Shown piece by piece: positions 1-64,000 of a DNA stretch of 64,000 nt; position 1 is the stretch's first letter, and each line of letters opens with the position of its first letter. The position numbers and the translations under genes are program-made. This stretch comes from Novosphingobium sp. (GTDB taxonomy: Bacteria; Pseudomonadota; Alphaproteobacteria; Sphingomonadales; Sphingomonadaceae): contig NZ_JAHEBV010000009.1 of the NCBI RefSeq assembly GCF_024642085.1, positions 1 to 64,000 of the forward strand, written 5' to 3'. The notes beneath the pieces are model-generated. The model had not been told where the DNA came from and ran no database searches. It saw only the letters and a program-made list of their open reading frames with translations.

Positions 1-2
1 GC

Positions 3-626
3 TATGAAGGCGCTGAAAAGATCATGGAAAAGCTGGGCGGAGCGGAGCACGGCCAGACGCTGGACGATCCAATTACCGATGTTGCCCAGTTCGAGAAGGA
101 ACGCGTTTCGGGCGCGGTGCGAACAGATCTGATCCTGTCGGCCGAAATCATGGCCATCGCCCTGGCTGCAATCGCCGACACCCCGCTGGTCCAGCGCGGC
201 ATTGTGCTGGCACTGGTAGGGATCGCGATCACGGTGCTGGTTTATGGCACGGTCGCACTGATCGTGAAGATGGACGATATCGGCCTTCACATGGTCGAAA
301 AGCGCCGGACGGCAGCGGCCAAGGCAGTGGGCAGGGGCCTGCTGCGGGCCATGCCCAAAGTGCTTACGTTATTGTCGGTGGTGGGCACCGGCGCAATGCT
401 GTGGGTCGGGGGCGGGATCATTCTCGATGGACTGGAAGACCTGGGGGTGCACGGCCCGGCCGGCCTTGCCCATGCAGTGCAGCACGCTGTCGAGCAGGCG
501 ACCGGGCCGGTTGGCGGGCCCCTGGGCTGGCTGACCTATGCAGTTGCTTCAGCGCTGGTCGGGGTAATTCTGGGCTGGATCGTAGCGACCGTGCTGCACC
601 ATGGGCAGAAAGCAGTCCGCCGCTAG
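3..626 (+). CDS. DUF808 family membrane protein (5' truncated)
   Basis: This is the C-terminal 207 residues of an integral membrane protein of the DUF808 (YedI-like) family. The reading frame is open to the window edge, so the start lies outside. The visible N-terminus YEGAEKI matches the conserved motif after the first hydrophobic region of this family as I recall it. Four hydrophobic stretches follow, including a Gly/Val-rich one near the end, and the tail is basic (GQKAVRR). Function is unknown in the family. The stop codon overlaps that of the convergent hprK gene. Family call is fairly confident; no biochemical role can be assigned. Confidence 0.82.
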   Translation, partial: YEGAEKIMEKLGGAEHGQTLDDPITDVAQFEKERVSGAVRTDLILSAEIMAIALAAIADTPLVQRGIVLALVGIAITVLVYGTVALIVKMDDIGLHMVEKRRTAAAKAVGRGLLRAMPKVLTLLSVVGTGAMLWVGGGIILDGLEDLGVHGPAGLAHAVQHAVEQATGPVGGPLGWLTYAVASALVGVILGWIVATVLHHGQKAVRR

Positions 627-1042
627 GGCAGGCCCCATTGGCGAAGCGCCGCTTCGCTGCGAAGCGCCAGCACAGGTGTGCCGGGCCATAGACGCACCAG
701 CGGCAGGTGGATCCCTTCCAATGTGATGCGATCGGCATCATCGATAAAGCGCGGGGCCTCGCTATCAAGCCGGATGACCAGGCATACCGGAACGCTTTGT
801 ACGGTCGTACAGGTCAGCAAGCCGACATTGCGCACTTCTAGCAGGCCCTCGGTGCGGGGCGGGGGGCTGGCCTTAAGCCGTCCGCCGCACGGCTCCAGCA
901 TTACCCCGTCGTCTCCGATCAGCACCGCGCCGCGATCGATCAGCGCAAGGGCCAGGCTGGATTTCCCGCTGCCCGATGGTCCTTCAATCAACATGCCGCG
1001 CCCGCCGCAGGATACTGCCGTGATATTGGCAAGAAGTGTCAC
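623..1042 (-). CDS. hprK: HPr kinase/phosphorylase, short alphaproteobacterial form
   Basis: The 139-residue product carries a Walker A loop GPSGSGKSSLAL near residues 21-32, followed by the DDGV segment and the pattern of the C-terminal catalytic domain of HPr kinase. The N-terminal domain of the Firmicutes enzyme is absent, as is usual in alphaproteobacteria. In this clade the kinase phosphorylates a serine of HPr in the regulatory nitrogen-type PTS. The gene lies directly downstream of chvG, with a 4-base overlap, in the classical chvI-chvG-hprK order. This placement supports the call and links PTS phosphorylation to the two-component system. Other PTS genes are not in the window. Confidence 0.9.
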   Translation of the reverse strand: MTLLANITAVSCGGRGMLIEGPSGSGKSSLALALIDRGAVLIGDDGVMLEPCGGRLKASPPPRTEGLLEVRNVGLLTCTTVQSVPVCLVIRLDSEAPRFIDDADRITLEGIHLPLVRLWPGTPVLALRSEAALRQWGLP

Positions 1043-2613
1043 GCCTCGTCTTCCTGCTCGAGCGGCAATTCAGCGATCAGGCAGGCTCCGGGCTGCCCGT
1101 CGTCGCGATCGGTCGCGAACAGGCTGCCATCATGGGCTTCTACGATGGTTCGCGCGATGGCCAGGCCGAGCCCCGAATGGCCGCCAAAATCCTCATCGGA
1201 CGGGCGCACCGAATTGAATCGTTCGAACACCTGTTCACGGGCCTCGGCAGGAATGCCCGGGCCGTGGTCGCGGACCCCCAACCGGACGTGATCGTCTATC
1301 CGTTCCAACGTAATGTCTACAGCCGCCTGCTGGGGCGAGAATGAAACGGCATTATCGACCAGGTTTTCCAGTACGCGGACCAGCCGGGCCGGATCACCCG
1401 GAACGACAAAGGGTCCAGGACCAAGCGGGACCAGGCGCACGGCGCGCCCGGCATCGAATTGACGCTCGGCCCGGGCGCTGACCAGCGTGCCGGCCAAGGC
1501 TTCCAGATCGACTGGCACGAACTGGGTCCGGCTGAGTTCGGCGTCGATCCGGCTTGCTTCGGCAATTTCGGTCACCAGCCGGTCGATCCGCCGGACATCG
1601 TGTGCAGCGATCCCGGTCAGTTCGGCGCGCAAGGCAGGATCGTCCACCTTGTCCATCGTCTCGATCGCGCTGCGCAGCGAGGCCAGCGGATTTTTGATTT
1701 CGTGCGCGACATCGGCGGCAAAGGTTTCAACTGCGTCGATCCGGTGGCGCAGCGCCAGGGTCATGTCTGACAAGGCGCGGGCGAGGAGGCCAATCTCGTC
1801 TCCGCGTTCAGGCAGGCGGGGGACCACCACTTCGCGGTCACGGCCCAGCCGCACGCGCACTGCAGCGCGGACCAGGGCCCGCAATGGCTGGACAATGGTG
1901 CGCGCCAGAAAAAGCGAAAGCTGGATCGATATAAGGAGTGTAACCGTCAACACGACCGCCAGAGTGCTGCGGGCATCACGCACGTCCTGGGTGATGTCGC
2001 GGGCATTGCGGGTGGTCAGCAGCATTTCTCCGCGGACCCCGACCGGAGCGGCTGCGGTGATCACCGGGGTCTCGTCAGGTGCGGCGCGTTGCAGCACCCA
2101 TGTCTTGCCAGTGGCCTTGGCTGCGGCAAGTTCAGGCCAGGCATCGACGCTTTCGCCAGGCGGATCGGCATAATCGGGAACAGGCGTCGTTCCCAGCACC
2201 CAGTTCATCGCGCGATCGATTTCACGCGCGGTCTGGAGCAGGAACGGTTCGCTGTCAGGATCAATGAAACGGTAAGCCGGACCTGAAACGCTGTCACTGT
2301 CGAGGATCAGTTTGCCGCTGGCATCATACAGGCGCAGGCGCAAGCTCTGGTCGGTACTGACCCGTTCGACCAATGCCCTGCGACCAGCAATCGGCGTTTC
2401 AGCCAATCCATCGGCGGTAATCTCGGCCTCGGCGCGGGCCAGTTTGAAGCGCACTTCAAGCAGCTGCTTGCGATACGAATCAAGGTAGAACAGGCTGCCC
2501 GCCATCAAACCCAGCGCAATGATGTTCACGGCCAGGATACGCACCGTCAAAGATGTCCGCCGGGTCCAGACGCGCCGCCGCCGTCCACCTGGTCCTTGCG
2601 GCAGGTCAGCCAT
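1039..2613 (-). CDS. chvG: Sensor histidine kinase ChvG-type
   Basis: A 524-residue membrane sensor kinase. A first transmembrane helix (about residues 21-44) and a second one ([14 protein letters not shown]) flank a periplasmic sensing domain. A HAMP region, the HisKA phosphoacceptor motif [14 protein letters not shown] and an ATPase domain (N box ENLVDNA, G1 DHGPGIP, G2 GLGLAIA) follow. I chose ATG 2613 because it overlaps the chvI stop by 8 bases and starts a normal cytoplasmic N-terminus; the longer ORF reads back through chvI in another frame. ChvG homologues sense acid or envelope conditions and control host-interaction and metabolic genes in rhizobia. The stimulus here is unknown. Confidence 0.92.
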
Positions 2614-3358
2614 CGGTAAAAGAATAGCCGGCGCCGTACAGCGTTTCGATCGCGCCAAAGTGGGGGTCGACACTGCGGAACTTGCGTCGCAGCCGCTTGA
2701 TGTGGCTGTCGATTGTGCGGTCATCGACGAACACGTCATCGCTGTAAGCTGCATCCATCAGTTGATTGCGGCTTTTGATCACGCCGGGCCGCGCGGCTAG
2801 GGCCTCAAGAATCAGAAACTCCGTCACGGTCAGCGATACCGCCTGATCGTCCCATCGCACCTGGTGGCGCAGCGGATCCATCTCCAACCGGCCGCGCCGG
2901 ACTGACAGACCCGGTTCGGCCTCGTCGCCTGTCGCGGCTGCGCCCCGTGCCACCTCGCTGCGCCTCAGGATCGCACGGATGCGGGCAATCAACAGGCGCT
3001 GGCTGAACGGCTTGGCGATATAGTCATCGGCACCCAGCGAAAGTCCCAGCGCCTCGTCCGGCTCTTCGTCTTTGCTGGTCAAGAAGATAACCGGCAGCGC
3101 AGATTTTGCACGCAGGTTCTGCAACAGCTGCAGTCCGTCCATGCGCGGCATCTTGATGTCGAACACTGCCAGATCGGGAGGATTGTCCAGCAGGGCTTTA
3201 AGCGCGGTTTCGCCATCGGAATAGACCCGCGTGACGAACCCTTCGGCCTGAAGCGCGATTGAAACGGTGGTCAGGATGTTGCGATCGTCGTCAACCAACG
3301 CGATCACGTGCGGTGCGCCGTGCGTCAAAGGGGCGGGGACAGCGTCGGTCATCGGCAT
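2606..3358 (-). CDS. chvI: Response regulator ChvI-type (OmpR family)
   Basis: A receiver domain begins at [13 protein letters not shown], with the phospho-acceptor Asp in [11 protein letters not shown] and the conserved Lys in [10 protein letters not shown] winged-helix DNA-binding domain of OmpR/PhoB type follows, ending in [17 protein letters not shown] and the usual YGAGYSF tail. It is the cognate partner of the adjacent ChvG kinase. Start choice is uncertain: ATG 3358 or ATG 3352 gives the family's normal short N-terminus, while the open frame extends to 3424. A 14-base perfect palindrome lies just upstream of ATG 3358. The gene is divergent from pckA, as in other alphaproteobacteria. 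Confidence 0.9.
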
Positions 3359-3361
3359 CAC

Positions 3362-3375
3362 AGGCGCTAGCGCCT
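3362..3375. promoter_or_regulatory. 14-bp perfect palindrome at chvI start region
   Basis: The sequence aggcgctagcgcct reads identically on both strands. It sits 4 bases upstream of the preferred chvI ATG, where a ribosome binding site would be expected. It could be an operator, a small RNA hairpin over the start, or chance; if chvI starts at 3424 it is internal coding sequence. Confidence 0.3.
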
Positions 3376-3443
3376 CACGCCCGCTCTGGCAATCGGCGCG
3401 AAGTGTCTGGAAGCGCTTTGTCATGGCCCGGATCTTTGCGGAT

Positions 3444-3472
3444 TTGACGGAATCGGTCGGCTGGACTATGCG
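3444..3472 (+). promoter_or_regulatory. Predicted sigma-70-type promoter for pckA
   Basis: The -35 hexamer TTGACG (3444-3449) is separated by exactly 17 bases from TATGCG (3467-3472). Transcription would start near 3479 and give a leader of about 65 bases before pckA. The same -10 TATGCG with 17-base spacing recurs upstream of the atp operon in this window, which adds some support. Confidence 0.45.
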
Positions 3473-3545
3473 CCGGATCGACTCTTTGCATAGGTATGCA
3501 GAAATCCCCGTTCTGGCTTAAACCAGGCGGCAAAACACCTCGGAG

Positions 3546-5150
3546 ATGGACTTGACCGCTACCCTTTCCTTCCCGCTGCATGAGCAGGGAATTGCTACTG
3601 CCGCCACCGTTCACGCCAATCTGGGTACGCCTGCGCTGGTGGAACACGCGGTGCGAAACGGTGAAGGCCTGCTGGCCAAGGATGGCCCGCTGGTGGTTGA
3701 AACCGGCAAGCACACTGGACGCAGTGCCAAGGACAAGTTCATCGTCCGCGATGCCGAAACCGAAGATACGGTATGGTGGGATAACAACGCGTCGATGACG
3801 GCGGAGCATTTTGCCGCGCTCAAGGCTGATTTCATGGCGGCGCTGGGCACCAAGGATACGTTGTACGTGGCCGATCTGTTTGGCGGATCACAGGCGGAAA
3901 ACCGGGTCAAGGTGCGCGTGATCAACGAATTGGCGTGGCACAACCAGTTCATTCGTACACTGCTGGTCCGTCCCACCCCGGCCGAGTTGGACGGCTTCGT
4001 GCCTGAATATACAATCATAGACTTGCCCAGCTTTCAGGCCGATCCGGCGCGTCACGGCTGCCGCACTGAAACCGTGGTCGCGGTCAACTTCACGGAAAAA
4101 CTGATCCTGATCGGCGGCACCAAATATGCCGGCGAAATGAAGAAAAGCGTGTTCGGCATCCTCAACTACCTGCTGCCGGTCAAAGGCATCATGCCGATGC
4201 ACTGTTCCGCCAACGTCGGCCCTGATGGCAAGACGGCTGTGTTCTTCGGCCTGTCGGGAACAGGAAAGACCACGCTGTCCGCCGATGCCAGCCGCACGCT
4301 GATCGGCGATGACGAACATGGCTGGTCGGACACCGCGGTCTTCAACTTTGAAGGTGGCTGCTATGCCAAGGTGATCCGCCTGTCGGCCGAGGCAGAGCCC
4401 GAGATTTTCGCCACGACCAAGCGTTTTGGTACGGTGCTGGAAAACGTCGTGATCGATTCCTTCACGCGCGAGATTGATCTGGATGACAACAGCCTGGCGG
4501 AAAATAGCCGCGGGTCCTATCCGATCGACTTCATTCCCAATGCCAGCGCTGAAAATCTGGGCCCGGTTCCGGCCAACATCATCATGCTGACCGCCGATGC
4601 CTATGGCGTCCTGCCCCCGATCGCGCGGCTGACCCCGGACCAGGCGATGTACCACTTCCTGTCAGGTTATACGGCGCGCGTGGCCGGGACTGAAATTGGC
4701 GTAACCGAACCCGAAGCCACTTTCAGCACCTGTTTTGGCGCACCGTTCATGCCGCGCCATCCCTCGGTATACGGCAACCTGCTCAAGCAACGAATTGCCA
4801 AGGGACAGGTTACCTGCTGGCTGGTCAACACCGGCTGGTCGGGCGGCAAGGCCACGATGCCGGGGATCAAGCGAATGCCGATCAAGGCGACCCGCGCGCT
4901 GCTGAATGCCGCGCTTGATGGCAGCCTGAACGATGCTGCATTTCGCAAGGACGCCAACTTCGGATTTGAAGTGCCGGTCAGCGTTGCCGGGGTTGATCCC
5001 GGGCTGCTCGATCCGCGCAGTGCCTGGGCCGATCCGCAAGCGTACGATGCGACCGCGCAGGATCTGGTTGCCAAGTTCATCGCCAACTTTGCGCAATTTG
5101 CCGACCACGTCGATCAAGGCGTGCGCAACGCGGCTCCGACCGCCGCCTGA
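3546..5150 (+). CDS. pckA: Phosphoenolpyruvate carboxykinase (ATP)
   Basis: The 534-residue enzyme converts oxaloacetate and ATP to PEP, CO2 and ADP, the first committed step of gluconeogenesis, in the cytoplasm. The kinase-1a motif [13 protein letters not shown] lies near residue 235, and the metal-binding kinase-2 region [10 protein letters not shown] follows. The early motif [12 protein letters not shown] and the length fit the ATP-dependent family. It is divergent from chvI, a neighbour relationship conserved in alphaproteobacteria; in some of them ChvI influences pckA expression. ATG 3546 is preceded directly by GGAG, an unusually short spacing, but no better start keeps the conserved N-terminus. 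Confidence 0.97.
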
Positions 5151-5203
5151 CCGGCCCGGGACACTTTCTCGGGCGTTGAAAAATATGCCCGAGGATTTTC
5201 CCG

Positions 5204-5674
5204 ATGACCGATCACTCAATCCGCCTGTTTGCCACCGATGAGGCTGTTCGCCGGATCGGAGAAGAACTGCTTCACCGCACTTTGCCAAAGGCTGAGTGGA
5301 CACATGAGGCTCATCTGGCTGCCTGTGTCTGGCTGCTGCTTGAGCGGCCCGATATTGCGCCAGAGCGTGACCTTCCGGACATCATTCGCGCCTACAATGT
5401 GTCAGTTGGCGGCGTGAACAACGATGCGGAAGGTTATCATGAAACGCTGACCCGGCTGTATATCCATGCTGTACACTTGACGCTGGCCGGTCGCAGGGAT
5501 CCGTGTCTTGTCGCAGCGGTCAACGCGGTTCTGTCCAGCCCGATTGCACAGCGGGATTGGCCGCTGCGTTTTTACAGCCGCGAATACCTGTTCGGTGTCG
5601 CTGCGCGGCGCAGCTGGGCCGAACCTGATCTGGGCCCAATTTGCATTGGCGCACAAGCGGGCAAGGGCGCATAG
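5204..5674 (+). CDS. Conserved hypothetical protein
   Basis: This 156-residue soluble protein has no signal peptide or membrane helix. It shows a WTHEAHLA motif near residue 32 and an AYNVSVGGVNND segment in the middle, followed by a His-rich helix (YIHAVHL). I recognise no named domain and propose no function. ATG 5204 is preceded by GAGG at a workable distance. It follows pckA by 53 bases on the same strand, so it could be read from the pckA promoter. Codon bias is like the neighbours, so the gene is probably real. Confidence 0.7.
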   Translation: MTDHSIRLFATDEAVRRIGEELLHRTLPKAEWTHEAHLAACVWLLLERPDIAPERDLPDIIRAYNVSVGGVNNDAEGYHETLTRLYIHAVHLTLAGRRDPCLVAAVNAVLSSPIAQRDWPLRFYSREYLFGVAARRSWAEPDLGPICIGAQAGKGA

Positions 5675-5704
5675 TCACCCTTCACAGCGCAAGGAGTCGC
5701 AGCA

Positions 5705-6064
5705 ATGGGCATTTTTGACAGCATCATGGGCCAGGTCGGCCAACACGCCGATGTCGGAAATCTGGCGACGAAGCTTGGCATCCCGTCTGAAGTTGCGGAA
5801 AAGGCGATTGCGGCGCTTGGCCAGTCCCACGGTGAACCGGGCGACACTATCGAAGGCGCTGCGGCCAAGACCGGCCTTGACGCCGGGGTGTTGGGCCAGA
5901 TCGTCAATCAGATCGGCGGCGAAGGCTCGCTCGGTCAGTATGCCAAGGCTCTGCAAGACAATCCGCAGGCATCTGGACTATTGAACATGCTGGACCGCGA
6001 CGGCGACGGTAATCCGCTTAACGATGTGCTTGGGATGGCCAAGGGCTTGTTCGGCAAGAGCTGA
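5705..6064 (+). CDS. DUF937-type small protein with acidic Dx(D/N)G loop
   Basis: A 119-residue protein rich in Gly and Ala, with no signal peptide. Its C-terminus holds LDRDGDGNPLNDVLGMA, a Dx(D/N)xDG-like acidic loop followed by an amphipathic helix. Nearly the same element ends the protein at 6790-7407 (LDMNGNGNPLDDIIAMA), so the two are paralogous at least over this part. The tail resembles DUF937 (YidB-like) proteins, whose function is not known to me. A good purine-rich site (AAGGAG) precedes ATG 5705. A strong hairpin terminator follows. Calcium binding is possible from the loop but is only inference. Confidence 0.72.
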   Translation: MGIFDSIMGQVGQHADVGNLATKLGIPSEVAEKAIAALGQSHGEPGDTIEGAAAKTGLDAGVLGQIVNQIGGEGSLGQYAKALQDNPQASGLLNMLDRDGDGNPLNDVLGMAKGLFGKS

Positions 6065-6085
6065 ACCGCGAAACAAGATCATGGA

Positions 6086-6119
6086 AAAAGGCAGCGCGGC
6101 CTGTGCCGCGCTGCCTTTT
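6086..6119. terminator. Bidirectional intrinsic terminator
   Basis: A perfect 14-bp stem (aaaaggcagcgcgg / ccgcgctgcctttt) closes a 6-base loop and has A-runs on one side and T-runs on the other. It sits between two convergent genes (DUF937-type, plus; DUF3597, minus) and can terminate both. Confidence 0.85.
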
Positions 6120-6141
6120 GCTTGTCGGACGTGCCGAACAA

Positions 6142-6516
6142 TCAATCCAGCAGTTCTGCCGGAACCTTGCCGCCATTGTCGGCCAGCGCCTTCATCACCT
6201 GCTTGTGCAACATAATATTGTCTTCAGCCGAACCTGAATAATCGGCATTACCCAGCTCATGGGCCAGATCCTTGCGGTTTTCATAGCTTGCGTCGATGCC
6301 CACCAGCTTCATCAGATCGACGATCGACGAGCGCCAGTTAAGGTTGTCCGCGCCGGCCATCGCGCCAAGGCTGGCTTCGATGTCGACCGGTTCAGCCATG
6401 GTCGGAGCGGGCTGGGCCGGGCTATCCATCGGAATGGCCGAAGCATCCGGGGTGGCGGGTGCGGCCTGGGCCTTATGACCAAAAATGGCGTCCTTGATCT
6501 TGCTGAAAATTGACAT
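6142..6516 (-). CDS. DUF3597 domain-containing protein
   Basis: A 124-residue protein starting MSIFSKIKDAIFG, then an Ala/Pro-rich linker, then a compact C-terminal domain with SSIVDLMKLVGID, YENRKDLAHELG and MLHKQVMKALADNGG. This fits the DUF3597 family, which has a solved structure but no known function as far as I recall; LysM-type proteins often carry a related tail. ATG 6516 was chosen over the longer frame because AAGGAG lies 9 bases upstream and the N-terminus matches the family. It converges on the DUF937-type gene and is divergent from a second one. Confidence 0.82.
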   Translation of the reverse strand: MSIFSKIKDAIFGHKAQAAPATPDASAIPMDSPAQPAPTMAEPVDIEASLGAMAGADNLNWRSSIVDLMKLVGIDASYENRKDLAHELGNADYSGSAEDNIMLHKQVMKALADNGGKVPAELLD

Positions 6517-6789
6517 GGATCCTTGCTCCTTTTTGATGGCGGCGAATCGCAGCCCTGAGCCGCGCTTCCTGCGGTCTGGGAGCCTACCAGAAATGCACCG
6601 TGGTTTAAGTAATTTAGCGCGTGCGTTCGGCAATTGCGCATACGCCCTTGCGCCATCAGGGCTGCGGCGCCCAGCCTGTTCAAGGTTGATCTGTGGTAAT
6701 GTCGGATTTAGCCATTGGCGGGTCAGCCCTTTCGTGTTTTATGCTGCTATTCAATGGGACAAGCCGGGTCGCACGGTGGAGAGCCCTGG

Positions 6790-7407
6790 ATGGCCGGTAT
6801 GGAATTGATTGAGATGCTGCGGCGGAGCGGCGGACTTGACGCTGTCTCCAAGCAGCTTGGAGTGCCCCCGGCAATTGCCGCTGCAGGGGCTGAAGCGCTG
6901 CTGCCCGCCGTAATCGGCGGTTTTCGCAAACATGCCGAAACAGCAGGCGGCGGCGAAGGCGGCCTTGGCAGTCTTATCGGCATGCTTGGTAGCCTGGGCG
7001 GAGGTGCCTTGGCGGCAAACGTTCTGGGTCCCGATTCAACAAACATTTCCATGGGCAACGATGTGCTGGGACAGATATTTGGCAGCAAGGATGTCAGTCG
7101 CTCTGTCGCCGCAGATGCGGCAGAACGTACTGGGATCGATCCTGAAACGTTGAAACGGATGTTGCCGCTGCTGGCCATGCTGGTTGGCGGTTATCTGTCG
7201 GCGCGGGCCGGCGGAAGCGGGTCGGAAGGTGGCGGTTTGCTAAGTGATCTAGGCTCGGTGATCGGGGGTTTCCTGGCCAGCAAGGCGGGTAGCGCGCCCG
7301 GACCGACTTTGAACGGGACAGGCGGGCTGGGATCGATGCTCGACATGAATGGCAACGGCAATCCGCTAGACGACATAATCGCCATGGCCGGCAAACTGCG
7401 GCAATAA
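6790..7407 (+). CDS. DUF937 domain-containing protein
   Basis: The 205-residue product starts MAGMELIEMLRRSGGLD. It contains Gly-rich segments (GGGEGGLGSLIGMLGSLGGG) and a hydrophobic helical core around MLPLLAMLVGGYL, and ends in LDMNGNGNPLDDIIAMA. The layout matches DUF937 proteins. The last 20 residues closely resemble the end of the 5705-6064 protein, but the acidic loop has Asn replacing two Asp. ATG 6790 has GGAG about 8 bases upstream; earlier in-frame starts at 6715 and 6754 give atypical N-termini. Function is unknown. The next small membrane gene begins 6 bases after its stop. Confidence 0.78.
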   Translation: MAGMELIEMLRRSGGLDAVSKQLGVPPAIAAAGAEALLPAVIGGFRKHAETAGGGEGGLGSLIGMLGSLGGGALAANVLGPDSTNISMGNDVLGQIFGSKDVSRSVAADAAERTGIDPETLKRMLPLLAMLVGGYLSARAGGSGSEGGGLLSDLGSVIGGFLASKAGSAPGPTLNGTGGLGSMLDMNGNGNPLDDIIAMAGKLRQ

Positions 7408-7413
7408 CCGCCG

Positions 7414-7611
7414 ATGAGCGACACCATACTGTCAATTCTTGTGCTTACCGCGATCGCCATGACGCTGGGCGCCGCGGCCTGGTGGCGGCAAGGGCGGCGT
7501 AAACAGGCCGCCTTGATGCTGGCGCTGGCCGCGGTAATCGCCGGCAATGTCGCCATCTGGGTCGTACCCGACGGGAGCGGTGCGGCGCCTGTCGATGGCC
7601 GGATAAACTAG
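7414..7611 (+). CDS. Small two-helix membrane protein
   Basis: A 65-residue protein with two predicted membrane helices (LSILVLTAIAMTLGAAAWW and AALMLALAAVIAGNVAIWVV) joined by a basic RQGRRKQ turn. This implies a hairpin with the loop in the cytoplasm. It starts 6 bases after the DUF937 gene and is probably in the same transcript. No family is recognised. The stop overlaps that of the convergent hydrolase gene. Compact spacing and clean topology argue that it is a real gene. Confidence 0.6.
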   Translation: MSDTILSILVLTAIAMTLGAAAWWRQGRRKQAALMLALAAVIAGNVAIWVVPDGSGAAPVDGRIN

Positions 7612-8273
7612 CGGATCGGACAATCCGGAGCGAGCCGGAAGTCGAGGTAATTGTCGACCGAGCGCATCAGATCATCCATTTCCGTTTCAAAGAAATGATT
7701 GGCCCGGGGGATTTCCTCGTGGTGGATGGTGATGTGCTTTTGCGTGCGCAGCTTATCGACCAGCTTTTGCGTTGCGCCCGGCGTCACCACCGTATCGGAC
7801 GCGCCCTGGATGATGATGCCCGATGCCGGACACGGTGCCAAAAAGCTGAAATCATACATGTTCGCCGGCGGGGCGACCGAGATAAAGCCGCGGATTTCCG
7901 GGCGCCGCATCAGCAGCTGCATGCCGATCAGGGCACCGAAGGAATAACCAGCGATCCAGGTAGTGCTGGCTTCGGGGTGGATCGATTGAACCCAGTCAAG
8001 CGCAGCCGCGGCATCGCTCAATTCGCCGATGCCGTTGTCAAAGCTTCCCTGACTGCGACCGACGCCACGAAAATTAAAGCGCAGCGTGGCAAATCCGCGC
8101 GCGGCAAAATCCTTGTACAGCGCCATGGTGATGCGGTCATTCATCGTCCCGCCGCCCTGGGGGTGCGGGTGAAGAATCATGGCTACGGGTGCGCGGGCCC
8201 GGCTGGCTGGCTGGAAACGGCCTTCGAGGCGGCCTTCGGGACCGGGGAAAATGACGGCTGGCATGTCTGGCAC
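7608..8273 (-). CDS. Alpha/beta hydrolase
   Basis: A 221-residue serine hydrolase of the alpha/beta fold, with no signal peptide. The nucleophile elbow is GYSFG (about residue 109), the acid is probably in GASDTVV and the His in ANHFFE. The HPHPQGGGTMND segment near residue 35 is typical of the small YsgA/CocE-NonD-like group often annotated only as alpha/beta hydrolase. Substrate cannot be predicted. It is divergent from the cysteine desulfurase gene; in related genomes the two are often adjacent as I recall, but no functional link is shown here. Confidence 0.85.
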   Translation of the reverse strand: MPDMPAVIFPGPEGRLEGRFQPASRARAPVAMILHPHPQGGGTMNDRITMALYKDFAARGFATLRFNFRGVGRSQGSFDNGIGELSDAAAALDWVQSIHPEASTTWIAGYSFGALIGMQLLMRRPEIRGFISVAPPANMYDFSFLAPCPASGIIIQGASDTVVTPGATQKLVDKLRTQKHITIHHEEIPRANHFFETEMDDLMRSVDNYLDFRLAPDCPIR

Positions 8274-8396
8274 CTGTTTCTGGGCTGGCCCTGTCCGCGG
8301 CGTTGCGTCAAAATCGGCATGCCGGCCCGGATGGGGCTATCTTGAAGAAGCGTGCGCTATATAGAAACGCAGGTCCGAAAAGCAACGATTGCGAAC

Positions 8397-9500
8397 ATGC
8401 CCGCCGATTTCATCTACCTTGATCACCAGGCAACCACTCCGCTGGCGCCCGAAGCGCGCGATGCAATGCTGCCGTGGCTGTCAGGTCCGGAAAGCATGGG
8501 CTTTGCCAATCCTCATTCGATGCACAAGGCGGGAAGGGCCGCGGCCGCCGCGGTGGAGGTCGCGCGCGAACAGGTCGCGGCGCTTTTGCCAAAAGGCGGA
8601 CGGCTGATTTTCACCAGCGGCGCGACCGAGGCGCTTAACCAGGCCACTCGCATGGTGGTTCGATCTGCTGACAAGCCCGGCATGGCCTATTCGATGATAG
8701 AGCATTCGGCAGTCGTCAACGCTGCCTTGTCAACCGGCGCACCGGTGCAGGAACTGCCCGTCAGCAGCGATGGATTAGTCGATCCTGAAATCGTGTTCGC
8801 CGATAACACGGGGCTGGTCGCGGTCATGCAGGTCAACAACGAAATCGGTACGATCCAGCCCGTTGATCGACTGGCCGAGCGCGCGCACGAGGCTGGCGCG
8901 CTGTTTCTGTGCGACGCGGTGCAGGGTGCGGGCAAGATTGCGCCGCCGCAAGACGCCGATCTGATCGCGATTACAGCGCACAAGTTGTATGGGCCCAAGG
9001 GGATCGGCGCATTGTGGGTGCGCGACGGTGTGAAGATCGGTGCACTGATCGAGGGCGGCGGACAGGAAAGCGGGTTGCGCTCAGGCACGCTCAGCCCGGC
9101 ACTCTGCGCGGGTTTCGGCATGGCTGCCAGGATAGCGGTTGAGCGAATGGAGGCGGATTTCCAGCACCTGTCGGGACTGGCTTCGCTGGCCCGGTCGATC
9201 CTGGGGCGCTGGACGGTAAATGGCAGCGAGGTGTCCCGCTGGCCGGGCAATCTCAGCCTGCGGCTGGACGGCCTCAATTTTCCTAGGCTGCTGATGGATT
9301 GCCGGCATATCGCTTTTTCCGCGGGTTCTGCGTGCGGCAGCGGGACCGGCGCGCCAAGCCGGGTTCTGACCGCAATCGGACTGGAAGCCGTGCAGGCTCG
9401 AAATGCCATCCGACTTGGTTTTGGCCGCTATACCACGCGTGAGGACGTTGAAAGCGCCTGCCGCGCACTGGATGCAGCGGCGATGGAGCAAGGCGTCTGA
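8397..9500 (+). CDS. Cysteine desulfurase (NifS/IscS-like, class V aminotransferase)
   Basis: A PLP enzyme that removes sulfur from cysteine for Fe-S cluster or thiolation pathways. The PLP lysine is Lys196 in AHKLYGPKG, and the early motif IYLDHQATTPL is family-typical. The catalytic loop reads GSACGSGTG with one cysteine. ATG 8397 (367 aa) gives the usual N-terminus; GTG 8352 would add 15 residues, and neither has a clear ribosome site. The stop overlaps the start of a 2Fe-2S ferredoxin gene by one base (TGATG), so the two are translationally coupled and probably work together in Fe-S metabolism. Confidence 0.9.
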   Translation: MPADFIYLDHQATTPLAPEARDAMLPWLSGPESMGFANPHSMHKAGRAAAAAVEVAREQVAALLPKGGRLIFTSGATEALNQATRMVVRSADKPGMAYSMIEHSAVVNAALSTGAPVQELPVSSDGLVDPEIVFADNTGLVAVMQVNNEIGTIQPVDRLAERAHEAGALFLCDAVQGAGKIAPPQDADLIAITAHKLYGPKGIGALWVRDGVKIGALIEGGGQESGLRSGTLSPALCAGFGMAARIAVERMEADFQHLSGLASLARSILGRWTVNGSEVSRWPGNLSLRLDGLNFPRLLMDCRHIAFSAGSACGSGTGAPSRVLTAIGLEAVQARNAIRLGFGRYTTREDVESACRALDAAAMEQGV

Positions 9501-9832
9501 TGGTAAAGGTCGTTTTCGTTACTGCCGAGGGCAAGCGGGTTGAAATTGAGGGGCCTGCCGGTGAAAACCTGCTCAAGCTGGGTCAGGCAGCGGATCTGGC
9601 GCTGGAAGGCACGTGTGAAGGACAGATGGCCTGTTCCACCTGCCACGTCATTGTCGCGGCGGATTGGTTTGACAGATTGCCCCCTGCCAGCGAGGATGAA
9701 GAAGACATGCTCGACCTTGCCGCAGGGGTGGCACGCACAAGCCGTTTGTCCTGCCAGATTGATCTGACCGAGGAATTAAACGGACTTGAGGTTATAATTC
9801 CTGGCGAAAGCCGCGACATGCAGCGCCGCTAG
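9500..9832 (+). CDS. 2Fe-2S ferredoxin, adrenodoxin/Isc type
   Basis: A 110-residue vertebrate-type ferredoxin with cluster ligands Cys39, Cys45, Cys48 (C-x5-C-x2-C in CEGQMACSTC) and Cys85 (LSCQI). The acidic patch ASEDEEDMLDL after the third ligand is the typical partner-binding region. Such proteins carry electrons for Fe-S cluster assembly or for P450s. Coupling to the upstream cysteine desulfurase gene by a one-base overlap favours the Fe-S assembly role. It is convergent with the DJ-1/PfpI gene 21 bases away. Confidence 0.93.
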   Translation: MVKVVFVTAEGKRVEIEGPAGENLLKLGQAADLALEGTCEGQMACSTCHVIVAADWFDRLPPASEDEEDMLDLAAGVARTSRLSCQIDLTEELNGLEVIIPGESRDMQRR

Positions 9833-9853
9833 GGCGCTGCATGTGCATCAGGA

Positions 9854-10378
9854 TCAGTTCGCCAGCGCGTCGATAAGCGCTTGCGAAAAGGCCGGGATAT
9901 CATCAGGCTTGCGGCTGGTGATGAAGTTACCGTCAACAGCGACTTCCTGATCGACCACATTGGCACCGGCGTTGGCAAGATCGGTACGGACCGACGGCCA
10001 CGAAGTCATGGTGCGGCCATCAACCACATCGGCTTCAACCAGCAGCCAAGGCCCATGACAGATCGCCGCGATCGGCTTGCCTGCTTCGGCAAAGTCTTCG
10101 ACCAGATTGATCGCATCGTCATTCATGCGCAGGATATCCGGGTTCATCTGGCCGCCGGGCAGCAACAGTGCATCGAAATCGCCTTCGCTGACGCTGTATA
10201 TCGTCGCATCTACCGCAACGCTTTCGCCCCAGTCTTTCTGGTGCCAACCCTTGATCATGCCGGCTTCGGGGCTGGCAACCACGGTTTCAAATCCGGCCTT
10301 TTCAAGGGCCGCTTTGGGATCCAGCAGTTCCGACTGTTCGAAACCGTGGGTGGCAAGAATGAGGACGCGCTTGGTCAT
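9854..10378 (-). CDS. DJ-1/PfpI family protein (YhbO/Pfp-like)
   Basis: A 174-residue single-domain protein. MTKRVLILATHGFEQSELLDP opens a DJ-1/PfpI fold, and AICHGPWLL carries the reactive cysteine and its His neighbour near residue 107. The segment EVAVDGNFITSRKPDDIPAF is typical of the YhbO/PfpI subgroup, described as proteases, chaperones or deglycases. Which activity applies is unresolved. ATG 10378 has GGAGA six bases upstream; the longer ORF start is less likely. It lies downstream of DUF4349 on the same strand with an 89-base gap. Confidence 0.9.
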   Translation of the reverse strand: MTKRVLILATHGFEQSELLDPKAALEKAGFETVVASPEAGMIKGWHQKDWGESVAVDATIYSVSEGDFDALLLPGGQMNPDILRMNDDAINLVEDFAEAGKPIAAICHGPWLLVEADVVDGRTMTSWPSVRTDLANAGANVVDQEVAVDGNFITSRKPDDIPAFSQALIDALAN

Positions 10379-10467
10379 GGGATTCTCCATAGGTTGGGGG
10401 CTTGTCGGCATAACCCCCAGATACCCTGACTGTTCCGCTACCTTGCCATGCGAAGCTTCACGCCGCC

Positions 10468-11469
10468 TCATGCAGCGGCCGGTTCAGCCGCCAACGGGCG
10501 CCAGCGCAGCCACAGTTTCCGCCCCGCCCAGCCCAACGCCGCGAAGGGCGCCAGCAGTGCCAGAACGCCGATCAAGGCTGCGAAGGTCATGCCGAAAATC
10601 CCGCCCAATGCACCCACCACGCTGCGGATCGGGCCCATGAAGCTACTTTTCTCTTCGCGCCGGATGGCCGCTGCCACCGGATTGTAATCGATATGGATCG
10701 CGCTGAAATCGACCCGGCCCTTCATTTCAGCCAGCCAACTGCGCGCCTGATCAATCTCCTCGTTGACCTGCGCGACACCGCGCTCGGCTTCCACAAGTTC
10801 GGTTACGGTGCCGCGGCGGCTGGTGAGCACTTCCATCAGCCGGTCGCGCAGGATGGTGCGCGCGCGCAGCCGCGCCTCGGTGTCGACGATCTGTTTGGAC
10901 ACATCTTCCCCGCTGATCGAGCTTGCAGCCTGGGTGCCGCCCGCCGAGGCGACCTGCTGGGCCAGTTCACTACCAAAGCTGCGCGCACGGGACGCGGCGA
11001 CGGCGAGGTCGAGGCTGCCCGTGCCGCGCCCGTCATCATCGCCCGAATGGACCATCGCGATGATCCGGCAGGTTGCCGGACCCAGCCGTTCGCACATGTC
11101 GGCCTGGCTTTGCTGAACATCGGCCAGACTGCGCGGATCAAGCGTGAAACCGTACGAATAGCGGTACGCAATCTGCGGCAGCGACACGGCAAGGTTGGCA
11201 GGCGGTATATTCAGCGCAGCTGAAGCTGCGCCCCGTGGCGGGGGTGGCGGCGATAGTGGCGGCGAAATCGGTGCAGCCATCATTCGGGGATCCGGCATCG
11301 CAATATCGGCGGTGGTGACCGAGCGGTGCACCGCTTCATCAAGGCCGGATTTGTTCTGTGTCCGATGGGGGGCGAAAGGCGTTTGCACCTGTGATGAACT
11401 GATGGCGATCATCACCACCAACACGACCGGAACCGAAGCAAGCGCGGCGGCGGCAAGACGATGCTTCAT
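10468..11469 (-). CDS. DUF4349 domain-containing membrane protein
   Basis: A 333-residue protein. A short basic N-terminus and hydrophobic segment form an anchor or signal (AAAALASVPVVLVVMIAISS). A Pro-rich linker (SPPLSPPPPPRG) and a soluble domain follow, with a helical coiled-coil-like stretch from VDTEARLRARTILRDRL to IDQARSWLAEM. It ends with a C-terminal transmembrane segment and a basic tail. This is the DUF4349 arrangement; function unknown. I prefer ATG 11469, with GGGAG eight bases upstream, over GTG/ATG 11478. A 13-bp palindrome, TGATACTGTATCA, lies 27 bases upstream and may control it. Confidence 0.82.
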   Translation of the reverse strand: MKHRLAAAALASVPVVLVVMIAISSSQVQTPFAPHRTQNKSGLDEAVHRSVTTADIAMPDPRMMAAPISPPLSPPPPPRGAASAALNIPPANLAVSLPQIAYRYSYGFTLDPRSLADVQQSQADMCERLGPATCRIIAMVHSGDDDGRGTGSLDLAVAASRARSFGSELAQQVASAGGTQAASSISGEDVSKQIVDTEARLRARTILRDRLMEVLTSRRGTVTELVEAERGVAQVNEEIDQARSWLAEMKGRVDFSAIHIDYNPVAAAIRREEKSSFMGPIRSVVGALGGIFGMTFAALIGVLALLAPFAALGWAGRKLWLRWRPLAAEPAAA

Positions 11470-11495
11470 GGCATGCACTCCCGTTTTATGTTATG

Positions 11496-11508
11496 TGATA
11501 CTGTATCA
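11496..11508. promoter_or_regulatory. Candidate operator TGATACTGTATCA
   Basis: A perfect 13-base palindrome centred on one base, in the AT-rich divergent region between DUF4349 (minus) and parC (plus). Its position close to the DUF4349 start fits an operator over a promoter. The binding regulator is unknown. Confidence 0.4.
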
Positions 11509-11612
11509 TTCATTATGGGATATGCAAGAGGCGGTCAAATCGCGAAAACCCTATGGAAAAGCGTGCCAACCCGCTTGGGCCGCGAATCGCGCCCTGCTAG
11601 GGCAGCTGGGTA

Positions 11613-13898
11613 ATGACCACCGAAGTGACCGAGCCCGATCCGTTTGACGCCATCGTCGATGCACCATTCGATTCAGCATTGTCGCAGCGCTATCTGGTTT
11701 ACGCATTATCGACGATCACAGCGCGGTCGCTGCCTGATCTGCGCGACGGGCTAAAGCCAGTCCACCGGCGCCTGCTGTGGGCGATGCGGCAACTGAAGCT
11801 CAACCCCAACGATGCTTACAAGAAATCGGCGCGCGTGGTCGGCGACGTAATCGGCAAGTATCATCCCCACGGGGATCAGTCGGTTTATGATGCGATGGTC
11901 CGCCTCGCCCAGGATTTCAGCCTGCGCTATCCGCTGGTCGACGGGCAGGGCAATTTCGGTAACATCGACGGCGATAACGCCGCCGCCTATCGATACACCG
12001 AGGCACGGCTGACCAAGACTGCGATCCAGCTGATGGCGGGGCTGGATGAAGGCACGGTCAACTTCATCCCGACCTATAACGGCGAGGAGGAAGAACCGGA
12101 GATTTTCCCTGGTCTGTTCCCCAACCTGCTGGCCAATGGGTCGACCGGGATTGCGGTGGGCATGGCCACATCGATCCCCAGCCACAACGTTGCAGAAATT
12201 ATCGACGCGACCTTGCTGCTGATCGACAACCCCCATGTCGAACACCCCCAGCTGATGGAGGTGTTCAAGGGCCCGGATTTTGCCACCGGCGGCGAGGTGG
12301 TAGACAGCGCAGCGTCAATTTCCAATGCTTATGAAACCGGCAAGGGCGCCTTCCGTGTGCGCGGACGATTTTCAACCGGGCGCGAAAGCGATGGGTCGTG
12401 GGAGGCCACAGGTATTGAAAAGCTGCCGGGCGGGCAATGGCAGCTGGTTGTCAGCGAAATTCCCTACATGCTGGCCAAGGGCAAGCTTATCGAACAGGTC
12501 GCTCAGGCGATTGCAGACAAGAAACTGCCGATCCTGGAAGATGTCCGCGACGAAAGCGACGAACAGGTGCGGTTGGTCTTCGTGCCGAAAAGCCGCAACG
12601 TCGATCCCGCGCTGCTCAAGGAATCGCTATTCAAGCTGACCGATCTGGAAAGCCGGTTCAGCCTTAACCTCAACGTGCTAGACGCCAACCGCACGCCGGG
12701 GGTGATGGGGATCAAGCTGCTGCTGCAGGAATGGGTGATCGCCCAGATCGACATTTTGCTTCGCCGCACCCAGCACCGGCTGGACAAGATCGCCGCGCGG
12801 CTGGAGCTGCTTGAAGGCTATATCATAGCCTACCTCAACCTGGACCGCATCATCGCGATCATCCGGACCGAGGATGAGCCAAAGCCGGTGATGATGGCCG
12901 AGTTCGCGCTGACCGACCGCCAGGCCGAAGCGATCCTTAACATGCGGCTGCGCAGCTTGCGCAAGTTGGAAGAAATGGAGCTGCGGCGCGAGCGCGATGA
13001 ATTGCTGACCGAACAGGACGAATTGCAAAAACTGCTCGACAGCCCCGCCCGCCAGCGCACCCGGCTCAAGCGCGACCTCAACACACTGCGCAAGGACTAT
13101 GCCGAGGATACCGCGCTCGGCCGCCGCCGCACCACGATAGCTGAAGCGTCACCCACGGTTGAGTTTTCGTTGGATGCAATGATCGAAAAGGCTCCGGTCA
13201 CGGTGATCCTGTCTGCCAAGGGTTGGATCCGCGGGGCTTCGGGGCATGAGGCGCTGGACAAGGAGTTCAAGTTCAAGGAAGGCGACGGGCCGGCCTTCGC
13301 ACTGCATGCCCAGACGACCGACAAGTTGCTGATCGCCTGCGACAACGGCCGGTTTTACACGCTGGGCTGCGACAAGCTGCCATCCGCGCGCGGATTTGGC
13401 GAACCGATCCGGACCATGATTGACATCGACGCCGAAGCGCAGATCGTCGAATTGCTGGCATACCGGCCCAAGGCACAATTGCTGCTGGCCAGCAACCAGG
13501 GACGTGGCTTTGCTGCCGAGGCCGATGAATTGCTGGCCGAAACCCGCAAGGGCCGCGGCGTGATGACCACCAAGCCTGGGGTCAAGCTGGCCGTGGTTCG
13601 CGAGATTCCGCTTGAGCACGATCATGTTGCCGTGGTTGGCGATAACCGCAAGCTTGTGTTGTTCAGTCTCGAGGAGCTGCCCGTCTTGGCCAAGGGACAG
13701 GGCGTAACCTTGCAGCGTTACCGCGATGGCGGTCTGTCCGATGCGATCACGCTCAAGCTGGAAGACGGGCTGAGCTGGAAAATGGGTGGTGAAACTGGCC
13801 GAACCCGGACTGAGCCCGACATGCGCTTGTGGAAAGTCGCGCGCGGTGCGGCTGGTCGTTTGCCGCCAAGCGGTTTCCCAAGGGACAACAAGTTCTAG
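11613..13898 (+). CDS. parC: DNA topoisomerase IV subunit A
   Basis: A 761-residue type IIA topoisomerase subunit that, with ParE, decatenates daughter chromosomes. [22 protein letters not shown] is the classical N-terminal motif, and the catalytic tyrosine is in AYRYTEARL near residue 128. A short C-terminal domain, with GAFTxxP-like blades less conserved than in GyrA, supports ParC rather than GyrA; no GyrA box (QRRGGKG) is visible. The long central coiled-coil ([20 protein letters not shown]) is intact. It stands alone, divergent from the DUF4349 gene. Confidence 0.95.
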
Positions 13899-13994
13899 AA
13901 TTGGATCGGGCTGGCGGTTCGTTCAGCCGAAGTTTTGGTGAAGCAGTGCAGCATTTATTGATGCGGCATCCCTGACCGGCAAAAGGAGACCGCC

Positions 13995-14438
13995 ATGGCA
14001 CGACTGACGATAGGTTTGACTGCTGCTGTCCTGCTGTCCGCAGCGCCGGCTTATGCTGCATCCTCGGCGTGGAAAGCGGGTATGCTGCAAGGGATCATCT
14101 ATTACGGCGCGATCGGCCAACGCGGAGCGGGCGACCGTCTTTCGTTCGAATGCAATGCAACCGGCGCGACAATCACCAGCGAACTGCGCGGCTCACCTGC
14201 GAAGGGCCTGGTCCATGTGACGGTTGACGGGACAAAGACGATGTTCTCGCCCGATGAAGACGGCGCGATAACCACCGATACGCCAATCGAGCGCGATAAT
14301 TTCCGTTGGTTGTGGGGCAAGGTGCGCAGCGGCAAGGTGCTGACCCTGCGATATGACGACGGCCGCACCGGCACGTTTTCGCTGCGCGGCGCTGCGCGCG
14401 TGCTGCCCAGCAAACCCTGCATGACTGAATATCGCTAG
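13995..14438 (+). CDS. Hypothetical secreted protein
   Basis: A 147-residue protein with a clear Sec signal peptide (MARLTIGLTAAVLLSAAPAYA, cleavage after AYA), so it is probably periplasmic. The mature part has two cysteines (LSFECNA and SKPCMTE) that could form a disulfide, and beta-rich patterning. No family is recognised. ATG 13995 has AAAGGAG seven bases upstream. It is convergent with the retropepsin-like gene five bases away. Confidence 0.72.
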   Translation: MARLTIGLTAAVLLSAAPAYAASSAWKAGMLQGIIYYGAIGQRGAGDRLSFECNATGATITSELRGSPAKGLVHVTVDGTKTMFSPDEDGAITTDTPIERDNFRWLWGKVRSGKVLTLRYDDGRTGTFSLRGAARVLPSKPCMTEYR

Positions 14439-14443
14439 GCCGT

Positions 14444-15097
14444 TTATGCTTCTGGCTGCGGGTTCTTGGGAACCAAAATCAGAGTCCGCCCTTCCACACG
14501 CCAGCTAGCCAGGCGGGACAGCAGGTTCATGCCTATCACGTTGGTCTGGCCCATCGCGGGCGCGATGACCGCGTCGAGATCGCGTGCAACCACGTTGCCA
14601 AAGCGTAATTCGCCAATCGAAGCCATGCGCGCCGGGGTCGCTCCGTTGGCGGTCTGCAAAACGACCGCGCGGCCCAGCGCGGTGGGTTCGATCCGCGCCG
14701 CTTCGGCTGTTTGGGGTGAAATCGCGGTAAGCGTGGCACCCGTATCGACCAGGAAGCGGCGCTCTGTCCCGTTGATCTGTGCCTTGACCCAGAAATGCCC
14801 ATCGCCTGAAATCGGGATGCGCGTTTCGCCTCCTTCGATGCGTTGTTCCTCCAGACCCGCGATGGCGAGCGAAATGTCGCTGTTGGTGGAAAAGCGCGCG
14901 GCTTGGGCGATTGTCAAAAGAAGTACCGCGATCAAGGCAAGGTTGCCCATTCCGCGCAGCGCGCGGCCCAGCCACGGAACCGGACGGGAAATCATCGATC
15001 CCGCAACGGACACAAATATTGCCACCAACGCGACCAGTAGCAAGGGCTGCTGCGACAAGAAGCGGGCGAGGTCAGGCATGTTCATCATAGCGACCAT
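14444..15097 (-). CDS. Membrane-anchored retropepsin-like aspartic protease
   Basis: About 217 residues. Two hydrophobic segments (QQPLLLVALVAIFVSVAGSMI and GNLALIAVLLLTIAQ) precede a clan AA aspartic protease domain with the single active-site motif FLVDTGATLTAISP, then NVIGMNLLSR and a closing strand. Single-motif enzymes of this type work as dimers. In this family (TIGR02281-like) substrates are poorly known. The start is uncertain: ATG at 15130, 15097, 15088, 15085 or 15079 are all in frame. It is the last gene of the DUF1285-Nudix-cca run, so it is probably co-transcribed. Confidence 0.85.
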   Translation of the reverse strand: MVAMMNMPDLARFLSQQPLLLVALVAIFVSVAGSMISRPVPWLGRALRGMGNLALIAVLLLTIAQAARFSTNSDISLAIAGLEEQRIEGGETRIPISGDGHFWVKAQINGTERRFLVDTGATLTAISPQTAEAARIEPTALGRAVVLQTANGATPARMASIGELRFGNVVARDLDAVIAPAMGQTNVIGMNLLSRLASWRVEGRTLILVPKNPQPEA

Positions 15098-15130
15098 ACC
15101 ACGGTTCGGCTTTCCCGCAGATGAGCGCAT

Positions 15131-16297
15131 TTAGCTGCCAAGGGTTTCATCCAGCAGTGCCTTAACGCGCGCCGCGTCGGGAAAACCCTCGGCGATCCAG
15201 CGCGATTCGACCGCTTGCAGAGTGCGGGCCACCTCTGGCCCCGCCTTGACGCCGCGCGCCACGATCTGGCCACCCTTGAGCGGGAAGGTGGGAACGTCCC
15301 AACCGTCAAGCGGGCTGATGCTTGATCCCGTCAACAGAAGACGGTCAATCGCTTGCTCCCTGCCCAGGCGATAAGCCAGCGAGCGGGGGTCCAAAGCCGA
15401 ACTGCCGCGCCCAGCCGCCAATGCGAGGCGCTTTTTCTGCGCTCCCGACAAACGAAAGCGGCTGGCGACACTCTCGGCCAGCGGTACGTCGCAGGGAAGC
15501 AAAGCAGCAAGCCGGCGCAAGGCATCTGGTGCCACGTCCTGGCGGCTTTCTTCGGCAGTCAGCCGGGCAAGGGCGATAACATCAGCCTCGGGCAGAACAA
15601 CGTCCAACACGCCCAATTCGGCCATACGTGCTGCGGTGGGGGCGGGGTCAGGCAGACTTAGCATGTTCATCATTTCCATGCCGATACGTTCGCGCGACAG
15701 GCCTTTCAGCGTTGCGGCAAGATCGGCACAGGCCTGCTCGGCAGCAGGATCGGCGGGCTGCGATCCAAACCGTGACTGGAAACGGAAATAGCGCAGGATA
15801 CGCAGATGATCTTCGCGGATACGCTGATGCGGATCACCAATAAAGCGCACCCGGCGTGCTTTCAGATCTTCACGCCCACCGAAATAGTCAAACAGTTCGC
15901 CGGTTTGCGGATCTGCATAAAGCGCGTTGATCGTAAAATCGCGCCGCGCTGCGTCGTCCTGCCATTCGCTGGCGAAAGCTACTGTGGCCCGGCGCCCGTC
16001 GGTGCTGACGTCGTGGCGCAGCGTCGTGATCTCGACCGGCCCGTCCGGCAGCACCGCAGTTATCGTACCGTGGTCGATCCCGGTAGGCACTGGTTGGAAC
16101 CCAGCAGCACGAACGCGGGACATGACGTCTTTGGGATCAAGCGGTGTGGCCAGGTCAATGTCCTTGACCGCGATGCCCAGCAAGGTGTCGCGCACTGCAC
16201 CCCCGACATAGCGGGCCTGACCGGGGCCCAGCGCGGCGATCAGCGCGGAAATACCGGCGCGGTTCTGCCATTCTGTCGGGGGTAGCCGGTCTACCAT
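15131..16297 (-). CDS. cca: CCA tRNA nucleotidyltransferase / polyA polymerase-like
   Basis: A 388-residue class II nucleotidyltransferase that adds or repairs the tRNA 3' CCA end. The head domain shows YVGGAVRDTLLGIAVKDIDLAT, the G-G and DxD metal-binding motifs, then RRDFTINALY and the RNA-binding neck IREDHLRILRYFRF. Length fits the alphaproteobacterial enzyme. ATG 16297 overlaps the stop of the upstream Nudix gene by 7 bases; the longer track ORF starts inside that gene in another frame. The DUF1285-Nudix-cca order is conserved in many alphaproteobacteria. Confidence 0.93.
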   Translation of the reverse strand: MVDRLPPTEWQNRAGISALIAALGPGQARYVGGAVRDTLLGIAVKDIDLATPLDPKDVMSRVRAAGFQPVPTGIDHGTITAVLPDGPVEITTLRHDVSTDGRRATVAFASEWQDDAARRDFTINALYADPQTGELFDYFGGREDLKARRVRFIGDPHQRIREDHLRILRYFRFQSRFGSQPADPAAEQACADLAATLKGLSRERIGMEMMNMLSLPDPAPTAARMAELGVLDVVLPEADVIALARLTAEESRQDVAPDALRRLAALLPCDVPLAESVASRFRLSGAQKKRLALAAGRGSSALDPRSLAYRLGREQAIDRLLLTGSSISPLDGWDVPTFPLKGGQIVARGVKAGPEVARTLQAVESRWIAEGFPDAARVKALLDETLGS

Positions 16298-16875
16298 GCG
16301 ATGCGCTTTGCCAGATTGGCGATAATTGCGGCAGTCACCCCCCAGATGCGGTGTTCGTTCCACATGATTTCAAGGTAATGCCGTTCAGCCCCCGCCCAAA
16401 ACGCTGATTGACGCTGGTGGTTGGCGCTATCGAAAACATATTCAACGGGCGCCTCGAACCATTTGGCCACTTCGGTCGGGTTGGGGCGCAGTTCCAGATC
16501 GGGCGGCACCACGGCAATCACCGGGGTTACGGCATAGCCGGTGCCGGTTCGGTAAACGTCGCTTGGCCCGATCACAGTGACCTGCGCCGGATCGATCCCC
16601 AATTCCTCGTTCGCCTCGCGCAGCGCAGCTTCAACCGCGTCTTCGCCCGGATCGATCTTGCCGCCGGGAAAAGCGACCTGGCCGGGGTGCGAGCGCATGT
16701 TGGACGGGCGGTGGATCAGCAGAAAGCCCGGCCGCTCACGCTCGGTGATAGCGGCCAGCACGGCAGCGGGGCGCAAGTCATCGGGCACGTCGCGGTGATC
16801 GCTGTGCAGGGTATCGATCTGTGCCGCGTGACCATTTGCATGAAGCCGGCGCAAGCGCTGAACAAGTGCGCTCAT
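16291..16875 (-). CDS. Nudix hydrolase, CoA pyrophosphatase-like
   Basis: A 194-residue Nudix enzyme. The Nudix box GGKIDPGEDAVEAALREANEELG is complete, and the preceding segment RPSNMRSHPGQVAFPGG is the UPF0035 signature of coenzyme A diphosphatases (NudL/PCD1-like). This suggests hydrolysis of CoA or related nucleotides to phosphopantetheine and 3',5'-ADP. The start overlaps the DUF1285 stop by ATGA and its stop overlaps cca, so translation is coupled through all three genes. Confidence 0.9.
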   Translation of the reverse strand: MSALVQRLRRLHANGHAAQIDTLHSDHRDVPDDLRPAAVLAAITERERPGFLLIHRPSNMRSHPGQVAFPGGKIDPGEDAVEAALREANEELGIDPAQVTVIGPSDVYRTGTGYAVTPVIAVVPPDLELRPNPTEVAKWFEAPVEYVFDSANHQRQSAFWAGAERHYLEIMWNEHRIWGVTAAIIANLAKRIAW

Positions 16876-17411
16876 TGCGGCACCAGCGAAAACACAGCGC
16901 CCTGGCTGCTGACCGTCAAATCGTCGCCGGACAGTTCCACCAGTTGAAGCCAGGTGCTGCGATTGATCCGCGCCTCGGTACCGCTGCGCACGGCAAGATA
17001 AAGCGCCGGCGTTTCGGCATCGCCGCGCGCCATCAGCGGGTGATCCGGCCCGGCAATCACCGTATCATCGCTGTTGAGACGAAAGGCCAGCGCGCCGTCG
17101 GTGGCGGTCACGTCCGTGGCGATAAACGCAGCGTCTTCCACCGTGATCGATTGCTTTTCACTTGGCGTCACCAGCCAGTGGCGGCCATCGGCGTCGCGGA
17201 GCAGCAGGTTTGCGAAGGCGCGGATCATGGCCGGGCGGCGCACTTCGCCGCCATCGTGGAACCAGCGCCCGTCCGCCTTTATCGTCATCAGACTGTCTGC
17301 CGTTGCCTGCGGCTCCCACTGGTCAACCGGCGGCAACTTGCGCGCGGCCACCAACTCGGCCAATTGGGCGAGCGACAGTCCGGAAATATCTGGGGGCGGG
17401 ACATAGGGCAT
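16872..17411 (-). CDS. DUF1285 domain-containing protein
   Basis: A 179-residue soluble protein. The central motif DGRWFHDGGEVRRPAMIRAFANLLLRD and the following WLVTPSEKQSITVEDAAFIA are characteristic of DUF1285. Its function is unknown to me; structures exist but no enzyme activity has been established. It heads the coupled DUF1285-Nudix-cca-retropepsin operon. The GNAT gene lies 23 bases upstream on the same strand and may share the transcript. Confidence 0.87.
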   Translation of the reverse strand: MPYVPPPDISGLSLAQLAELVAARKLPPVDQWEPQATADSLMTIKADGRWFHDGGEVRRPAMIRAFANLLLRDADGRHWLVTPSEKQSITVEDAAFIATDVTATDGALAFRLNSDDTVIAGPDHPLMARGDAETPALYLAVRSGTEARINRSTWLQLVELSGDDLTVSSQGAVFSLVPQ

Positions 17412-17434
17412 CGGTCACGCGATGCCAGATCGGA

Positions 17435-17953
17435 CTAGCGCAGCCAAGGCCCCAACGTGCCTTCGCGGGGCAGAACAGCGGGATTGTCGGTGCGGGCCAG
17501 CAGGCGGCTGGCCTCAAACGGGCCGGGCAAGTGCCAACCAAGAGTGTGGGCGTTGCTAAAGCCCCAGAAGCGGCCATAGTATTCGGGGTCGCCAATCATC
17601 ACCTGTGGCAATGGCGCCTGCGGGGATAGCGCGGCCAGAGCGGCCGTCATCAACGCTTTGCCGATTCCGGTGCCCTGCGCCTCTGGCTCAACCGCAACGG
17701 GCCCGACCATGATTAACGGATGGGCGCGGCCCTCAGGATCAGTCAGTGCGACCGGCCAACACTGCACCGTGCCAACCAGATGCTCTTCGCCGTTGATCGC
17801 AGCGAAGCTAAGGCCGGGGAGCCAATCGGTGCCTTCGCGTACCTTATAAGCCGTGCGGCTTTTGCGTTCTGGCTCAAACGCGCGATCAAGCAGTGCTTCG
17901 ACCATGGCGGGATCGACATTGTCGAGCGGGATCAGGGTCAGGGCCTCGGTCAT
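17435..17953 (-). CDS. GNAT family N-acetyltransferase
   Basis: A 172-residue acetyltransferase of the GNAT superfamily. The acetyl-CoA binding motif A is VGPVAVEPEAQGTGIGKALM (Q/R-x-x-G-x-G/A), preceded by a beta strand with LVGTVQCWPV. It resembles the YhbS-type group, for which substrates are not established. It is the first gene upstream of DUF1285 and lies 35 bases downstream of the sugar dehydrogenase gene on the same strand. Confidence 0.87.
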   Translation of the reverse strand: MTEALTLIPLDNVDPAMVEALLDRAFEPERKSRTAYKVREGTDWLPGLSFAAINGEEHLVGTVQCWPVALTDPEGRAHPLIMVGPVAVEPEAQGTGIGKALMTAALAALSPQAPLPQVMIGDPEYYGRFWGFSNAHTLGWHLPGPFEASRLLARTDNPAVLPREGTLGPWLR

Positions 17954-17988
17954 CGAGGCGCGCCGATAGGGGCTGAAGCAAGGCTTGT

Positions 17989-19146
17989 CTACTTGCGAGA
18001 GAGCCTCAGCAGCCGCCCGCCGTCGCCGTCTTCCAAGATATAGATTGAGCCATCCGCCCCCTCGACGATTTCACGGATGCGCTTTCCCAGCGGATAGCGC
18101 GCCTGTTCAGTGGCCTTGTTGCCGTCGATGCTGGCCCGAACCAGCCCTTCGCTGCCCAATGCGGCGATCAGCGCCTGACCTTTCCATTCGGGCCACATCT
18201 TGCCGGAATAGAAAATGAAATCGCCTGGCGCGATCACCGGGTTCCAGCTGATTGCGGGTGCGGCCAGATCGGGCCTTGTCGCGTGTCGCGGGATTGGCTT
18301 GCCATCATAATGATCGCCGTCCGACACCAGCGGCCAGCCATAGTTCTGGCCCTGTTTGACCTGGTTGAGCTCGTCGCCCCCGGCAGGCCCGTGTTCCAGG
18401 TCCCATAACTGTCCCGCCGCATCGAACTTTAGACCCAGAATGTTGCGGTGGCCGTAGGTCCAGATTTGTGCGCTGATCCCGCCTTTCGCAGCCAGCGGAT
18501 TGCCAGCAGCGGGTGAACCGTCGGGATTGAGCCGCAGAACCTTGCCCAAGTTGACCGACAGGTCTTGTGCAGGAGTGAACTTCTGCCGCTCACCCGAAGC
18601 GAGGAACAAATACTTGCCGTCGGGCGAAAAAGCGATGCGGTGCGAATAATGCCCGCGCCCGGTCACTTTGGGCTGCTGACGCCAGATAACGCTGAACCCT
18701 TCAATCCGGCATGAGTCGGCTTCTTCGCAGACCAGCGTCCCTTTGCCCAGCGCCGCACCGCGGGTGTCGCCGCTGCCTGCCTCGGCCCAGGTCAGATAGA
18801 TTGTTCGCCGCGACAGGGTGGATGCTGCTTCGGCGGGGAGAAAGGCAATTTCGCCCAAACCACCCTGGCCGCCGTAATCGACTTTGGGCACGCCGGTGAC
18901 CGTGCCTAACCGTCCGCTGCGAACGTCGCGAAACTTTATCGTCCCGCCCTTTTCGGTGACGAACAATACCTGGGTCCCCGGCGCGAACGCTGCGGCCCAA
19001 GGTTCGTCGAACGAGCCCAGAACTTCACTGCTGAAGCCTTCAGTCTGACCTTGGCTGGCAGATCGACTATCCCCGGCGGCAGTGGTGCCGCAGCTTGCGA
19101 GGATTAAGGGAAGGGGCGATAGGGCGATCAGGATTTTTGCAAACAT
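17989..19146 (-). CDS. PQQ-dependent sugar dehydrogenase family lipoprotein
   Basis: A 385-residue six-bladed beta-propeller protein of the soluble glucose/aldose dehydrogenase family (YliI-like). A lipoprotein signal with lipobox LILASC puts it on the periplasmic side of a membrane. Family motifs include GGQGGLGEIAFLP, HRIAFSPDGKYLFLASG, TYGHRNILGLKFD and LEHGPAGGDELN, where the catalytic His and cofactor contacts lie. PQQ synthesis genes are not in the window, so cofactor supply is unknown. The ATG at 19146-19144 overlaps the ATG of divergent rnhB (CATG). Confidence 0.9.
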   Translation of the reverse strand: MFAKILIALSPLPLILASCGTTAAGDSRSASQGQTEGFSSEVLGSFDEPWAAAFAPGTQVLFVTEKGGTIKFRDVRSGRLGTVTGVPKVDYGGQGGLGEIAFLPAEAASTLSRRTIYLTWAEAGSGDTRGAALGKGTLVCEEADSCRIEGFSVIWRQQPKVTGRGHYSHRIAFSPDGKYLFLASGERQKFTPAQDLSVNLGKVLRLNPDGSPAAGNPLAAKGGISAQIWTYGHRNILGLKFDAAGQLWDLEHGPAGGDELNQVKQGQNYGWPLVSDGDHYDGKPIPRHATRPDLAAPAISWNPVIAPGDFIFYSGKMWPEWKGQALIAALGSEGLVRASIDGNKATEQARYPLGKRIREIVEGADGSIYILEDGDGGRLLRLSRK

Positions 19147-19774
19147 GTCCGCAACAATTACCCAGCCAGCCACTTTTGCCAAGTCCGACCACATCGTCAT
19201 CGGCGTGGACGAGGCGGGGCGCGGGCCGCTGGCCGGACCGGTGGTGGCAGCAGCTTGCGTGCTGGGACCCAATGCCCCTGCCGGGCTCGACGATTCTAAA
19301 AAGCTGTCTGCCCGTCGCCGCGCAGTGCTTGAACCGCAAATCCACGACAGCAGCCAGTGGGCGCTGGGTCTGGCCGCGGTTGACGAGATCGACGCGCTTA
19401 ATATCTTTGGCGCAACCATGCTGGCGATGACCCGAGCCGTCACAGCACTGTGCGATCTGCTTGGTGCGGAACCCGATCAGGTGCTGATCGACGGGAACAA
19501 GACCCCGCTCGGCCGGGTGCCCGAATGGCGCTGGAAAGCTCGCGCCATCGTTGGCGGCGATGGAATCGAACCATGCATCTCGGCCGCATCGATCCTGGCC
19601 AAGGAGCACCGCGACCGGCTGATGCGTGCCGCAGCGCTGGACCACCCGTTTTTCGGCTGGGAACGCAACATGGGCTATGGCACCGCGGAACACTTGGCGG
19701 CGCTGCGCAAGCACGGCTTGACGCCGCTCCACCGCCGCAGCTTTGCTCCGGTGGTCCAGCTGGTTTTGATCTGA
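19145..19774 (+). CDS. rnhB: Ribonuclease HII
   Basis: A 209-residue type 2 RNase H that removes ribonucleotides from DNA and RNA-DNA hybrids. The catalytic signature is VDEAGRGPLAGPV (Asp23, Glu24), with DDSKKLS, VLIDGNK and AASILAKEHRD following. The chosen ATG 19145 gives a short non-conserved N-terminus before the catalytic strand; the longer track ORF would read into the divergent lipoprotein's signal sequence. Its start codon shares two bases with the opposite-strand ATG, so its promoter must lie inside the sugar dehydrogenase gene. The ccrM control region follows its stop. Confidence 0.94.
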   Translation: MSATITQPATFAKSDHIVIGVDEAGRGPLAGPVVAAACVLGPNAPAGLDDSKKLSARRRAVLEPQIHDSSQWALGLAAVDEIDALNIFGATMLAMTRAVTALCDLLGAEPDQVLIDGNKTPLGRVPEWRWKARAIVGGDGIEPCISAASILAKEHRDRLMRAAALDHPFFGWERNMGYGTAEHLAALRKHGLTPLHRRSFAPVVQLVLI

Positions 19775-19797
19775 CACCCGCAAATAATTCGGCGGGC

Positions 19798-19931
19798 GAG
19801 TCTTCCCCGTCACACCCCTACATCTTGAGTCCCTGGCGAATCCCGGGACTCTAGATGGTGTGCCGGACTCGTTCCGTTCTCATGCCGGTAACCTTTCGCT
19901 AACCATCGCGGGCTAGGATTCCCGCGGAGTC
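19798..19931 (+). promoter_or_regulatory. GANTC-dense control region upstream of ccrM
   Basis: Seven GANTC sites (19798, 19827, 19838, 19847, 19866, 19917, 19927) occur within 134 bases; random sequence predicts about half a site. GANTC is the target of the CcrM enzyme encoded just downstream. Two of the sites form an inverted repeat (gagtccc...gggactc). This is most simply a methylation-sensitive autoregulatory promoter region, as known for Caulobacter ccrM. Confidence 0.7.
19888..19903 (+). promoter_or_regulatory. CtrA-like box
   Basis: GTAA-N7-CTAAC matches the CtrA consensus TTAA-N7-TTAAC with one mismatch in each half and exact spacing. It lies within the GANTC cluster, 95 bases upstream of the ccrM ATG. 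CtrA activates ccrM in Caulobacter, so the match is in the expected place. Confidence 0.5.
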
Positions 19932-19940
19932 GCTGCTTGA

Positions 19941-22221
<2,281 letters not shown>

Positions 22222-22225
<4 letters not shown>

Positions 22226-22977
22226 AGCACGTAGCCGCCATCGCTGACCAGCACAGTGCCGGTAATCGTGGCCGCCGCATCGGATAAAAGGAAAGCAATC
22301 TGCTCTGCGATTTCATGCCCGGTGGCATAGCGGCCAAGGGGTGTTGCCATTTGTCCCAGCGCGGCGATGGCCCCCGAACGGCTGCCATGTTCGCGCACCA
22401 GATCGGCAAACATCGGCGTGCTGTCCCACATCGGCGTATCTACGCCGCCGGGCGCGATTGCATTGACGCGGATCCCGCGCGGCGCGCCCTCTTTCGCCGC
22501 AACCCGCGCTAGGTGGATGGCTGCGGCTTTGCTTGCGCCATACGCGGCCGTGCCAGGCTCGACCTTGATCCCGCTGGCAGAAGCGCTGATTACCACGCTG
22601 GCGCCGCTTGCGGGAGCCAGTCGTAGCGCGCAGCGCAAAGACAGCATCAGCCCATCAAGGTTGACTGCCATCACTTTTCGCCATGCAGCAAAGTCGATGG
22701 CAGCAATCGGCGCAGCGTCAGCTATTCCGGCATTAAGCAGCGAAGCATCGCAAGGCGGGACTTCCCGTTCTATCCGATCCCACAGGCCTTCATCGGCAAC
22801 GTCGCCCGGATAGGCCGAAACAGCGCATGGCAACTTCAGCTCACGAAGCAGATCGGCGTTGCGGTCAATCAGGACCAGACGCTCTGCGCCTTCGCGCGCC
22901 AGAAGTTCGGCAGTGGCAGCACCGATGCCGGATGCGGCGCCAGTGATAAGGCAGGTTTTGCCGTGGAAACGGGGCAT
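22222..22977 (-). CDS. SDR family oxidoreductase
   Basis: A 251-residue classical short-chain dehydrogenase/reductase. It has the cofactor motif TGAASGIG near residue 13, the NAG motif SLLNAGIAD, and the catalytic Ser (SASASG) with YGASK. The C-terminus is the usual SDGGYVL. An acidic Asp after the second strand (LIDRN) favours NAD over NADP. Substrate is not predictable; several SDRs of this type act on secondary alcohols. Its stop overlaps the convergent folP stop by 4 bases. Confidence 0.88.
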
Positions 22978-23107
22978 GAGACTTCCTTAGGTCAAAGACA
23001 AACTTGCGCCCGCCGTGTGGTGGCAGGCGTTTCGATGCAAGTCACCCGAAGGCGTGTCACTGGACCAAGGTATGTCTCCGCCTGCTGCCGCGCGCGGAAT
23101 AGGGCCG

Positions 23108-24526
23108 TCAGGCTGCGTCGCCGATCCCGAGCTCGGTCAGCTTGCGATAAAGCGTTGAACGTCCGATGCCAAGCCTGCGAGCCACTTCGGTCATCCGGCC
23201 GCGATAATGCCCGATCGCCAGGCGGATGACGTCGGCTTCGATATCTTCGAGCGGCCGCAGGTTGCCATCGGTCGTGTAGAGCATCACGCCCACGCCTTCC
23301 TGCACCGGCACCTGGTTGGCCGCTTCGCCGCCGATCAGCGTTGAAAGCTGAGGAAAATCATCAGCGGTCAGTGCGTCACCATCGCAGAAAACCGCCGCGC
23401 GAAACAGTACGGCCTGCAACTGGCGGACGTTACCTGGCCAGTCATAGGCGGCGAGCAAAGCCAGCGCACCATCGGTTATGCCCAGCGATCGCAGCCCCGG
23501 CTGTTCTCCGATGCGTGCCAGGAAATGACGGGCGAGCGCGGCGATATCGCCGGCGCGTTCCCGCAGGGGCGGCAACTGCACTACCGCACCCGATAGCGCG
23601 GCCAGAAGTTCGGGCAGGAAGTGGCCGCCATCGACCATGTCCTTGAGCGGCAAATTGCTGGCAGCGATCAGCCTAACGTCGACACGGAACGAATGGCGCG
23701 CGCCGATCGGGCGGACATCACCACGCTGGATAGAATCGAGCAAGCGTTGCTGGACGTGCAGTGGCAGCCGGTCGATTTCATCAAGCGCAAGAGTGCCGCC
23801 GTCAGCATGCTGCAGCGCGCCGATATGGCGATCAAAAGCGCCTGGAAAAGCGCCTTTTTCGTGACCGAACAGGGCGCTTTCCACCGAATTGCCCGGAACT
23901 CCGCCGACATTAAACAAGCGAAAAGGAAGTTTCGCGCGCGGGCTGGCCGCCTGCATCGCACGGATCAGCATTTCCTTGCCGCTGCCAGTCTCGCCCTCGA
24001 TCAGCACAGGTGTGTGGCTGCGCGCCGCCTTGGCCGCGACTGCAAGGGCAGTACGAAAGCCGGGCGAAGCGCCGATCATCGCGTCGAAATCAGGGTTCGA
24101 CGGCATTTTTTCTGTCAAAGGCTGTAATTCGTCGCGCGGCGCCTCGCGAGTGGTGGCCATTCGCAGCGCCTGCATTAGCCGGTCGAGCGCGACGGGCTTG
24201 ATGAGATAGTCGGTTGCGCCAGCACGCATCGCCTCCACGGCCAGCAGCGGCGAAGCGCTGGTTGTCAGCATCAGCAGCGGCAAGGCGGGGCGGCGTGACT
24301 TGAGTTCAGCTATCAGATCACAGGCGTCGTCTCCGGGAACCCACTGATCGAGGATGATTGCGTTAAGCTGCATGCCCTGGCGTGTGCCCAGCATGGCGAT
24401 GGCGGTTTCAGAATCGCGCACCACGATCGTGCGCCAGCCCTCGCGCCCGGCAAGCGCGGTGATCAGCCGGCTTTGCGCCGGTTCATCGTCGATCAGCATC
24501 AACGTGCGCTGCTCGAATTCCGCCAT
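23108..24526 (-). CDS. NtrC-like response regulator with degenerate AAA+ domain
   Basis: A 472-residue protein: receiver (LMLIDDE, ILDQWVPGDD with the phospho-Asp, Lys in DYLIKPV), AAA+ domain with intact Walker A (GETGSGKE) and a C-terminal Fis-type helix-turn-helix (VARRLGIGRSTLYRKL). The sigma-54 contact loop reads GAFPGA, not GAFTGA. The arginine-finger region reads FLPELLAALSG where PspF has FRADLLDRLAF, so both Arg are absent. It is therefore unlikely to activate sigma-54 RNA polymerase by ATP hydrolysis and may act like the sigma-54-independent NtrC/HupR types. ATG 24526 fits the receiver start. No partner kinase is adjacent. Confidence 0.85.
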   Translation of the reverse strand: MAEFEQRTLMLIDDEPAQSRLITALAGREGWRTIVVRDSETAIAMLGTRQGMQLNAIILDQWVPGDDACDLIAELKSRRPALPLLMLTTSASPLLAVEAMRAGATDYLIKPVALDRLMQALRMATTREAPRDELQPLTEKMPSNPDFDAMIGASPGFRTALAVAAKAARSHTPVLIEGETGSGKEMLIRAMQAASPRAKLPFRLFNVGGVPGNSVESALFGHEKGAFPGAFDRHIGALQHADGGTLALDEIDRLPLHVQQRLLDSIQRGDVRPIGARHSFRVDVRLIAASNLPLKDMVDGGHFLPELLAALSGAVVQLPPLRERAGDIAALARHFLARIGEQPGLRSLGITDGALALLAAYDWPGNVRQLQAVLFRAAVFCDGDALTADDFPQLSTLIGGEAANQVPVQEGVGVMLYTTDGNLRPLEDIEADVIRLAIGHYRGRMTEVARRLGIGRSTLYRKLTELGIGDAA

Positions 24527-24700
24527 TATCTTGCCGCAAGCCCCTCTGGTGTCGCTGCAGGGCATAGACGAGTGAGGTAAAGAGCCGATTAAGGCTGGCG
24601 ATTAGGCGCGATTTTGTCAGACTTCGCCCTTGAGGTGTGCCGGATCGGACGATAGACGATCAGGCAAGGCCGCGCTGCGGCGCACCACTGGGGAACAGGC

Positions 24701-24823
24701 ATGGCTACTGGCAATGACATCAAGGCGCACACGTCCACGTACAGCGGGTTTCTAGGAATGCTGAAATGGGGTGCGATTGCGACCGTACTCATCACCGCAT
24801 TCGTTATACTGCTGATCGCCTGA
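24701..24823 (+). CDS. aa3-type cytochrome c oxidase subunit IV (40 aa)
   Basis: A 40-residue single-helix protein absent from the supplied ORF track because of its size. It reads MATGNDIKAHTSTYSGFL, then the membrane helix GAIATVLITAFVILLIA. This matches the small bacterial aa3 oxidase subunit IV family (PF07835-like), and such genes commonly precede pntAA in alphaproteobacteria. GGGGAA lies 5-6 bases upstream of ATG 24701. The catalytic oxidase subunits are not in the window. It is probably co-transcribed with pntAA, 11 bases downstream. Confidence 0.82.
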   Translation: MATGNDIKAHTSTYSGFLGMLKWGAIATVLITAFVILLIA

Positions 24824-24834
24824 GCATCCTGCCC

Positions 24835-25953
24835 ATGCGTATCGCGGTGCTGAAAGAGCGCGCCGTCGGGGAAAGCCGGGTCTCGGCTACTCCGGAAACG
24901 GTCAAGAAGTTCATCGCACTGGGCGCCGTCGTCGCGGTAGAGCCGGACGCGGGCGCTGGCGCGTCGATCAGCGACGCGGATTACGCCGCTGCCGGCGCCG
25001 AGATAAGCAAGACCGCGGCCAAAGGCGCAGATATCGTGCTGGGTGTCCAGGGACCGGATATCGCCGCGCTGAAAGGCGCGAATTCCGGCGCCTGGATCGT
25101 CGCGGGACTGGATCCGTTCGGCCAGCGGACGCGGATCGATGCCTATGCTGCGGGCGGATACGAAGCGCTGGCGATGGAGTTCATGCCGCGGATCACCCGC
25201 GCGCAATCGATGGATATCCTGTCAAGCCAGTCGAATCTTTCGGGATACAAGGCGGTGATCGAGGCGGCGGGCCAGTATGGCCGCGCCTTTCCAATGATGA
25301 TGACTGCGGCGGGCACCGTTTCCGCTGCCAAATGCTTTGTAATGGGAGTCGGTGTCGCCGGGCTGCAGGCAATCGCTACCGCGCGGCGGCTGGGCGCGCA
25401 GGTTTCCGCAACTGACGTGCGTTCCGCCACGAAAGAGCAAATCCAGTCACTTGGCGCCAAGCCGATCTTTGTCGAGAATGTCGCCGGGATCGAGGGTGAG
25501 GGCGCGGGCGGCTACGCCACGGAAATGAGTGCGGAATACCAAAAAGCCCAGGCTGAACTGGTTTCGGGTCACATTGCCAAGCAAGACATTGTCATCACCA
25601 CTGCGCTGATCCCCGGCCGCGCCGCGCCGCGCCTGATCACAGATGCTCAGATCGCCACGATGAAGCCCGGCTCCGTGATATTCGACCTGGCCGTGGCGCA
25701 CGGGGGCAATGTCGAAGGCTCGAAGCCCGATCAGGTCATAGTTAAGCACGGCGTCAAGATTATCGGTTTTTCTAATACCGCTACTCATCTTGCGGCTGAT
25801 GCTTCGGCGCTTTTTTCGCGCAACCTCTACAATTTTCTTTCAGCGTTCTGGGATAAGGAAACGGGTCGGCCGGTTCTGGATGAGGAGATTGGCAATGCCG
25901 TTCGCCTTACAAAAGGCGGCAAGATTGTGAACGAAAGGGTAGTTTCGGGATAA
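24835..25953 (+). CDS. pntAA: NAD(P) transhydrogenase subunit alpha 1 (soluble NAD-binding domain)
   Basis: The 372-residue NAD(H)-binding subunit of proton-translocating transhydrogenase, which makes NADPH from NADH using the proton gradient. MRIAVLKERAVGESRVSATPETVKK is the classical start. The Rossmann region is VMGVGVAGLQAIATARRLGAQVSATD, and the mobile loop region lies around GAGGYATEMS. ATG 24835 is used because the longer frame overlaps the oxidase gene. It is cut off from pntAB/pntB by a fasciclin gene and a terminator, an odd arrangement for subunits of one complex. Confidence 0.95.
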   Translation: MRIAVLKERAVGESRVSATPETVKKFIALGAVVAVEPDAGAGASISDADYAAAGAEISKTAAKGADIVLGVQGPDIAALKGANSGAWIVAGLDPFGQRTRIDAYAAGGYEALAMEFMPRITRAQSMDILSSQSNLSGYKAVIEAAGQYGRAFPMMMTAAGTVSAAKCFVMGVGVAGLQAIATARRLGAQVSATDVRSATKEQIQSLGAKPIFVENVAGIEGEGAGGYATEMSAEYQKAQAELVSGHIAKQDIVITTALIPGRAAPRLITDAQIATMKPGSVIFDLAVAHGGNVEGSKPDQVIVKHGVKIIGFSNTATHLAADASALFSRNLYNFLSAFWDKETGRPVLDEEIGNAVRLTKGGKIVNERVVSG

Positions 25954-25972
25954 TCGCTGAACTTTCACTCTC

Positions 25973-25990
25973 CTGGATGGTTTCGTCCAG
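25973..25990 (+). terminator. Possible weak hairpin after pntAA
   Basis: A 7-bp stem (ctggatg/cgtccag with one G-U) and a 4-base loop lie between the pntAA stop and the fasciclin gene. The following tract (tgtgagtttt) is only partly T-rich, so this may be an attenuator or RNA-stability hairpin rather than a full terminator. Confidence 0.35.
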
Positions 25991-26013
25991 TGTGAGTTTT
26001 GAAAGGAAGCACG

Positions 26014-26610
26014 ATGAAAAAGATCTTGTTCGCCGCTTTGCCGATTGCAGCGCTGACCCTTGCAGGCTGCGCCACCATGGATACGATGGCTGATAGCAGC
26101 AAGAGCGCGTCGGCATCGGCAAGTGAAACTGCCTACGTTGGCGGCGCCGCAATGTACCCTAACCGTACTATCGTGCAGAACGCGGTAGAATCGCCGATTC
26201 ACACCACTTTGGTGAAGGCAGTGCAGGCTGCGGGCCTTGTGGATACGTTAAACTCGGCTGGGCCGTTCACCGTATTTGCGCCGACAGACGAAGCGTTCGG
26301 CCGGGTGCCAAGCGCAACAGTGAACACTCTGCTGATGCCTGAAAATAAGGCAGCTCTGACCAAGGTGCTGACCTACCATGTCGTGCCGGGCCGCATAACC
26401 GCCGCCGATATTGTTGCCAAGATCAAGGCTGGCGGCGGTAAGGCGACCTTTACTACCGTCGAGGGCGAAACCTTGACCTTCCATATGGATGGCAGTGCCG
26501 TGATGATCATGGGCATGGGCGGTAGCTCAGCCTACGTCACCCAAGCGGACGTAATGCAATCCAACGGCGTGATCCATGTCGTCAACGGGGTGCTGCTCCC
26601 GTCGATGTAA
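26014..26610 (+). CDS. Fasciclin-domain lipoprotein
   Basis: A 198-residue lipoprotein. The signal MKKILFAALPIAALTLAGC has a good lipobox (LAGC), and a Ser/Ala-rich linker follows. One FAS1 domain spans about residues 60-198, with FTVFAPTDEAFGRVP (H1 region), LTYHVVPGRITAADI and NGVIHVVNGVLLP (H2 region). FAS1 domains mediate adhesion or bind small ligands. ATG 26014 has AAAGGAAG eight bases upstream. It sits between pntAA and pntAB and is followed by a strong terminator. No functional tie to transhydrogenase is known. Confidence 0.93.
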   Translation: MKKILFAALPIAALTLAGCATMDTMADSSKSASASASETAYVGGAAMYPNRTIVQNAVESPIHTTLVKAVQAAGLVDTLNSAGPFTVFAPTDEAFGRVPSATVNTLLMPENKAALTKVLTYHVVPGRITAADIVAKIKAGGGKATFTTVEGETLTFHMDGSAVMIMGMGGSSAYVTQADVMQSNGVIHVVNGVLLPSM

Positions 26611-26634
26611 ACGCGGATATGCCGACAAGTTCAG

Positions 26635-26670
26635 ACGGGGCGGGCCGCAAGGTCGGCCCCGTTTTCTTTT
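26635..26670 (+). terminator. Intrinsic terminator after the fasciclin gene
   Basis: The stem acggggc/gccccgt has an inner paired segment (ggcc/ggtc) and is followed by GTTTTCTTTT. It is a convincing rho-independent terminator, 25 bases after the fasciclin stop and 62 bases before pntAB. Confidence 0.8.
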
Positions 26671-26732
26671 GCTTTACCCCTCGACTTCATCGGATTCGCT
26701 TGCAATAGCCCGAAGGGAATCCGGGAGGGCGC

Positions 26733-27014
26733 ATGGACTTCATCTCAATCCTGTCGATCTTCGTGATGGCCTGCTTTGTGGGCTATTACGTTGTCTGGTC
26801 GGTCACGCCGGCGCTGCACACGCCCCTGATGGCGGTGACCAATGCAATCTCGTCAGTCATCATTGTCGGCGCGCTGATTGCATCGGCGGCAGGGGGCAGC
26901 GCTTCGTCAAAGTGGCTGGGCTTGCTGGCGGTGGTGCTGGCTTCGGTCAACATCTTCGGGGGCTTTGCCGTAACCTCGCGGATGCTTGCAATGTACAAGA
27001 AGAAGGATCGCTAG
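26733..27014 (+). CDS. pntAB: NAD(P) transhydrogenase subunit alpha 2 (small membrane subunit)
   Basis: The 93-residue membrane part of the alpha subunit, separate as in many alphaproteobacteria. It has about three helices (FISILSIFVMACFVGYYVV; ISSVIIVGALIASAA; LGLLAVVLASVNIFGGFAV). The NIFGGFAVTSRML motif is diagnostic. GGGAGG lies just upstream of ATG 26733. The supplied long ORF 26576-28450 runs over it in another frame and is not a gene as drawn. It is immediately followed by pntB. Confidence 0.94.
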   Translation: MDFISILSIFVMACFVGYYVVWSVTPALHTPLMAVTNAISSVIIVGALIASAAGGSASSKWLGLLAVVLASVNIFGGFAVTSRMLAMYKKKDR

Positions 27015-27016
27015 GC

Positions 27017-28450
27017 GTGGGGCACACCGACGTGATTTTCACCGTGGTGCATTTCGATGTCGTTGCGGCGCTGGCCTATCTGGTTGCAGGGGTTTTCTTT
27101 ATCCTGGCGCTGCGCGGTTTATCGAGCCCGGCGACGTCCCAGCGCGGCAACCGCTTTGGCATGATTGGCATGACCATCGCCGTTGTTACCACGCTGGTCA
27201 CGCACCAACTTGCCAGTCTGGCTGAAATCGCCATTGCCATAGCGATAGGCGGGGCTATCGGCTGGATCACGGCCAGGCGCATCAAGATGACTGACATGCC
27301 GCAGCTGGTCGCGGCGTTCCACAGTCTTGTCGGCATGGCTGCGGTGCTGGTCGGCTGGGCAGCCTATCTCAATCCCATTGCGTTTGGCATTGCTGGTCCT
27401 GATGGTGTGATCGAGACGCAAAGCAGGGTCGAATTGGGCCTTGGCATTGCCATCGGCGCGATCACCTTTTCCGGCTCGGTTATCGCCTTTCTCAAGCTTG
27501 CCGGAAAGATGAGCGGAGCGCCGATCATGCTGCCACTGCGGCATGTGATCAACCTTGGTACAGTCGCGGCGATCCTAGCCCTTGTCGGCTGGTTCACGCA
27601 GGACCAGGGGTTCTGGGTGATCGCGGCCATCACTGCGCTGTCATTCCTGATCGGCTTCCTGCTGATTATACCCATCGGCGGGGCAGACATGCCCGTCGTC
27701 GTTTCAATGCTTAATTCCTACTCGGGCTGGGCGGCGGCGGCGATGGGCTTTACGCTGCATAATACTGCGATGATCATCACTGGTGCCTTGGTCGGAAGCT
27801 CGGGCGCGATTTTGTCCTACATCATGTGCAGGGCGATGAACCGCAGCTTCCTGTCGGTGATCGCCGGCGGCTTCGGCGTCGATGCGGCAGCCGCCGGGGG
27901 CGAGGCGAAAGAGCAGCGCCCGTGGAAGCGCGGCAGCGCCGAAGATGCCGCGTTCCTGCTGGGTGAGGCAGAGAATGTCATCATCATTCCAGGCTACGGC
28001 ATGGCTGTCGCCCAGGCGCAGCACGTGTTGCGCGAAATGGGCGATCAGCTCAAGGCCAGGGGCGTATCAGTCAAATACGCGATCCACCCCGTCGCGGGCC
28101 GGATGCCTGGCCACATGAACGTGCTGCTGGCCGAAGCCAACGTGCCCTATGATGAAGTGTTCGAGCTGGAGGATATCAACTCCGAGTTCGGCCAATGCGA
28201 CGTCGCCTTCATCATCGGCGCGAACGATGTGGTCAACCCGGCAGCCAAAACCGACAAGGCATCGCCGATCTATGGGATGCCGGTGTTCGATGTCGAAAAG
28301 GCCAAGACCATCATGTTCATCAAGCGCTCCATGGGCGGGGTCGGCTATGCCGGGGTCGACAACGACGTTTTCTACATGGACCAGACCATGATGTTGCTGG
28401 CCGACGCGAAGAAGATGGTCGAGGACATCGTCAAGGCACTGGCTCATTGA
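27017..28450 (+). CDS. pntB: NAD(P) transhydrogenase subunit beta
   Basis: The 477-residue beta subunit has an N-terminal membrane domain of about eight helices through ALVGSSGAILSYIMCRAMNRS. The soluble NADP(H)-binding domain follows (VIIIPGYGMAVAQAQH, HPVAGRMPGHMNVLLAEANVPYD, GANDVVNPAA, FIKRSMGGVGYAGVDN). GTG 27017, two bases after the pntAB stop and with AAGGA upstream, gives the correct family start. The 624-residue track ORF extends upstream through the fasciclin/pntAB region without homology. It forms the proton channel and NADP site with PntAB and PntAA. Confidence 0.95.
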   Translation: MGHTDVIFTVVHFDVVAALAYLVAGVFFILALRGLSSPATSQRGNRFGMIGMTIAVVTTLVTHQLASLAEIAIAIAIGGAIGWITARRIKMTDMPQLVAAFHSLVGMAAVLVGWAAYLNPIAFGIAGPDGVIETQSRVELGLGIAIGAITFSGSVIAFLKLAGKMSGAPIMLPLRHVINLGTVAAILALVGWFTQDQGFWVIAAITALSFLIGFLLIIPIGGADMPVVVSMLNSYSGWAAAAMGFTLHNTAMIITGALVGSSGAILSYIMCRAMNRSFLSVIAGGFGVDAAAAGGEAKEQRPWKRGSAEDAAFLLGEAENVIIIPGYGMAVAQAQHVLREMGDQLKARGVSVKYAIHPVAGRMPGHMNVLLAEANVPYDEVFELEDINSEFGQCDVAFIIGANDVVNPAAKTDKASPIYGMPVFDVEKAKTIMFIKRSMGGVGYAGVDNDVFYMDQTMMLLADAKKMVEDIVKALAH

Positions 28451-28483
28451 TCATTAAGGCTTAAACGTTCATCGACAGCAGCC

Positions 28484-28798
28484 ATGATGCGTCCCCTGTT
28501 TTTGGTCACGGCAGCCACCCTCGCGGCGTGTTCGCCCAGCAAGCTGGCATATGGTCAGGTCAGGAGCGCCATGATCGACGCGGGGCTGTCCGAACCTAAC
28601 GCCGATTGCATGGCCACCCGGCTGACTGACCGGCTGACACTTGTTCAGTTGCAAAAGCTCAAACAGCTGAAGGGCGAGCGGCGCTCGCTCGCTGATTATG
28701 CGGCGGCGGTACGCCGGGTTGGCGATGCCGAAGCGGTGTCGGTCACGGCAAGTTCGGCATTCTTATGCGCCAGCGGTCTGGCTTCGGAACGGCGCTGA
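28484..28798 (+). CDS. Hypothetical lipoprotein
   Basis: A 104-residue protein with a short lipoprotein signal (MMRPLFLVTAATLAAC). The mature part contains GLSEPNADCMATRLTDRLTLVQLQKLKQL and a second cysteine near the end (SSAFLCASGL), suggesting one disulfide in the periplasm. I recall similar unnamed proteins in sphingomonads but no named domain. It lies 33 bases after pntB on the same strand and converges on the GMC oxidoreductase gene. Confidence 0.7.
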   Translation: MMRPLFLVTAATLAACSPSKLAYGQVRSAMIDAGLSEPNADCMATRLTDRLTLVQLQKLKQLKGERRSLADYAAAVRRVGDAEAVSVTASSAFLCASGLASERR

Positions 28799-28802
28799 CC
28801 GT

Positions 28803-30653
28803 TCAGACCGTTTCTCTGATTGTGGCGGAGGCATTGTCCGACAACCGCAAACCATGATCCGCCGCGATCATTTCTGCCGCGCGTTCGCCGATCATGATGC
28901 TGGGAGCGTTGGTGTTGCCGCTGGTGATTTCGGGAAAGACGCTGGCGTCGGCTACGCGCAGGTTGCTGACCCCGAACACGCGCAAATGCGGATCGACGAC
29001 GCTGCCAATCCGGCATGTGCACGACAGGTGGTAGATCGTCGTCGCGAAGTGCAGCGCGAAGTTTTCGAGCAGGGCATCGCTCGGCACGTCGCCCGGGCGA
29101 TGACCGTGCATTGCCGCCAGCTTGGGCGGAACGTACCACGGACCAAGCTTGTGCGGGCCCGGCCAGTTGGCGGCGATATCGAGTACTTTGCGGATGATCG
29201 CGACCATGACCTTGAGGTCATGGGGGTCGGCGAAATAGTTCATCTGGATTATCGGCGGTGTGGCCGGATCGGCGGTTTGCAAGATGATCTCGCCCTCGCT
29301 GCGCGGCACGCAATTGCTGGGCAGAAACGTGACGCGTTGCAGGGCCGGATCGAAAGCCGCGTCCGGATCGTCGAAATACTGGTCAAGGTCATAGAACAGC
29401 CGTTCACCCATGATGTCCGCGCCGTACAGCGCGGGGATGAAGCCGATCTGCGCATCGTGGGTGTGTTCATCACCCAGCCCAGTCGAAAAGAACGCCACAC
29501 CGTCATAAAGCGAAGATGAGACCAGACTGCTGCCGGTTTCCATCCATTCATCCAAACGGCGCTGAGATTCGGTCTTTAGCGCGGCAAGCTCAGGTGAAAG
29601 ATGTGCGTCCTCTGCCGGGTCGGCAGGTAACGATCCGCCTGGGCTGCGCAGTGCATCAGGCCCGACCGAAACACCGACCTCGGCAAGCGGTGTTCCGATC
29701 TTTTCTGCCTCAAAGATCATGCCGGTCAGCAGGTGGTCCTTAAGGTGCTTGCCCACGTGCGGCTGATCGAGCCGGCATGGGACGCCCGCTTCCTCCAGCT
29801 CGCGGCGCGGACCGATGCCCGACAGCATCAGCAGGTGCGGTGATCCGACGGCGCCAGCACTGAGGATCACTTCTCTAGTCGCCAGAACGATGTGGGTCTT
29901 TCCGGCAATGTCACGGTACTCCGCACCAGTTGCGGCAAGCGCGTTATCGAGCACGATGCGGGTAACCAGCGCATCGGTGATGATCGTCAGGTTAGGACGC
30001 AATTCGGCAGCATCTTCAAGATAGGCGTGAAAGGTGCTCGATCGTTTGCCCTTGCGGGTGTTGGTCTGGACTAACGAGGCAACGCCTGCCGGATTGAACC
30101 GGCCAGCGCCGTTATAATCTCCGCTCGGCAACCCGGAAGCGTTGGCGGCGCGGACGAAATCGCGCGCAGCCGGGATGACGGGGGAACGCACCGCGACCCC
30201 CACCGGGCCGTCGAACCCGCGCGCGTCCTGGTCGATTGCAATCTCGTTGCTGCGGACCAGCCCTTCCATGCGTTTGAAAGCGGGGAGGACATCGTCATGG
30301 CTCCAGCCGGCCGCTCCAAGGCGTTCCCAATTGTCGAAATCGCCGGGATGGCCGCGCACCCACACCATGTAGTTTATGCCTGACGAGCCGCCGAGCATCC
30401 GGCCGCGCGGCACCGGCATCCGTCGTCCGCGCAGGCCGCGCCCCGCCTTGCCGGGGTCGGCAGTGAACATCCAGTCGGTTTCGGGATCAAGCTGCAGGCT
30501 GCCGCAGGCGGCAGGCATCGACTCACGCTCCGGCGGGCGGCTGCCGGCTTCGATCAATGCAACCCGGACCGCAGGGTCTTCCGATAGCCGCGCGGCAATC
30601 ACGGCCCCGGCAGAACCGCCACCAACGATGATGAAATCAAAAGTATTGTCCAT
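28803..30653 (-). CDS. GMC family FAD oxidoreductase (choline dehydrogenase-like)
   Basis: A 616-residue flavoprotein. It has the dinucleotide motif DFIIVGGGSAGAVIAARLSED, the GMC signature PRGRMLGGSSGINYMVWVRG, and the second signature GAVGSPHLLMLSGIGP. The catalytic His is in IYHLSCTCRIGS and the Asn in SGNTNAPSIMIGERAA. It oxidises alcohols or choline-like substrates; the substrate is unknown. No signal peptide, so it is cytoplasmic. ATG 30653 with AAGGGA upstream is preferred over GTG 30677. It is divergent from the beta-helix/diheme cytochrome pair, with 165 bases between. Confidence 0.92.
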   Translation of the reverse strand: MDNTFDFIIVGGGSAGAVIAARLSEDPAVRVALIEAGSRPPERESMPAACGSLQLDPETDWMFTADPGKAGRGLRGRRMPVPRGRMLGGSSGINYMVWVRGHPGDFDNWERLGAAGWSHDDVLPAFKRMEGLVRSNEIAIDQDARGFDGPVGVAVRSPVIPAARDFVRAANASGLPSGDYNGAGRFNPAGVASLVQTNTRKGKRSSTFHAYLEDAAELRPNLTIITDALVTRIVLDNALAATGAEYRDIAGKTHIVLATREVILSAGAVGSPHLLMLSGIGPRRELEEAGVPCRLDQPHVGKHLKDHLLTGMIFEAEKIGTPLAEVGVSVGPDALRSPGGSLPADPAEDAHLSPELAALKTESQRRLDEWMETGSSLVSSSLYDGVAFFSTGLGDEHTHDAQIGFIPALYGADIMGERLFYDLDQYFDDPDAAFDPALQRVTFLPSNCVPRSEGEIILQTADPATPPIIQMNYFADPHDLKVMVAIIRKVLDIAANWPGPHKLGPWYVPPKLAAMHGHRPGDVPSDALLENFALHFATTIYHLSCTCRIGSVVDPHLRVFGVSNLRVADASVFPEITSGNTNAPSIMIGERAAEMIAADHGLRLSDNASATIRETV

Positions 30654-30818
30654 CGCGCCAATTCCCTTGAATTGCACCAGCCCGTTTCAGGCTTTCCGAT
30701 TGCGCGACTCCGATCCGTGCTGAGTTTTCTCCCTTTTAATGCTTCTGACAAGGCCATCGGTTGTGCCAAAAATAGAGCGCCATTGACTTGCACCGCTGTC
30801 AGCTAGACACTCCGGTCC

Positions 30819-32027
30819 ATGAGGATGCCCGCCACGTTATTCGCTGCGGTCTCGGCGCTTGCCCTGGCTGCCCCGCTCTATGCAAAAACGGTGCCTGTCC
30901 CTGCCGGAGAAGGCGCGCAGGCGCGGTTGCAGGAAGCGCTGATCCTGGCCGATGCGGGCGACGTGGTTCAACTGGGCGCAGGACGCTTTGCGTTGACCGA
31001 TGGGTTGTCGCTTGATGCCAAGGGCGTGACACTGCGCGGTATGGGCATGGATGCGACCGTGCTCGATTTTTCGGGCCAGCAGGGTGCGGGCGAGGGGCTG
31101 CTCGTTACCTCGGACGACGTCACCCTGCGCGATTTCGCCATCGAGAACACCAAAGGCGACGGGATCAAGAGCAAGGGCGCTGACAACATTGTCTATTACC
31201 GCCTTCGGGTGACCTGGACCGGGGGACCCAAGGAAACCAATGGCGCCTACGGCCTCTACCCGGTCGAGAGTACCGGCGTATTGATCGACGGATGCAAGGT
31301 GTCGGGCGCGTCGGATGCCGGTATCTATGTCGGCCAGTCCAAGGCGATCACGGTCCGCTACAATTATGTGGAAAGCAACGTTGCCGGGATCGAGATCGAG
31401 AACAGCCGCGATGCGCTGGTTTCCGGAAATCTGGTGACGCGCAACACCGGCGGGATTCTGGTGTTCGATCTGCCGAGCCTGCCCGTGATGGGCGGCGGCA
31501 ACACGCTGATCGAAGGTAATATGGTGGTCGGCAACGATACACCCAACTTTGCGCCCAAGGGAAACATCGTGGCTGGCGTTCCGCGTGGGACAGGGGTGAT
31601 GGTCATGGCCAATGACCACGTGGCAATCAGAGGCAACACACTGGTCGACAATCCCACCGCCCAGATGCTGATCGTGGCCTATCCCAATGCCTTCACCGAT
31701 CCGCGCTACAATCCTTTTCCGCGCCAGATCGCGATTGGCGCCAACCGCATCGTAGGCGGCGGCGATGATCCGCAGATTCCCGGCGGAGACCAATTGAAGG
31801 CGGCATTTGGCGGAGCTTTGCCGGCGCTGGTATGGGATGGGCTGGGCGGCAAGGATGCGCTGACCGTTGAGGCAAAGCTGGCCGGACTATCGCTCAACCT
31901 GCCGCAGCAGGGGGCTGCGGCGACTGCAGCGCGGCCCGAGGGCATGGCATTCGCACCGATGCCCGTCATGGCCCTGCCAGGGCCAGTCGGCGCACCCGCT
32001 GCACTGGATGCCCGCGCCAGGCCATGA
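30819..32027 (+). CDS. Secreted parallel beta-helix protein
   Basis: A 402-residue protein with a Sec signal (AAVSALALAAPLYA). A right-handed parallel beta-helix follows, from about residue 40 to 320, with short repeats such as VTLRDFAIENTKGDGI, GVLIDGCKVSGASDAGIYV, ITVRYNYVESNVAGIEI and HVAIRGNTLVDN. This matches the TIGR03805-type beta-helix family, which as I recall occurs next to a partner cytochrome-like protein (TIGR03806), exactly as here. Role unknown; some beta-helix proteins act on polysaccharides, but no catalytic set is recognised. The stop overlaps the next start by ATGA. Confidence 0.85.
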   Translation: MRMPATLFAAVSALALAAPLYAKTVPVPAGEGAQARLQEALILADAGDVVQLGAGRFALTDGLSLDAKGVTLRGMGMDATVLDFSGQQGAGEGLLVTSDDVTLRDFAIENTKGDGIKSKGADNIVYYRLRVTWTGGPKETNGAYGLYPVESTGVLIDGCKVSGASDAGIYVGQSKAITVRYNYVESNVAGIEIENSRDALVSGNLVTRNTGGILVFDLPSLPVMGGGNTLIEGNMVVGNDTPNFAPKGNIVAGVPRGTGVMVMANDHVAIRGNTLVDNPTAQMLIVAYPNAFTDPRYNPFPRQIAIGANRIVGGGDDPQIPGGDQLKAAFGGALPALVWDGLGGKDALTVEAKLAGLSLNLPQQGAAATAARPEGMAFAPMPVMALPGPVGAPAALDARARP

Positions 32028-33016
32028 GGCTGTTACTCGCCGCTTTCCTGACTTTGACGGCGGCCTGTACGGCCAAGGCGGCCTTGCACAAGACGTCCGT
32101 GGTAAACGATATGGCTGTCACCGCCGCTGCCTTTCCACAGACGTTGAGCGAATATGGCTTCTTCACCGATAACGCGGCGCAGCATCCCGCGTGGGGCGTA
32201 ACGCCATATCGCCTCAACACGCCGCTGTGGTCGGACGGGACCGAAAAGCTGCGCTTTGTGTACCTGCCCGCAGGGTCCAAGGCCAATGCGCAAGGTGATG
32301 GTTTGCTTGACCTTCCGGTCGGGGCGGCGTTGATCAAGACCTTTAAGATGCAGGGCAGGCTGATCGAAACGCGGGTCCTGCTGCACCGGGCCGGGGGCTG
32401 GACGGCGCTTCCCTACGTCTGGAACGCTCAGCAGACCGAGGCGCAGCTGGCGCTGGCGGGCACGCGGATCAATCTGGTCACGCCGCTGGGGCAAGCCATT
32501 TCGTATGCCGTGCCCAATAAAAACCAGTGCAAGGAATGCCACGCAACAGCAGGGGTTTTAACGCCGATTGGGCCCAAGGCGCGTAACCTCAGTACCGCCT
32601 GGCTTGCTGACATGCATGCGGCGGGACGGCTCGACGCTGTGCCTGCCGCCGGGCGGCGCATACCGCTGTGGGAAGACCGTGCGAAGGTGCCCGTGGCGGA
32701 TACGGCGCGGGGCTGGCTTGATGTCAACTGTGCGCATTGCCACAAACCCGGCGGCGCGGCATCCAACTCCGGCCTGTACTTGGGCTGGGAAGTAGCAGAC
32801 CCCGCCGCGCTTGGGGTTGGCAAGCGGCCGGTCGCAGCCGGACGCGGTGCGGGCGATCTTGCCTTTGGCGTAGTTCCAGGTGACCCCGATCATTCAATCC
32901 TGGTTTTCCGCATGGCCAGTCTGGAAGGCGGCGTAGCCATGCCGGAACTGGGACGTGCTACCGTCGATCCTGATGGTCTGGCGGCAGTCCGCGCGTGGAT
33001 AACGGCCATGCGGTAA
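32024..33016 (+). CDS. Diheme c-type cytochrome-like protein (SO2930/HNE_0200 family)
   Basis: A 330-residue exported protein with a signal (LLLAAFLTLTAACTAKA, possibly a lipobox TAAC). It has two heme c motifs, CKECH near residue 170 and CAHCH near residue 240. The N-terminal domain has LNTPLWSDGTEKLRFVYLP and a beta-rich body. It fits the SO2930-type diheme family that pairs with beta-helix proteins. Heme attachment implies periplasmic electron transfer, perhaps from oxidation of a substrate bound by the partner. Translation is coupled to the beta-helix gene by ATGA overlap. Confidence 0.85.
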   Translation: MRLLLAAFLTLTAACTAKAALHKTSVVNDMAVTAAAFPQTLSEYGFFTDNAAQHPAWGVTPYRLNTPLWSDGTEKLRFVYLPAGSKANAQGDGLLDLPVGAALIKTFKMQGRLIETRVLLHRAGGWTALPYVWNAQQTEAQLALAGTRINLVTPLGQAISYAVPNKNQCKECHATAGVLTPIGPKARNLSTAWLADMHAAGRLDAVPAAGRRIPLWEDRAKVPVADTARGWLDVNCAHCHKPGGAASNSGLYLGWEVADPAALGVGKRPVAAGRGAGDLAFGVVPGDPDHSILVFRMASLEGGVAMPELGRATVDPDGLAAVRAWITAMR

Positions 33017-33090
33017 TCGCGCCGCTGGACCTTTTTGCTGCACTTGCGTAACTGACGCTTGCGAAGCAGGGGTTTCCCGGGAGTTTTCTT

Positions 33091-33786
33091 TTGCGCAAAT
33101 TTGGCCTGATCGGCGGCATGTCCTGGCTGTCGACCCGCACCTATTACGATCACATCAACAAGCTGGTGCAAGCCCGTGCTGGCTTCCCGGCCAGTGCGCC
33201 GCTGCTTATCGAAAGCCTGGACTTTGCGCCATTGGCCCGCTTGTCGACTGCTGCAGAATGGGCGCGCGCGGCCAAGATCCTGGCTGCTTCAGCCAAGCGG
33301 CTGGAAAAAGCGGGTGCGACCGCGCTGCTGATCGGTGCAAATTCGATGCACAAGGTTTACGATGAAGTGGCCGGCGCGGTATCGGTCCCGGTGATACATA
33401 TCGCCGAATGCGTGGCTGACCGGATGGCGCAGGCCGGGGTGCGAAAGGCCGCCGTGATCGGAACCCGAAACGTGATGCTGGAAAGCTTTTACCGTCAAAA
33501 GCTGATCGCCCGCGATATCGAACTGCTGCCGCCCGAGATGGCCTTCGTCGATACTCTGGATCGGATTATTTACGACGAACTGCTGAAGGGCAAAGCAAGC
33601 CGTCAGGCCGAACGCGAGCTTAAGACAATCATCACCAACTTGGCGCAAGACGGCGCGCAGGCGGTGGCGCTGGGCTGTACAGAGCTTGAAATGGTGGTCG
33701 ACGTCGATGCCAATGTGCTGCCAATCTATGATTGCACCCGGATTCATGCCGAAGCGGCAGTCGAATGGATCATGGGCGGGGAGTGA
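33091..33786 (+). CDS. Aspartate/glutamate racemase family protein, altered active site
   Basis: A 231-residue protein starting FGLIGGMSWLSTRTYYDHIN, like YgeA of E. coli. The second catalytic cysteine is kept (ALGCTELEM). The first catalytic position, Cys or Thr in CTNTMHKV of YgeA-type enzymes, is Ala here (GANSMHKV). A true two-base racemase is therefore doubtful; a different reaction or a non-catalytic role is possible. TTG 33091 is the start, with GGGAG seven bases upstream. The stop overlaps the GTG start of the dGTPase-like gene. Confidence 0.83.
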   Translation: MRKFGLIGGMSWLSTRTYYDHINKLVQARAGFPASAPLLIESLDFAPLARLSTAAEWARAAKILAASAKRLEKAGATALLIGANSMHKVYDEVAGAVSVPVIHIAECVADRMAQAGVRKAAVIGTRNVMLESFYRQKLIARDIELLPPEMAFVDTLDRIIYDELLKGKASRQAERELKTIITNLAQDGAQAVALGCTELEMVVDVDANVLPIYDCTRIHAEAAVEWIMGGE

Positions 33787-34946
33787 ACAGCCCTGCACCC
33801 TATGCAAGTGATCCTGCGACTAGCCGCGGGCGCGAGTTTCCTCTGGAAGCGGCGCTGGCTCGCGGACCGCGCAGCGCCTTTCAGCGCGATCGCGACCGGA
33901 TTGTCCATTCGATCAGTTTTCGCCGCCTGCGCCACAAAACCCAGGTTTTTATTGCGCCCGACGGAGACCACTACCGCGTCCGGCTGACGCACAGCCTGGA
34001 AGTGGCCCAGATTGGCCGGGTCATTGCCCGCGCGCTGGGGCTGGATGAGGATCTGACCGAGGCGCTGTGCCTGGCCCATGATATTGGCCACCCGCCGTTC
34101 GGACATGCCGGCGAAGATGCGCTTGATGCGGCCCTGCAGACGCGCGGCGGATTTGATCACAATGAACATTCGCTGCGCACGCTAATGCGGCTCGACAGCC
34201 CTTACATCGAACATGACGGCCTAAACCTGTCGTGGGAAGTGCTGGAAGGTCTGGCCAAGCACAACGGCCCTGTCGGCATGGTGGGCTGGGCGCTGGAAGA
34301 ACTTGACGCCGCTTTTCCGCTGTCGCTTACATCCTGGCCCTCGCTTGAGGCCCAGGTTGCTGCGCTGGCCGATGACATCGCTTATGATAACCACGATATC
34401 GACGATGGACTGCGGGCCGGGTTCCTGAGCCTTGACGAACTGCTGACGCTGCCCTTCGTGGCTGATCAATGGCGCGCGATTGAAGCGAAATTTCCTGATG
34501 CACCGCGTGACCGCAAGCTGCGCGAACTGGTCCGCAGCCAGATCGGGCTGATGGTCAATGATGTGATCGGCGAAACTGCGGCGCGTGCGCAAGGCATGAC
34601 CAGCGTTCAGGACGTCCGCGGGGCCGATCGGGCAACGTCCGCCTTCTCCAGCGCTCTCGCAGACGAAGAACGTGCGCTTAAACGTTTCATGTATGAAAAA
34701 CTTTACCACCACCCCCAGCAGATGCACACCGCTGAGCGTGCGAGGCAGGTAACCGCCGGGCTCTACGCGGCCTATTCGCAAGATCCCGAACTGATGGCAG
34801 AAAGCTGGGAATGCTGTCTTCCGCAGAACGAGCCCCAAGCCAGCCGCCATATTGCGGACTATATTGCGGGAATGACCGACCGGTTTGCGATTTTCGAATA
34901 TGCGCGGATCTTCGGTAAGACACCGGAAGGGCTGAGCAATGTCTAA
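33783..34946 (+). CDS. dgt: Deoxyguanosinetriphosphate triphosphohydrolase-like protein
   Basis: A 387-residue HD-domain dNTPase that cleaves dNTPs to deoxynucleosides and triphosphate. The HD site is RLTHSLEVAQIGR followed by CLAHDIGHPPFGHAGEDAL, with later metal or substrate ligands in GGFDHNEHSLR and DDIAYDNHDIDDGL. Length fits the type 2 dGTPase-like subgroup of alphaproteobacteria. GTG 33783 overlaps the racemase stop (GTGA); the upstream part of the track ORF is racemase sequence in another frame. The stop is overlapped by the next gene by 8 bases. Confidence 0.92.
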   Translation: MNSPAPYASDPATSRGREFPLEAALARGPRSAFQRDRDRIVHSISFRRLRHKTQVFIAPDGDHYRVRLTHSLEVAQIGRVIARALGLDEDLTEALCLAHDIGHPPFGHAGEDALDAALQTRGGFDHNEHSLRTLMRLDSPYIEHDGLNLSWEVLEGLAKHNGPVGMVGWALEELDAAFPLSLTSWPSLEAQVAALADDIAYDNHDIDDGLRAGFLSLDELLTLPFVADQWRAIEAKFPDAPRDRKLRELVRSQIGLMVNDVIGETAARAQGMTSVQDVRGADRATSAFSSALADEERALKRFMYEKLYHHPQQMHTAERARQVTAGLYAAYSQDPELMAESWECCLPQNEPQASRHIADYIAGMTDRFAIFEYARIFGKTPEGLSNV

Positions 34947-35619
34947 GCCGGTCCGCATCGCTTTGGTCGGCGCGACTGGCCTCATCGGACAAAGCTTGAT
35001 CCGGACTGCCGTCAATCGCAGCGATGTACGTATTGTCGCTATCGCCCGGCGCGAAGTTCCGCTTCCGCCCGGCGCACGAATGGAAGTGCTGGTGGCCCAG
35101 CCTGAAGGCTGGGACGATGCCATTGCTGCCGCCAATGCCGATGTGCTGGTCTGCGCCTTAGGAACCACGATCAGGCAAGTTGGCGGAGATCAGGCAGCGT
35201 TCCGGGCGGTTGATCAGGGCCTGGTCCTGGCAGTCGCCCGCGCCGCCAAGGCTGCGCATGTGCGGCAGATGATCGTCATATCCTCGATCGGGGCGGACAT
35301 GGCGGCGAAAAACTTTTATTTGCGGGTCAAAGGCGAGGTGGAGCAGGCTTTGGCCAAAATCGGGATCACCCGGCTTGATATTGTCCGTCCCGGGCTCCTG
35401 CGCGGCGCGCGCGGTGAACGGAGGATTGGCGAGAGGTTGGCGATGATTGTCAGCCCGCTGACCGATCTGCTTTTGCACGGGGGTTTTCGCAAATATCGTT
35501 CAGTAAAGGCCGCCACGGTCGCGCGGGCCATTATCGGCCTTGCAAAGGAAAAGCCTGCGGGGCGGTTTGTTTATGAACACGATGCCATTCTGCGTGCAGC
35601 CCGCAAGGCCGGGGACTGA
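34939..35619 (+). CDS. NAD(P)-binding oxidoreductase, atypical SDR (TIP30-like)
   Basis: A 226-residue Rossmann protein with the cofactor motif VGATGLIGQSLI near residue 10. A second strand ends in IARRE, and ISSIGADM plus FYLRVKGEVEQAL form an atypical SDR active region with the Y-x-x-x-K pattern shifted (YLRVK). It resembles HTATIP2/TIP30-like NAD(P)H-binding proteins. Substrate unknown. It is coupled to dgt by an 8-base overlap and is the last gene before the glycine riboswitch. Confidence 0.85.
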   Translation: MSKPVRIALVGATGLIGQSLIRTAVNRSDVRIVAIARREVPLPPGARMEVLVAQPEGWDDAIAAANADVLVCALGTTIRQVGGDQAAFRAVDQGLVLAVARAAKAAHVRQMIVISSIGADMAAKNFYLRVKGEVEQALAKIGITRLDIVRPGLLRGARGERRIGERLAMIVSPLTDLLLHGGFRKYRSVKAATVARAIIGLAKEKPAGRFVYEHDAILRAARKAGD

Positions 35620-35680
35620 AATGGCTTGCGGCGTTGACTTCGCAAGTGCGAAACGGCATCGCCCACCCAGTCGCTGATCG

Positions 35681-35901
35681 CGCGGGAGAGTTCTGGTGAT
35701 TCGTTCACCGGACGCCGAAGGAGCAACCGCCCCGGAATCTCTCAGGCCAACGGACCGCGTGGATCGTTAGCGATGCTCTGGAAAGTGTTCCTAGTCCTTC
35801 GGGGCCGGGGGCCGCCGAAGGGGTAACCGGGCCGTTCGCGGATCGGGAAAGCTCTCAGGTTTCCGTGACAGAGGGGGCACAGATGGTTTGTCCTGCTGTG
35901 C
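35681..35901 (+). promoter_or_regulatory. Tandem glycine riboswitch controlling the gcv operon
   Basis: Two glycine aptamers in series. Aptamer 1 (about 35681-35759) has GGGAGAG, CGCCGAAGGAGCAA and ATCTCTCAGGCCAA with closing arms cgcg/cgcg. Aptamer 2 (about 35774-35876) has GCTCTGGAAAG, GCCGCCGAAGGGGTAA and AGCTCTCAGGTTTCCGTGACAGAGG. A hairpin (GCACAG 35877-35882 with CTGTGC 35896-35901) lies directly against the GGAAGG ribosome site, so it is the likely expression platform, acting on translation. A possible -35 TTGACT is at 35634. Glycine binding is known to turn on gcv genes. Confidence 0.95.
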
Positions 35902-35916
35902 GGAAGGTATCCTCTC

Positions 35917-37053
35917 GTGTCCGATGTAATCCCCGACGATGATGGCGCTGAGCCGATTGATACCATGATGCTGCCGCTTGACGCGTGGCACCGTGAACGC
36001 GGCGGCCGGATGGTGGAGTTTGCCGGGTACTGGATGCCGGTCCAATACGAAGGTATACTGGCCGAACACCTGTGGACGCGCGAAAGCGCCGGGCTGTTCG
36101 ATGTCAGCCACATGGGCCAGCTCTATATTGCAGGCGAAGGCGTTGAGGCAGCGCTGGAAGCGGTCTTGCCGATCGATTTGGCGACGCTCAAACCTTACGG
36201 CCCGCGCTATTCGCTGCTGCTGGACGAGAACGGCGGTATTCTGGACGATCTGATGGTTACGCGCTGGAACACAGGTTTCTACCTGGTGGTCAACGGAGCG
36301 ACCAAATGGGATGATATTGCCCATCTTCGCGAAGGCCTGCCCGATGAAGTGACGATTTCCCATCTCGACGATAGTGCACTGCTGGCGCTCCAGGGTCCAA
36401 AGTCATTTACCGCGCTGGAACGCGTTGTAACCGGAAAGTACCCGCTATCTGGCCTGACCTTTATGAAGGGTGGCCAATTCAAGATTGCCGGAATTGACGC
36501 CTGGATCAGCCGTTCAGGCTACACGGGCGAGGACGGCTTCGAGATTTCGATCCCGGCCGAGAATGCAGCGCAGATTGCGGATCTGATCTGCCAACAGCCC
36601 GAGGTTAAGCCGATCGGTCTTGGCGCGCGTGACAGTTTGCGGCTGGAAGCCGGACTGCCATTGTATGGCCATGACCTTTCGCCTGATACCAGCCCGGTCG
36701 AGGCTGATCTGCTGTTTGCGATCAATAAACGGCGGCGCATTGAAGGCGGGTTTCCCGGTGCCCACCGCATCATGGGCGAGCTGGCCAGTGGCACACCGCG
36801 CAAGCGCGTAGGCTTGGCGCTGGATGGGCGGCAGGCTGCCCGTGAAGGGGCAGAGGTTTACAAGGAAGACAAGAAGGTTGGTATTCTGACCTCGGGCGGT
36901 TTCTCCCCCACGCTCGGCCATCCAATCGCGATGGCCTATGTCGATGCGGCCCATGCAGCATCCGGCACCATTCTTACCATCGACATTCGCGGAAAGCGCC
37001 TGCCTGCCGGTGTGGTGCCGATGCCATTCGTCCCCCACCGCTATCACCGCTGA
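35917..37053 (+). CDS. gcvT: Glycine cleavage system aminomethyltransferase (T protein)
   Basis: A 378-residue THF-dependent T protein. It takes the aminomethyl group from lipoyl-GcvH and releases ammonia and methylene-THF. Motifs are GRMVEFAGYWMPVQYEG, GLFDVSHMGQ, the folate-site region DDLMVTRW, GYTGEDGFEI and GARDSLRLEAGLPLYGHD. The start is GTG 35917, nine bases after GGAAGG, directly downstream of the riboswitch hairpin. It has a short acidic N-terminal extension (MSDVIPDDDGAEP). It is the first gene of the complete gcvT-gcvH-gcvPA-gcvPB operon. Confidence 0.96.
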   Translation: MSDVIPDDDGAEPIDTMMLPLDAWHRERGGRMVEFAGYWMPVQYEGILAEHLWTRESAGLFDVSHMGQLYIAGEGVEAALEAVLPIDLATLKPYGPRYSLLLDENGGILDDLMVTRWNTGFYLVVNGATKWDDIAHLREGLPDEVTISHLDDSALLALQGPKSFTALERVVTGKYPLSGLTFMKGGQFKIAGIDAWISRSGYTGEDGFEISIPAENAAQIADLICQQPEVKPIGLGARDSLRLEAGLPLYGHDLSPDTSPVEADLLFAINKRRRIEGGFPGAHRIMGELASGTPRKRVGLALDGRQAAREGAEVYKEDKKVGILTSGGFSPTLGHPIAMAYVDAAHAASGTILTIDIRGKRLPAGVVPMPFVPHRYHR

Positions 37054-37063
37054 GGAGCCAGAC

Positions 37064-37435
37064 ATGCCCCGCTACTTTACCAAAGACCATGAATGGATCG
37101 ACGTTGACGGGGGCACCGGCACCGTCGGAATCACGGACTATGCCCAGGGCCAGCTTGGTGACATCACATATGTTGATCTGCCCGCTTCGGGATCGGCTGT
37201 AAAAAAGGGCGATGCTCCCTGCGTGGTGGACAGCGTCAAAGCGGCCAGTGATGTCTATGCGCCTGTCAGCGGCACGGTCAGTGAAGCCAACGCTGCACTG
37301 GAAGGTGAACCCGAACTGGTCAACACGGATCCCGAGGCTGGCGGCTGGCTATTCCGCGTAATGTTGAGCGATGCAGGCGAGCTGGAAGGCCTGATGGATC
37401 AGGCGGCCTACGACGCCTACATAGCGGGGCTGTAG
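37064..37435 (+). CDS. gcvH: Glycine cleavage system H protein
   Basis: The 123-residue lipoyl carrier that shuttles the aminomethyl intermediate between P, T and L proteins. The lipoylation site is the Lys in VVDSVKAASDVYAPVSG near residue 60, and the fold signature GITDYAQGQLGDITYVDLP is complete. ATG 37064 has GAGGAG seven bases upstream and lies 10 bases after gcvT; the longer track ORF overlaps gcvT out of frame. Lipoylation enzymes and the L protein are encoded elsewhere. Confidence 0.97.
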   Translation: MPRYFTKDHEWIDVDGGTGTVGITDYAQGQLGDITYVDLPASGSAVKKGDAPCVVDSVKAASDVYAPVSGTVSEANAALEGEPELVNTDPEAGGWLFRVMLSDAGELEGLMDQAAYDAYIAGL

Positions 37436-37441
37436 GATCAG

Positions 37442-38800
37442 ATGCGCTATCTTCCCCTGACTAAGGCTGACCGTAACGAAATGCTCGGCGTAATTGGCGC
37501 CGCGACGGTTGACGATCTGTTCGTAGATGTTCCTGCCGCGGCGCGCCTGGCTGGCCCGATTGCTGGACTGCCGCTGCGGGCGTCCGAAATGGCGGTTGAA
37601 CGCCACATGGGCGCACTGGCAGCGAAAAACCTGTCAGCCGGAGCGGCGCCTTTTTTCCTGGGCGCGGGGGCCTATCGCCACCATATCCCCGCGTCTGTCG
37701 ATCATCTGATCCAGCGCGGCGAGTTTCTGACCGCCTATACTCCCTACCAGCCCGAAATTGCGCAAGGCACGCTGCAAGTGCTTTTCGAATTCCAGACACA
37801 GGTTGCCAGGCTTTTCGGCGTCGATGTGGCCAATGCCTCGATGTACGATGGTTCGACCGCGTGCTGGGAAGCCGTCGCGATGGCCGGACGCATTACCAAG
37901 CGCCGCAAAGCGGTGATCGATCGCGGACTGCACCCGCATTACGTCAGCACCGCGCGCACGATGGCCAAGTTCACCGGCGACGTGATTGACTACAAGGCTC
38001 CCAAGCTAGAGGCCGATTGTGATACCGCCGGGGTCATTTCTGCCATCGATGCCGAGACAAGCTGCGTCGTGGTCCAATATCCCGACCTTTTGGGCCGTAT
38101 CCCTGATCTGGCCGCAATTGCCGAAGCCGCCCACGGTGCAGGCGCTCTGCTGATCGCGGTTGTAACGGAGCCTGTCTCGCTTGGCTTGCTCGAAGCGCCG
38201 GGGCATCTTGGCGCTGATATCGTGGTGGGCGAAGGGCAGGCAATTGGCGTAGGGCTTCAGTTTGGCGGGCCGTACCTTGGCCTGTTCGGATGCCGCGAAA
38301 AGTTCATGCGGCAGATGCCTGGACGGCTCTGCGGTGAAACCGTCGATGCCGAAGGCAAACGCGGCTTCGTGCTGACCCTGTCGACCCGCGAGCAGCATAT
38401 CCGCCGCGAAAAGGCGACCAGCAATATTTGCACCAATGCAGGGCTTTGTGCGTTGGCTTTTAGCATTCACATGACCTTGCTGGGGGGAGAGGGGCTGGAG
38501 CAGCTGGCCCTGGTCAACCATGCCCGCGCGCAGGATCTGGCCGAGCGGCTGGCCAAGGTGTCGGGCGTCACTATTCTCAACGGCGCCTATTTCAATGAGT
38601 TCACCGTGATCCTGCCCAAGGATGCGCGCGAGGTCGTGCGCGAGCTTGCTGACCGAAGCGTGCTCGGCGGTGTATCGCTGGGTCGGCTTTATCCCGACGA
38701 TGCGGCGTTGGCCAACGGACTGCTCGTTACAGCCACCGAATGCACCACGGCCGAGGATATCGAAGCCCTGGCCGCTGCACTTGAAGGAGTTCTGGCATGA
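37442..38800 (+). CDS. gcvPA: Glycine dehydrogenase (decarboxylating) subunit 1
   Basis: The 452-residue alpha half of the split P protein. [19 protein letters not shown] is the conserved start, with [29 protein letters not shown] and the glycine-rich FGGPYLGLF and [39 protein letters not shown] region. It forms the active P protein with GcvPB, decarboxylating glycine. It starts 6 bases after gcvH and its stop overlaps gcvPB by ATGA, so subunit synthesis is coupled one to one. Confidence 0.96.
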
Positions 38801-40368
38801 CCGCCCTCAACACTGCGGGCTGGCGTCCCGAAATGGGCCCGGCGCAGCACCCCGATCAGGAAAGTCACGCCCAGGAAACCGCCAGCGGGGACAAGGGTCT
38901 GATGCTGGAAGAACCTTTGATATTCGAACTGGGCAAACCCGGATCGACAGGGGTTGATATCGATCCCGCCAGCCGCGCGCCTTCTGACACCTTGGAGCGG
39001 TTCCGGCGCAAGAGCCAAGCGGCTTTGCCCGGCCTGACTGAGCCGGAAACAGTGCGCCATTACACCCGGCTCAGCAGACAGAACTATGCGATAGATCTGG
39101 GGCCGTTTCCGCTGGGATCGTGCACGATGAAGCACAACCCGCGGCTGAACGAAAAGATCGCGCGAATGGCCGGATTTGCTGATCTTCACCCTCTCGCACC
39201 CCAGCAGACAACACGCGGTGCTCTGGCAGTAATCAACGAACTGGCCCACTGGCTGATAACGCTGACAGGCATGCACGGCGTAGCGATGACGCCCAAGGCT
39301 GGCGCGCATGGCGAATTGTGCGGCGTGCTGTGTATCAAGGCAGCGCTGCAGGCGCGGGGTGAGGACCGCCGTGTCATGCTGGTGCCGGAAAGCGCCCACG
39401 GCACCAATCCTGCCACGGCAGCCTTTGCCGGCTTTGACATTGAAAACATACCCGCGACCGCCGAGGGCCGTGTTGACCTTGCCGCGCTGAAGGCACGGCT
39501 TGGTCCGGACGTGGCGGGGGTGATGATTACCAACCCTAATACTTGCGGGCTGTTCGAGCCTGATCTTAAAGTGATTTCTGATGCGGTTCACGCGGCCGGC
39601 GGTTATGTCTATTGCGACGGGGCCAACTTCAATGCGATTGTCGGCAGGGTCCGTCCGGGCGATCTGGGCGTCGATGCGATGCACATCAACTTGCATAAGA
39701 CGTTCTCCACTCCTCATGGTGGAGGCGGACCCGGCTCGGGCCCGGTGGTGCTGTCCGAGGCCCTTAGCCCCTATGGTCCGCTGCCTTATACCGCGCGAAT
39801 GGCTGACGGCACCGTTCGGCTGATCGAAGAAGAGGATGCGGCGGAAATGGGCCACAGTCAGGCCTTTGGACGCATGGCCGCATTTCACGGGCAAATGGGC
39901 ATGTTCACCCGCGCGCTGACCTACATCCTCAGCCACGGGGCGGACGGACTCAAGCAGGTGGCAGAGGATGCAGTGCTAAATGCTAACTACGTCCTTCGCA
40001 GCCTGGAAGACGTCCTCGACGCGCCGTTTGGGCAAAGCGGGCCATGTATGCATGAGGCCTTGTTCAGCGACGACAACCTACCCGATGGGTTCTCCACTCT
40101 AGATATCGCCAAGGGTCTTATCGACGAGGGTTTCCATCCGATGACGGTCTATTTTCCGCTGGTCGTCCACGGCGCCATGCTGATTGAGCCGACTGAGACC
40201 GAGAGCAAAGCCGGCCTTGACCGGTTCATCGGGTCGATGCGCAGCCTGGCCGCCCGGGCCAAAGCCAGCGACGCCACCTTGAAGACCGCGCCGCACTACG
40301 CACCGCGCCGCCGGCTTGATGAAACGCAAGCCGCGCGCAGACCGGTGCTAAACTGGCAAGGAAACTGA
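38797..40368 (+). CDS. gcvPB: Glycine dehydrogenase (decarboxylating) subunit 2
   Basis: The 523-residue beta half of the P protein, carrying the PLP lysine in [21 protein letters not shown]. Other motifs are [41 protein letters not shown] and [12 protein letters not shown]. It catalyses PLP-dependent decarboxylation of glycine and transfer to lipoyl-GcvH. It closes the operon; two membrane protein genes follow closely and may receive read-through. The large minus-strand ORF over it (38689-39936) is a codon-bias shadow. Confidence 0.96.
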
Positions 40369-40373
40369 GCGCA

Positions 40374-40880
40374 ATGGACCCCAAGACGCTGCAGACCTGG
40401 CTGCCATTGGCCATTGTAGCTGTGGTCATGGCGCTGCGTTGGAAGTCCATGTCCCGGCCGCGGCCGTTGCGGCTGGCATTCCTGATCATCGCGCCTGTGG
40501 TCGTACTGATGGCCGCGGCGCTACTGATCGTAGCGCAGCCGCCCAGCGCTTTGGGTTGGCTGGCACTGGCAGGCGGCTTGGCAATCGGTGCGTTGCTGGG
40601 TTGGCAGCGCGCCAGGCTGCTGCATTTTGAACGGGATACGGTCACTAACAAGCTGCAGTACCGGCAGACGCCAGCCGCGCTGTTCTTGATTATCGGCTTG
40701 ATCGTGGCGAAGCGTCTTATTCTGCCCCAGCCGGGTGCAGCACCGGGTGGCAAGGATGCCGCTATGGCATTGGTGATGACCGACGGTTTGCTTGGCTTTG
40801 CCCTGGGTATGGTGATCGCAGCCAACTTGACCATGTGGCTGCGCTCCCGATACATTCCGCATCACGATCTGGAGGGCTGA
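40374..40880 (+). CDS. Membrane protein, CcdC/DUF1453-like
   Basis: A 168-residue protein with about five membrane helices (LPLAIVAVVMALRW, LAFLIIAPVVVLMAAALLIVA, WLALAGGLAIGALLG, ALFLIIGLIVAKRLIL, LLGFALGMVIAANLTMWL). The basic RWKSMSRPRPLR after helix 1, the cytosolic QRARLLHFERDTVTNKLQYRQ and the overall layout resemble CcdC-type (DUF1453) proteins. I base this on memory of the B. subtilis protein, so it is tentative. It follows gcvPB by 5 bases and precedes a second membrane gene by 3 bases. Confidence 0.65.
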   Translation: MDPKTLQTWLPLAIVAVVMALRWKSMSRPRPLRLAFLIIAPVVVLMAAALLIVAQPPSALGWLALAGGLAIGALLGWQRARLLHFERDTVTNKLQYRQTPAALFLIIGLIVAKRLILPQPGAAPGGKDAAMALVMTDGLLGFALGMVIAANLTMWLRSRYIPHHDLEG

Positions 40881-40883
40881 TCC

Positions 40884-41333
40884 ATGTGGGCCGCACTGTT
40901 TTCACTGACCAACCTTGTCGCTGTGGCGGGGTGGATCGTGTTAGTAGCTCTGCCGCGCGCGCCGCTGGCACGTAGTTTCGTAATGTATGGCTGTGTTGGC
41001 CTGCTTTGCCTGACTTATGCCGTATTGATGGCCTTGATGATAGCGGGCGCGGCCGGAATAGCCCAGGGGATGGATAGTTATACGATCGCCGGCATACGCG
41101 GTCTGTTTTCGACCGACGGTGGCATCGTGATCGGCTGGACGCATTACCTTGCGTTTGACCTCTTTACAGGCCTGTGGATCGCATCGGACGCCGACAACAA
41201 GGGCTATTCGCGTTTGGGCCAGACACCTTTCTTGCTGGTGACGTTTCTGGTTGGCCCAGTTGGACTGGTAGCATGGCTACTCGTACGGGAACGCCGCGCC
41301 CGCGCTGCAGCGCGAGACGCGGGTTCACGCTGA
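40884..41333 (+). CDS. ABA4-like (DUF4281) membrane protein
   Basis: A 149-residue protein with four membrane helices. The motif GWTHYLAFDLFTGLWIASDADNKGYSR is characteristic of ABA4-like/DUF4281 proteins, related to a plant factor needed for neoxanthin formation. In carotenoid-making bacteria the role is not settled; a link to carotenoid modification is inference. It is the last gene after the gcv operon, 3 bases after the DUF1453-like gene. The convergent entericidin-like gene starts 3 bases after its stop. Confidence 0.85.
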   Translation: MWAALFSLTNLVAVAGWIVLVALPRAPLARSFVMYGCVGLLCLTYAVLMALMIAGAAGIAQGMDSYTIAGIRGLFSTDGGIVIGWTHYLAFDLFTGLWIASDADNKGYSRLGQTPFLLVTFLVGPVGLVAWLLVRERRARAAARDAGSR

Positions 41334-41336
41334 CGG

Positions 41337-41468
41337 TCAGTTTATCGCGTCACTGCCGGCTTGTCCGACAGACTGCACGTCGCGGCCAAGTCCCTTGACC
41401 GTGTTGCAGGCGGTTGCGGTCAAGGCAATGCCAGCGGCGCTGGCGATCAGGATGAACTTGCGGATCAT
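41337..41468 (-). CDS. Entericidin A/B-family lipoprotein (43 aa)
   Basis: A 43-residue lipoprotein hidden as the tail of a longer track ORF. MIRKFILIASAAGIALTATAC is a signal with a lipobox ending TATAC. The mature part CNTVKGLGRDVQSVGQAGSDAIN is typical of entericidin-like peptides (CNTxxGxGxDxxxxG). AAGGAA lies seven bases upstream of ATG 41468, which decides this start. An EcfG-type promoter 78 bases upstream fits stress or stationary-phase expression. Entericidins are small outer-membrane-associated peptides; a toxic/antidote role known in enterics is not shown here. Confidence 0.85.
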   Translation of the reverse strand: MIRKFILIASAAGIALTATACNTVKGLGRDVQSVGQAGSDAIN

Positions 41469-41531
41469 GTCGTGTTCCTTTGTTGGCAAGGGCAGTTTTA
41501 ATCGAATCTCATGCGGTGCCATTAAGACTAG

Positions 41532-41553
41532 CAGACGTACCATGAAACGTCTG
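41532..41553. promoter_or_regulatory. Inverted repeat over the entericidin promoter
   Basis: CAGACGT and ACGTCTG form a perfect 7-bp inverted repeat with an 8-base spacer (41532-41538 and 41547-41553). It overlaps the -10 element of the EcfG-like promoter, where an operator would act. The binding protein is unknown. Confidence 0.35.
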
Positions 41554-41571
41554 ACCTTGCCGCTTGGTTCC
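41546..41571 (-). promoter_or_regulatory. EcfG (general stress response) type promoter
   Basis: On the minus strand GGAAC (41571-41567) is followed by exactly 17 bases and CGTT (41549-41546), a match to the alphaproteobacterial EcfG consensus GGAAC-N16/17-CGTT. It points to the entericidin-like gene, leaving a leader of about 70 bases. It is the only good match I noticed in the window's intergenic DNA. Confidence 0.65.
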
Positions 41572-41587
41572 CGGATGCGGTAGGGCG

Positions 41588-42493
41588 CTATTCGCTTGCG
41601 ACGGGTGAAATGGGCGAGATAGCCTTGGCCAGCCGGTGCTCGCGAAAGGCTATGAGGCCCCCTGCGCCGACTATCAATGGTGCGCCCAGCCATGTCGCCG
41701 CCGTTGGCAACTGGTCCCATACCAGCCACCCGTAAATCGTCGCCCAGATCAGGGAGGAATAGTCCATCACGATAACGCTGGCGACCTGGCCAAAACGCAG
41801 CGATGCGGTCAGTAACAGTTGGGCGATGCAGCCAAGCACACCGATGGCGAGAAGCAGCAGCCACTGCGCAATAGTGTGTGCCGTGAAGAAAAGCGGCAGG
41901 GTCACGGTAAAAACAAGTGTCGACCAGGCCGAAAACCAGAACACAATGGCTATCGGTTCATCGGTGCGTGACAGGTCGCGGATTTGAATCGAAATCAGCG
42001 CAACCATTATGGCCGCGCCAAGGCCGACCGCCGTACCCAGCAGCGGCATATGCGTATGACCGGGCTGCGCAATGATCAGGATACCGATGAAACCAGCTGC
42101 CACGGCGGTCCACCGCCACGGCCCGACCCGCTCTGCCAAAAGGGCCGCTGACAGGATCACGGCAAAGATCGGCGTGGTAAAGCTGAGCGTGGTCGATTCG
42201 GCCAATGGCAGCAAGATCGGCGCGCCAAAGGTCATCGTCATGCCCACCGTGCCCAGAGCGGCGCGGCGCAGGTGTGCCGGCATCCGCTTCGTCTGCAGGC
42301 GCTTTAACTGCCCTTGCGCAACCAGCCATGTCCCCAGTATCGGCAGAGTCAGCGATGTTCGCCAAAAAAGGATCTCCCCAAAGCGCACGCCGGTGCCGGC
42401 GGTGTATTTGACCAGCATGATCAGCGTCGCCAGCACAAAAGCTGCCGCCAGACGCAGGATCAGGGCAAGGGCAGGGCGCTGGACGGGAGGCAC
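41588..42493 (-). CDS. DMT-superfamily (EamA) transporter
   Basis: A 301-residue permease with ten predicted membrane helices in two EamA repeats; repeat 1 ends near LLAERVGPWRWTAVAAGFIGILIIAQPG. Features such as ILFWRTSLTLPILGTWLV and PLAESTTLSFTTPIFAVILSAALL are typical of the RhaT/S-adenosylmethionine-like DMT exporters. Substrate is unknown. It is divergent from a small membrane gene with only 22 bases between starts, and the downstream entericidin gene has its own promoter. Confidence 0.9.
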   Translation of the reverse strand: MPPVQRPALALILRLAAAFVLATLIMLVKYTAGTGVRFGEILFWRTSLTLPILGTWLVAQGQLKRLQTKRMPAHLRRAALGTVGMTMTFGAPILLPLAESTTLSFTTPIFAVILSAALLAERVGPWRWTAVAAGFIGILIIAQPGHTHMPLLGTAVGLGAAIMVALISIQIRDLSRTDEPIAIVFWFSAWSTLVFTVTLPLFFTAHTIAQWLLLLAIGVLGCIAQLLLTASLRFGQVASVIVMDYSSLIWATIYGWLVWDQLPTAATWLGAPLIVGAGGLIAFREHRLAKAISPISPVASE

Positions 42494-42515
42494 CCTGATG
42501 CTCTAGCGGGCGGCG

Positions 42516-42749
42516 ATGGACTGGCAAGCGCTGATGGACGAGGATTGGGTGCGCTATTTGTTGGTGCCGGGCTTGGGCGCAGTCGCCCTGGCGATCACCG
42601 CCTGGCGATCTGACCGTCGCCGCATGATGCGCAGCGACCCGGACGCCGTGGGTTGGCTGCCCTGGCGCGACATTGCCTTCTGGTCGAGCTTTGCCGCCGT
42701 GCTGTTGCTCGGCGCTTCGTTCAAGTTCTGGCTGGCTATGGCTGGCTGA
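42516..42749 (+). CDS. Small two-helix membrane protein
   Basis: A 77-residue protein with two hydrophobic helices (VRYLLVPGLGAVALAITAW and DIAFWSSFAAVLLLGASFKFWLAM) separated by a basic RSDRRRMMRSD loop. No family recognised. It begins 22 bases from the divergent EamA gene and ends 3 bases from the convergent cpaF stop. Clean topology and normal codon use suggest it is genuine. Confidence 0.6.
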   Translation: MDWQALMDEDWVRYLLVPGLGAVALAITAWRSDRRRMMRSDPDAVGWLPWRDIAFWSSFAAVLLLGASFKFWLAMAG

Positions 42750-42752
42750 GGA

Positions 42753-44285
42753 TTAGAGGCAGGCCTCAAGATAGGCTTGGTCGAAGCCGAACTGCCGCGC
42801 CTTTTCCAGCGTATAGGGGCGCAGACCGGAAGGGCGGAATTCGCCGATGATCTTGCCGTCGTCGGTTTCGTCGAGATACTCGAACTTGAACAGTTCCTGG
42901 GTCACGATCACATCGCCTTCCATCCCGATCACCTCGGTAATGTTTGTGGTGCGGCGCGAACCATCGCGCAGGCGCTTGACCTGGACGATGATGTCGACCG
43001 ATTCCGCGATCTGGCGGCTGATAGCCTCTTTGGGAATCTTGATGTCACCCATCAGGATCATGTTTTCCATACGGCCCAGGCATTCGCGCGGGCTGTTGGC
43101 GTGGAGCGTACACATCGACCCGTCGTGGCCAGTGTTCATGGCGGCAAGCAGATCGAAGCATTCCGCGCCGCGGATTTCGCCCAGGATGATCCGGTCAGGA
43201 CGCATACGCAGAGCGTTCTTCACAAGATCGCCGATTGTGATCGCGCCTTGTCCTTCAAGGTTCGGCGGGCGGGTTTCCAGCGGCAGCCAGTGCGGTTGCT
43301 GCAGGCGAAGTTCGGCGGCGTCTTCGATCGTCAGAACGCGTTCGCCCGGATCGATCATCTTCGACATGGCGTTGAGCATGGTAGTCTTGCCCGATCCGGT
43401 GCCGCCCGAAATGACGATGTTCATGCGGCAGGCGCCAGCAATTTTCAGCGCAGTCGCCATTTTTTCGCTCATCGAACCGAAGTCCTTGAGCATGTCGATT
43501 GTGATCGGCTTTTCCGAAAACTTACGAATGGAAATCGCCGTGCCCCGCAGCGACAGCGGCGGCACGATGACATTGACGCGGCTGCCGTCTTTCAGGCGGG
43601 CGTCGGCCAGCGGCGTGGTCTGGTCGACGCGGCGGCCGACCTGGTTGACGATGCGCTGCGCGATCTGAAACAGGTGGCTTTCATCACGGAAGCGGATCGG
43701 GGCAAGCTGGAGCTTGCCCTTCTTTTCGATGTAGGTCTGTTCCGGTCCGTTGACCATGATGTCCGACACATCAGGATCGTTGAGGAGCTCTTCCAGCGGT
43801 CCAAAGCCCAGCAGTTCGTCGATCAGCACCTTTTCCAGCGCGAACTGTTCGCGGCGGTTGAGTGTAACCTTTAGTTCGGCCAGCACTTCCAGAATAATCG
43901 GGCGAAACTCTTCTGACAATTCGTCCTTGGTCAGCGTCGCAGCCGCTTCGGGGTCAACGCGTTCGAGCAGGCGCGGCAGCACCTGTTCTTTGATTTTGTG
44001 GACCGAGGCTTCAAAGCCTTCGGCCTGGTAGCTGCCTTCGTGGACTCCGTTGACCCGATCGGCCAGGCGGGTCATCGCATCGGCGGATTTGTTGTTCGAA
44101 TTGTCCACCGGCGCCGAGGCGATTTCCTCGCCTGGAAGTGGCGGAAACTGATCGCCGCCAAGGCCGGAAGGCGCGTTGGTTTTGGCACTTTCGGGGCCAC
44201 CTTTCATCGGGCGCGCCACGCCGAATTGCGGCCGAGCCTGTGATCCCGAACCGCTCATGCCATTGCGTCGGCCGAATGCGCTCAT
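42753..44285 (-). CDS. cpaF: CpaF-type type II/IV secretion ATPase
   Basis: A 510-residue ATPase of Tad/Flp pilus systems. A Gly/Pro/Asn-rich N-terminal region (about residues 1-65) precedes a helical domain and the ATPase core. The core has VISGGTGSGKTTMLNAMS (Walker A), an Asp box region TIEDAAELRL, a Walker B-like RIILGEIRGAECFDLLAAMNTGHDGSMCTLHANS with the His box, and the VDIIVQVKRLRDGSRR tail. The family powers pilus assembly at the inner membrane. No other cpa/tad genes are in the window; downstream partners may lie elsewhere, so this copy looks isolated here. Confidence 0.93.
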   Translation of the reverse strand: MSAFGRRNGMSGSGSQARPQFGVARPMKGGPESAKTNAPSGLGGDQFPPLPGEEIASAPVDNSNNKSADAMTRLADRVNGVHEGSYQAEGFEASVHKIKEQVLPRLLERVDPEAAATLTKDELSEEFRPIILEVLAELKVTLNRREQFALEKVLIDELLGFGPLEELLNDPDVSDIMVNGPEQTYIEKKGKLQLAPIRFRDESHLFQIAQRIVNQVGRRVDQTTPLADARLKDGSRVNVIVPPLSLRGTAISIRKFSEKPITIDMLKDFGSMSEKMATALKIAGACRMNIVISGGTGSGKTTMLNAMSKMIDPGERVLTIEDAAELRLQQPHWLPLETRPPNLEGQGAITIGDLVKNALRMRPDRIILGEIRGAECFDLLAAMNTGHDGSMCTLHANSPRECLGRMENMILMGDIKIPKEAISRQIAESVDIIVQVKRLRDGSRRTTNITEVIGMEGDVIVTQELFKFEYLDETDDGKIIGEFRPSGLRPYTLEKARQFGFDQAYLEACL

Positions 44286-44579
44286 CTTGCCTTCACCCTC
44301 GAATTCTAGGTGCCCGCCATAACGATGGCATGGCTACTGTGTGCCTTATGATTTTGGTGAATAAACTGGAAACTTTGAAGATTCCCTAATGCCGCAGACG
44401 AAATACGGATTTGCGGAAAAACCTTGCAAAACCGAAGTTCCCACGTCCCGTCGCCTGACTTGCGGCCGGTTAAGGCTTCGGTTGGTCCTATCGGTAAATC
44501 GTGGTTTCGGGCTGGCCTATGATAGCGGACCGATACACGCTAAACGGTGGGTTCATCGTTTTCCACGCAAGGTTCGCCC

Positions 44580-45056
44580 ATGTTGTACCGCCGCGTTTGC
44601 CTGACTGCTGCTTTGTCTGTTGCTTTTCTGTTTGCTCTGCCGTGCACCGCGTCAGCGGACACTGACTTGCCAGATTTCCTGGCGGGCACCTGGATGATGG
44701 AAAATGGCGCGAACTGGAGCGACGAGCTGTGGAGTGATGCCAAGGGCGGGCTGATGCTGGGCGTGGCGCGTAGCGGGTTTGGAAAGGAAGTCCAGTCCTG
44801 GGAAATGGCGCGGATCGAGCGGAAAGCCGACGGCAGCATTAGTTTTTTCGCCCAGCCGAAAGGGCGCGTTCCAACCGAGTTCAGACAGGTCTTGCGCAGC
44901 AGCGACACAGTCGAGTTTGCCAACCCTGCCAACGATTATCCTCAGCGCGTCCGCTATTGGCGGCAAGGAAAGCTGCTTATGGCGGAGATATCAAAACTAG
45001 ATGGCAGCGATGCGGTGCGGTGGAACTACCGCCCGGTCGTCCCACCGGCCGACTAA
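44580..45056 (+). CDS. DUF6265 family exported protein
   Basis: A 158-residue protein with a Sec signal (VCLTAALSVAFLFALPCTASA). The mature domain begins LPDFLAGTWMMENGANWSDELWSDAKGGLMLGVARS. This matches the DUF6265 lipocalin-like proteins, whose conserved GxW and DE-W residues suggest a small-ligand barrel. Function unknown. ATG 44580 starts the signal cleanly; the track start at 44547 lacks support. About 294 bases upstream to cpaF hold only divergent promoter DNA, with no gene I can support. Confidence 0.83.
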   Translation: MLYRRVCLTAALSVAFLFALPCTASADTDLPDFLAGTWMMENGANWSDELWSDAKGGLMLGVARSGFGKEVQSWEMARIERKADGSISFFAQPKGRVPTEFRQVLRSSDTVEFANPANDYPQRVRYWRQGKLLMAEISKLDGSDAVRWNYRPVVPPAD

Positions 45057-45060
45057 TAAC

Positions 45061-45903
45061 GTGGTCCGCTTACGGCCGTTCCGTCAGGTCGACGTATTTA
45101 CAACGGTCCCCTTCAAGGGAAATCCCGTTGCCGTCGTACTTGATGGCGAAGGGCTGAGCGATGCGGAAATGCAGGGCTTTGCCCGTTGGACTAACCTTTC
45201 GGAAACAACCTTTGTTTTGCCCGCGACGGAACCTGACGCCGATTATCGCCTGCGGATATTTACTCCCAAGGACGAACTGCCCTTTGCAGGGCACCCCACT
45301 TTGGGTAGTGCCCATGCCGTTTCCGCAGCAGGCTTGGCGACCCCGCGCGGTGGGCGGCTGGTGCAGGAGTGCGCGGTCGGCCTGGTACAATTGACGCTCG
45401 ATGGCGGCAGCCTGTCCTTTCGTGTGCCGCGTTATGCATTGAAACCTGTCACCGATGCCGAGGCGACCGCTTGGCTGGGGGAAGGCGTAGCCGTAATAGG
45501 CACACCCCACGTGGTTGATGTCGGCCCGAAATGGCTGATCGCCGAAATGGCCGATCCTGCGGCACTTGATGGTTTACGCCATGATTCTGCGCGTTTGACC
45601 CGATTTTATGAGGCGAGCGGCATGACGGGCGCAACTGTTTTCGTCCGCACTGGCGACGCGATAATGGTGCGCAGCTTTGCGCCGGGGGACGGAATTCCGG
45701 AAGACCCGGTTTGTGGTAGCGGCAATGCGGCGGTTGCGGCCTATCGGCTCAGCCAAGGGCAGATCGCTTCGGGGAGCAGTTATGTTGCCAGCCAAGGCCG
45801 TCAGATCGGCCGGGATGGCAAAATAGAAATCAGGATTGAAGGCGAAGCAATATTCGTAGGCGGCAACTGCGTGACCTGCGTCGAAGGTACCGTGACGCTC
45901 TAA
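45061..45903 (+). CDS. PhzF family isomerase-like protein
   Basis: A 280-residue protein of the PhzF/diaminopimelate-epimerase-like fold. RQVDVFTTVPFKGNPVAVVLDG is the signature start, the catalytic acid is in NLSETTFVLP (Glu), and later motifs are ELPFAGHPTLGSAH and EDPVCGSGNAAVAAY. Most PhzF-like proteins outside phenazine clusters have unknown substrates, and no phenazine genes are here. GTG 45061, four bases after the DUF6265 stop, is the likely start; no strong ribosome site, so coupling to the upstream gene is plausible. Confidence 0.9.
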   Translation: MVRLRPFRQVDVFTTVPFKGNPVAVVLDGEGLSDAEMQGFARWTNLSETTFVLPATEPDADYRLRIFTPKDELPFAGHPTLGSAHAVSAAGLATPRGGRLVQECAVGLVQLTLDGGSLSFRVPRYALKPVTDAEATAWLGEGVAVIGTPHVVDVGPKWLIAEMADPAALDGLRHDSARLTRFYEASGMTGATVFVRTGDAIMVRSFAPGDGIPEDPVCGSGNAAVAAYRLSQGQIASGSSYVASQGRQIGRDGKIEIRIEGEAIFVGGNCVTCVEGTVTL

Positions 45904-45995
45904 TCTGTCATTTGCTTCGCCCAATGCGGCGATGGGATACTCTCACGCATAAAGTATAAGAGTTGGCATTATAAGTAGATGGCCTGGTCAATGAC

Positions 45996-46025
45996 TTGGC
46001 TTGGCGATGATGTCGAGTTTATACA
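45996..46025 (+). promoter_or_regulatory. Predicted promoter for the 45-codon ORF
   Basis: TTGGCT (45996-46001), an 18-base spacer and TATACA (46020-46025) form a fair sigma-70-like promoter in an AT-rich gap of about 200 bases after the PhzF-like gene. It would drive the small ORF at 46112 with a leader of about 80 bases. Confidence 0.4.
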
Positions 46026-46111
46026 ATCTCTTTGATGAGACCCGCGTTAACCTTGATTTTCATATCGAAGCTTAAAAACGCCGCGCCGCAGACTTTTCCG
46101 GAGAACGTCTC

Positions 46112-46249
46112 GTGCCAAAATCACCGATCAATACCCCAAAGTTTGATCCGATTTACACGTTGATCCTGGTCAGCGTGATGGTCTTTCTCGGTGGATTGCT
46201 GCTGACAAATGAGCAGGCACGAATGGTGTTCATGCATCCATTTTCGTAA
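46112..46249 (+). CDS. Putative 45-aa single-pass membrane protein
   Basis: Not in the ORF track because of its length. GTG 46112 is preceded by GGAGAA at about 7 bases. The product has a polar N-terminus (MPKSPINTPKFDPIY), one membrane helix (TLILVSVMVFLGGLLLT) and a short tail with EQARMVFMHPF. A predicted promoter lies upstream. No family recognised; small helices of this kind can be respiratory or transport accessory subunits, and the atp operon terminates opposite it. I judge it more likely real than not. Confidence 0.5.
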   Translation: MPKSPINTPKFDPIYTLILVSVMVFLGGLLLTNEQARMVFMHPFS

Positions 46250-46276
46250 ATCGCGCTTTTCTATAGGCGTGAAACG

Positions 46277-46298
46277 GGGCGGCCCATGCGGACCGCCC
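46277..46298 (-). terminator. Probable terminator of the atp operon
   Basis: GGGCGG and CCGCCC arms (plus two inner pairs around ATGC) form a GC hairpin 27 bases past the atpC stop. Downstream on the minus strand the tract is CGTTTC, only weakly U-rich. Confidence 0.45.
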
Positions 46299-46324
46299 TG
46301 ATTCATGCCCAGCCGATCGTTAAA

Positions 46325-46579
46325 TCAGTCTACGTGTTCCGCCAGAACAGTCAGTCCGTTTTCGCCGACTTCGGCAAAGCCGCCCTGAACCTGGATTTCT
46401 TCGGGCTGGCTTCCTTCGGCCTTATAGACCCGCAGCGTGCCATCACGCACCGTCGACATGAACGGCGCGTGGCCTTCCAGTACGCCGAACTCACCCTCAG
46501 TGCCGGGGACGACGACCATGTAAACGTCGTCGGACCGAACGAGGCGCGCAGGCGTGACGAGTTCGAAGTGGAGTGCCAT
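46325..46579 (-). CDS. atpC: ATP synthase epsilon subunit (short form)
   Basis: An 84-residue epsilon subunit comprising only the N-terminal beta-sandwich. [41 protein letters not shown] is the conserved start, with [16 protein letters not shown] near the end. The C-terminal helical inhibitory domain of E. coli epsilon is missing, which is common in sphingomonads and other alphaproteobacteria that use a separate inhibitor protein. It is the last gene of atpHAGDC, 5 bases after atpD. Confidence 0.96.
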
Positions 46580-46584
46580 GGCGC

Positions 46585-48087
<1,503 letters not shown>

Positions 48088-48094
48088 CTATGCC

Positions 48095-48973
48095 TTAGAG
48101 CGCTTCCGCGCCGGCGATAATTTCAATAAGTTCGGTGGTGATCGCGGCCTGGCGGCTGCGGTTATACTGGATCGTCAGCTTGCCGATCAGGTCGCCGGCG
48201 TTGCGCGTGGCGTTGTCCATCGCGGTCATCGACGCGCCCTGTTCCGAGGCCATGTTTTCAAGCAACGCCCCGAACAGCTGGGTCTTGAGATAGCGCGGCA
48301 GCAACGCGGCAAGGATTTCCTCCTCGTCCGGTTCGTATTCCACGGCGGCGCTGCCAGCGGCTGTTTCGGCAACCTTTGGGGCGGGGACGGGGATAATCTG
48401 CTGCTCGGTTGGTTCCTGAACCAGCGCAGAACGAAACTTGGAATAGAACAGGTGGGCAACATCGAACTTGCCCGCCTCGTACAGCGTGACCAGTTCGGCT
48501 GCGATCTTTTCGGCCTCGGTGTAACCCGGTTCGCGCACTTCGGTGGTGTCGAACATTGCGAGGATGTCCTTGGGGTATTCGCGGCGGATCACCGCGCGGC
48601 CTTTGCGCCCGACCAGGTAGAACAGCACCGTCTTGCCCTCGGCCCTGAGGCGGCGAGCGGCGACCAGCGCGGCCTTGACGATGTTCGAGTTGAACGCGCC
48701 GGCCAATCCCTTGTCGCTGTTGGCGACGACCAGCAGGTGGATCTGATCGTTGCCAGTACCGGCGAGCAGCTTCGGGCTGCTTTCGCTGACCGTAATCTTG
48801 CTTGCGATCGAGCCCATCACCGTGGCCAGCCGCGCGGCATAGGGGCGCGCAGCTTCAGCCGCGGCCTGCGCTTTACGCAGCTTGGCGGCGGCGACCATCT
48901 GCTTGGCCTTGGTGATCTTCTGGGTCGATTTGACCGAGTTGATCCGCCCTTTGAGTTCCTTTAGCGAGGCCAT
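48095..48973 (-). CDS. atpG: ATP synthase F1 gamma subunit
   Basis: The 292-residue rotor shaft subunit. [36 protein letters not shown] forms the N-terminal helix, and the C-terminal helix is [44 protein letters not shown]. Between residues about 190 and 220 is an Ala/Glu-rich insertion ([22 protein letters not shown]) like that in other alphaproteobacterial gammas. A small palindromic hairpin separates it from atpA. Confidence 0.97.
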
Positions 48974-48990
48974 CGAGGCTTCCTATTTCA

Positions 48991-49014
48991 TCGTCCCGGC
49001 TTACGCCGGGATGA
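48991..49014. repeat. REP-like palindrome in the atpA-atpG gap
   Basis: The sequence tcgtcccggcttacgccgggatga is a 10-bp stem (one mismatch) around TTAC. It resembles the short dispersed palindromes (CCCGGC-n4-GCCGGG flanked by GTCATC) common in Erythrobacter/Novosphingobium-type genomes. Only this copy is visible in the window. It may tune mRNA stability within the atp operon. Confidence 0.5.
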
Positions 49015-49022
49015 CGGTTAAA

Positions 49023-51144
<2,122 letters not shown>

Positions 51145-51224
51145 GCGCTCAGGTTCCTTGCATCGGGTGCGTTGGCAGGGCAGAACCGGCACCAGAGATG
51201 CCATTTGCCCCTTGGACGGGGGCG

Positions 51225-51253
51225 CGCATAGCGGCGATTTTGCTGCGATGCAA
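51225..51253 (-). promoter_or_regulatory. Predicted promoter of the atpHAGDC operon
   Basis: On the minus strand TTGCAT (51253-51248), a 17-base spacer and TATGCG (51230-51225). Same -10 and spacing as the predicted pckA promoter. Transcription would begin near 51218, about 75 bases upstream of atpH. Confidence 0.5.
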
Positions 51254-51315
51254 GGTGGGCTGGGGACATTCCTTGCCGCAGGTGTCCATATAGGAACAGC
51301 GATAAGGCGAAGGCG

Positions 51316-51996
51316 ATGGGCGAAACTATCCAGCTGACAATGGGCGATGGTCACGCCATGCCGTGCTATCATGCGCTGCCTGAGGGTGAGCGGCGGGGCG
51401 GGCTGATCCTGGTCCAGGAAATATTTGGCGTGACCGATCACATCCGCGAGCTGTGTGATGAATATGCCAGCGATGGCTATGAAGTGCTGAGCCCCGGCTT
51501 GTTCGACCGTCAGGAGCCGGGCTGCGCGCTTGGCTATAGCGGCGCTGACTGGGAGCGTGCGGTGCAGATTGCCCGAACAGAGCATGACTGGGATCAGGGC
51601 ATCGACGACACCGCCCGCTGCATCGCGTGGATGACGGAACGGGGCGGTCCGGCATTCATCACCGGCTATTGCTTTGGCGGATCCGTTGCCTGGCGCATGG
51701 CACAGCTATCGGACGATTTGGACGCGGCAAGCTGCTATTACGGCGGTTACATCGCCACCCGCTTTGCTGACGATGCTCCGAAGTGCGCAACGATTTGCCA
51801 CTTTGGCCGCTATGACAATCTGGTGGAGTTTGCGCCGGTCGAAACGCTGATCGCTAAAGAGCACGCGACGGCACAGATATTTGTCTATGAGGCCGGGCAC
51901 GGGTTTAACTCCGATCGGCGCAAGGACTGGCATCCCGAAAGCGCGGATCTGGCAAAGGAACGCACTCTGATGCTGTTTCGCGCATTGGGCGGCTGA
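51316..51996 (+). CDS. Dienelactone hydrolase family protein
   Basis: A 226-residue alpha/beta hydrolase with the catalytic cysteine in GYCFGGS (near residue 118), the Asp in FGRYDNLV, the His in AGHGF, and the EIFG oxyanion segment typical of carboxymethylenebutenolidase-like enzymes. This suggests hydrolysis of lactones or similar esters, but no aromatic degradation genes are adjacent. ATG 51316 is near AAGGCGAAGG. The following DJ-1-like gene starts one base after the stop, implying one operon. Confidence 0.9.
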
Positions 51997-51997
51997 A

Positions 51998-52723
51998 ATG
52001 TCCCGCGTGCTGATCATTCTGCCGCAAACCGATTTCGATCCCACCGAAGTTGCCTTTCCCTGGCAGGTCTGGACCCGGGCGGGCCACGCCGTTGCCTTTG
52101 CAACCGAAACCGGCCAGCCGGCGGCCTGCGATCCTGTGACGCTGAGCGGGGCCGGTCTGCCCGCGCTGGCCCGATCACTGCGCGCCCGCGGCAAAGCGCG
52201 CGAGGCCTATGCGGCGATGATTGGCGATGCAACTTACCTCCAGCCGCTGACCTGGGCGGCGGCGCGGGCGGCAGATTTTGCAGCGCTGCACTTTCCCGGC
52301 GGTCATGCCCCCGGAATGAGGGCCTATTGCGAAAGCGCCGAAGTAATGCGGCTGGCGCGTGAAGCTTTCGGTGCGCACCAGCCTGTCAGCGCGGTGTGCC
52401 ACGGCGTGCTGCCGCTGGCCCGCGCCGGATTGTTGGCCGGGCGGCGGACAACTGCGCTGACTGCCATGCAGGAAAATATTGCCGTCGCGCTAACCCGCCG
52501 GGCGCTGCCGGGCCACTACCGGACCTATCCTGAAACCGTTGAGGCCGAGGTGACCCGCCACCTCGGTGCCAAGGGCACGTTTGAGCGGGGCCCTTTAATT
52601 CCCAGCTTTGCAAATGCGGCGGCACCTCACGCCGGATTTGTTGTGCAGGACCTGCGCTATTTATCGGGGCGCTGGCCGGGCGATGCCTGGACTCTGGCCG
52701 AAAGGATGCTCGACCTGCTTTGA
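51998..52723 (+). CDS. DJ-1/PfpI-type (glutamine amidotransferase-like) protein
   Basis: A 241-residue class I glutamine amidotransferase-like protein. MSRVLIILPQTDFDPTEVAFPWQ opens the fold, LHFPGGHAPGMRAY carries a conserved Glu/Gly region, and SAVCHGVLPLARAGLL has the nucleophile cysteine near residue 130. Its length is like the Hsp31/Hchp-type or ES1-like members rather than the short PfpI form. Activity unknown. It immediately follows the dienelactone hydrolase gene; the pairing may indicate detoxification of reactive carbonyls, which is inference. Confidence 0.85.
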   Translation: MSRVLIILPQTDFDPTEVAFPWQVWTRAGHAVAFATETGQPAACDPVTLSGAGLPALARSLRARGKAREAYAAMIGDATYLQPLTWAAARAADFAALHFPGGHAPGMRAYCESAEVMRLAREAFGAHQPVSAVCHGVLPLARAGLLAGRRTTALTAMQENIAVALTRRALPGHYRTYPETVEAEVTRHLGAKGTFERGPLIPSFANAAAPHAGFVVQDLRYLSGRWPGDAWTLAERMLDLL

Positions 52724-52792
52724 ACGCAATGTGCGGGACGCTGAGCGGGATGCGGGGCGCTAATGGCTGATTTCCACTTGAAAGGACCAGTC

Positions 52793-53269
52793 ATGACTTA
52801 TCGCATCGCCGGTTTGCAGCCCGAACATTTTGCACCGTTGTTTTCCCTCTCTGACGCTGAACTGGCCGCGCGCAATAGCTGCCGGGTCAGCGCGGCATCT
52901 TCGCGCGGTTATCCGTGCCGGGTTTCGCTGCAAGATGCGGCACAGGGCGAAGAGCTGATCCTGCTCAACCACACCAGCCACGATGTCGCCACGCCATATC
53001 GCAGCACCTATGCCATATATGTCCGGCGGGATGTTGAAGTGGCGGCGTTCGCGGATGTAACGCCGCCAGTTTTCGAAGGTCGGCCGCTGGGTCTGCGCGG
53101 CTTCGCCGCCGATGGGATGCTGCACGATGCGCGGCTTGCTTTGCCGGGTGATGCTGACGCGAAGATTCGTGACATGCTGGACAACCCCGTCATTGCCTAT
53201 ATCCATGCCCATAATGCCGCGCATGGCTGCTTTGCCGCGCGGATCGACCGCCATGGAGAGACCGCGTGA
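52793..53269 (+). CDS. DUF1203 domain-containing protein
   Basis: A 158-residue protein with SCRVSAASSRGYPCRVSLQDAAQGEELILLNHTSHDVATPYRSTYAIYVR, which is the DUF1203 pattern, and a C-terminal NPVIAYIHAHNAAHGCFAARIDR. Function unknown; the Cys/His content could support metal binding. ATG 52793 has AAAGGA six bases upstream, favoured over 52763. The stop overlaps the ada start (GTGA), so it is translationally coupled to the alkylation-repair gene. Confidence 0.87.
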   Translation: MTYRIAGLQPEHFAPLFSLSDAELAARNSCRVSAASSRGYPCRVSLQDAAQGEELILLNHTSHDVATPYRSTYAIYVRRDVEVAAFADVTPPVFEGRPLGLRGFAADGMLHDARLALPGDADAKIRDMLDNPVIAYIHAHNAAHGCFAARIDRHGETA

Positions 53270-54288
53270 CTCTCGACGCCGACGAATGCTGGAATGCCGC
53301 AATTGCCCGAGATCGGCGCTTTGACGGCCGCTTCGTATCGGGGGTGCTGTCGACCGGCATCTATTGCCGCCCGTCATGTCCTGCGCGGCATCCCAAACGC
53401 GAGAACGTCCGCTTTTTTGTCGACGGCGCGGCGGCTCGTGCAGAAGGCCTGCGGCCCTGCCTGCGCTGTTCTCCTGACGATGTGTCGCGTGATGAACGTG
53501 CGGTGCTGAGTGCTATTGCCGCGATCAAGGCAGCGGAACAGCCGCTTGCCCTGGCGGCGTTGGCGGCCGAAACCGGCTATTCGCCCGCGCATTTTCAGCG
53601 GGTATTCGCCCGCGCTACCGGCCTGTCGCCTTCGGCCTATGGCCGCGCCTTGATGGCTGAGCGCGCGGCCGCGGCGCTGAGTGGCGGGGGCACTGTCACC
53701 AATGCGATCTACGCAGCAGGCTATTCGGGGCCTTCGCGGTTCTATGAAGCCAATCAGGGAAGGCTGGGCATGACACCATCGGCATGGGCCGCGGGCGGCA
53801 AGGGGGTGACGATTCGCTGGGCGGTAGTGGGCACTTCGCTGGGCGCGATGCTGGTCGCTGCGACGGATAAAGGCGTGTGCCGCCTGTCTTTCAACGAAGG
53901 CGTCGAAGCCTTGGAAAAGCGCTTCCCCAACGCTGCCCTGGCGGAAGGCGATGCGTCCTTCGCAGCCCTGCTAGCCGATGTTTTGACGGCGGTGGAGGCG
54001 CCCGGAGATTTCGCGCACATCCCGCTCGACGTTAAAGGTACTGCCTTTCAGGAAGCGGTGTGGCGCGAATTGCAGCGCATCCCTGCAGGTGAGACGCGCA
54101 CCTATGCGCAGCTTGCTGCCGCCGTGGGGCGCCCCAAGGCCGTGCGCGCAGCGGGTACCGCCAACGGCGCCAACAACGTGGCCGTGCTGATCCCCTGCCA
54201 CCGGGTGATCAACACTGGCGGCGGATTGGGAGGGTATGCCTATGGTCTTGAAATTAAGCGCAAGTTGCTGAAAAAGGAAATGAAATGA
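53266..54288 (+). CDS. ada: Bifunctional Ada regulator / O6-methylguanine-DNA methyltransferase
   Basis: A 340-residue protein with three parts. The Ada zinc domain has GIYCRPSCPARHP and LRPCLRC, all four cysteines including the phosphotriester acceptor. An AraC-type helix-turn-helix follows (LAALAAETGYSPAHFQRVF). The C-terminal methyltransferase has active-site VAVLIPCHRVI, preceded by KGTAFQEAVWRELQRIPAGETRTY. It repairs O6-methylguanine and activates its regulon when methylated. The start is GTG 53266 within the DUF1203 stop, and it overlaps the next gene by ATGA. Confidence 0.95.
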   Translation: MTLDADECWNAAIARDRRFDGRFVSGVLSTGIYCRPSCPARHPKRENVRFFVDGAAARAEGLRPCLRCSPDDVSRDERAVLSAIAAIKAAEQPLALAALAAETGYSPAHFQRVFARATGLSPSAYGRALMAERAAAALSGGGTVTNAIYAAGYSGPSRFYEANQGRLGMTPSAWAAGGKGVTIRWAVVGTSLGAMLVAATDKGVCRLSFNEGVEALEKRFPNAALAEGDASFAALLADVLTAVEAPGDFAHIPLDVKGTAFQEAVWRELQRIPAGETRTYAQLAAAVGRPKAVRAAGTANGANNVAVLIPCHRVINTGGGLGGYAYGLEIKRKLLKKEMK

Positions 54289-55049
54289 ACGACATGGTAG
54301 CCGCTTTCCGCGCACTTCATGTTCCAGGCGATCCGCTGGTGCTGTTCAACATCTGGGATGCTGGAAGTGCCACGGTGGTTGCCGAAGCCGGAGCCAAAGC
54401 GATCGCCACTGGCAGCTATGCGGTCGCCGAAGCGCAAGGCTTCAAGGACGGGGAAGAGTTCCCGCTAGATCGCGCGCTGGAAGTGGTGGCTGGGGTATTG
54501 CGGGCGACTGACCTCCCGGTCACTTTCGACATGGAATCTGGCTATGGTGATACTCCGGAAGAAGTCGGGCGCTCGGTCGCAAAGGCATTTGATGCAGGCG
54601 TGGCTGGCATCAACATGGAGGACCGCCTGCCAGGCATGACAGACTTGCTCGCCATTGCCGAACAGGCCGAACGGCTGTCCGCTGCAGCGGAATCGGGCAT
54701 CTTCGTCAACGCGCGCTGCGACCTGTTCCGGGGTCAGCCACCGGAAAACCACTTCTCGCTGATCCCGCAGGTGCTGGACCGGGCACGGGCCTATGCCGAT
54801 GCCGGCGCGAACGGACTGTTCGTGCCTTTCACCACCGATCTCGCGGCTCTGAGCACCATTTGCGAAAAGTCATCGTTGCCGGTCAACATCATCTGGAATC
54901 CCGCGTTTCGCGACCGTACGCAGCTGGCCGGATTGGGCGCGGCACGGATCAGCCACGGCCACCGCCCGTGGGCTGCGGCAATGGCTTGGCTGGGTGATGC
55001 GGCAAGAGGCGTGCTGAACGGCGGAAAGCCGCCCTATGACAGTGCTTGA
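54285..55049 (+). CDS. Isocitrate lyase/PEP mutase superfamily protein
   Basis: A 254-residue TIM-barrel protein. NIWDAGSATVVAEAGAKAIATGSYAVAEAQG opens the barrel; the metal-site region is VTFDMESGYGDTPEEV and the catalytic loop area GVAGINMEDRLPG. The KKCGH motif of true isocitrate lyases is absent, so it belongs to the carboxyvinyl-carboxyphosphonate/oxaloacetate-type group with unknown substrate. It is the third gene of the coupled DUF1203-ada unit, which may make it part of the alkylation response, by context only. Confidence 0.88.
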   Translation: MNDMVAAFRALHVPGDPLVLFNIWDAGSATVVAEAGAKAIATGSYAVAEAQGFKDGEEFPLDRALEVVAGVLRATDLPVTFDMESGYGDTPEEVGRSVAKAFDAGVAGINMEDRLPGMTDLLAIAEQAERLSAAAESGIFVNARCDLFRGQPPENHFSLIPQVLDRARAYADAGANGLFVPFTTDLAALSTICEKSSLPVNIIWNPAFRDRTQLAGLGAARISHGHRPWAAAMAWLGDAARGVLNGGKPPYDSA

Positions 55050-55093
55050 GTTTTGCGCTTGCCAGCAAGACGTGTTTCGGGAATAAGCGGTGT

Positions 55094-56032
55094 ATGAATG
55101 AAGTAATACAGCAAGAGCCAGACACCACGGTTCCCGCGCGTTCAATCCAAACGGGGTTGCGGCAAATCATTGCCTTTCCGCTGACACTGATGATGCTGTC
55201 TTTCGCGTGGATTGTGCTGATCGCCAGCGGAACCAGCCTGATTATCCAGCGTATCCTGCCGGGTACCAACACCCCCCTGAAAGCGCTGGGGGCGGTGTTC
55301 GTCGCCGTTTGCGTGGTAATAGGGTACAAGGCGTTCAAGCGCTGGGTTGAACGGGGTCCGGATACCGAATTGCCGCTAAAGGGACTTCTTCCGGAACTGG
55401 GTGCCGGGCTGGCCATCGGCGCGCTATTGTTTTCGTTCATGACGGGGGTAGTCGCACTATTAGGTGGGTTCGAAGTGCTGGGTTTGCGGGGCGCAGGACA
55501 AATCTGGTCAATGCTGGCGCTCGCGGTAATCAGCGGCACAATCGAGGAGACGCTATTTCGCGGGATCCTGTTCCGCCACCTGGAAACCATGCTGGGTTCG
55601 TGGTCGGCGCTGGCGCTGACTTCTGCCTTGTTCGGAGCCGGGCACATTTTTAACCCTGATGCAACGTGGTTCGCCGCCTTTGCCATTGCGGTCGAAGCAG
55701 GCATCCTGCTGGGTGCGGCCTATATGCTGACCCGGCGGCTGTGGCTGGCGATCGGCATCCACGCCGCCTGGAACTTCACGCAAGGTTGGGTCTTTTCCGT
55801 GCCCGTGTCCGGCGGGGACGCACCGCTGGGCCTGCTGATAACCCGCCGGATCGGGCCGGACTGGCTTACCGGCGGCGATTTCGGGCTGGAAGCCAGCGCG
55901 GTGGCAATGGTTGTCGCGACGCTGGCCGGCGTCGTCATGCTGGTCCGGGTGGTCAAGCGCGGCGGCACGCGCCCGCCGATGTGGATTAAGCGCGTTGTGC
56001 CGCCGACAGAAACGCCGGTCCGCCTAGCTTAG
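55094..56032 (+). CDS. CPBP family intramembrane metalloprotease
   Basis: A 312-residue membrane protein with about eight helices. The CPBP (Abi, CAAX-protease-like) motifs are SGTIEETLFRGILFRHLE (EExxxR), FGAGHIFNP (FxxxH) and IGIHAAWNFTQG (HxxxN), all catalytic residues present. Such proteases process membrane proteins or prenylated peptides; bacterial members can act in bacteriocin self-protection. Target unknown. ATG 55094 avoids overlap with the gap after the previous gene. The stop overlaps the convergent GST gene. Confidence 0.9.
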   Translation: MNEVIQQEPDTTVPARSIQTGLRQIIAFPLTLMMLSFAWIVLIASGTSLIIQRILPGTNTPLKALGAVFVAVCVVIGYKAFKRWVERGPDTELPLKGLLPELGAGLAIGALLFSFMTGVVALLGGFEVLGLRGAGQIWSMLALAVISGTIEETLFRGILFRHLETMLGSWSALALTSALFGAGHIFNPDATWFAAFAIAVEAGILLGAAYMLTRRLWLAIGIHAAWNFTQGWVFSVPVSGGDAPLGLLITRRIGPDWLTGGDFGLEASAVAMVVATLAGVVMLVRVVKRGGTRPPMWIKRVVPPTETPVRLA

Positions 56033-56656
56033 CATCGGAGCCATGCCGGGTTCAGCCTTGGCCATGGCGGCCTGGTAGGCCGGACGCTGACCGATCCGTT
56101 GCAAGTAGGCTGCAATGTTGGGGAAGGGTTCCAGGCTCATCCCGTTGAACGCGCGCGATGTGGTCAGGCTAAAGCCCATCATTATGTCAGCAAGTGTCAG
56201 GTTGCGCCCGCCGAAATAGTGCGCCTCACCCAGCCGCGCCTCGGCCAGCTGCCAGCCCTTGGCGCCGCGATCGGCGACGAACGGCGGCATTTCCGCAGCC
56301 CCTGCGGCCTGCGCGGCCAATGCCATCATGCCGTTGGTCATGAACGTTGCGTTGGAGAAGTGGAACCAGAACAAATGCCCGGCAAAGTCCGCATCGTCCG
56401 GCCCGGGTGACAGGCGCGAGCCGCCGTATTTGCGGTCAATATACTCGCAAATCGCCCCGCTCTCGCCCAGTACCATGCCGTCATCCTCGATCACCGGAGC
56501 GATCCCCATTGGGTGGAGGGCCTTGTATTCATCGGGCGCCATCCGATTATCCTCGCGGCGGTTATAGAGCGTCAGTGCGTAAGTCAGCCCAAGCTCCTCG
56601 CACAGCCAGACGATCCGTTCGGATTGGGAAATGCGCAGGTGGTGGACGGTCAGCAT
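56024..56656 (-). CDS. Glutathione S-transferase family protein
   Basis: A 210-residue GST. The N-terminal thioredoxin-like domain has LRISQSERIVWLCEELGLTY (catalytic Ser/Tyr region), the cis-Pro motif LHPMGIAPVIEDDG and the glutathione-binding ESGAICEYIDRKYG. The helical C-terminal domain has FGGRNLTLADIMMGFSL, the N-cap box. Substrate unknown. It converges on the CPBP gene, overlapping by 9 bases, and lies downstream of priA on the same strand. Confidence 0.92.
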   Translation of the reverse strand: MLTVHHLRISQSERIVWLCEELGLTYALTLYNRREDNRMAPDEYKALHPMGIAPVIEDDGMVLGESGAICEYIDRKYGGSRLSPGPDDADFAGHLFWFHFSNATFMTNGMMALAAQAAGAAEMPPFVADRGAKGWQLAEARLGEAHYFGGRNLTLADIMMGFSLTTSRAFNGMSLEPFPNIAAYLQRIGQRPAYQAAMAKAEPGMAPMLS

Positions 56657-56689
56657 CGGAGTGTCTCCTTGATCGAATGGTCAGCCCTA

Positions 56690-58855
56690 TCAGACGAAAC
56701 TGTAAGGGTCGATGTCGACTGCGACGCGCACGCCGGGCGGGAAGTTCAGCCCGCCCAGCCAGTCCCGGATCACATACTGGACCTGGGCACTGCGCCGCGC
56801 GTTGATGAGCAGGCGGTAGCGGTAGCGCCCCCGCAGTTGTGCCATGGGGGCTGGGGCCGGGCCAAGCACCATGACGTCGGGCAGGTTGGGCCGCGCGCCG
56901 CCGATCGCGCGGGCCGCTTCGCGCGCTTCGGCCTCGTCCTCGCTCGATACGATGATCGCGGCCCAGCGCCCGAACGGCGGTGCGCCGGCATCGCGGCGCG
57001 CCTCTGCTTCGGCGGCATAAAAGGCATCGCGGTCACCAGCAGCCAGCGCGGCGATCACGGCTGCTTCGGGATGGCGGGTCTGGATAAGGACGGTGCCGGG
57101 CTTTTCCCCGCGCCCGGCGCGACCGGCAACCTGGGCAATCTGTTGATAGGTCCGCTCGCCCGCGCGCAGGTCGCCGCCTTCCAACCCCATGTCGGCATCG
57201 ACCACGCCGACCAGCGTCAGTTCGGGAAAGTGATAGCCTTTGGTCACCAGCTGGGTGCCAATGATCACGTCGATCGCTTTGCCTTCAGCCGCTGCGACGA
57301 AGGTGCCGATCTTTTCCGGACTGTTCAGCGTATCGGAAGTGACCAGTGCGATCCGAGCATCAGGCAGCACCTGTGCCACCTCGTCAGCGATCCGCTCAAC
57401 CCCGGGACCGCAGGCGACCAGGCATTCGGGGGTGTGGCATTCAGGGCATTCGCCCGGAACCGGGGTTTCGTGCCCGCAGTGGTGACAGGCCAGCCGCCGC
57501 GACAGACGGTGCTCGACCAGCCAGGCGCTGCAATTGGGGCACTGGAAACGGTAGCCGCAGTGACGGCAAAGCGTCAGCGGGGCATAACCGCGGCGGTTGA
57601 GAAACAACAGCGACTGTTCGCCGCGCGCCAGCCTGTCCTGCATTTCGTCAATTAGCCTGGGCGCGAGCCATTGGCCGCGTTGCGGTGGCTGTTCGCGAAG
57701 GTCGAGTATCTCAATCGCGGGCAGTTCTGCCCCGCCGAAACGGGCGGGTAAGTCAATTTTCTCATAGACCCCGGCCTCGGCGAGCTGGAGCGATTCCAGC
57801 GCCGGCGTCGCGCTGGCCAGAATTACCGGGATGCGTTCAAACCTGGCGCGGATCACAGCGACGTCGCGGGCGTTATAGCGCACCCCGTCGTCCTGCTTGA
57901 ACGATACCTCGTGCGCTTCATCCACCACGATCAGACCCAGCCAGGCAAAGGGCATGAACAGGGCCGAACGCGCGCCGACCACGACCTGAGCATGGCCCGA
58001 AACGATTGCCCGCCAGGCGCGCCGCCGTTCGCTTTGCTTGAGGCTGGAATGCCACAGAACAGGCGGCACCCCGAAGCGCGCTTCAAAGCGGCGCAAAAAG
58101 TTTTCGGTCAGCGCGATTTCGGGCAGCAGCACCAGCACCTGTCGCCCCAACCGGATCGCTTCGGCGACCGCTTCGAAATAGCATTCGGTCTTGCCCGATC
58201 CGGTTACCCCATCGAGCAGGAACGGCGTGAACCCCTCGGCCGTAATCGCGCTGACAAACCGGTCGGCAACAGCCTGTTGATCAGCCGACAGATCGGGCGC
58301 GGCGTGAAGCGGGTTGGCGCGGGGGTAGGGGCGGTCCAAATCGACTGTCACAGGGTCCAGCAGCCCGGCCCCGACCATCCCGCGCAGCACGCCTTCGGAT
58401 ACGCTGGCCAGTTCCGCCAGTTCGCGGATACTGGCCTGTTCGCCGTGCAGCGCATCCATGGCGGCGGCGCGCTGCGGAGTCAGACGCTTGGGCTCCAGCC
58501 CCGACAGGCGGTATTCGGTCGTGGTCCCGCCGCCGCGCAGCGCCGCCATGGACCCCAGTGCCATCCGGGCCACCGCGTTCATGGGCGCGCAGTAATAATC
58601 CGCGGTCCATTCGATCAGCCTCCGCAAGGGGGCAGGAAAGGGCGGAACCGGCAGTACTTCCAGGATCGGCCGCAGCCTGGCATCGGGAACATCCGCCCCC
58701 GGCAACCGTTCTGTTTCCCAGACGATTCCAAGAACCTGGCGCGGTCCCAGCGGCGCCAAGACGACCGAACCGATATCCGTCGCCATTCCATCCGGAAGGC
58801 GATAGTCAAGCACATTGAGTACGGGATTGAAGATAAGGAGTCGGACGCGGGTCAT
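56690..58855 (-). CDS. priA: Primosomal protein N' (replication restart helicase PriA)
   Basis: A 721-residue superfamily 2 helicase that restarts collapsed replication forks. It has an N-terminal 3'-end binding domain, Walker A FLLDGVTGSGKTECYFEA, a DEAH-type box LIVVDEAHEVSFKQDDGVRYNARDVA, and the Cys-rich zinc module LCRHCGYRFQCPNCSAWLVEH ... CHHCGHETPVPGECPECHTPECL. The C-terminal motifs IIGTQLVTKGYHFPELTLVGVVDAD and QVAGRAGRGEKPG are intact. Start ATG 58855 is the normal N-terminus. The plus-strand ORF 57911-59251 is its shadow. Confidence 0.96.
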   Translation of the reverse strand: MTRVRLLIFNPVLNVLDYRLPDGMATDIGSVVLAPLGPRQVLGIVWETERLPGADVPDARLRPILEVLPVPPFPAPLRRLIEWTADYYCAPMNAVARMALGSMAALRGGGTTTEYRLSGLEPKRLTPQRAAAMDALHGEQASIRELAELASVSEGVLRGMVGAGLLDPVTVDLDRPYPRANPLHAAPDLSADQQAVADRFVSAITAEGFTPFLLDGVTGSGKTECYFEAVAEAIRLGRQVLVLLPEIALTENFLRRFEARFGVPPVLWHSSLKQSERRRAWRAIVSGHAQVVVGARSALFMPFAWLGLIVVDEAHEVSFKQDDGVRYNARDVAVIRARFERIPVILASATPALESLQLAEAGVYEKIDLPARFGGAELPAIEILDLREQPPQRGQWLAPRLIDEMQDRLARGEQSLLFLNRRGYAPLTLCRHCGYRFQCPNCSAWLVEHRLSRRLACHHCGHETPVPGECPECHTPECLVACGPGVERIADEVAQVLPDARIALVTSDTLNSPEKIGTFVAAAEGKAIDVIIGTQLVTKGYHFPELTLVGVVDADMGLEGGDLRAGERTYQQIAQVAGRAGRGEKPGTVLIQTRHPEAAVIAALAAGDRDAFYAAEAEARRDAGAPPFGRWAAIIVSSEDEAEAREAARAIGGARPNLPDVMVLGPAPAPMAQLRGRYRYRLLINARRSAQVQYVIRDWLGGLNFPPGVRVAVDIDPYSFV

Positions 58856-58937
58856 GGGTCAAGCCTCTATGCAGCGTTGCAGGCTCCATCGTCACCCCCG
58901 GACAGAGAAACTTTCGGAAGAAAAGGATCAGGGGAAA

Positions 58938-59621
58938 ATGGAAACACCATCAAATGCGGCCGTTGCCCGTCGCGGCTTTATCCTGGGTATCGGCGCAACC
59001 GGGGCGTTAGCCGTAAGCGGGTGCGCCAGTCTTGGCGGATTTTCGATGACCGAGGCGCTGAAGCGGCTCCTTACCCTGTCGTCGCAGAACGCCTTTGCCA
59101 AGCTGACGGCCCCCGGCGGGTTCTGGGACAGCGAAGTGGCGCGCTTTGCCACACCGGACCTGTTCAGCGGCGCGGGCGGACTGCTTGGCTCACTCCTGAC
59201 CTCTGGCCTGTTCCGCAACCAGTTGCAGCGTCAGCTCAACATTGTTGCTGAAAAGGGCGCGGAAAAGGCTGCGCCGGTCGTGCTCAGCGCCGTGCGCAAC
59301 ATTTCGATTCCCGATGCGCTGGGCGTGATCCGCGGCGGGCCCACGGCGGCTTCGTCATGGCTGCGCGGGCAGATGGGATCCGCTTTGATCAATGCGATGG
59401 TACCTGGCCTGTCCGATGCGATCCGGGTCAGCGGCGATCCGATCCTGGGCAAGGCCATTTCGGCGTTGTCGGGCGTTGATATCGGATCGGTCGCACAGTC
59501 GGTGGCGACCCGCGCGGACAATTCGATCTGGTACCAGATCGGGGCAGAAGAAAGCGCCATCCGCGCCAACCCGGCCAGCACCAACGATCCGCTGCTGATT
59601 GGCGCGCTCAAGATCCTGTAG
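58938..59621 (+). CDS. DUF4197 domain-containing lipoprotein, possible Tat export
   Basis: A 227-residue exported protein. The N-terminus VARRGFILGIGATGALAVSGCASLGGF has a twin Arg followed by a hydrophobic segment and a lipobox VSGC, so it may be a Tat-exported lipoprotein. The body (MTEALKRLLTLSSQNAFAKL, APGGFWDSEVARFATPDLFSGAGGLL) fits DUF4197, an uncharacterised periplasmic family. ATG 58938, after GGGGAA, is preferred to the track start inside the priA promoter side. A hairpin terminator follows. Confidence 0.82.
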   Translation: METPSNAAVARRGFILGIGATGALAVSGCASLGGFSMTEALKRLLTLSSQNAFAKLTAPGGFWDSEVARFATPDLFSGAGGLLGSLLTSGLFRNQLQRQLNIVAEKGAEKAAPVVLSAVRNISIPDALGVIRGGPTAASSWLRGQMGSALINAMVPGLSDAIRVSGDPILGKAISALSGVDIGSVAQSVATRADNSIWYQIGAEESAIRANPASTNDPLLIGALKIL

Positions 59622-59642
59622 TTCCAGGACTGCGGTAAATCG

Positions 59643-59680
59643 GCGGGCACGGGGCTTTGTCCCGCGCTCGTTTGCTGTCT
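59643..59680 (+). terminator. Probable intrinsic terminator after DUF4197
   Basis: A long stem (CGGGC-A-CGGGGC with GTCCCG-C-GCTCG, one mismatch and a few G-U pairs) around a TTT loop is followed by TTTGCTGTCT. It lies 23 bases after the DUF4197 stop. Confidence 0.5.
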
Positions 59681-59717
59681 ATAGCGGCCAGTGACTCGCC
59701 TTCAGGAGCGCACCGCC

Positions 59718-60368
59718 GTGAAATTCTTTGCCGACACCGCCGAAATTGCCGACATCAAGGAACTGGCCGCTACCGGCCTGCTTGACGGCGTCACCACCAA
59801 CCCCAGCCTGATCATGAAATCGGGACGTGATTTCATCGAAGTTACCAAGGAAATCTGCGGGATCGTCGATGGGCCGGTCAGCGCGGAAGTGGTCGCGCTG
59901 GATCACGAAGGCATGATGAAAGAGGCTGAAAAGCTGCGCAAGATCGCCGACAACGTCTGCATCAAAGTGCCACTGACGCTGGACGGACTCAAAACGTGTA
60001 AAGCGCTGACCAGCGATGGCAGCATGGTCAACGTCACGCTGTGTTTTTCCGCCAACCAGGCCCTGCTGGCAGCCAAGGCCGGGGCAACGTTTGTATCGCC
60101 CTTCGTCGGCCGTCACGATGATAACGGTTTTGACGGAATGGAACTGATCAGTGACATCCGCCTGATCTATGACAACTACGCCTTCGATACCGAAATCCTG
60201 GTCGCTTCAGTCCGTCACGGCATTCACGTGTTGCAAGCGGCCAAGATTGGCGCCGATGTGATGACCGCGCCGCCTGCCGTGATCAAGGGTCTGGTCAAGC
60301 ACGTATTGACCGACAAGGGCATCGAAGGTTTCCTGGCTGATTGGGCCAAGACCGGGCAGACGATCTAG
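59718..60368 (+). CDS. Transaldolase / fructose-6-phosphate aldolase family
   Basis: A 216-residue short transaldolase of the TalC/MipB group. [32 protein letters not shown] is diagnostic, and the Schiff-base lysine is in [14 protein letters not shown], near residue 85. [16 protein letters not shown] follows. Enzymes of this size act as transaldolase or fructose-6-phosphate aldolase; the deciding Tyr/Phe position was not analysed. The start is GTG 59718 with GGAG eight bases upstream. It links pentose phosphate and triose pools in the cytoplasm. cobT begins 14 bases later. Confidence 0.92.
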
Positions 60369-60382
60369 AGCCGCTTGCCGAA

Positions 60383-62203
60383 ATGTCCGACGAATCCCCA
60401 CTTGACCGTTTTAAGTCAGTGCTGGCCGGCACCGCGCGGGCAATCGCGCACGAGCCTGAGGTGGAGATTGCGTGGACCGCCGACAACCCAGTTGCCAACG
60501 GCAAGAACCTGCGTGTTCCCATGCCGGGGCGCAATCTGCCGCGCGAACAGGCCATGGAAGCGCGCGGCTTTGCCGATAGCTTCGCGCTGAAACTGCGCCA
60601 TCACGATGAAAGCCTGCATGGCCGCAATGCGCCGGGTGAGCCGATGGCCCGTGCCGCCTTCGATGCAGTCGAACTGGTGCGGTACGAAGCGCTGGGCGCG
60701 CGCGCTTATCCGGGAATGCGCAGCAACCTGGACGCCGCGCAGCTTGTCCGTACCCAGGGCGATCCGATCGCCCGGGCCAGCCGGTCGGACGAAGTGCCGC
60801 TACCCGCCGCGCTTGCCCTGATGCTGCGCGAACATCTGACGGGTCAGGCCGTGCCTGACGCGGCAGCACCCGGCGTGGCACTGGTGCGCCAGTGGATCGA
60901 GGGCAAGGCCAAGGCCGATTTCGATGCTTTGTCGCAAAATCTCGATGATCAGCAGGCGTTCCAGAAGCTGTCGCTCGACATGCTCCAGCACCTGGAACTG
61001 ACCCGCCCCGACCAGCTTGAGCCCGACACCGACGAAGGCGATAATGATGACGCCGAAGACGATGGCGAGGACCAGCCAGACGACAGCGAAGGATCGCAGG
61101 AAGACAACCCCGCCGATGCCGCCGCCGAACCCAGTGAAGGCGATGAGGACGGCGACAGCGAAAGCGAACGCCAGACCGAGGATGACAGCGCCGAGGCCGA
61201 AGAAGGCGAAGAGGGCGAAGACGGCATGTTGCCGGTTCGGCCAAACCGTCCGTGGACCGATATTCCCGCCAACTTTGACTACAAGGCTTTCACCCAAAGC
61301 TTTGACGAGGTTATCGCCGCGCCCGAGTTGTGCGACGAAGAAGAACTGACCCGCTTGCGCGCCTATCTGGACGCACAGTTGAAAGGCCTCCAGGGCGTTG
61401 TGACCAAGCTGGCCAACCGGCTGCAGCGGCGCCTGATGGCCCAGCAGAACCGCAGTTGGGATTTCGATCAGGACGAAGGGCTGCTCGATGCGGCGCGGCT
61501 GGCGCGCGTAGTAATCTCTCCCGGCCAGTCGCTGTCCTACAAGGTTGAGCGCGATATCGAGTTCAAGGACACCATCGTCACTCTGCTGATCGACAATTCA
61601 GGGTCGATGCGTGGGCGGCCAATTTCCATCGCTGCGATCAGCGCCGATGTGATGGCCCGCACTCTGGAACGCTGCGGGGTCAAGACCGAGATCCTGGGCT
61701 TTACCACCCGCGCCTGGAAAGGCGGCCAAAGCCGCGAGGCCTGGCTGGCCGGCGGCAAGCCGGCTTTGCCCGGCCGCCTCAACGATCTGCGCCACATCGT
61801 CTACAAAAAGGCGGACGAGCCGTATCGCCATGCCCGCAAGAACCTGGGCCTGATGATGCGCGAAGGCTTGCTGAAGGAAAACATCGACGGCGAAGCACTG
61901 CTGTGGGCCCATACCCGGATGCTCGCCCGGCCCGAAGACCGGCGCATCCTGATGGTAATCAGCGACGGCGCCCCGGTCGATGACAGTACTCTTAGCGTCA
62001 ACAACGCAGGCTATCTTGAACAACACTTGCGCAAGGTGATTGACTGGATCGAAAAGCAGAGCCCGGTGCAACTTGTAGCGATCGGCATAGGGCATGATGT
62101 GACGCGGTATTATCGCCGCGCGGTGACGATCATGGATGTCGAACAGCTGGGCGGCACGATGATTGAACAGCTGGCCAGCCTGTTCGAAGACGAGCGCACT
62201 TGA
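60383..62203 (+). CDS. cobT: Cobaltochelatase subunit CobT
   Basis: A 606-residue subunit of the aerobic cobaltochelatase that inserts cobalt into hydrogenobyrinic acid a,c-diamide with CobN and CobS. Between residues about 210 and 290 is a very acidic stretch ([20 protein letters not shown] and repeats), and the C-terminal von Willebrand A domain has the MIDAS motif [11 protein letters not shown], then [14 protein letters not shown]. No cobS or cobN is adjacent, so partners are elsewhere. ATG 60383 is the standard start; 60341 overlaps the transaldolase. An inverted repeat follows the stop. Confidence 0.93.
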
Positions 62204-62208
62204 CCGCA

Positions 62209-62232
62209 GCGTTTAATCGCACGATTAAACGC
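62209..62232. promoter_or_regulatory. Long perfect inverted repeat before nitroreductase
   Basis: GCGTTTAATCG and CGATTAAACGC form an 11-bp perfect inverted repeat with a 2-base spacer. It begins 6 bases after the cobT stop and ends 2 bases before the nitroreductase ATG. There is no T-tract, so an operator or start-blocking hairpin is more likely than a terminator. Confidence 0.6.
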
Positions 62233-62234
62233 CC

Positions 62235-62903
62235 ATGACCACGTTATCCGTTTCCGAGGCCGTCGCCTCCCGCCGCTCGATCCGCGCTTTCACGGATCAG
62301 GCCGTCCCGCTTCAGACGCTGCGCAGTGTGCTGGACAAGGCGCGGATGGCACCGTCGGGCTGCAATTTTCAGCCGTGGGAGGCCACCGTGCTGACCGGCG
62401 AACCGCTCAAGGCGCTGCAGACGCGTTTGCTGGCCACGCCGCCCGACAATCCGCAGGAATATGACTTTTCTGCTCCCGGCAGTTTGCCGCATTACCGCCA
62501 GCGGCTGATCGATGTCGGCGCGGCAATGTACACGGCAAAGGGCATTGCGCGCGAAGACAAGGCCGCCCGCGACGATTTCAGCCGCCGCAACCTGATCTCG
62601 TTTGATGCGCCGGTTTTGCTTTTGTGCCATTTTCCCAAGTTAATGAAAGAACCACAGTGGAGCGACGTGGGCATGTGGCTGCAGACCATCATGCTGCTGC
62701 TGCGCGAAGAAGGGCTGGACAGCTGCCCGCAGGAGGTCATGGGCATGTACGGGCGGACCATCAAGGACCAGCTTGGCCTTGGCGAGGACATCATGCTGTT
62801 CTGCGGTCTGGCGATCGGTTGGCGTGACAACAGCGACCCGGTGAACACCTTTTTGCGCGACCGCGTGCCGCTGGACCAGCATGTGCGATTTGAAGGGTTC
62901 TGA
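62235..62903 (+). CDS. Nitroreductase family protein
   Basis: A 222-residue FMN-dependent oxidoreductase. VSEAVASRRSIRAFTDQAVP is the FMN-binding start (SRRSIR), with ARMAPSGCNFQPWEATVL and LGLGEDIMLFCGLAIGW later. It reduces nitro compounds, quinones or other substrates by NAD(P)H. ATG 62235 has no room for a normal ribosome site because the inverted repeat ends 2 bases upstream; a leaderless or hairpin-controlled start is possible. cysS follows by 38 bases. Confidence 0.9.
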   Translation: MTTLSVSEAVASRRSIRAFTDQAVPLQTLRSVLDKARMAPSGCNFQPWEATVLTGEPLKALQTRLLATPPDNPQEYDFSAPGSLPHYRQRLIDVGAAMYTAKGIAREDKAARDDFSRRNLISFDAPVLLLCHFPKLMKEPQWSDVGMWLQTIMLLLREEGLDSCPQEVMGMYGRTIKDQLGLGEDIMLFCGLAIGWRDNSDPVNTFLRDRVPLDQHVRFEGF

Positions 62904-62941
62904 CCTTGTCCTGACCGGCGGTGCATCATATGGCCCGGGCC

Positions 62942-64000
62942 ATGACCGAACTGCGCCTGTTCAACAGCCTGACCCGCCAGCTTGAAACGTTCCAGCCCGT
63001 CCATCCGGGCGAGGCACGGGTCTACACCTGCGGGCCAACGGTTTATAACTATCCGCACATCGGCAACATGCGCGCCTACGTGTTTGCCGACGTGCTCGGC
63101 CGGACGCTGTGCTTCAAGGGTTACAGGCTTACCCACGTCATCAACATTACCGATGTCGGGCACCTGACCGACGATGCCGATGCCGGCGAAGACAAGATGG
63201 AAAAGATGGCGGCGGAAAAGGCGCAGTCGATCTGGGACATCGCGCGCCACTATACCGAAGCCTACTGGGCCGACATCAAGGCGCTGAATATCCGACAGCC
63301 GGCACAATGGACCATCGCCACCGACTACATCGACCAGATGATCCAGTTCGCCAGCGATATCGCGGACAAGCACTGCTATGAGCTGGCCAGCGGTCTCTAT
63401 TTCGACGTTTCGACCGTAGCCGATTATGGCCGCCTGGCCCGCGCGGTTACGGACGATGGCGAAGGGCGGATCGACGAGGTTGCGGGCAAGCGCAACGCGG
63501 CCGACTTTGCAATATGGCGCAAAACCCCGCCGGGCGAGACGCGGCAAATGGAATGGGACAGTCCGTGGGGCAGGGGCGCCCCTGGCTGGCACCTGGAATG
63601 CAGCGTGATGAGCGGCGCAGTGCTCGGCTTTCCTTTCGATATCCACACCGGCGGGATCGACCACCGCGAAATCCACCACCCAAACGAGATCGCGCAGAAC
63701 CAGGCGCATTGCTGCACCAACGGGTTGGACGTGGCAGCCAACAGCGGCGCCAACATATGGATGCACAACAACTTCCTGGTCGAACGCAGCGGCAAAATGT
63801 CGAAGTCGTCGGGCGAGTTCCTGCGGCTGCAGCTGCTGATCGACAAGGGCTATCACCCGCTCGCCTACCGGATGCTGTGCCTCCAGGCGCATTACCGCAG
63901 CGAGCTGGAGTTTTCCTGGGAAGGACTGGGCGCGGCTCTGACCCGGCTGAAGCGGCTGGTGATGGCGGTGACAAACCTGAGGGCCCAAGCCGATCCGGCC
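62942..64000 (+). CDS. cysS: Cysteinyl-tRNA synthetase (3' truncated by window)
   Basis: The first 353 residues of a class I aminoacyl-tRNA synthetase; the ORF track omits it because it runs off the end. TELRLFNSLTRQLETFQPVHPGEARVYTCGPTVYNYPHIGNMRAYVFADVL contains the Zn cysteine and the HIGH-like HIGN. Later motifs are GWHLECSVMS, DIHTGGIDHREIHHPNEIAQNQAHC (zinc ligands) and the KMSKS loop KMSKSSGEF. ATG 62942 is used; ATG 62930 is in frame and equally possible. It is in the same direction as the nitroreductase and may share its transcript. Confidence 0.95.
   Translation, partial: MTELRLFNSLTRQLETFQPVHPGEARVYTCGPTVYNYPHIGNMRAYVFADVLGRTLCFKGYRLTHVINITDVGHLTDDADAGEDKMEKMAAEKAQSIWDIARHYTEAYWADIKALNIRQPAQWTIATDYIDQMIQFASDIADKHCYELASGLYFDVSTVADYGRLARAVTDDGEGRIDEVAGKRNAADFAIWRKTPPGETRQMEWDSPWGRGAPGWHLECSVMSGAVLGFPFDIHTGGIDHREIHHPNEIAQNQAHCCTNGLDVAANSGANIWMHNNFLVERSGKMSKSSGEFLRLQLLIDKGYHPLAYRMLCLQAHYRSELEFSWEGLGAALTRLKRLVMAVTNLRAQADPA

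Follow-up and report, generated by a model that had tools for sequence, protein, structure and literature searches.

Why should seven copies of a methyltransferase's target site be packed directly upstream of the gene that encodes the methyltransferase? Most of what is understood about the confinement of CcrM to one part of the cell cycle comes from Caulobacter, in which ccrM is driven by CtrA, and the ccrM promoter of Caulobacter crescentus has only two GANTC sites. The window analyzed here, by which we mean the whole 64,000-nucleotide stretch of Novosphingobium sp. DNA, had received a first-pass annotation from its sequence. This annotation pointed to seven GANTC sites within 134 bases upstream of a ccrM gene, with a CtrA box among them, and proposed that ccrM is strongly autoregulated through the methylation state of these sites.

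The sites lie in a 223-bp intergenic interval that follows the end of rnhB (RNase HII, PF01351) at 19774 (Table 1). The gene downstream had been called a GANTC methyltransferase, and its product is indeed CcrM-like by its N6_N4_Mtase and RAMA domains and by its top-scoring NCBIfam model, which is CcrM at 597 bits, a score below that model's cut-off of 830. A protein search gave 80 relatives of ccrM with 77-90% identity, mainly from Novosphingobium with some from Croceicoccus and Qipengyuania. In a separate observation, the contig of locus L073 (CAJCHR010000311.1), titled 'Actinobacteria bacterium 21-64-8', was found to encode a 77% identical CcrM behind a sphingomonad-like ccrM promoter sequence; this contig is probably a mis-binned or mislabeled sphingomonad.

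Table 1 Features of the region between rnhB and ccrM, with positions numbered from the first letter of the window. Kept and column counts refer to relatives in the alignment.
Feature	Position	Strand	Remarks
rnhB-ccrM intergenic control region	19775-19997		bounded by rnhB end and ccrM start
GANTC site a (GAGTC)	19798-19802		identical alignment column in 60/80 relatives; N = G in 59/61
Operator-like dyad CnCnnnATnTnGANTC-N15-GANTCnAnATnnnGnG	19816-19862		0 mismatches in window
GANTC site b (GAGTC), left dyad arm	19827-19831		kept in 73/80; N = G in 74/74
GANTC site b' (GAATC), dyad center	19838-19842		exact column 17/80; within 3 columns 36/80
GANTC site c (GACTC), right dyad arm	19847-19851		kept in 65/80; N = C in 65/66
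GANTC site d (GACTC), followed by conserved GTTC	19866-19870		kept in 64/80
Weak CtrA-like box GTAA-N7-CTAAC	19888-19903	+	2 mismatches to TTAA-N7-TTAAC
GANTC site f (GATTC), loop of CGCGGG..CCCGCG	19917-19921		exact column 37/80; within 3 columns 53/80
GANTC site g (GAGTC), just 5' of -35 element	19927-19931		kept in 59/80
-35 element TTGACG	19937-19942	+	most conserved 9-mer of region
Perfect DnaA box TTATCCACA	19949-19957	-	within promoter spacer; sole perfect box in window
-10-like element CACCCT	19960-19965	+	17 bp from -35
ccrM, CcrM-type adenine methyltransferase, 377 aa	19998-21131	+	N6_N4_Mtase and RAMA domains

All seven sites were confirmed, and their clustering proved to be more extreme than had been annotated. 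About 0.5 sites had been given as the expectation for 134 bp; this holds when base composition is used (0.47), but the real background of the window yields only 0.17, for which the Poisson P of finding seven is ~6e-10. Elsewhere in the window, a stretch of 134 bp never contains more than two GANTC sites. As the genome background for clusters we used 318 kb of further stretches sampled from the same genome, in which GANTC occurs at 1.18/kb and the maximum was four sites per 134 bp, seen once. This cluster, the second densest in the sampled stretches, lies at L264:15510-15643 (genome contig C16), with more sites further on, and stands upstream of an nrdA-like ORF (15981-18077; ribonucleotide reductase alpha-subunit-like). 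Over the whole window, GANTC is depleted about threefold, with 79 sites versus 239 expected from dinucleotide-preserving shuffles. Around site f there is also a perfect 6-bp inverted repeat, CGCGGG-N8-CCCGCG (19907-19926), whose arms are poorly conserved among relatives.

Conservation of the cluster in relatives was a check set beforehand, and the array was found to be kept throughout the genus and the family. In 80 of 80 related loci, 4-14 GANTC sites per 300 bp occur upstream of ccrM, about 30-fold over the remainder of these loci. The last 230 bp before ccrM in the relatives contain 35 GANTC/kb compared with 1.19/kb in 522,559 bp of flanks, and in the same 230 bp none of the other NNnNN palindromes exceeds 7.2/kb. 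For sites a, b, c, d, and g, the alignment column of the window is shared by 59-73 of the 80 relatives, with b' and f being less fixed. Identity to the window is 80% at the GA.TC letters and 47% at the remaining intergenic bases (random placement, P = 0.0005). Among 48 further genera of the family, one has only 2 sites per 230 bp upstream and the others have 3-11, as counted in at least one genome of each genus. Since the array is kept in some genera where the gene upstream of ccrM differs from rnhB, it belongs to ccrM. Taken together, the feature is real, conserved, and unusually dense, and the alignments demonstrate, at the level of sequence, that the GANTC array before ccrM is under selection.

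The annotated inverted repeat between two of the sites was likewise borne out, and it is part of something larger. Sites b and c form the inner arms of the dyad CnCnnnATnTnGANTC-N15-GANTCnAnATnnnGnG. When family genomes were searched for this dyad with up to two mismatches, it was present in 23 of 61, in exactly one place each (the pattern is palindromic, hence every place is listed on both strands), and the reversed pattern gave 0 matches. In all 12 of the loci that were fetched, the dyad adjoins ccrM. A strict pattern for sites c and d, which matched in 8 of 101 genomes and lay beside ccrM wherever the position of ccrM was listed, was superseded by the dyad pattern. The half-site positions are conserved in 107 of 147 loci, namely those with a GAGTC-N13..18-GACTC core, and the conserved letters extend beyond GANTC (CnCnnnATnT). 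Pairing between the arms was hardly above the prediction from column composition, the conserved letters being fixed and not covarying. Conservation of the half-sites without covariation favors an operator bound by protein over a stem formed in RNA. Although the stretch folds well (z = -2.7), we rejected a hairpin or attenuator in the RNA because the arms lack covariation and the stretch lies upstream of the predicted start. At the level of sequence, GANTC is present in both arms of a candidate operator, and the dyad is unique to ccrM in every locus checked.

A second check set beforehand was whether the promoter lies far from the cluster. To the extent that sequence can show this, it does not, since a conserved sigma70-like promoter is predicted directly 3' of the array, at 19937-19965. 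All 81 loci have TTGAC no more than 140 bp before the ccrM start codon. The TTGACN-N17-nAnnnT geometry is shown by 60 of them, and 48 of those 60 carry two GANTC sites in the spacer. This twin-GANTC promoter pattern was detected in 33 of 41 genomes of the genus, with 1 match of the reversed control in all, and in 25 of the 30 loci that were fetched the match stood at ccrM. In the rest of the class, 38 of 87 ccrM loci, from 30 of 67 other alphaproteobacterial families, likewise have this promoter upstream of the gene (controls 0 when reversed and 0.1 when shuffled). In the class-wide loci from outside the order (L183-L209 and L269-L328), the second spacer site usually has A as its next base (GANTCA). 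The promoter GANTC sites differ in their central N, which at the -10 site is C, A, or T, and their position shifts relative to -35. A varying N is what would be expected if methylation itself were selected.

In the window and its nearest relatives (e.g., L001, L003, L005, and L019), the spacer carries TGTGGATAA, a perfect DnaA box; the lineage of the window has lost both ancestral spacer GANTC sites and has the DnaA box in their place. The annotation had named neither this box nor the core promoter, the larger dyad, or the spacer sites of relatives. Of the 81 loci, 29 have a perfect DnaA box, as do 22 of the 48 other genera, compared with 2 boxes in the 522,559 bp of flanks. Other members of the family have the box just after the -10 element or ~150 bp upstream. 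The window shows the mark of a DnaA-regulated promoter, a box at the promoter itself, and this box is enriched and recurrent in relatives. We read the changing location as turnover of box position under selection for DnaA input. In a comparative alphaproteobacterial study, ccrM was predicted to be controlled by DnaA chiefly when CtrA sites are absent (PMC2877005), and the conserved box agrees with that earlier prediction.

The CtrA part of the proposal fared less well. The GTAA-N7-CTAAC box exists as annotated, with two mismatches to consensus. Matches with up to two mismatches occur in ~18% of shuffled upstream regions, so the box of the window proves little alone. Boxes with no more than one mismatch were found in 40 of 147 upstream regions, usually 92-117 bp from the start codon, compared with 2.4% of shuffles. 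These counts make CtrA control plausible for part of the group, and for the genome of the window it is weakly supported. In Sphingomonas melonis, CtrA is non-essential (PMC8116508).

Autoregulation via methylation is the best reading of the conserved array, and we consider it probable, although far from assured, that the region is a methylation-state-sensing, replication-coupled autoregulatory control region of ccrM. CcrM would methylate the GANTC array, and replication would make the array hemimethylated and reset the mark. A DNA-binding protein at the dyad, with an affinity that depends on methylation state, would then alter the activity of the ccrM promoter; this reader could be GcrA or an undescribed dimeric factor. 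DnaA at its box would couple ccrM control to replication initiation. Since a DnaA box has replaced the spacer GANTC pair, methylation would act here only through the upstream array. As for the sign, we lean somewhat toward negative feedback, in which full methylation would shut ccrM off and passage of the fork would reopen it. This preference comes from Caulobacter, where GANTC sites outside -10/-35 go with minimal levels at 40-60 min (PMC4287350), and the sites of the window are all upstream of -35. A narrower version, that sphingomonads have a dedicated, undescribed GANTC-methylation reader of a single ccrM operator with DnaA as a second, replication-linked input, is a tentative suggestion that we would sooner doubt than adopt. 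If it held, ccrM would gauge the mark that its product leaves on the gene, in a natural analog of the engineered CcrM memory circuits.

The strongest competitor, which we nonetheless judge to be rather unlikely, is a GcrA-sigma70 methylated promoter, at which GcrA would bind methylated GANTC and recruit RNA polymerase, so that CcrM activates its own gene in positive feedback. Recruitment of RNA polymerase to methylated promoters by GcrA has been described (PMC3667746, PMC7403470), and GcrA is encoded in the genome of the window (PF07750, 124 bits, E=9e-36, contig C62). Furthermore, in relatives and in many other families a pair of GANTC sites lies between -35 and -10, a position tied in Caulobacter to activation at 40-60 min (PMC4287350). 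However, the spacer of the window's own promoter holds 0 of the GANTC sites that mark a GcrA-dependent methylated sigma70 promoter, and the array sites mostly misfit YGAKTCK, the extended GcrA motif of Caulobacterales (PMC7987155). Nor does the presence of twin sites track that of GcrA: twin-GANTC ccrM promoters occur in 26 of 64 genomes with GcrA versus 7 of 16 without detected GcrA, which is no association (Fisher P = 1) in a test made weak by the 16 genomes without GcrA and by draft assemblies. GcrA as the sole reader was set aside on this lack of co-occurrence, weak as the test is, and because twin sites are equally frequent with and without detected GcrA, GcrA is not established as the reader. 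In the control set, PF07750, the GcrA family, also scored above cut-off in an archaeon, Sulfolobus acidocaldarius.

Methylation might also be incidental if the array were an ordinary transcription factor operator in which GAGTC falls within the half-site by coincidence. Such an operator would account for the conserved non-GANTC letters of the dyad and for the constancy of the central N at sites a, b, and c; the fixed N in b and c counts against the methylation-sensing reading, as it also fits an operator that overlaps GANTC by chance. We find this improbable, since N is variable in the GANTC sites of the promoter, which also move relative to -35, further sites are gained and lost as GANTC with 4-14 per locus, all other palindromic words of the NNnNN form are far rarer there, and the dyad is found only at the gene for the GANTC methylase.

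The spacing of the sites was analyzed as well. Distances between neighboring GANTC sites cluster at 9-11, 18-20, and 29-31 bp, and neighboring sites may share one helix face. The best period for the array of the window was 9.95 bp (P = 0.009 across all periods 6-16), as it was for the array of locus L011 (P below 0.0005). The resultant R was 0.92 at 10.0 bp and 0.16 at 10.5 bp. At 10.5 bp the phase breaks down, so the sites of the array are not all on one helix face, and strict 10.5-bp helical phasing was rejected in favor of an array period of ~10.0 bp. Sequestration, in which a protein would, like SeqA on GATC, polymerize on closely spaced hemimethylated GANTC and temporarily shield the promoter after replication, would suit the site density, the neighbors spaced near 10 bp on nearly the same helix face, and the nearby DnaA box, but it is very improbable given that phasing is not kept over the whole array and that no SeqA-like GANTC reader is known from alphaproteobacteria.

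Returning to methylation-sensing autoregulation, we compared the region with earlier counts. GANTC upstream of alphaproteobacterial cell-cycle genes averages 0.4-1.5 per promoter, with more at some genes, and no conclusion on control was drawn from these counts (PMC2877005). For Sphingomonadales, GANTC counts were reported upstream of ctrA, not ccrM (PMC8116508). Of 96 cell-cycle TSSs with GANTC in Caulobacter, just 11 have two or more sites in the 50 bp upstream (PMC4287350). In the main texts of the open literature searched, we came across neither the array nor the dyad nor the class-wide twin-site ccrM promoter. Our analysis suggests that sphingomonad ccrM carries its own methylation sensor together with a DnaA input, in a group where CtrA can be dispensable. 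Moreover, across the class ccrM is repeatedly preceded by a promoter in which two GANTC sites occupy the interval from TTGAC to GANTCA, which makes methylation feedback on ccrM a broad, readily testable hypothesis and more than a peculiarity of Caulobacter.

Among known systems, Dam and GATC provide epigenetic operators (pap, agn43/OxyR) and the SeqA-bound GATC clusters at oriC. The region before ccrM is like these in that methylation sites are embedded in a putative operator or closely spaced, and unlike them in that it involves GANTC and CcrM and that the controlled gene is the methyltransferase itself. A synthetic CcrM memory circuit with a zinc-finger repressor also has a methylation-sensitive DNA-binding protein in control of ccrM (PMC5458116); that circuit is engineered, whereas the layout here would be natural. 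The GcrA-CcrM methylated sigma70 promoters (ctrA P1, mipZ, and podJ) have GANTC between or beside -35 and -10, and the twin-GANTC ccrM promoter of the relatives resembles them. The promoter of the window differs from these by having no spacer sites, and twin sites are also present in genomes without detected GcrA. With the ccrM promoter of C. crescentus, the region shares GANTC near its own promoter, a putative CtrA input, and probable methylation feedback (PMC3973325, PMC8865702); in Caulobacter, methylation state directly affects several promoters, most probably that of ccrM itself (PMC3973325). It differs from the C. crescentus promoter in its seven sites (4-14 in relatives), its dyad, and its perfect DnaA box. 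We place the region, as a predicted variant, among the methylation-controlled promoters of CcrM targets.
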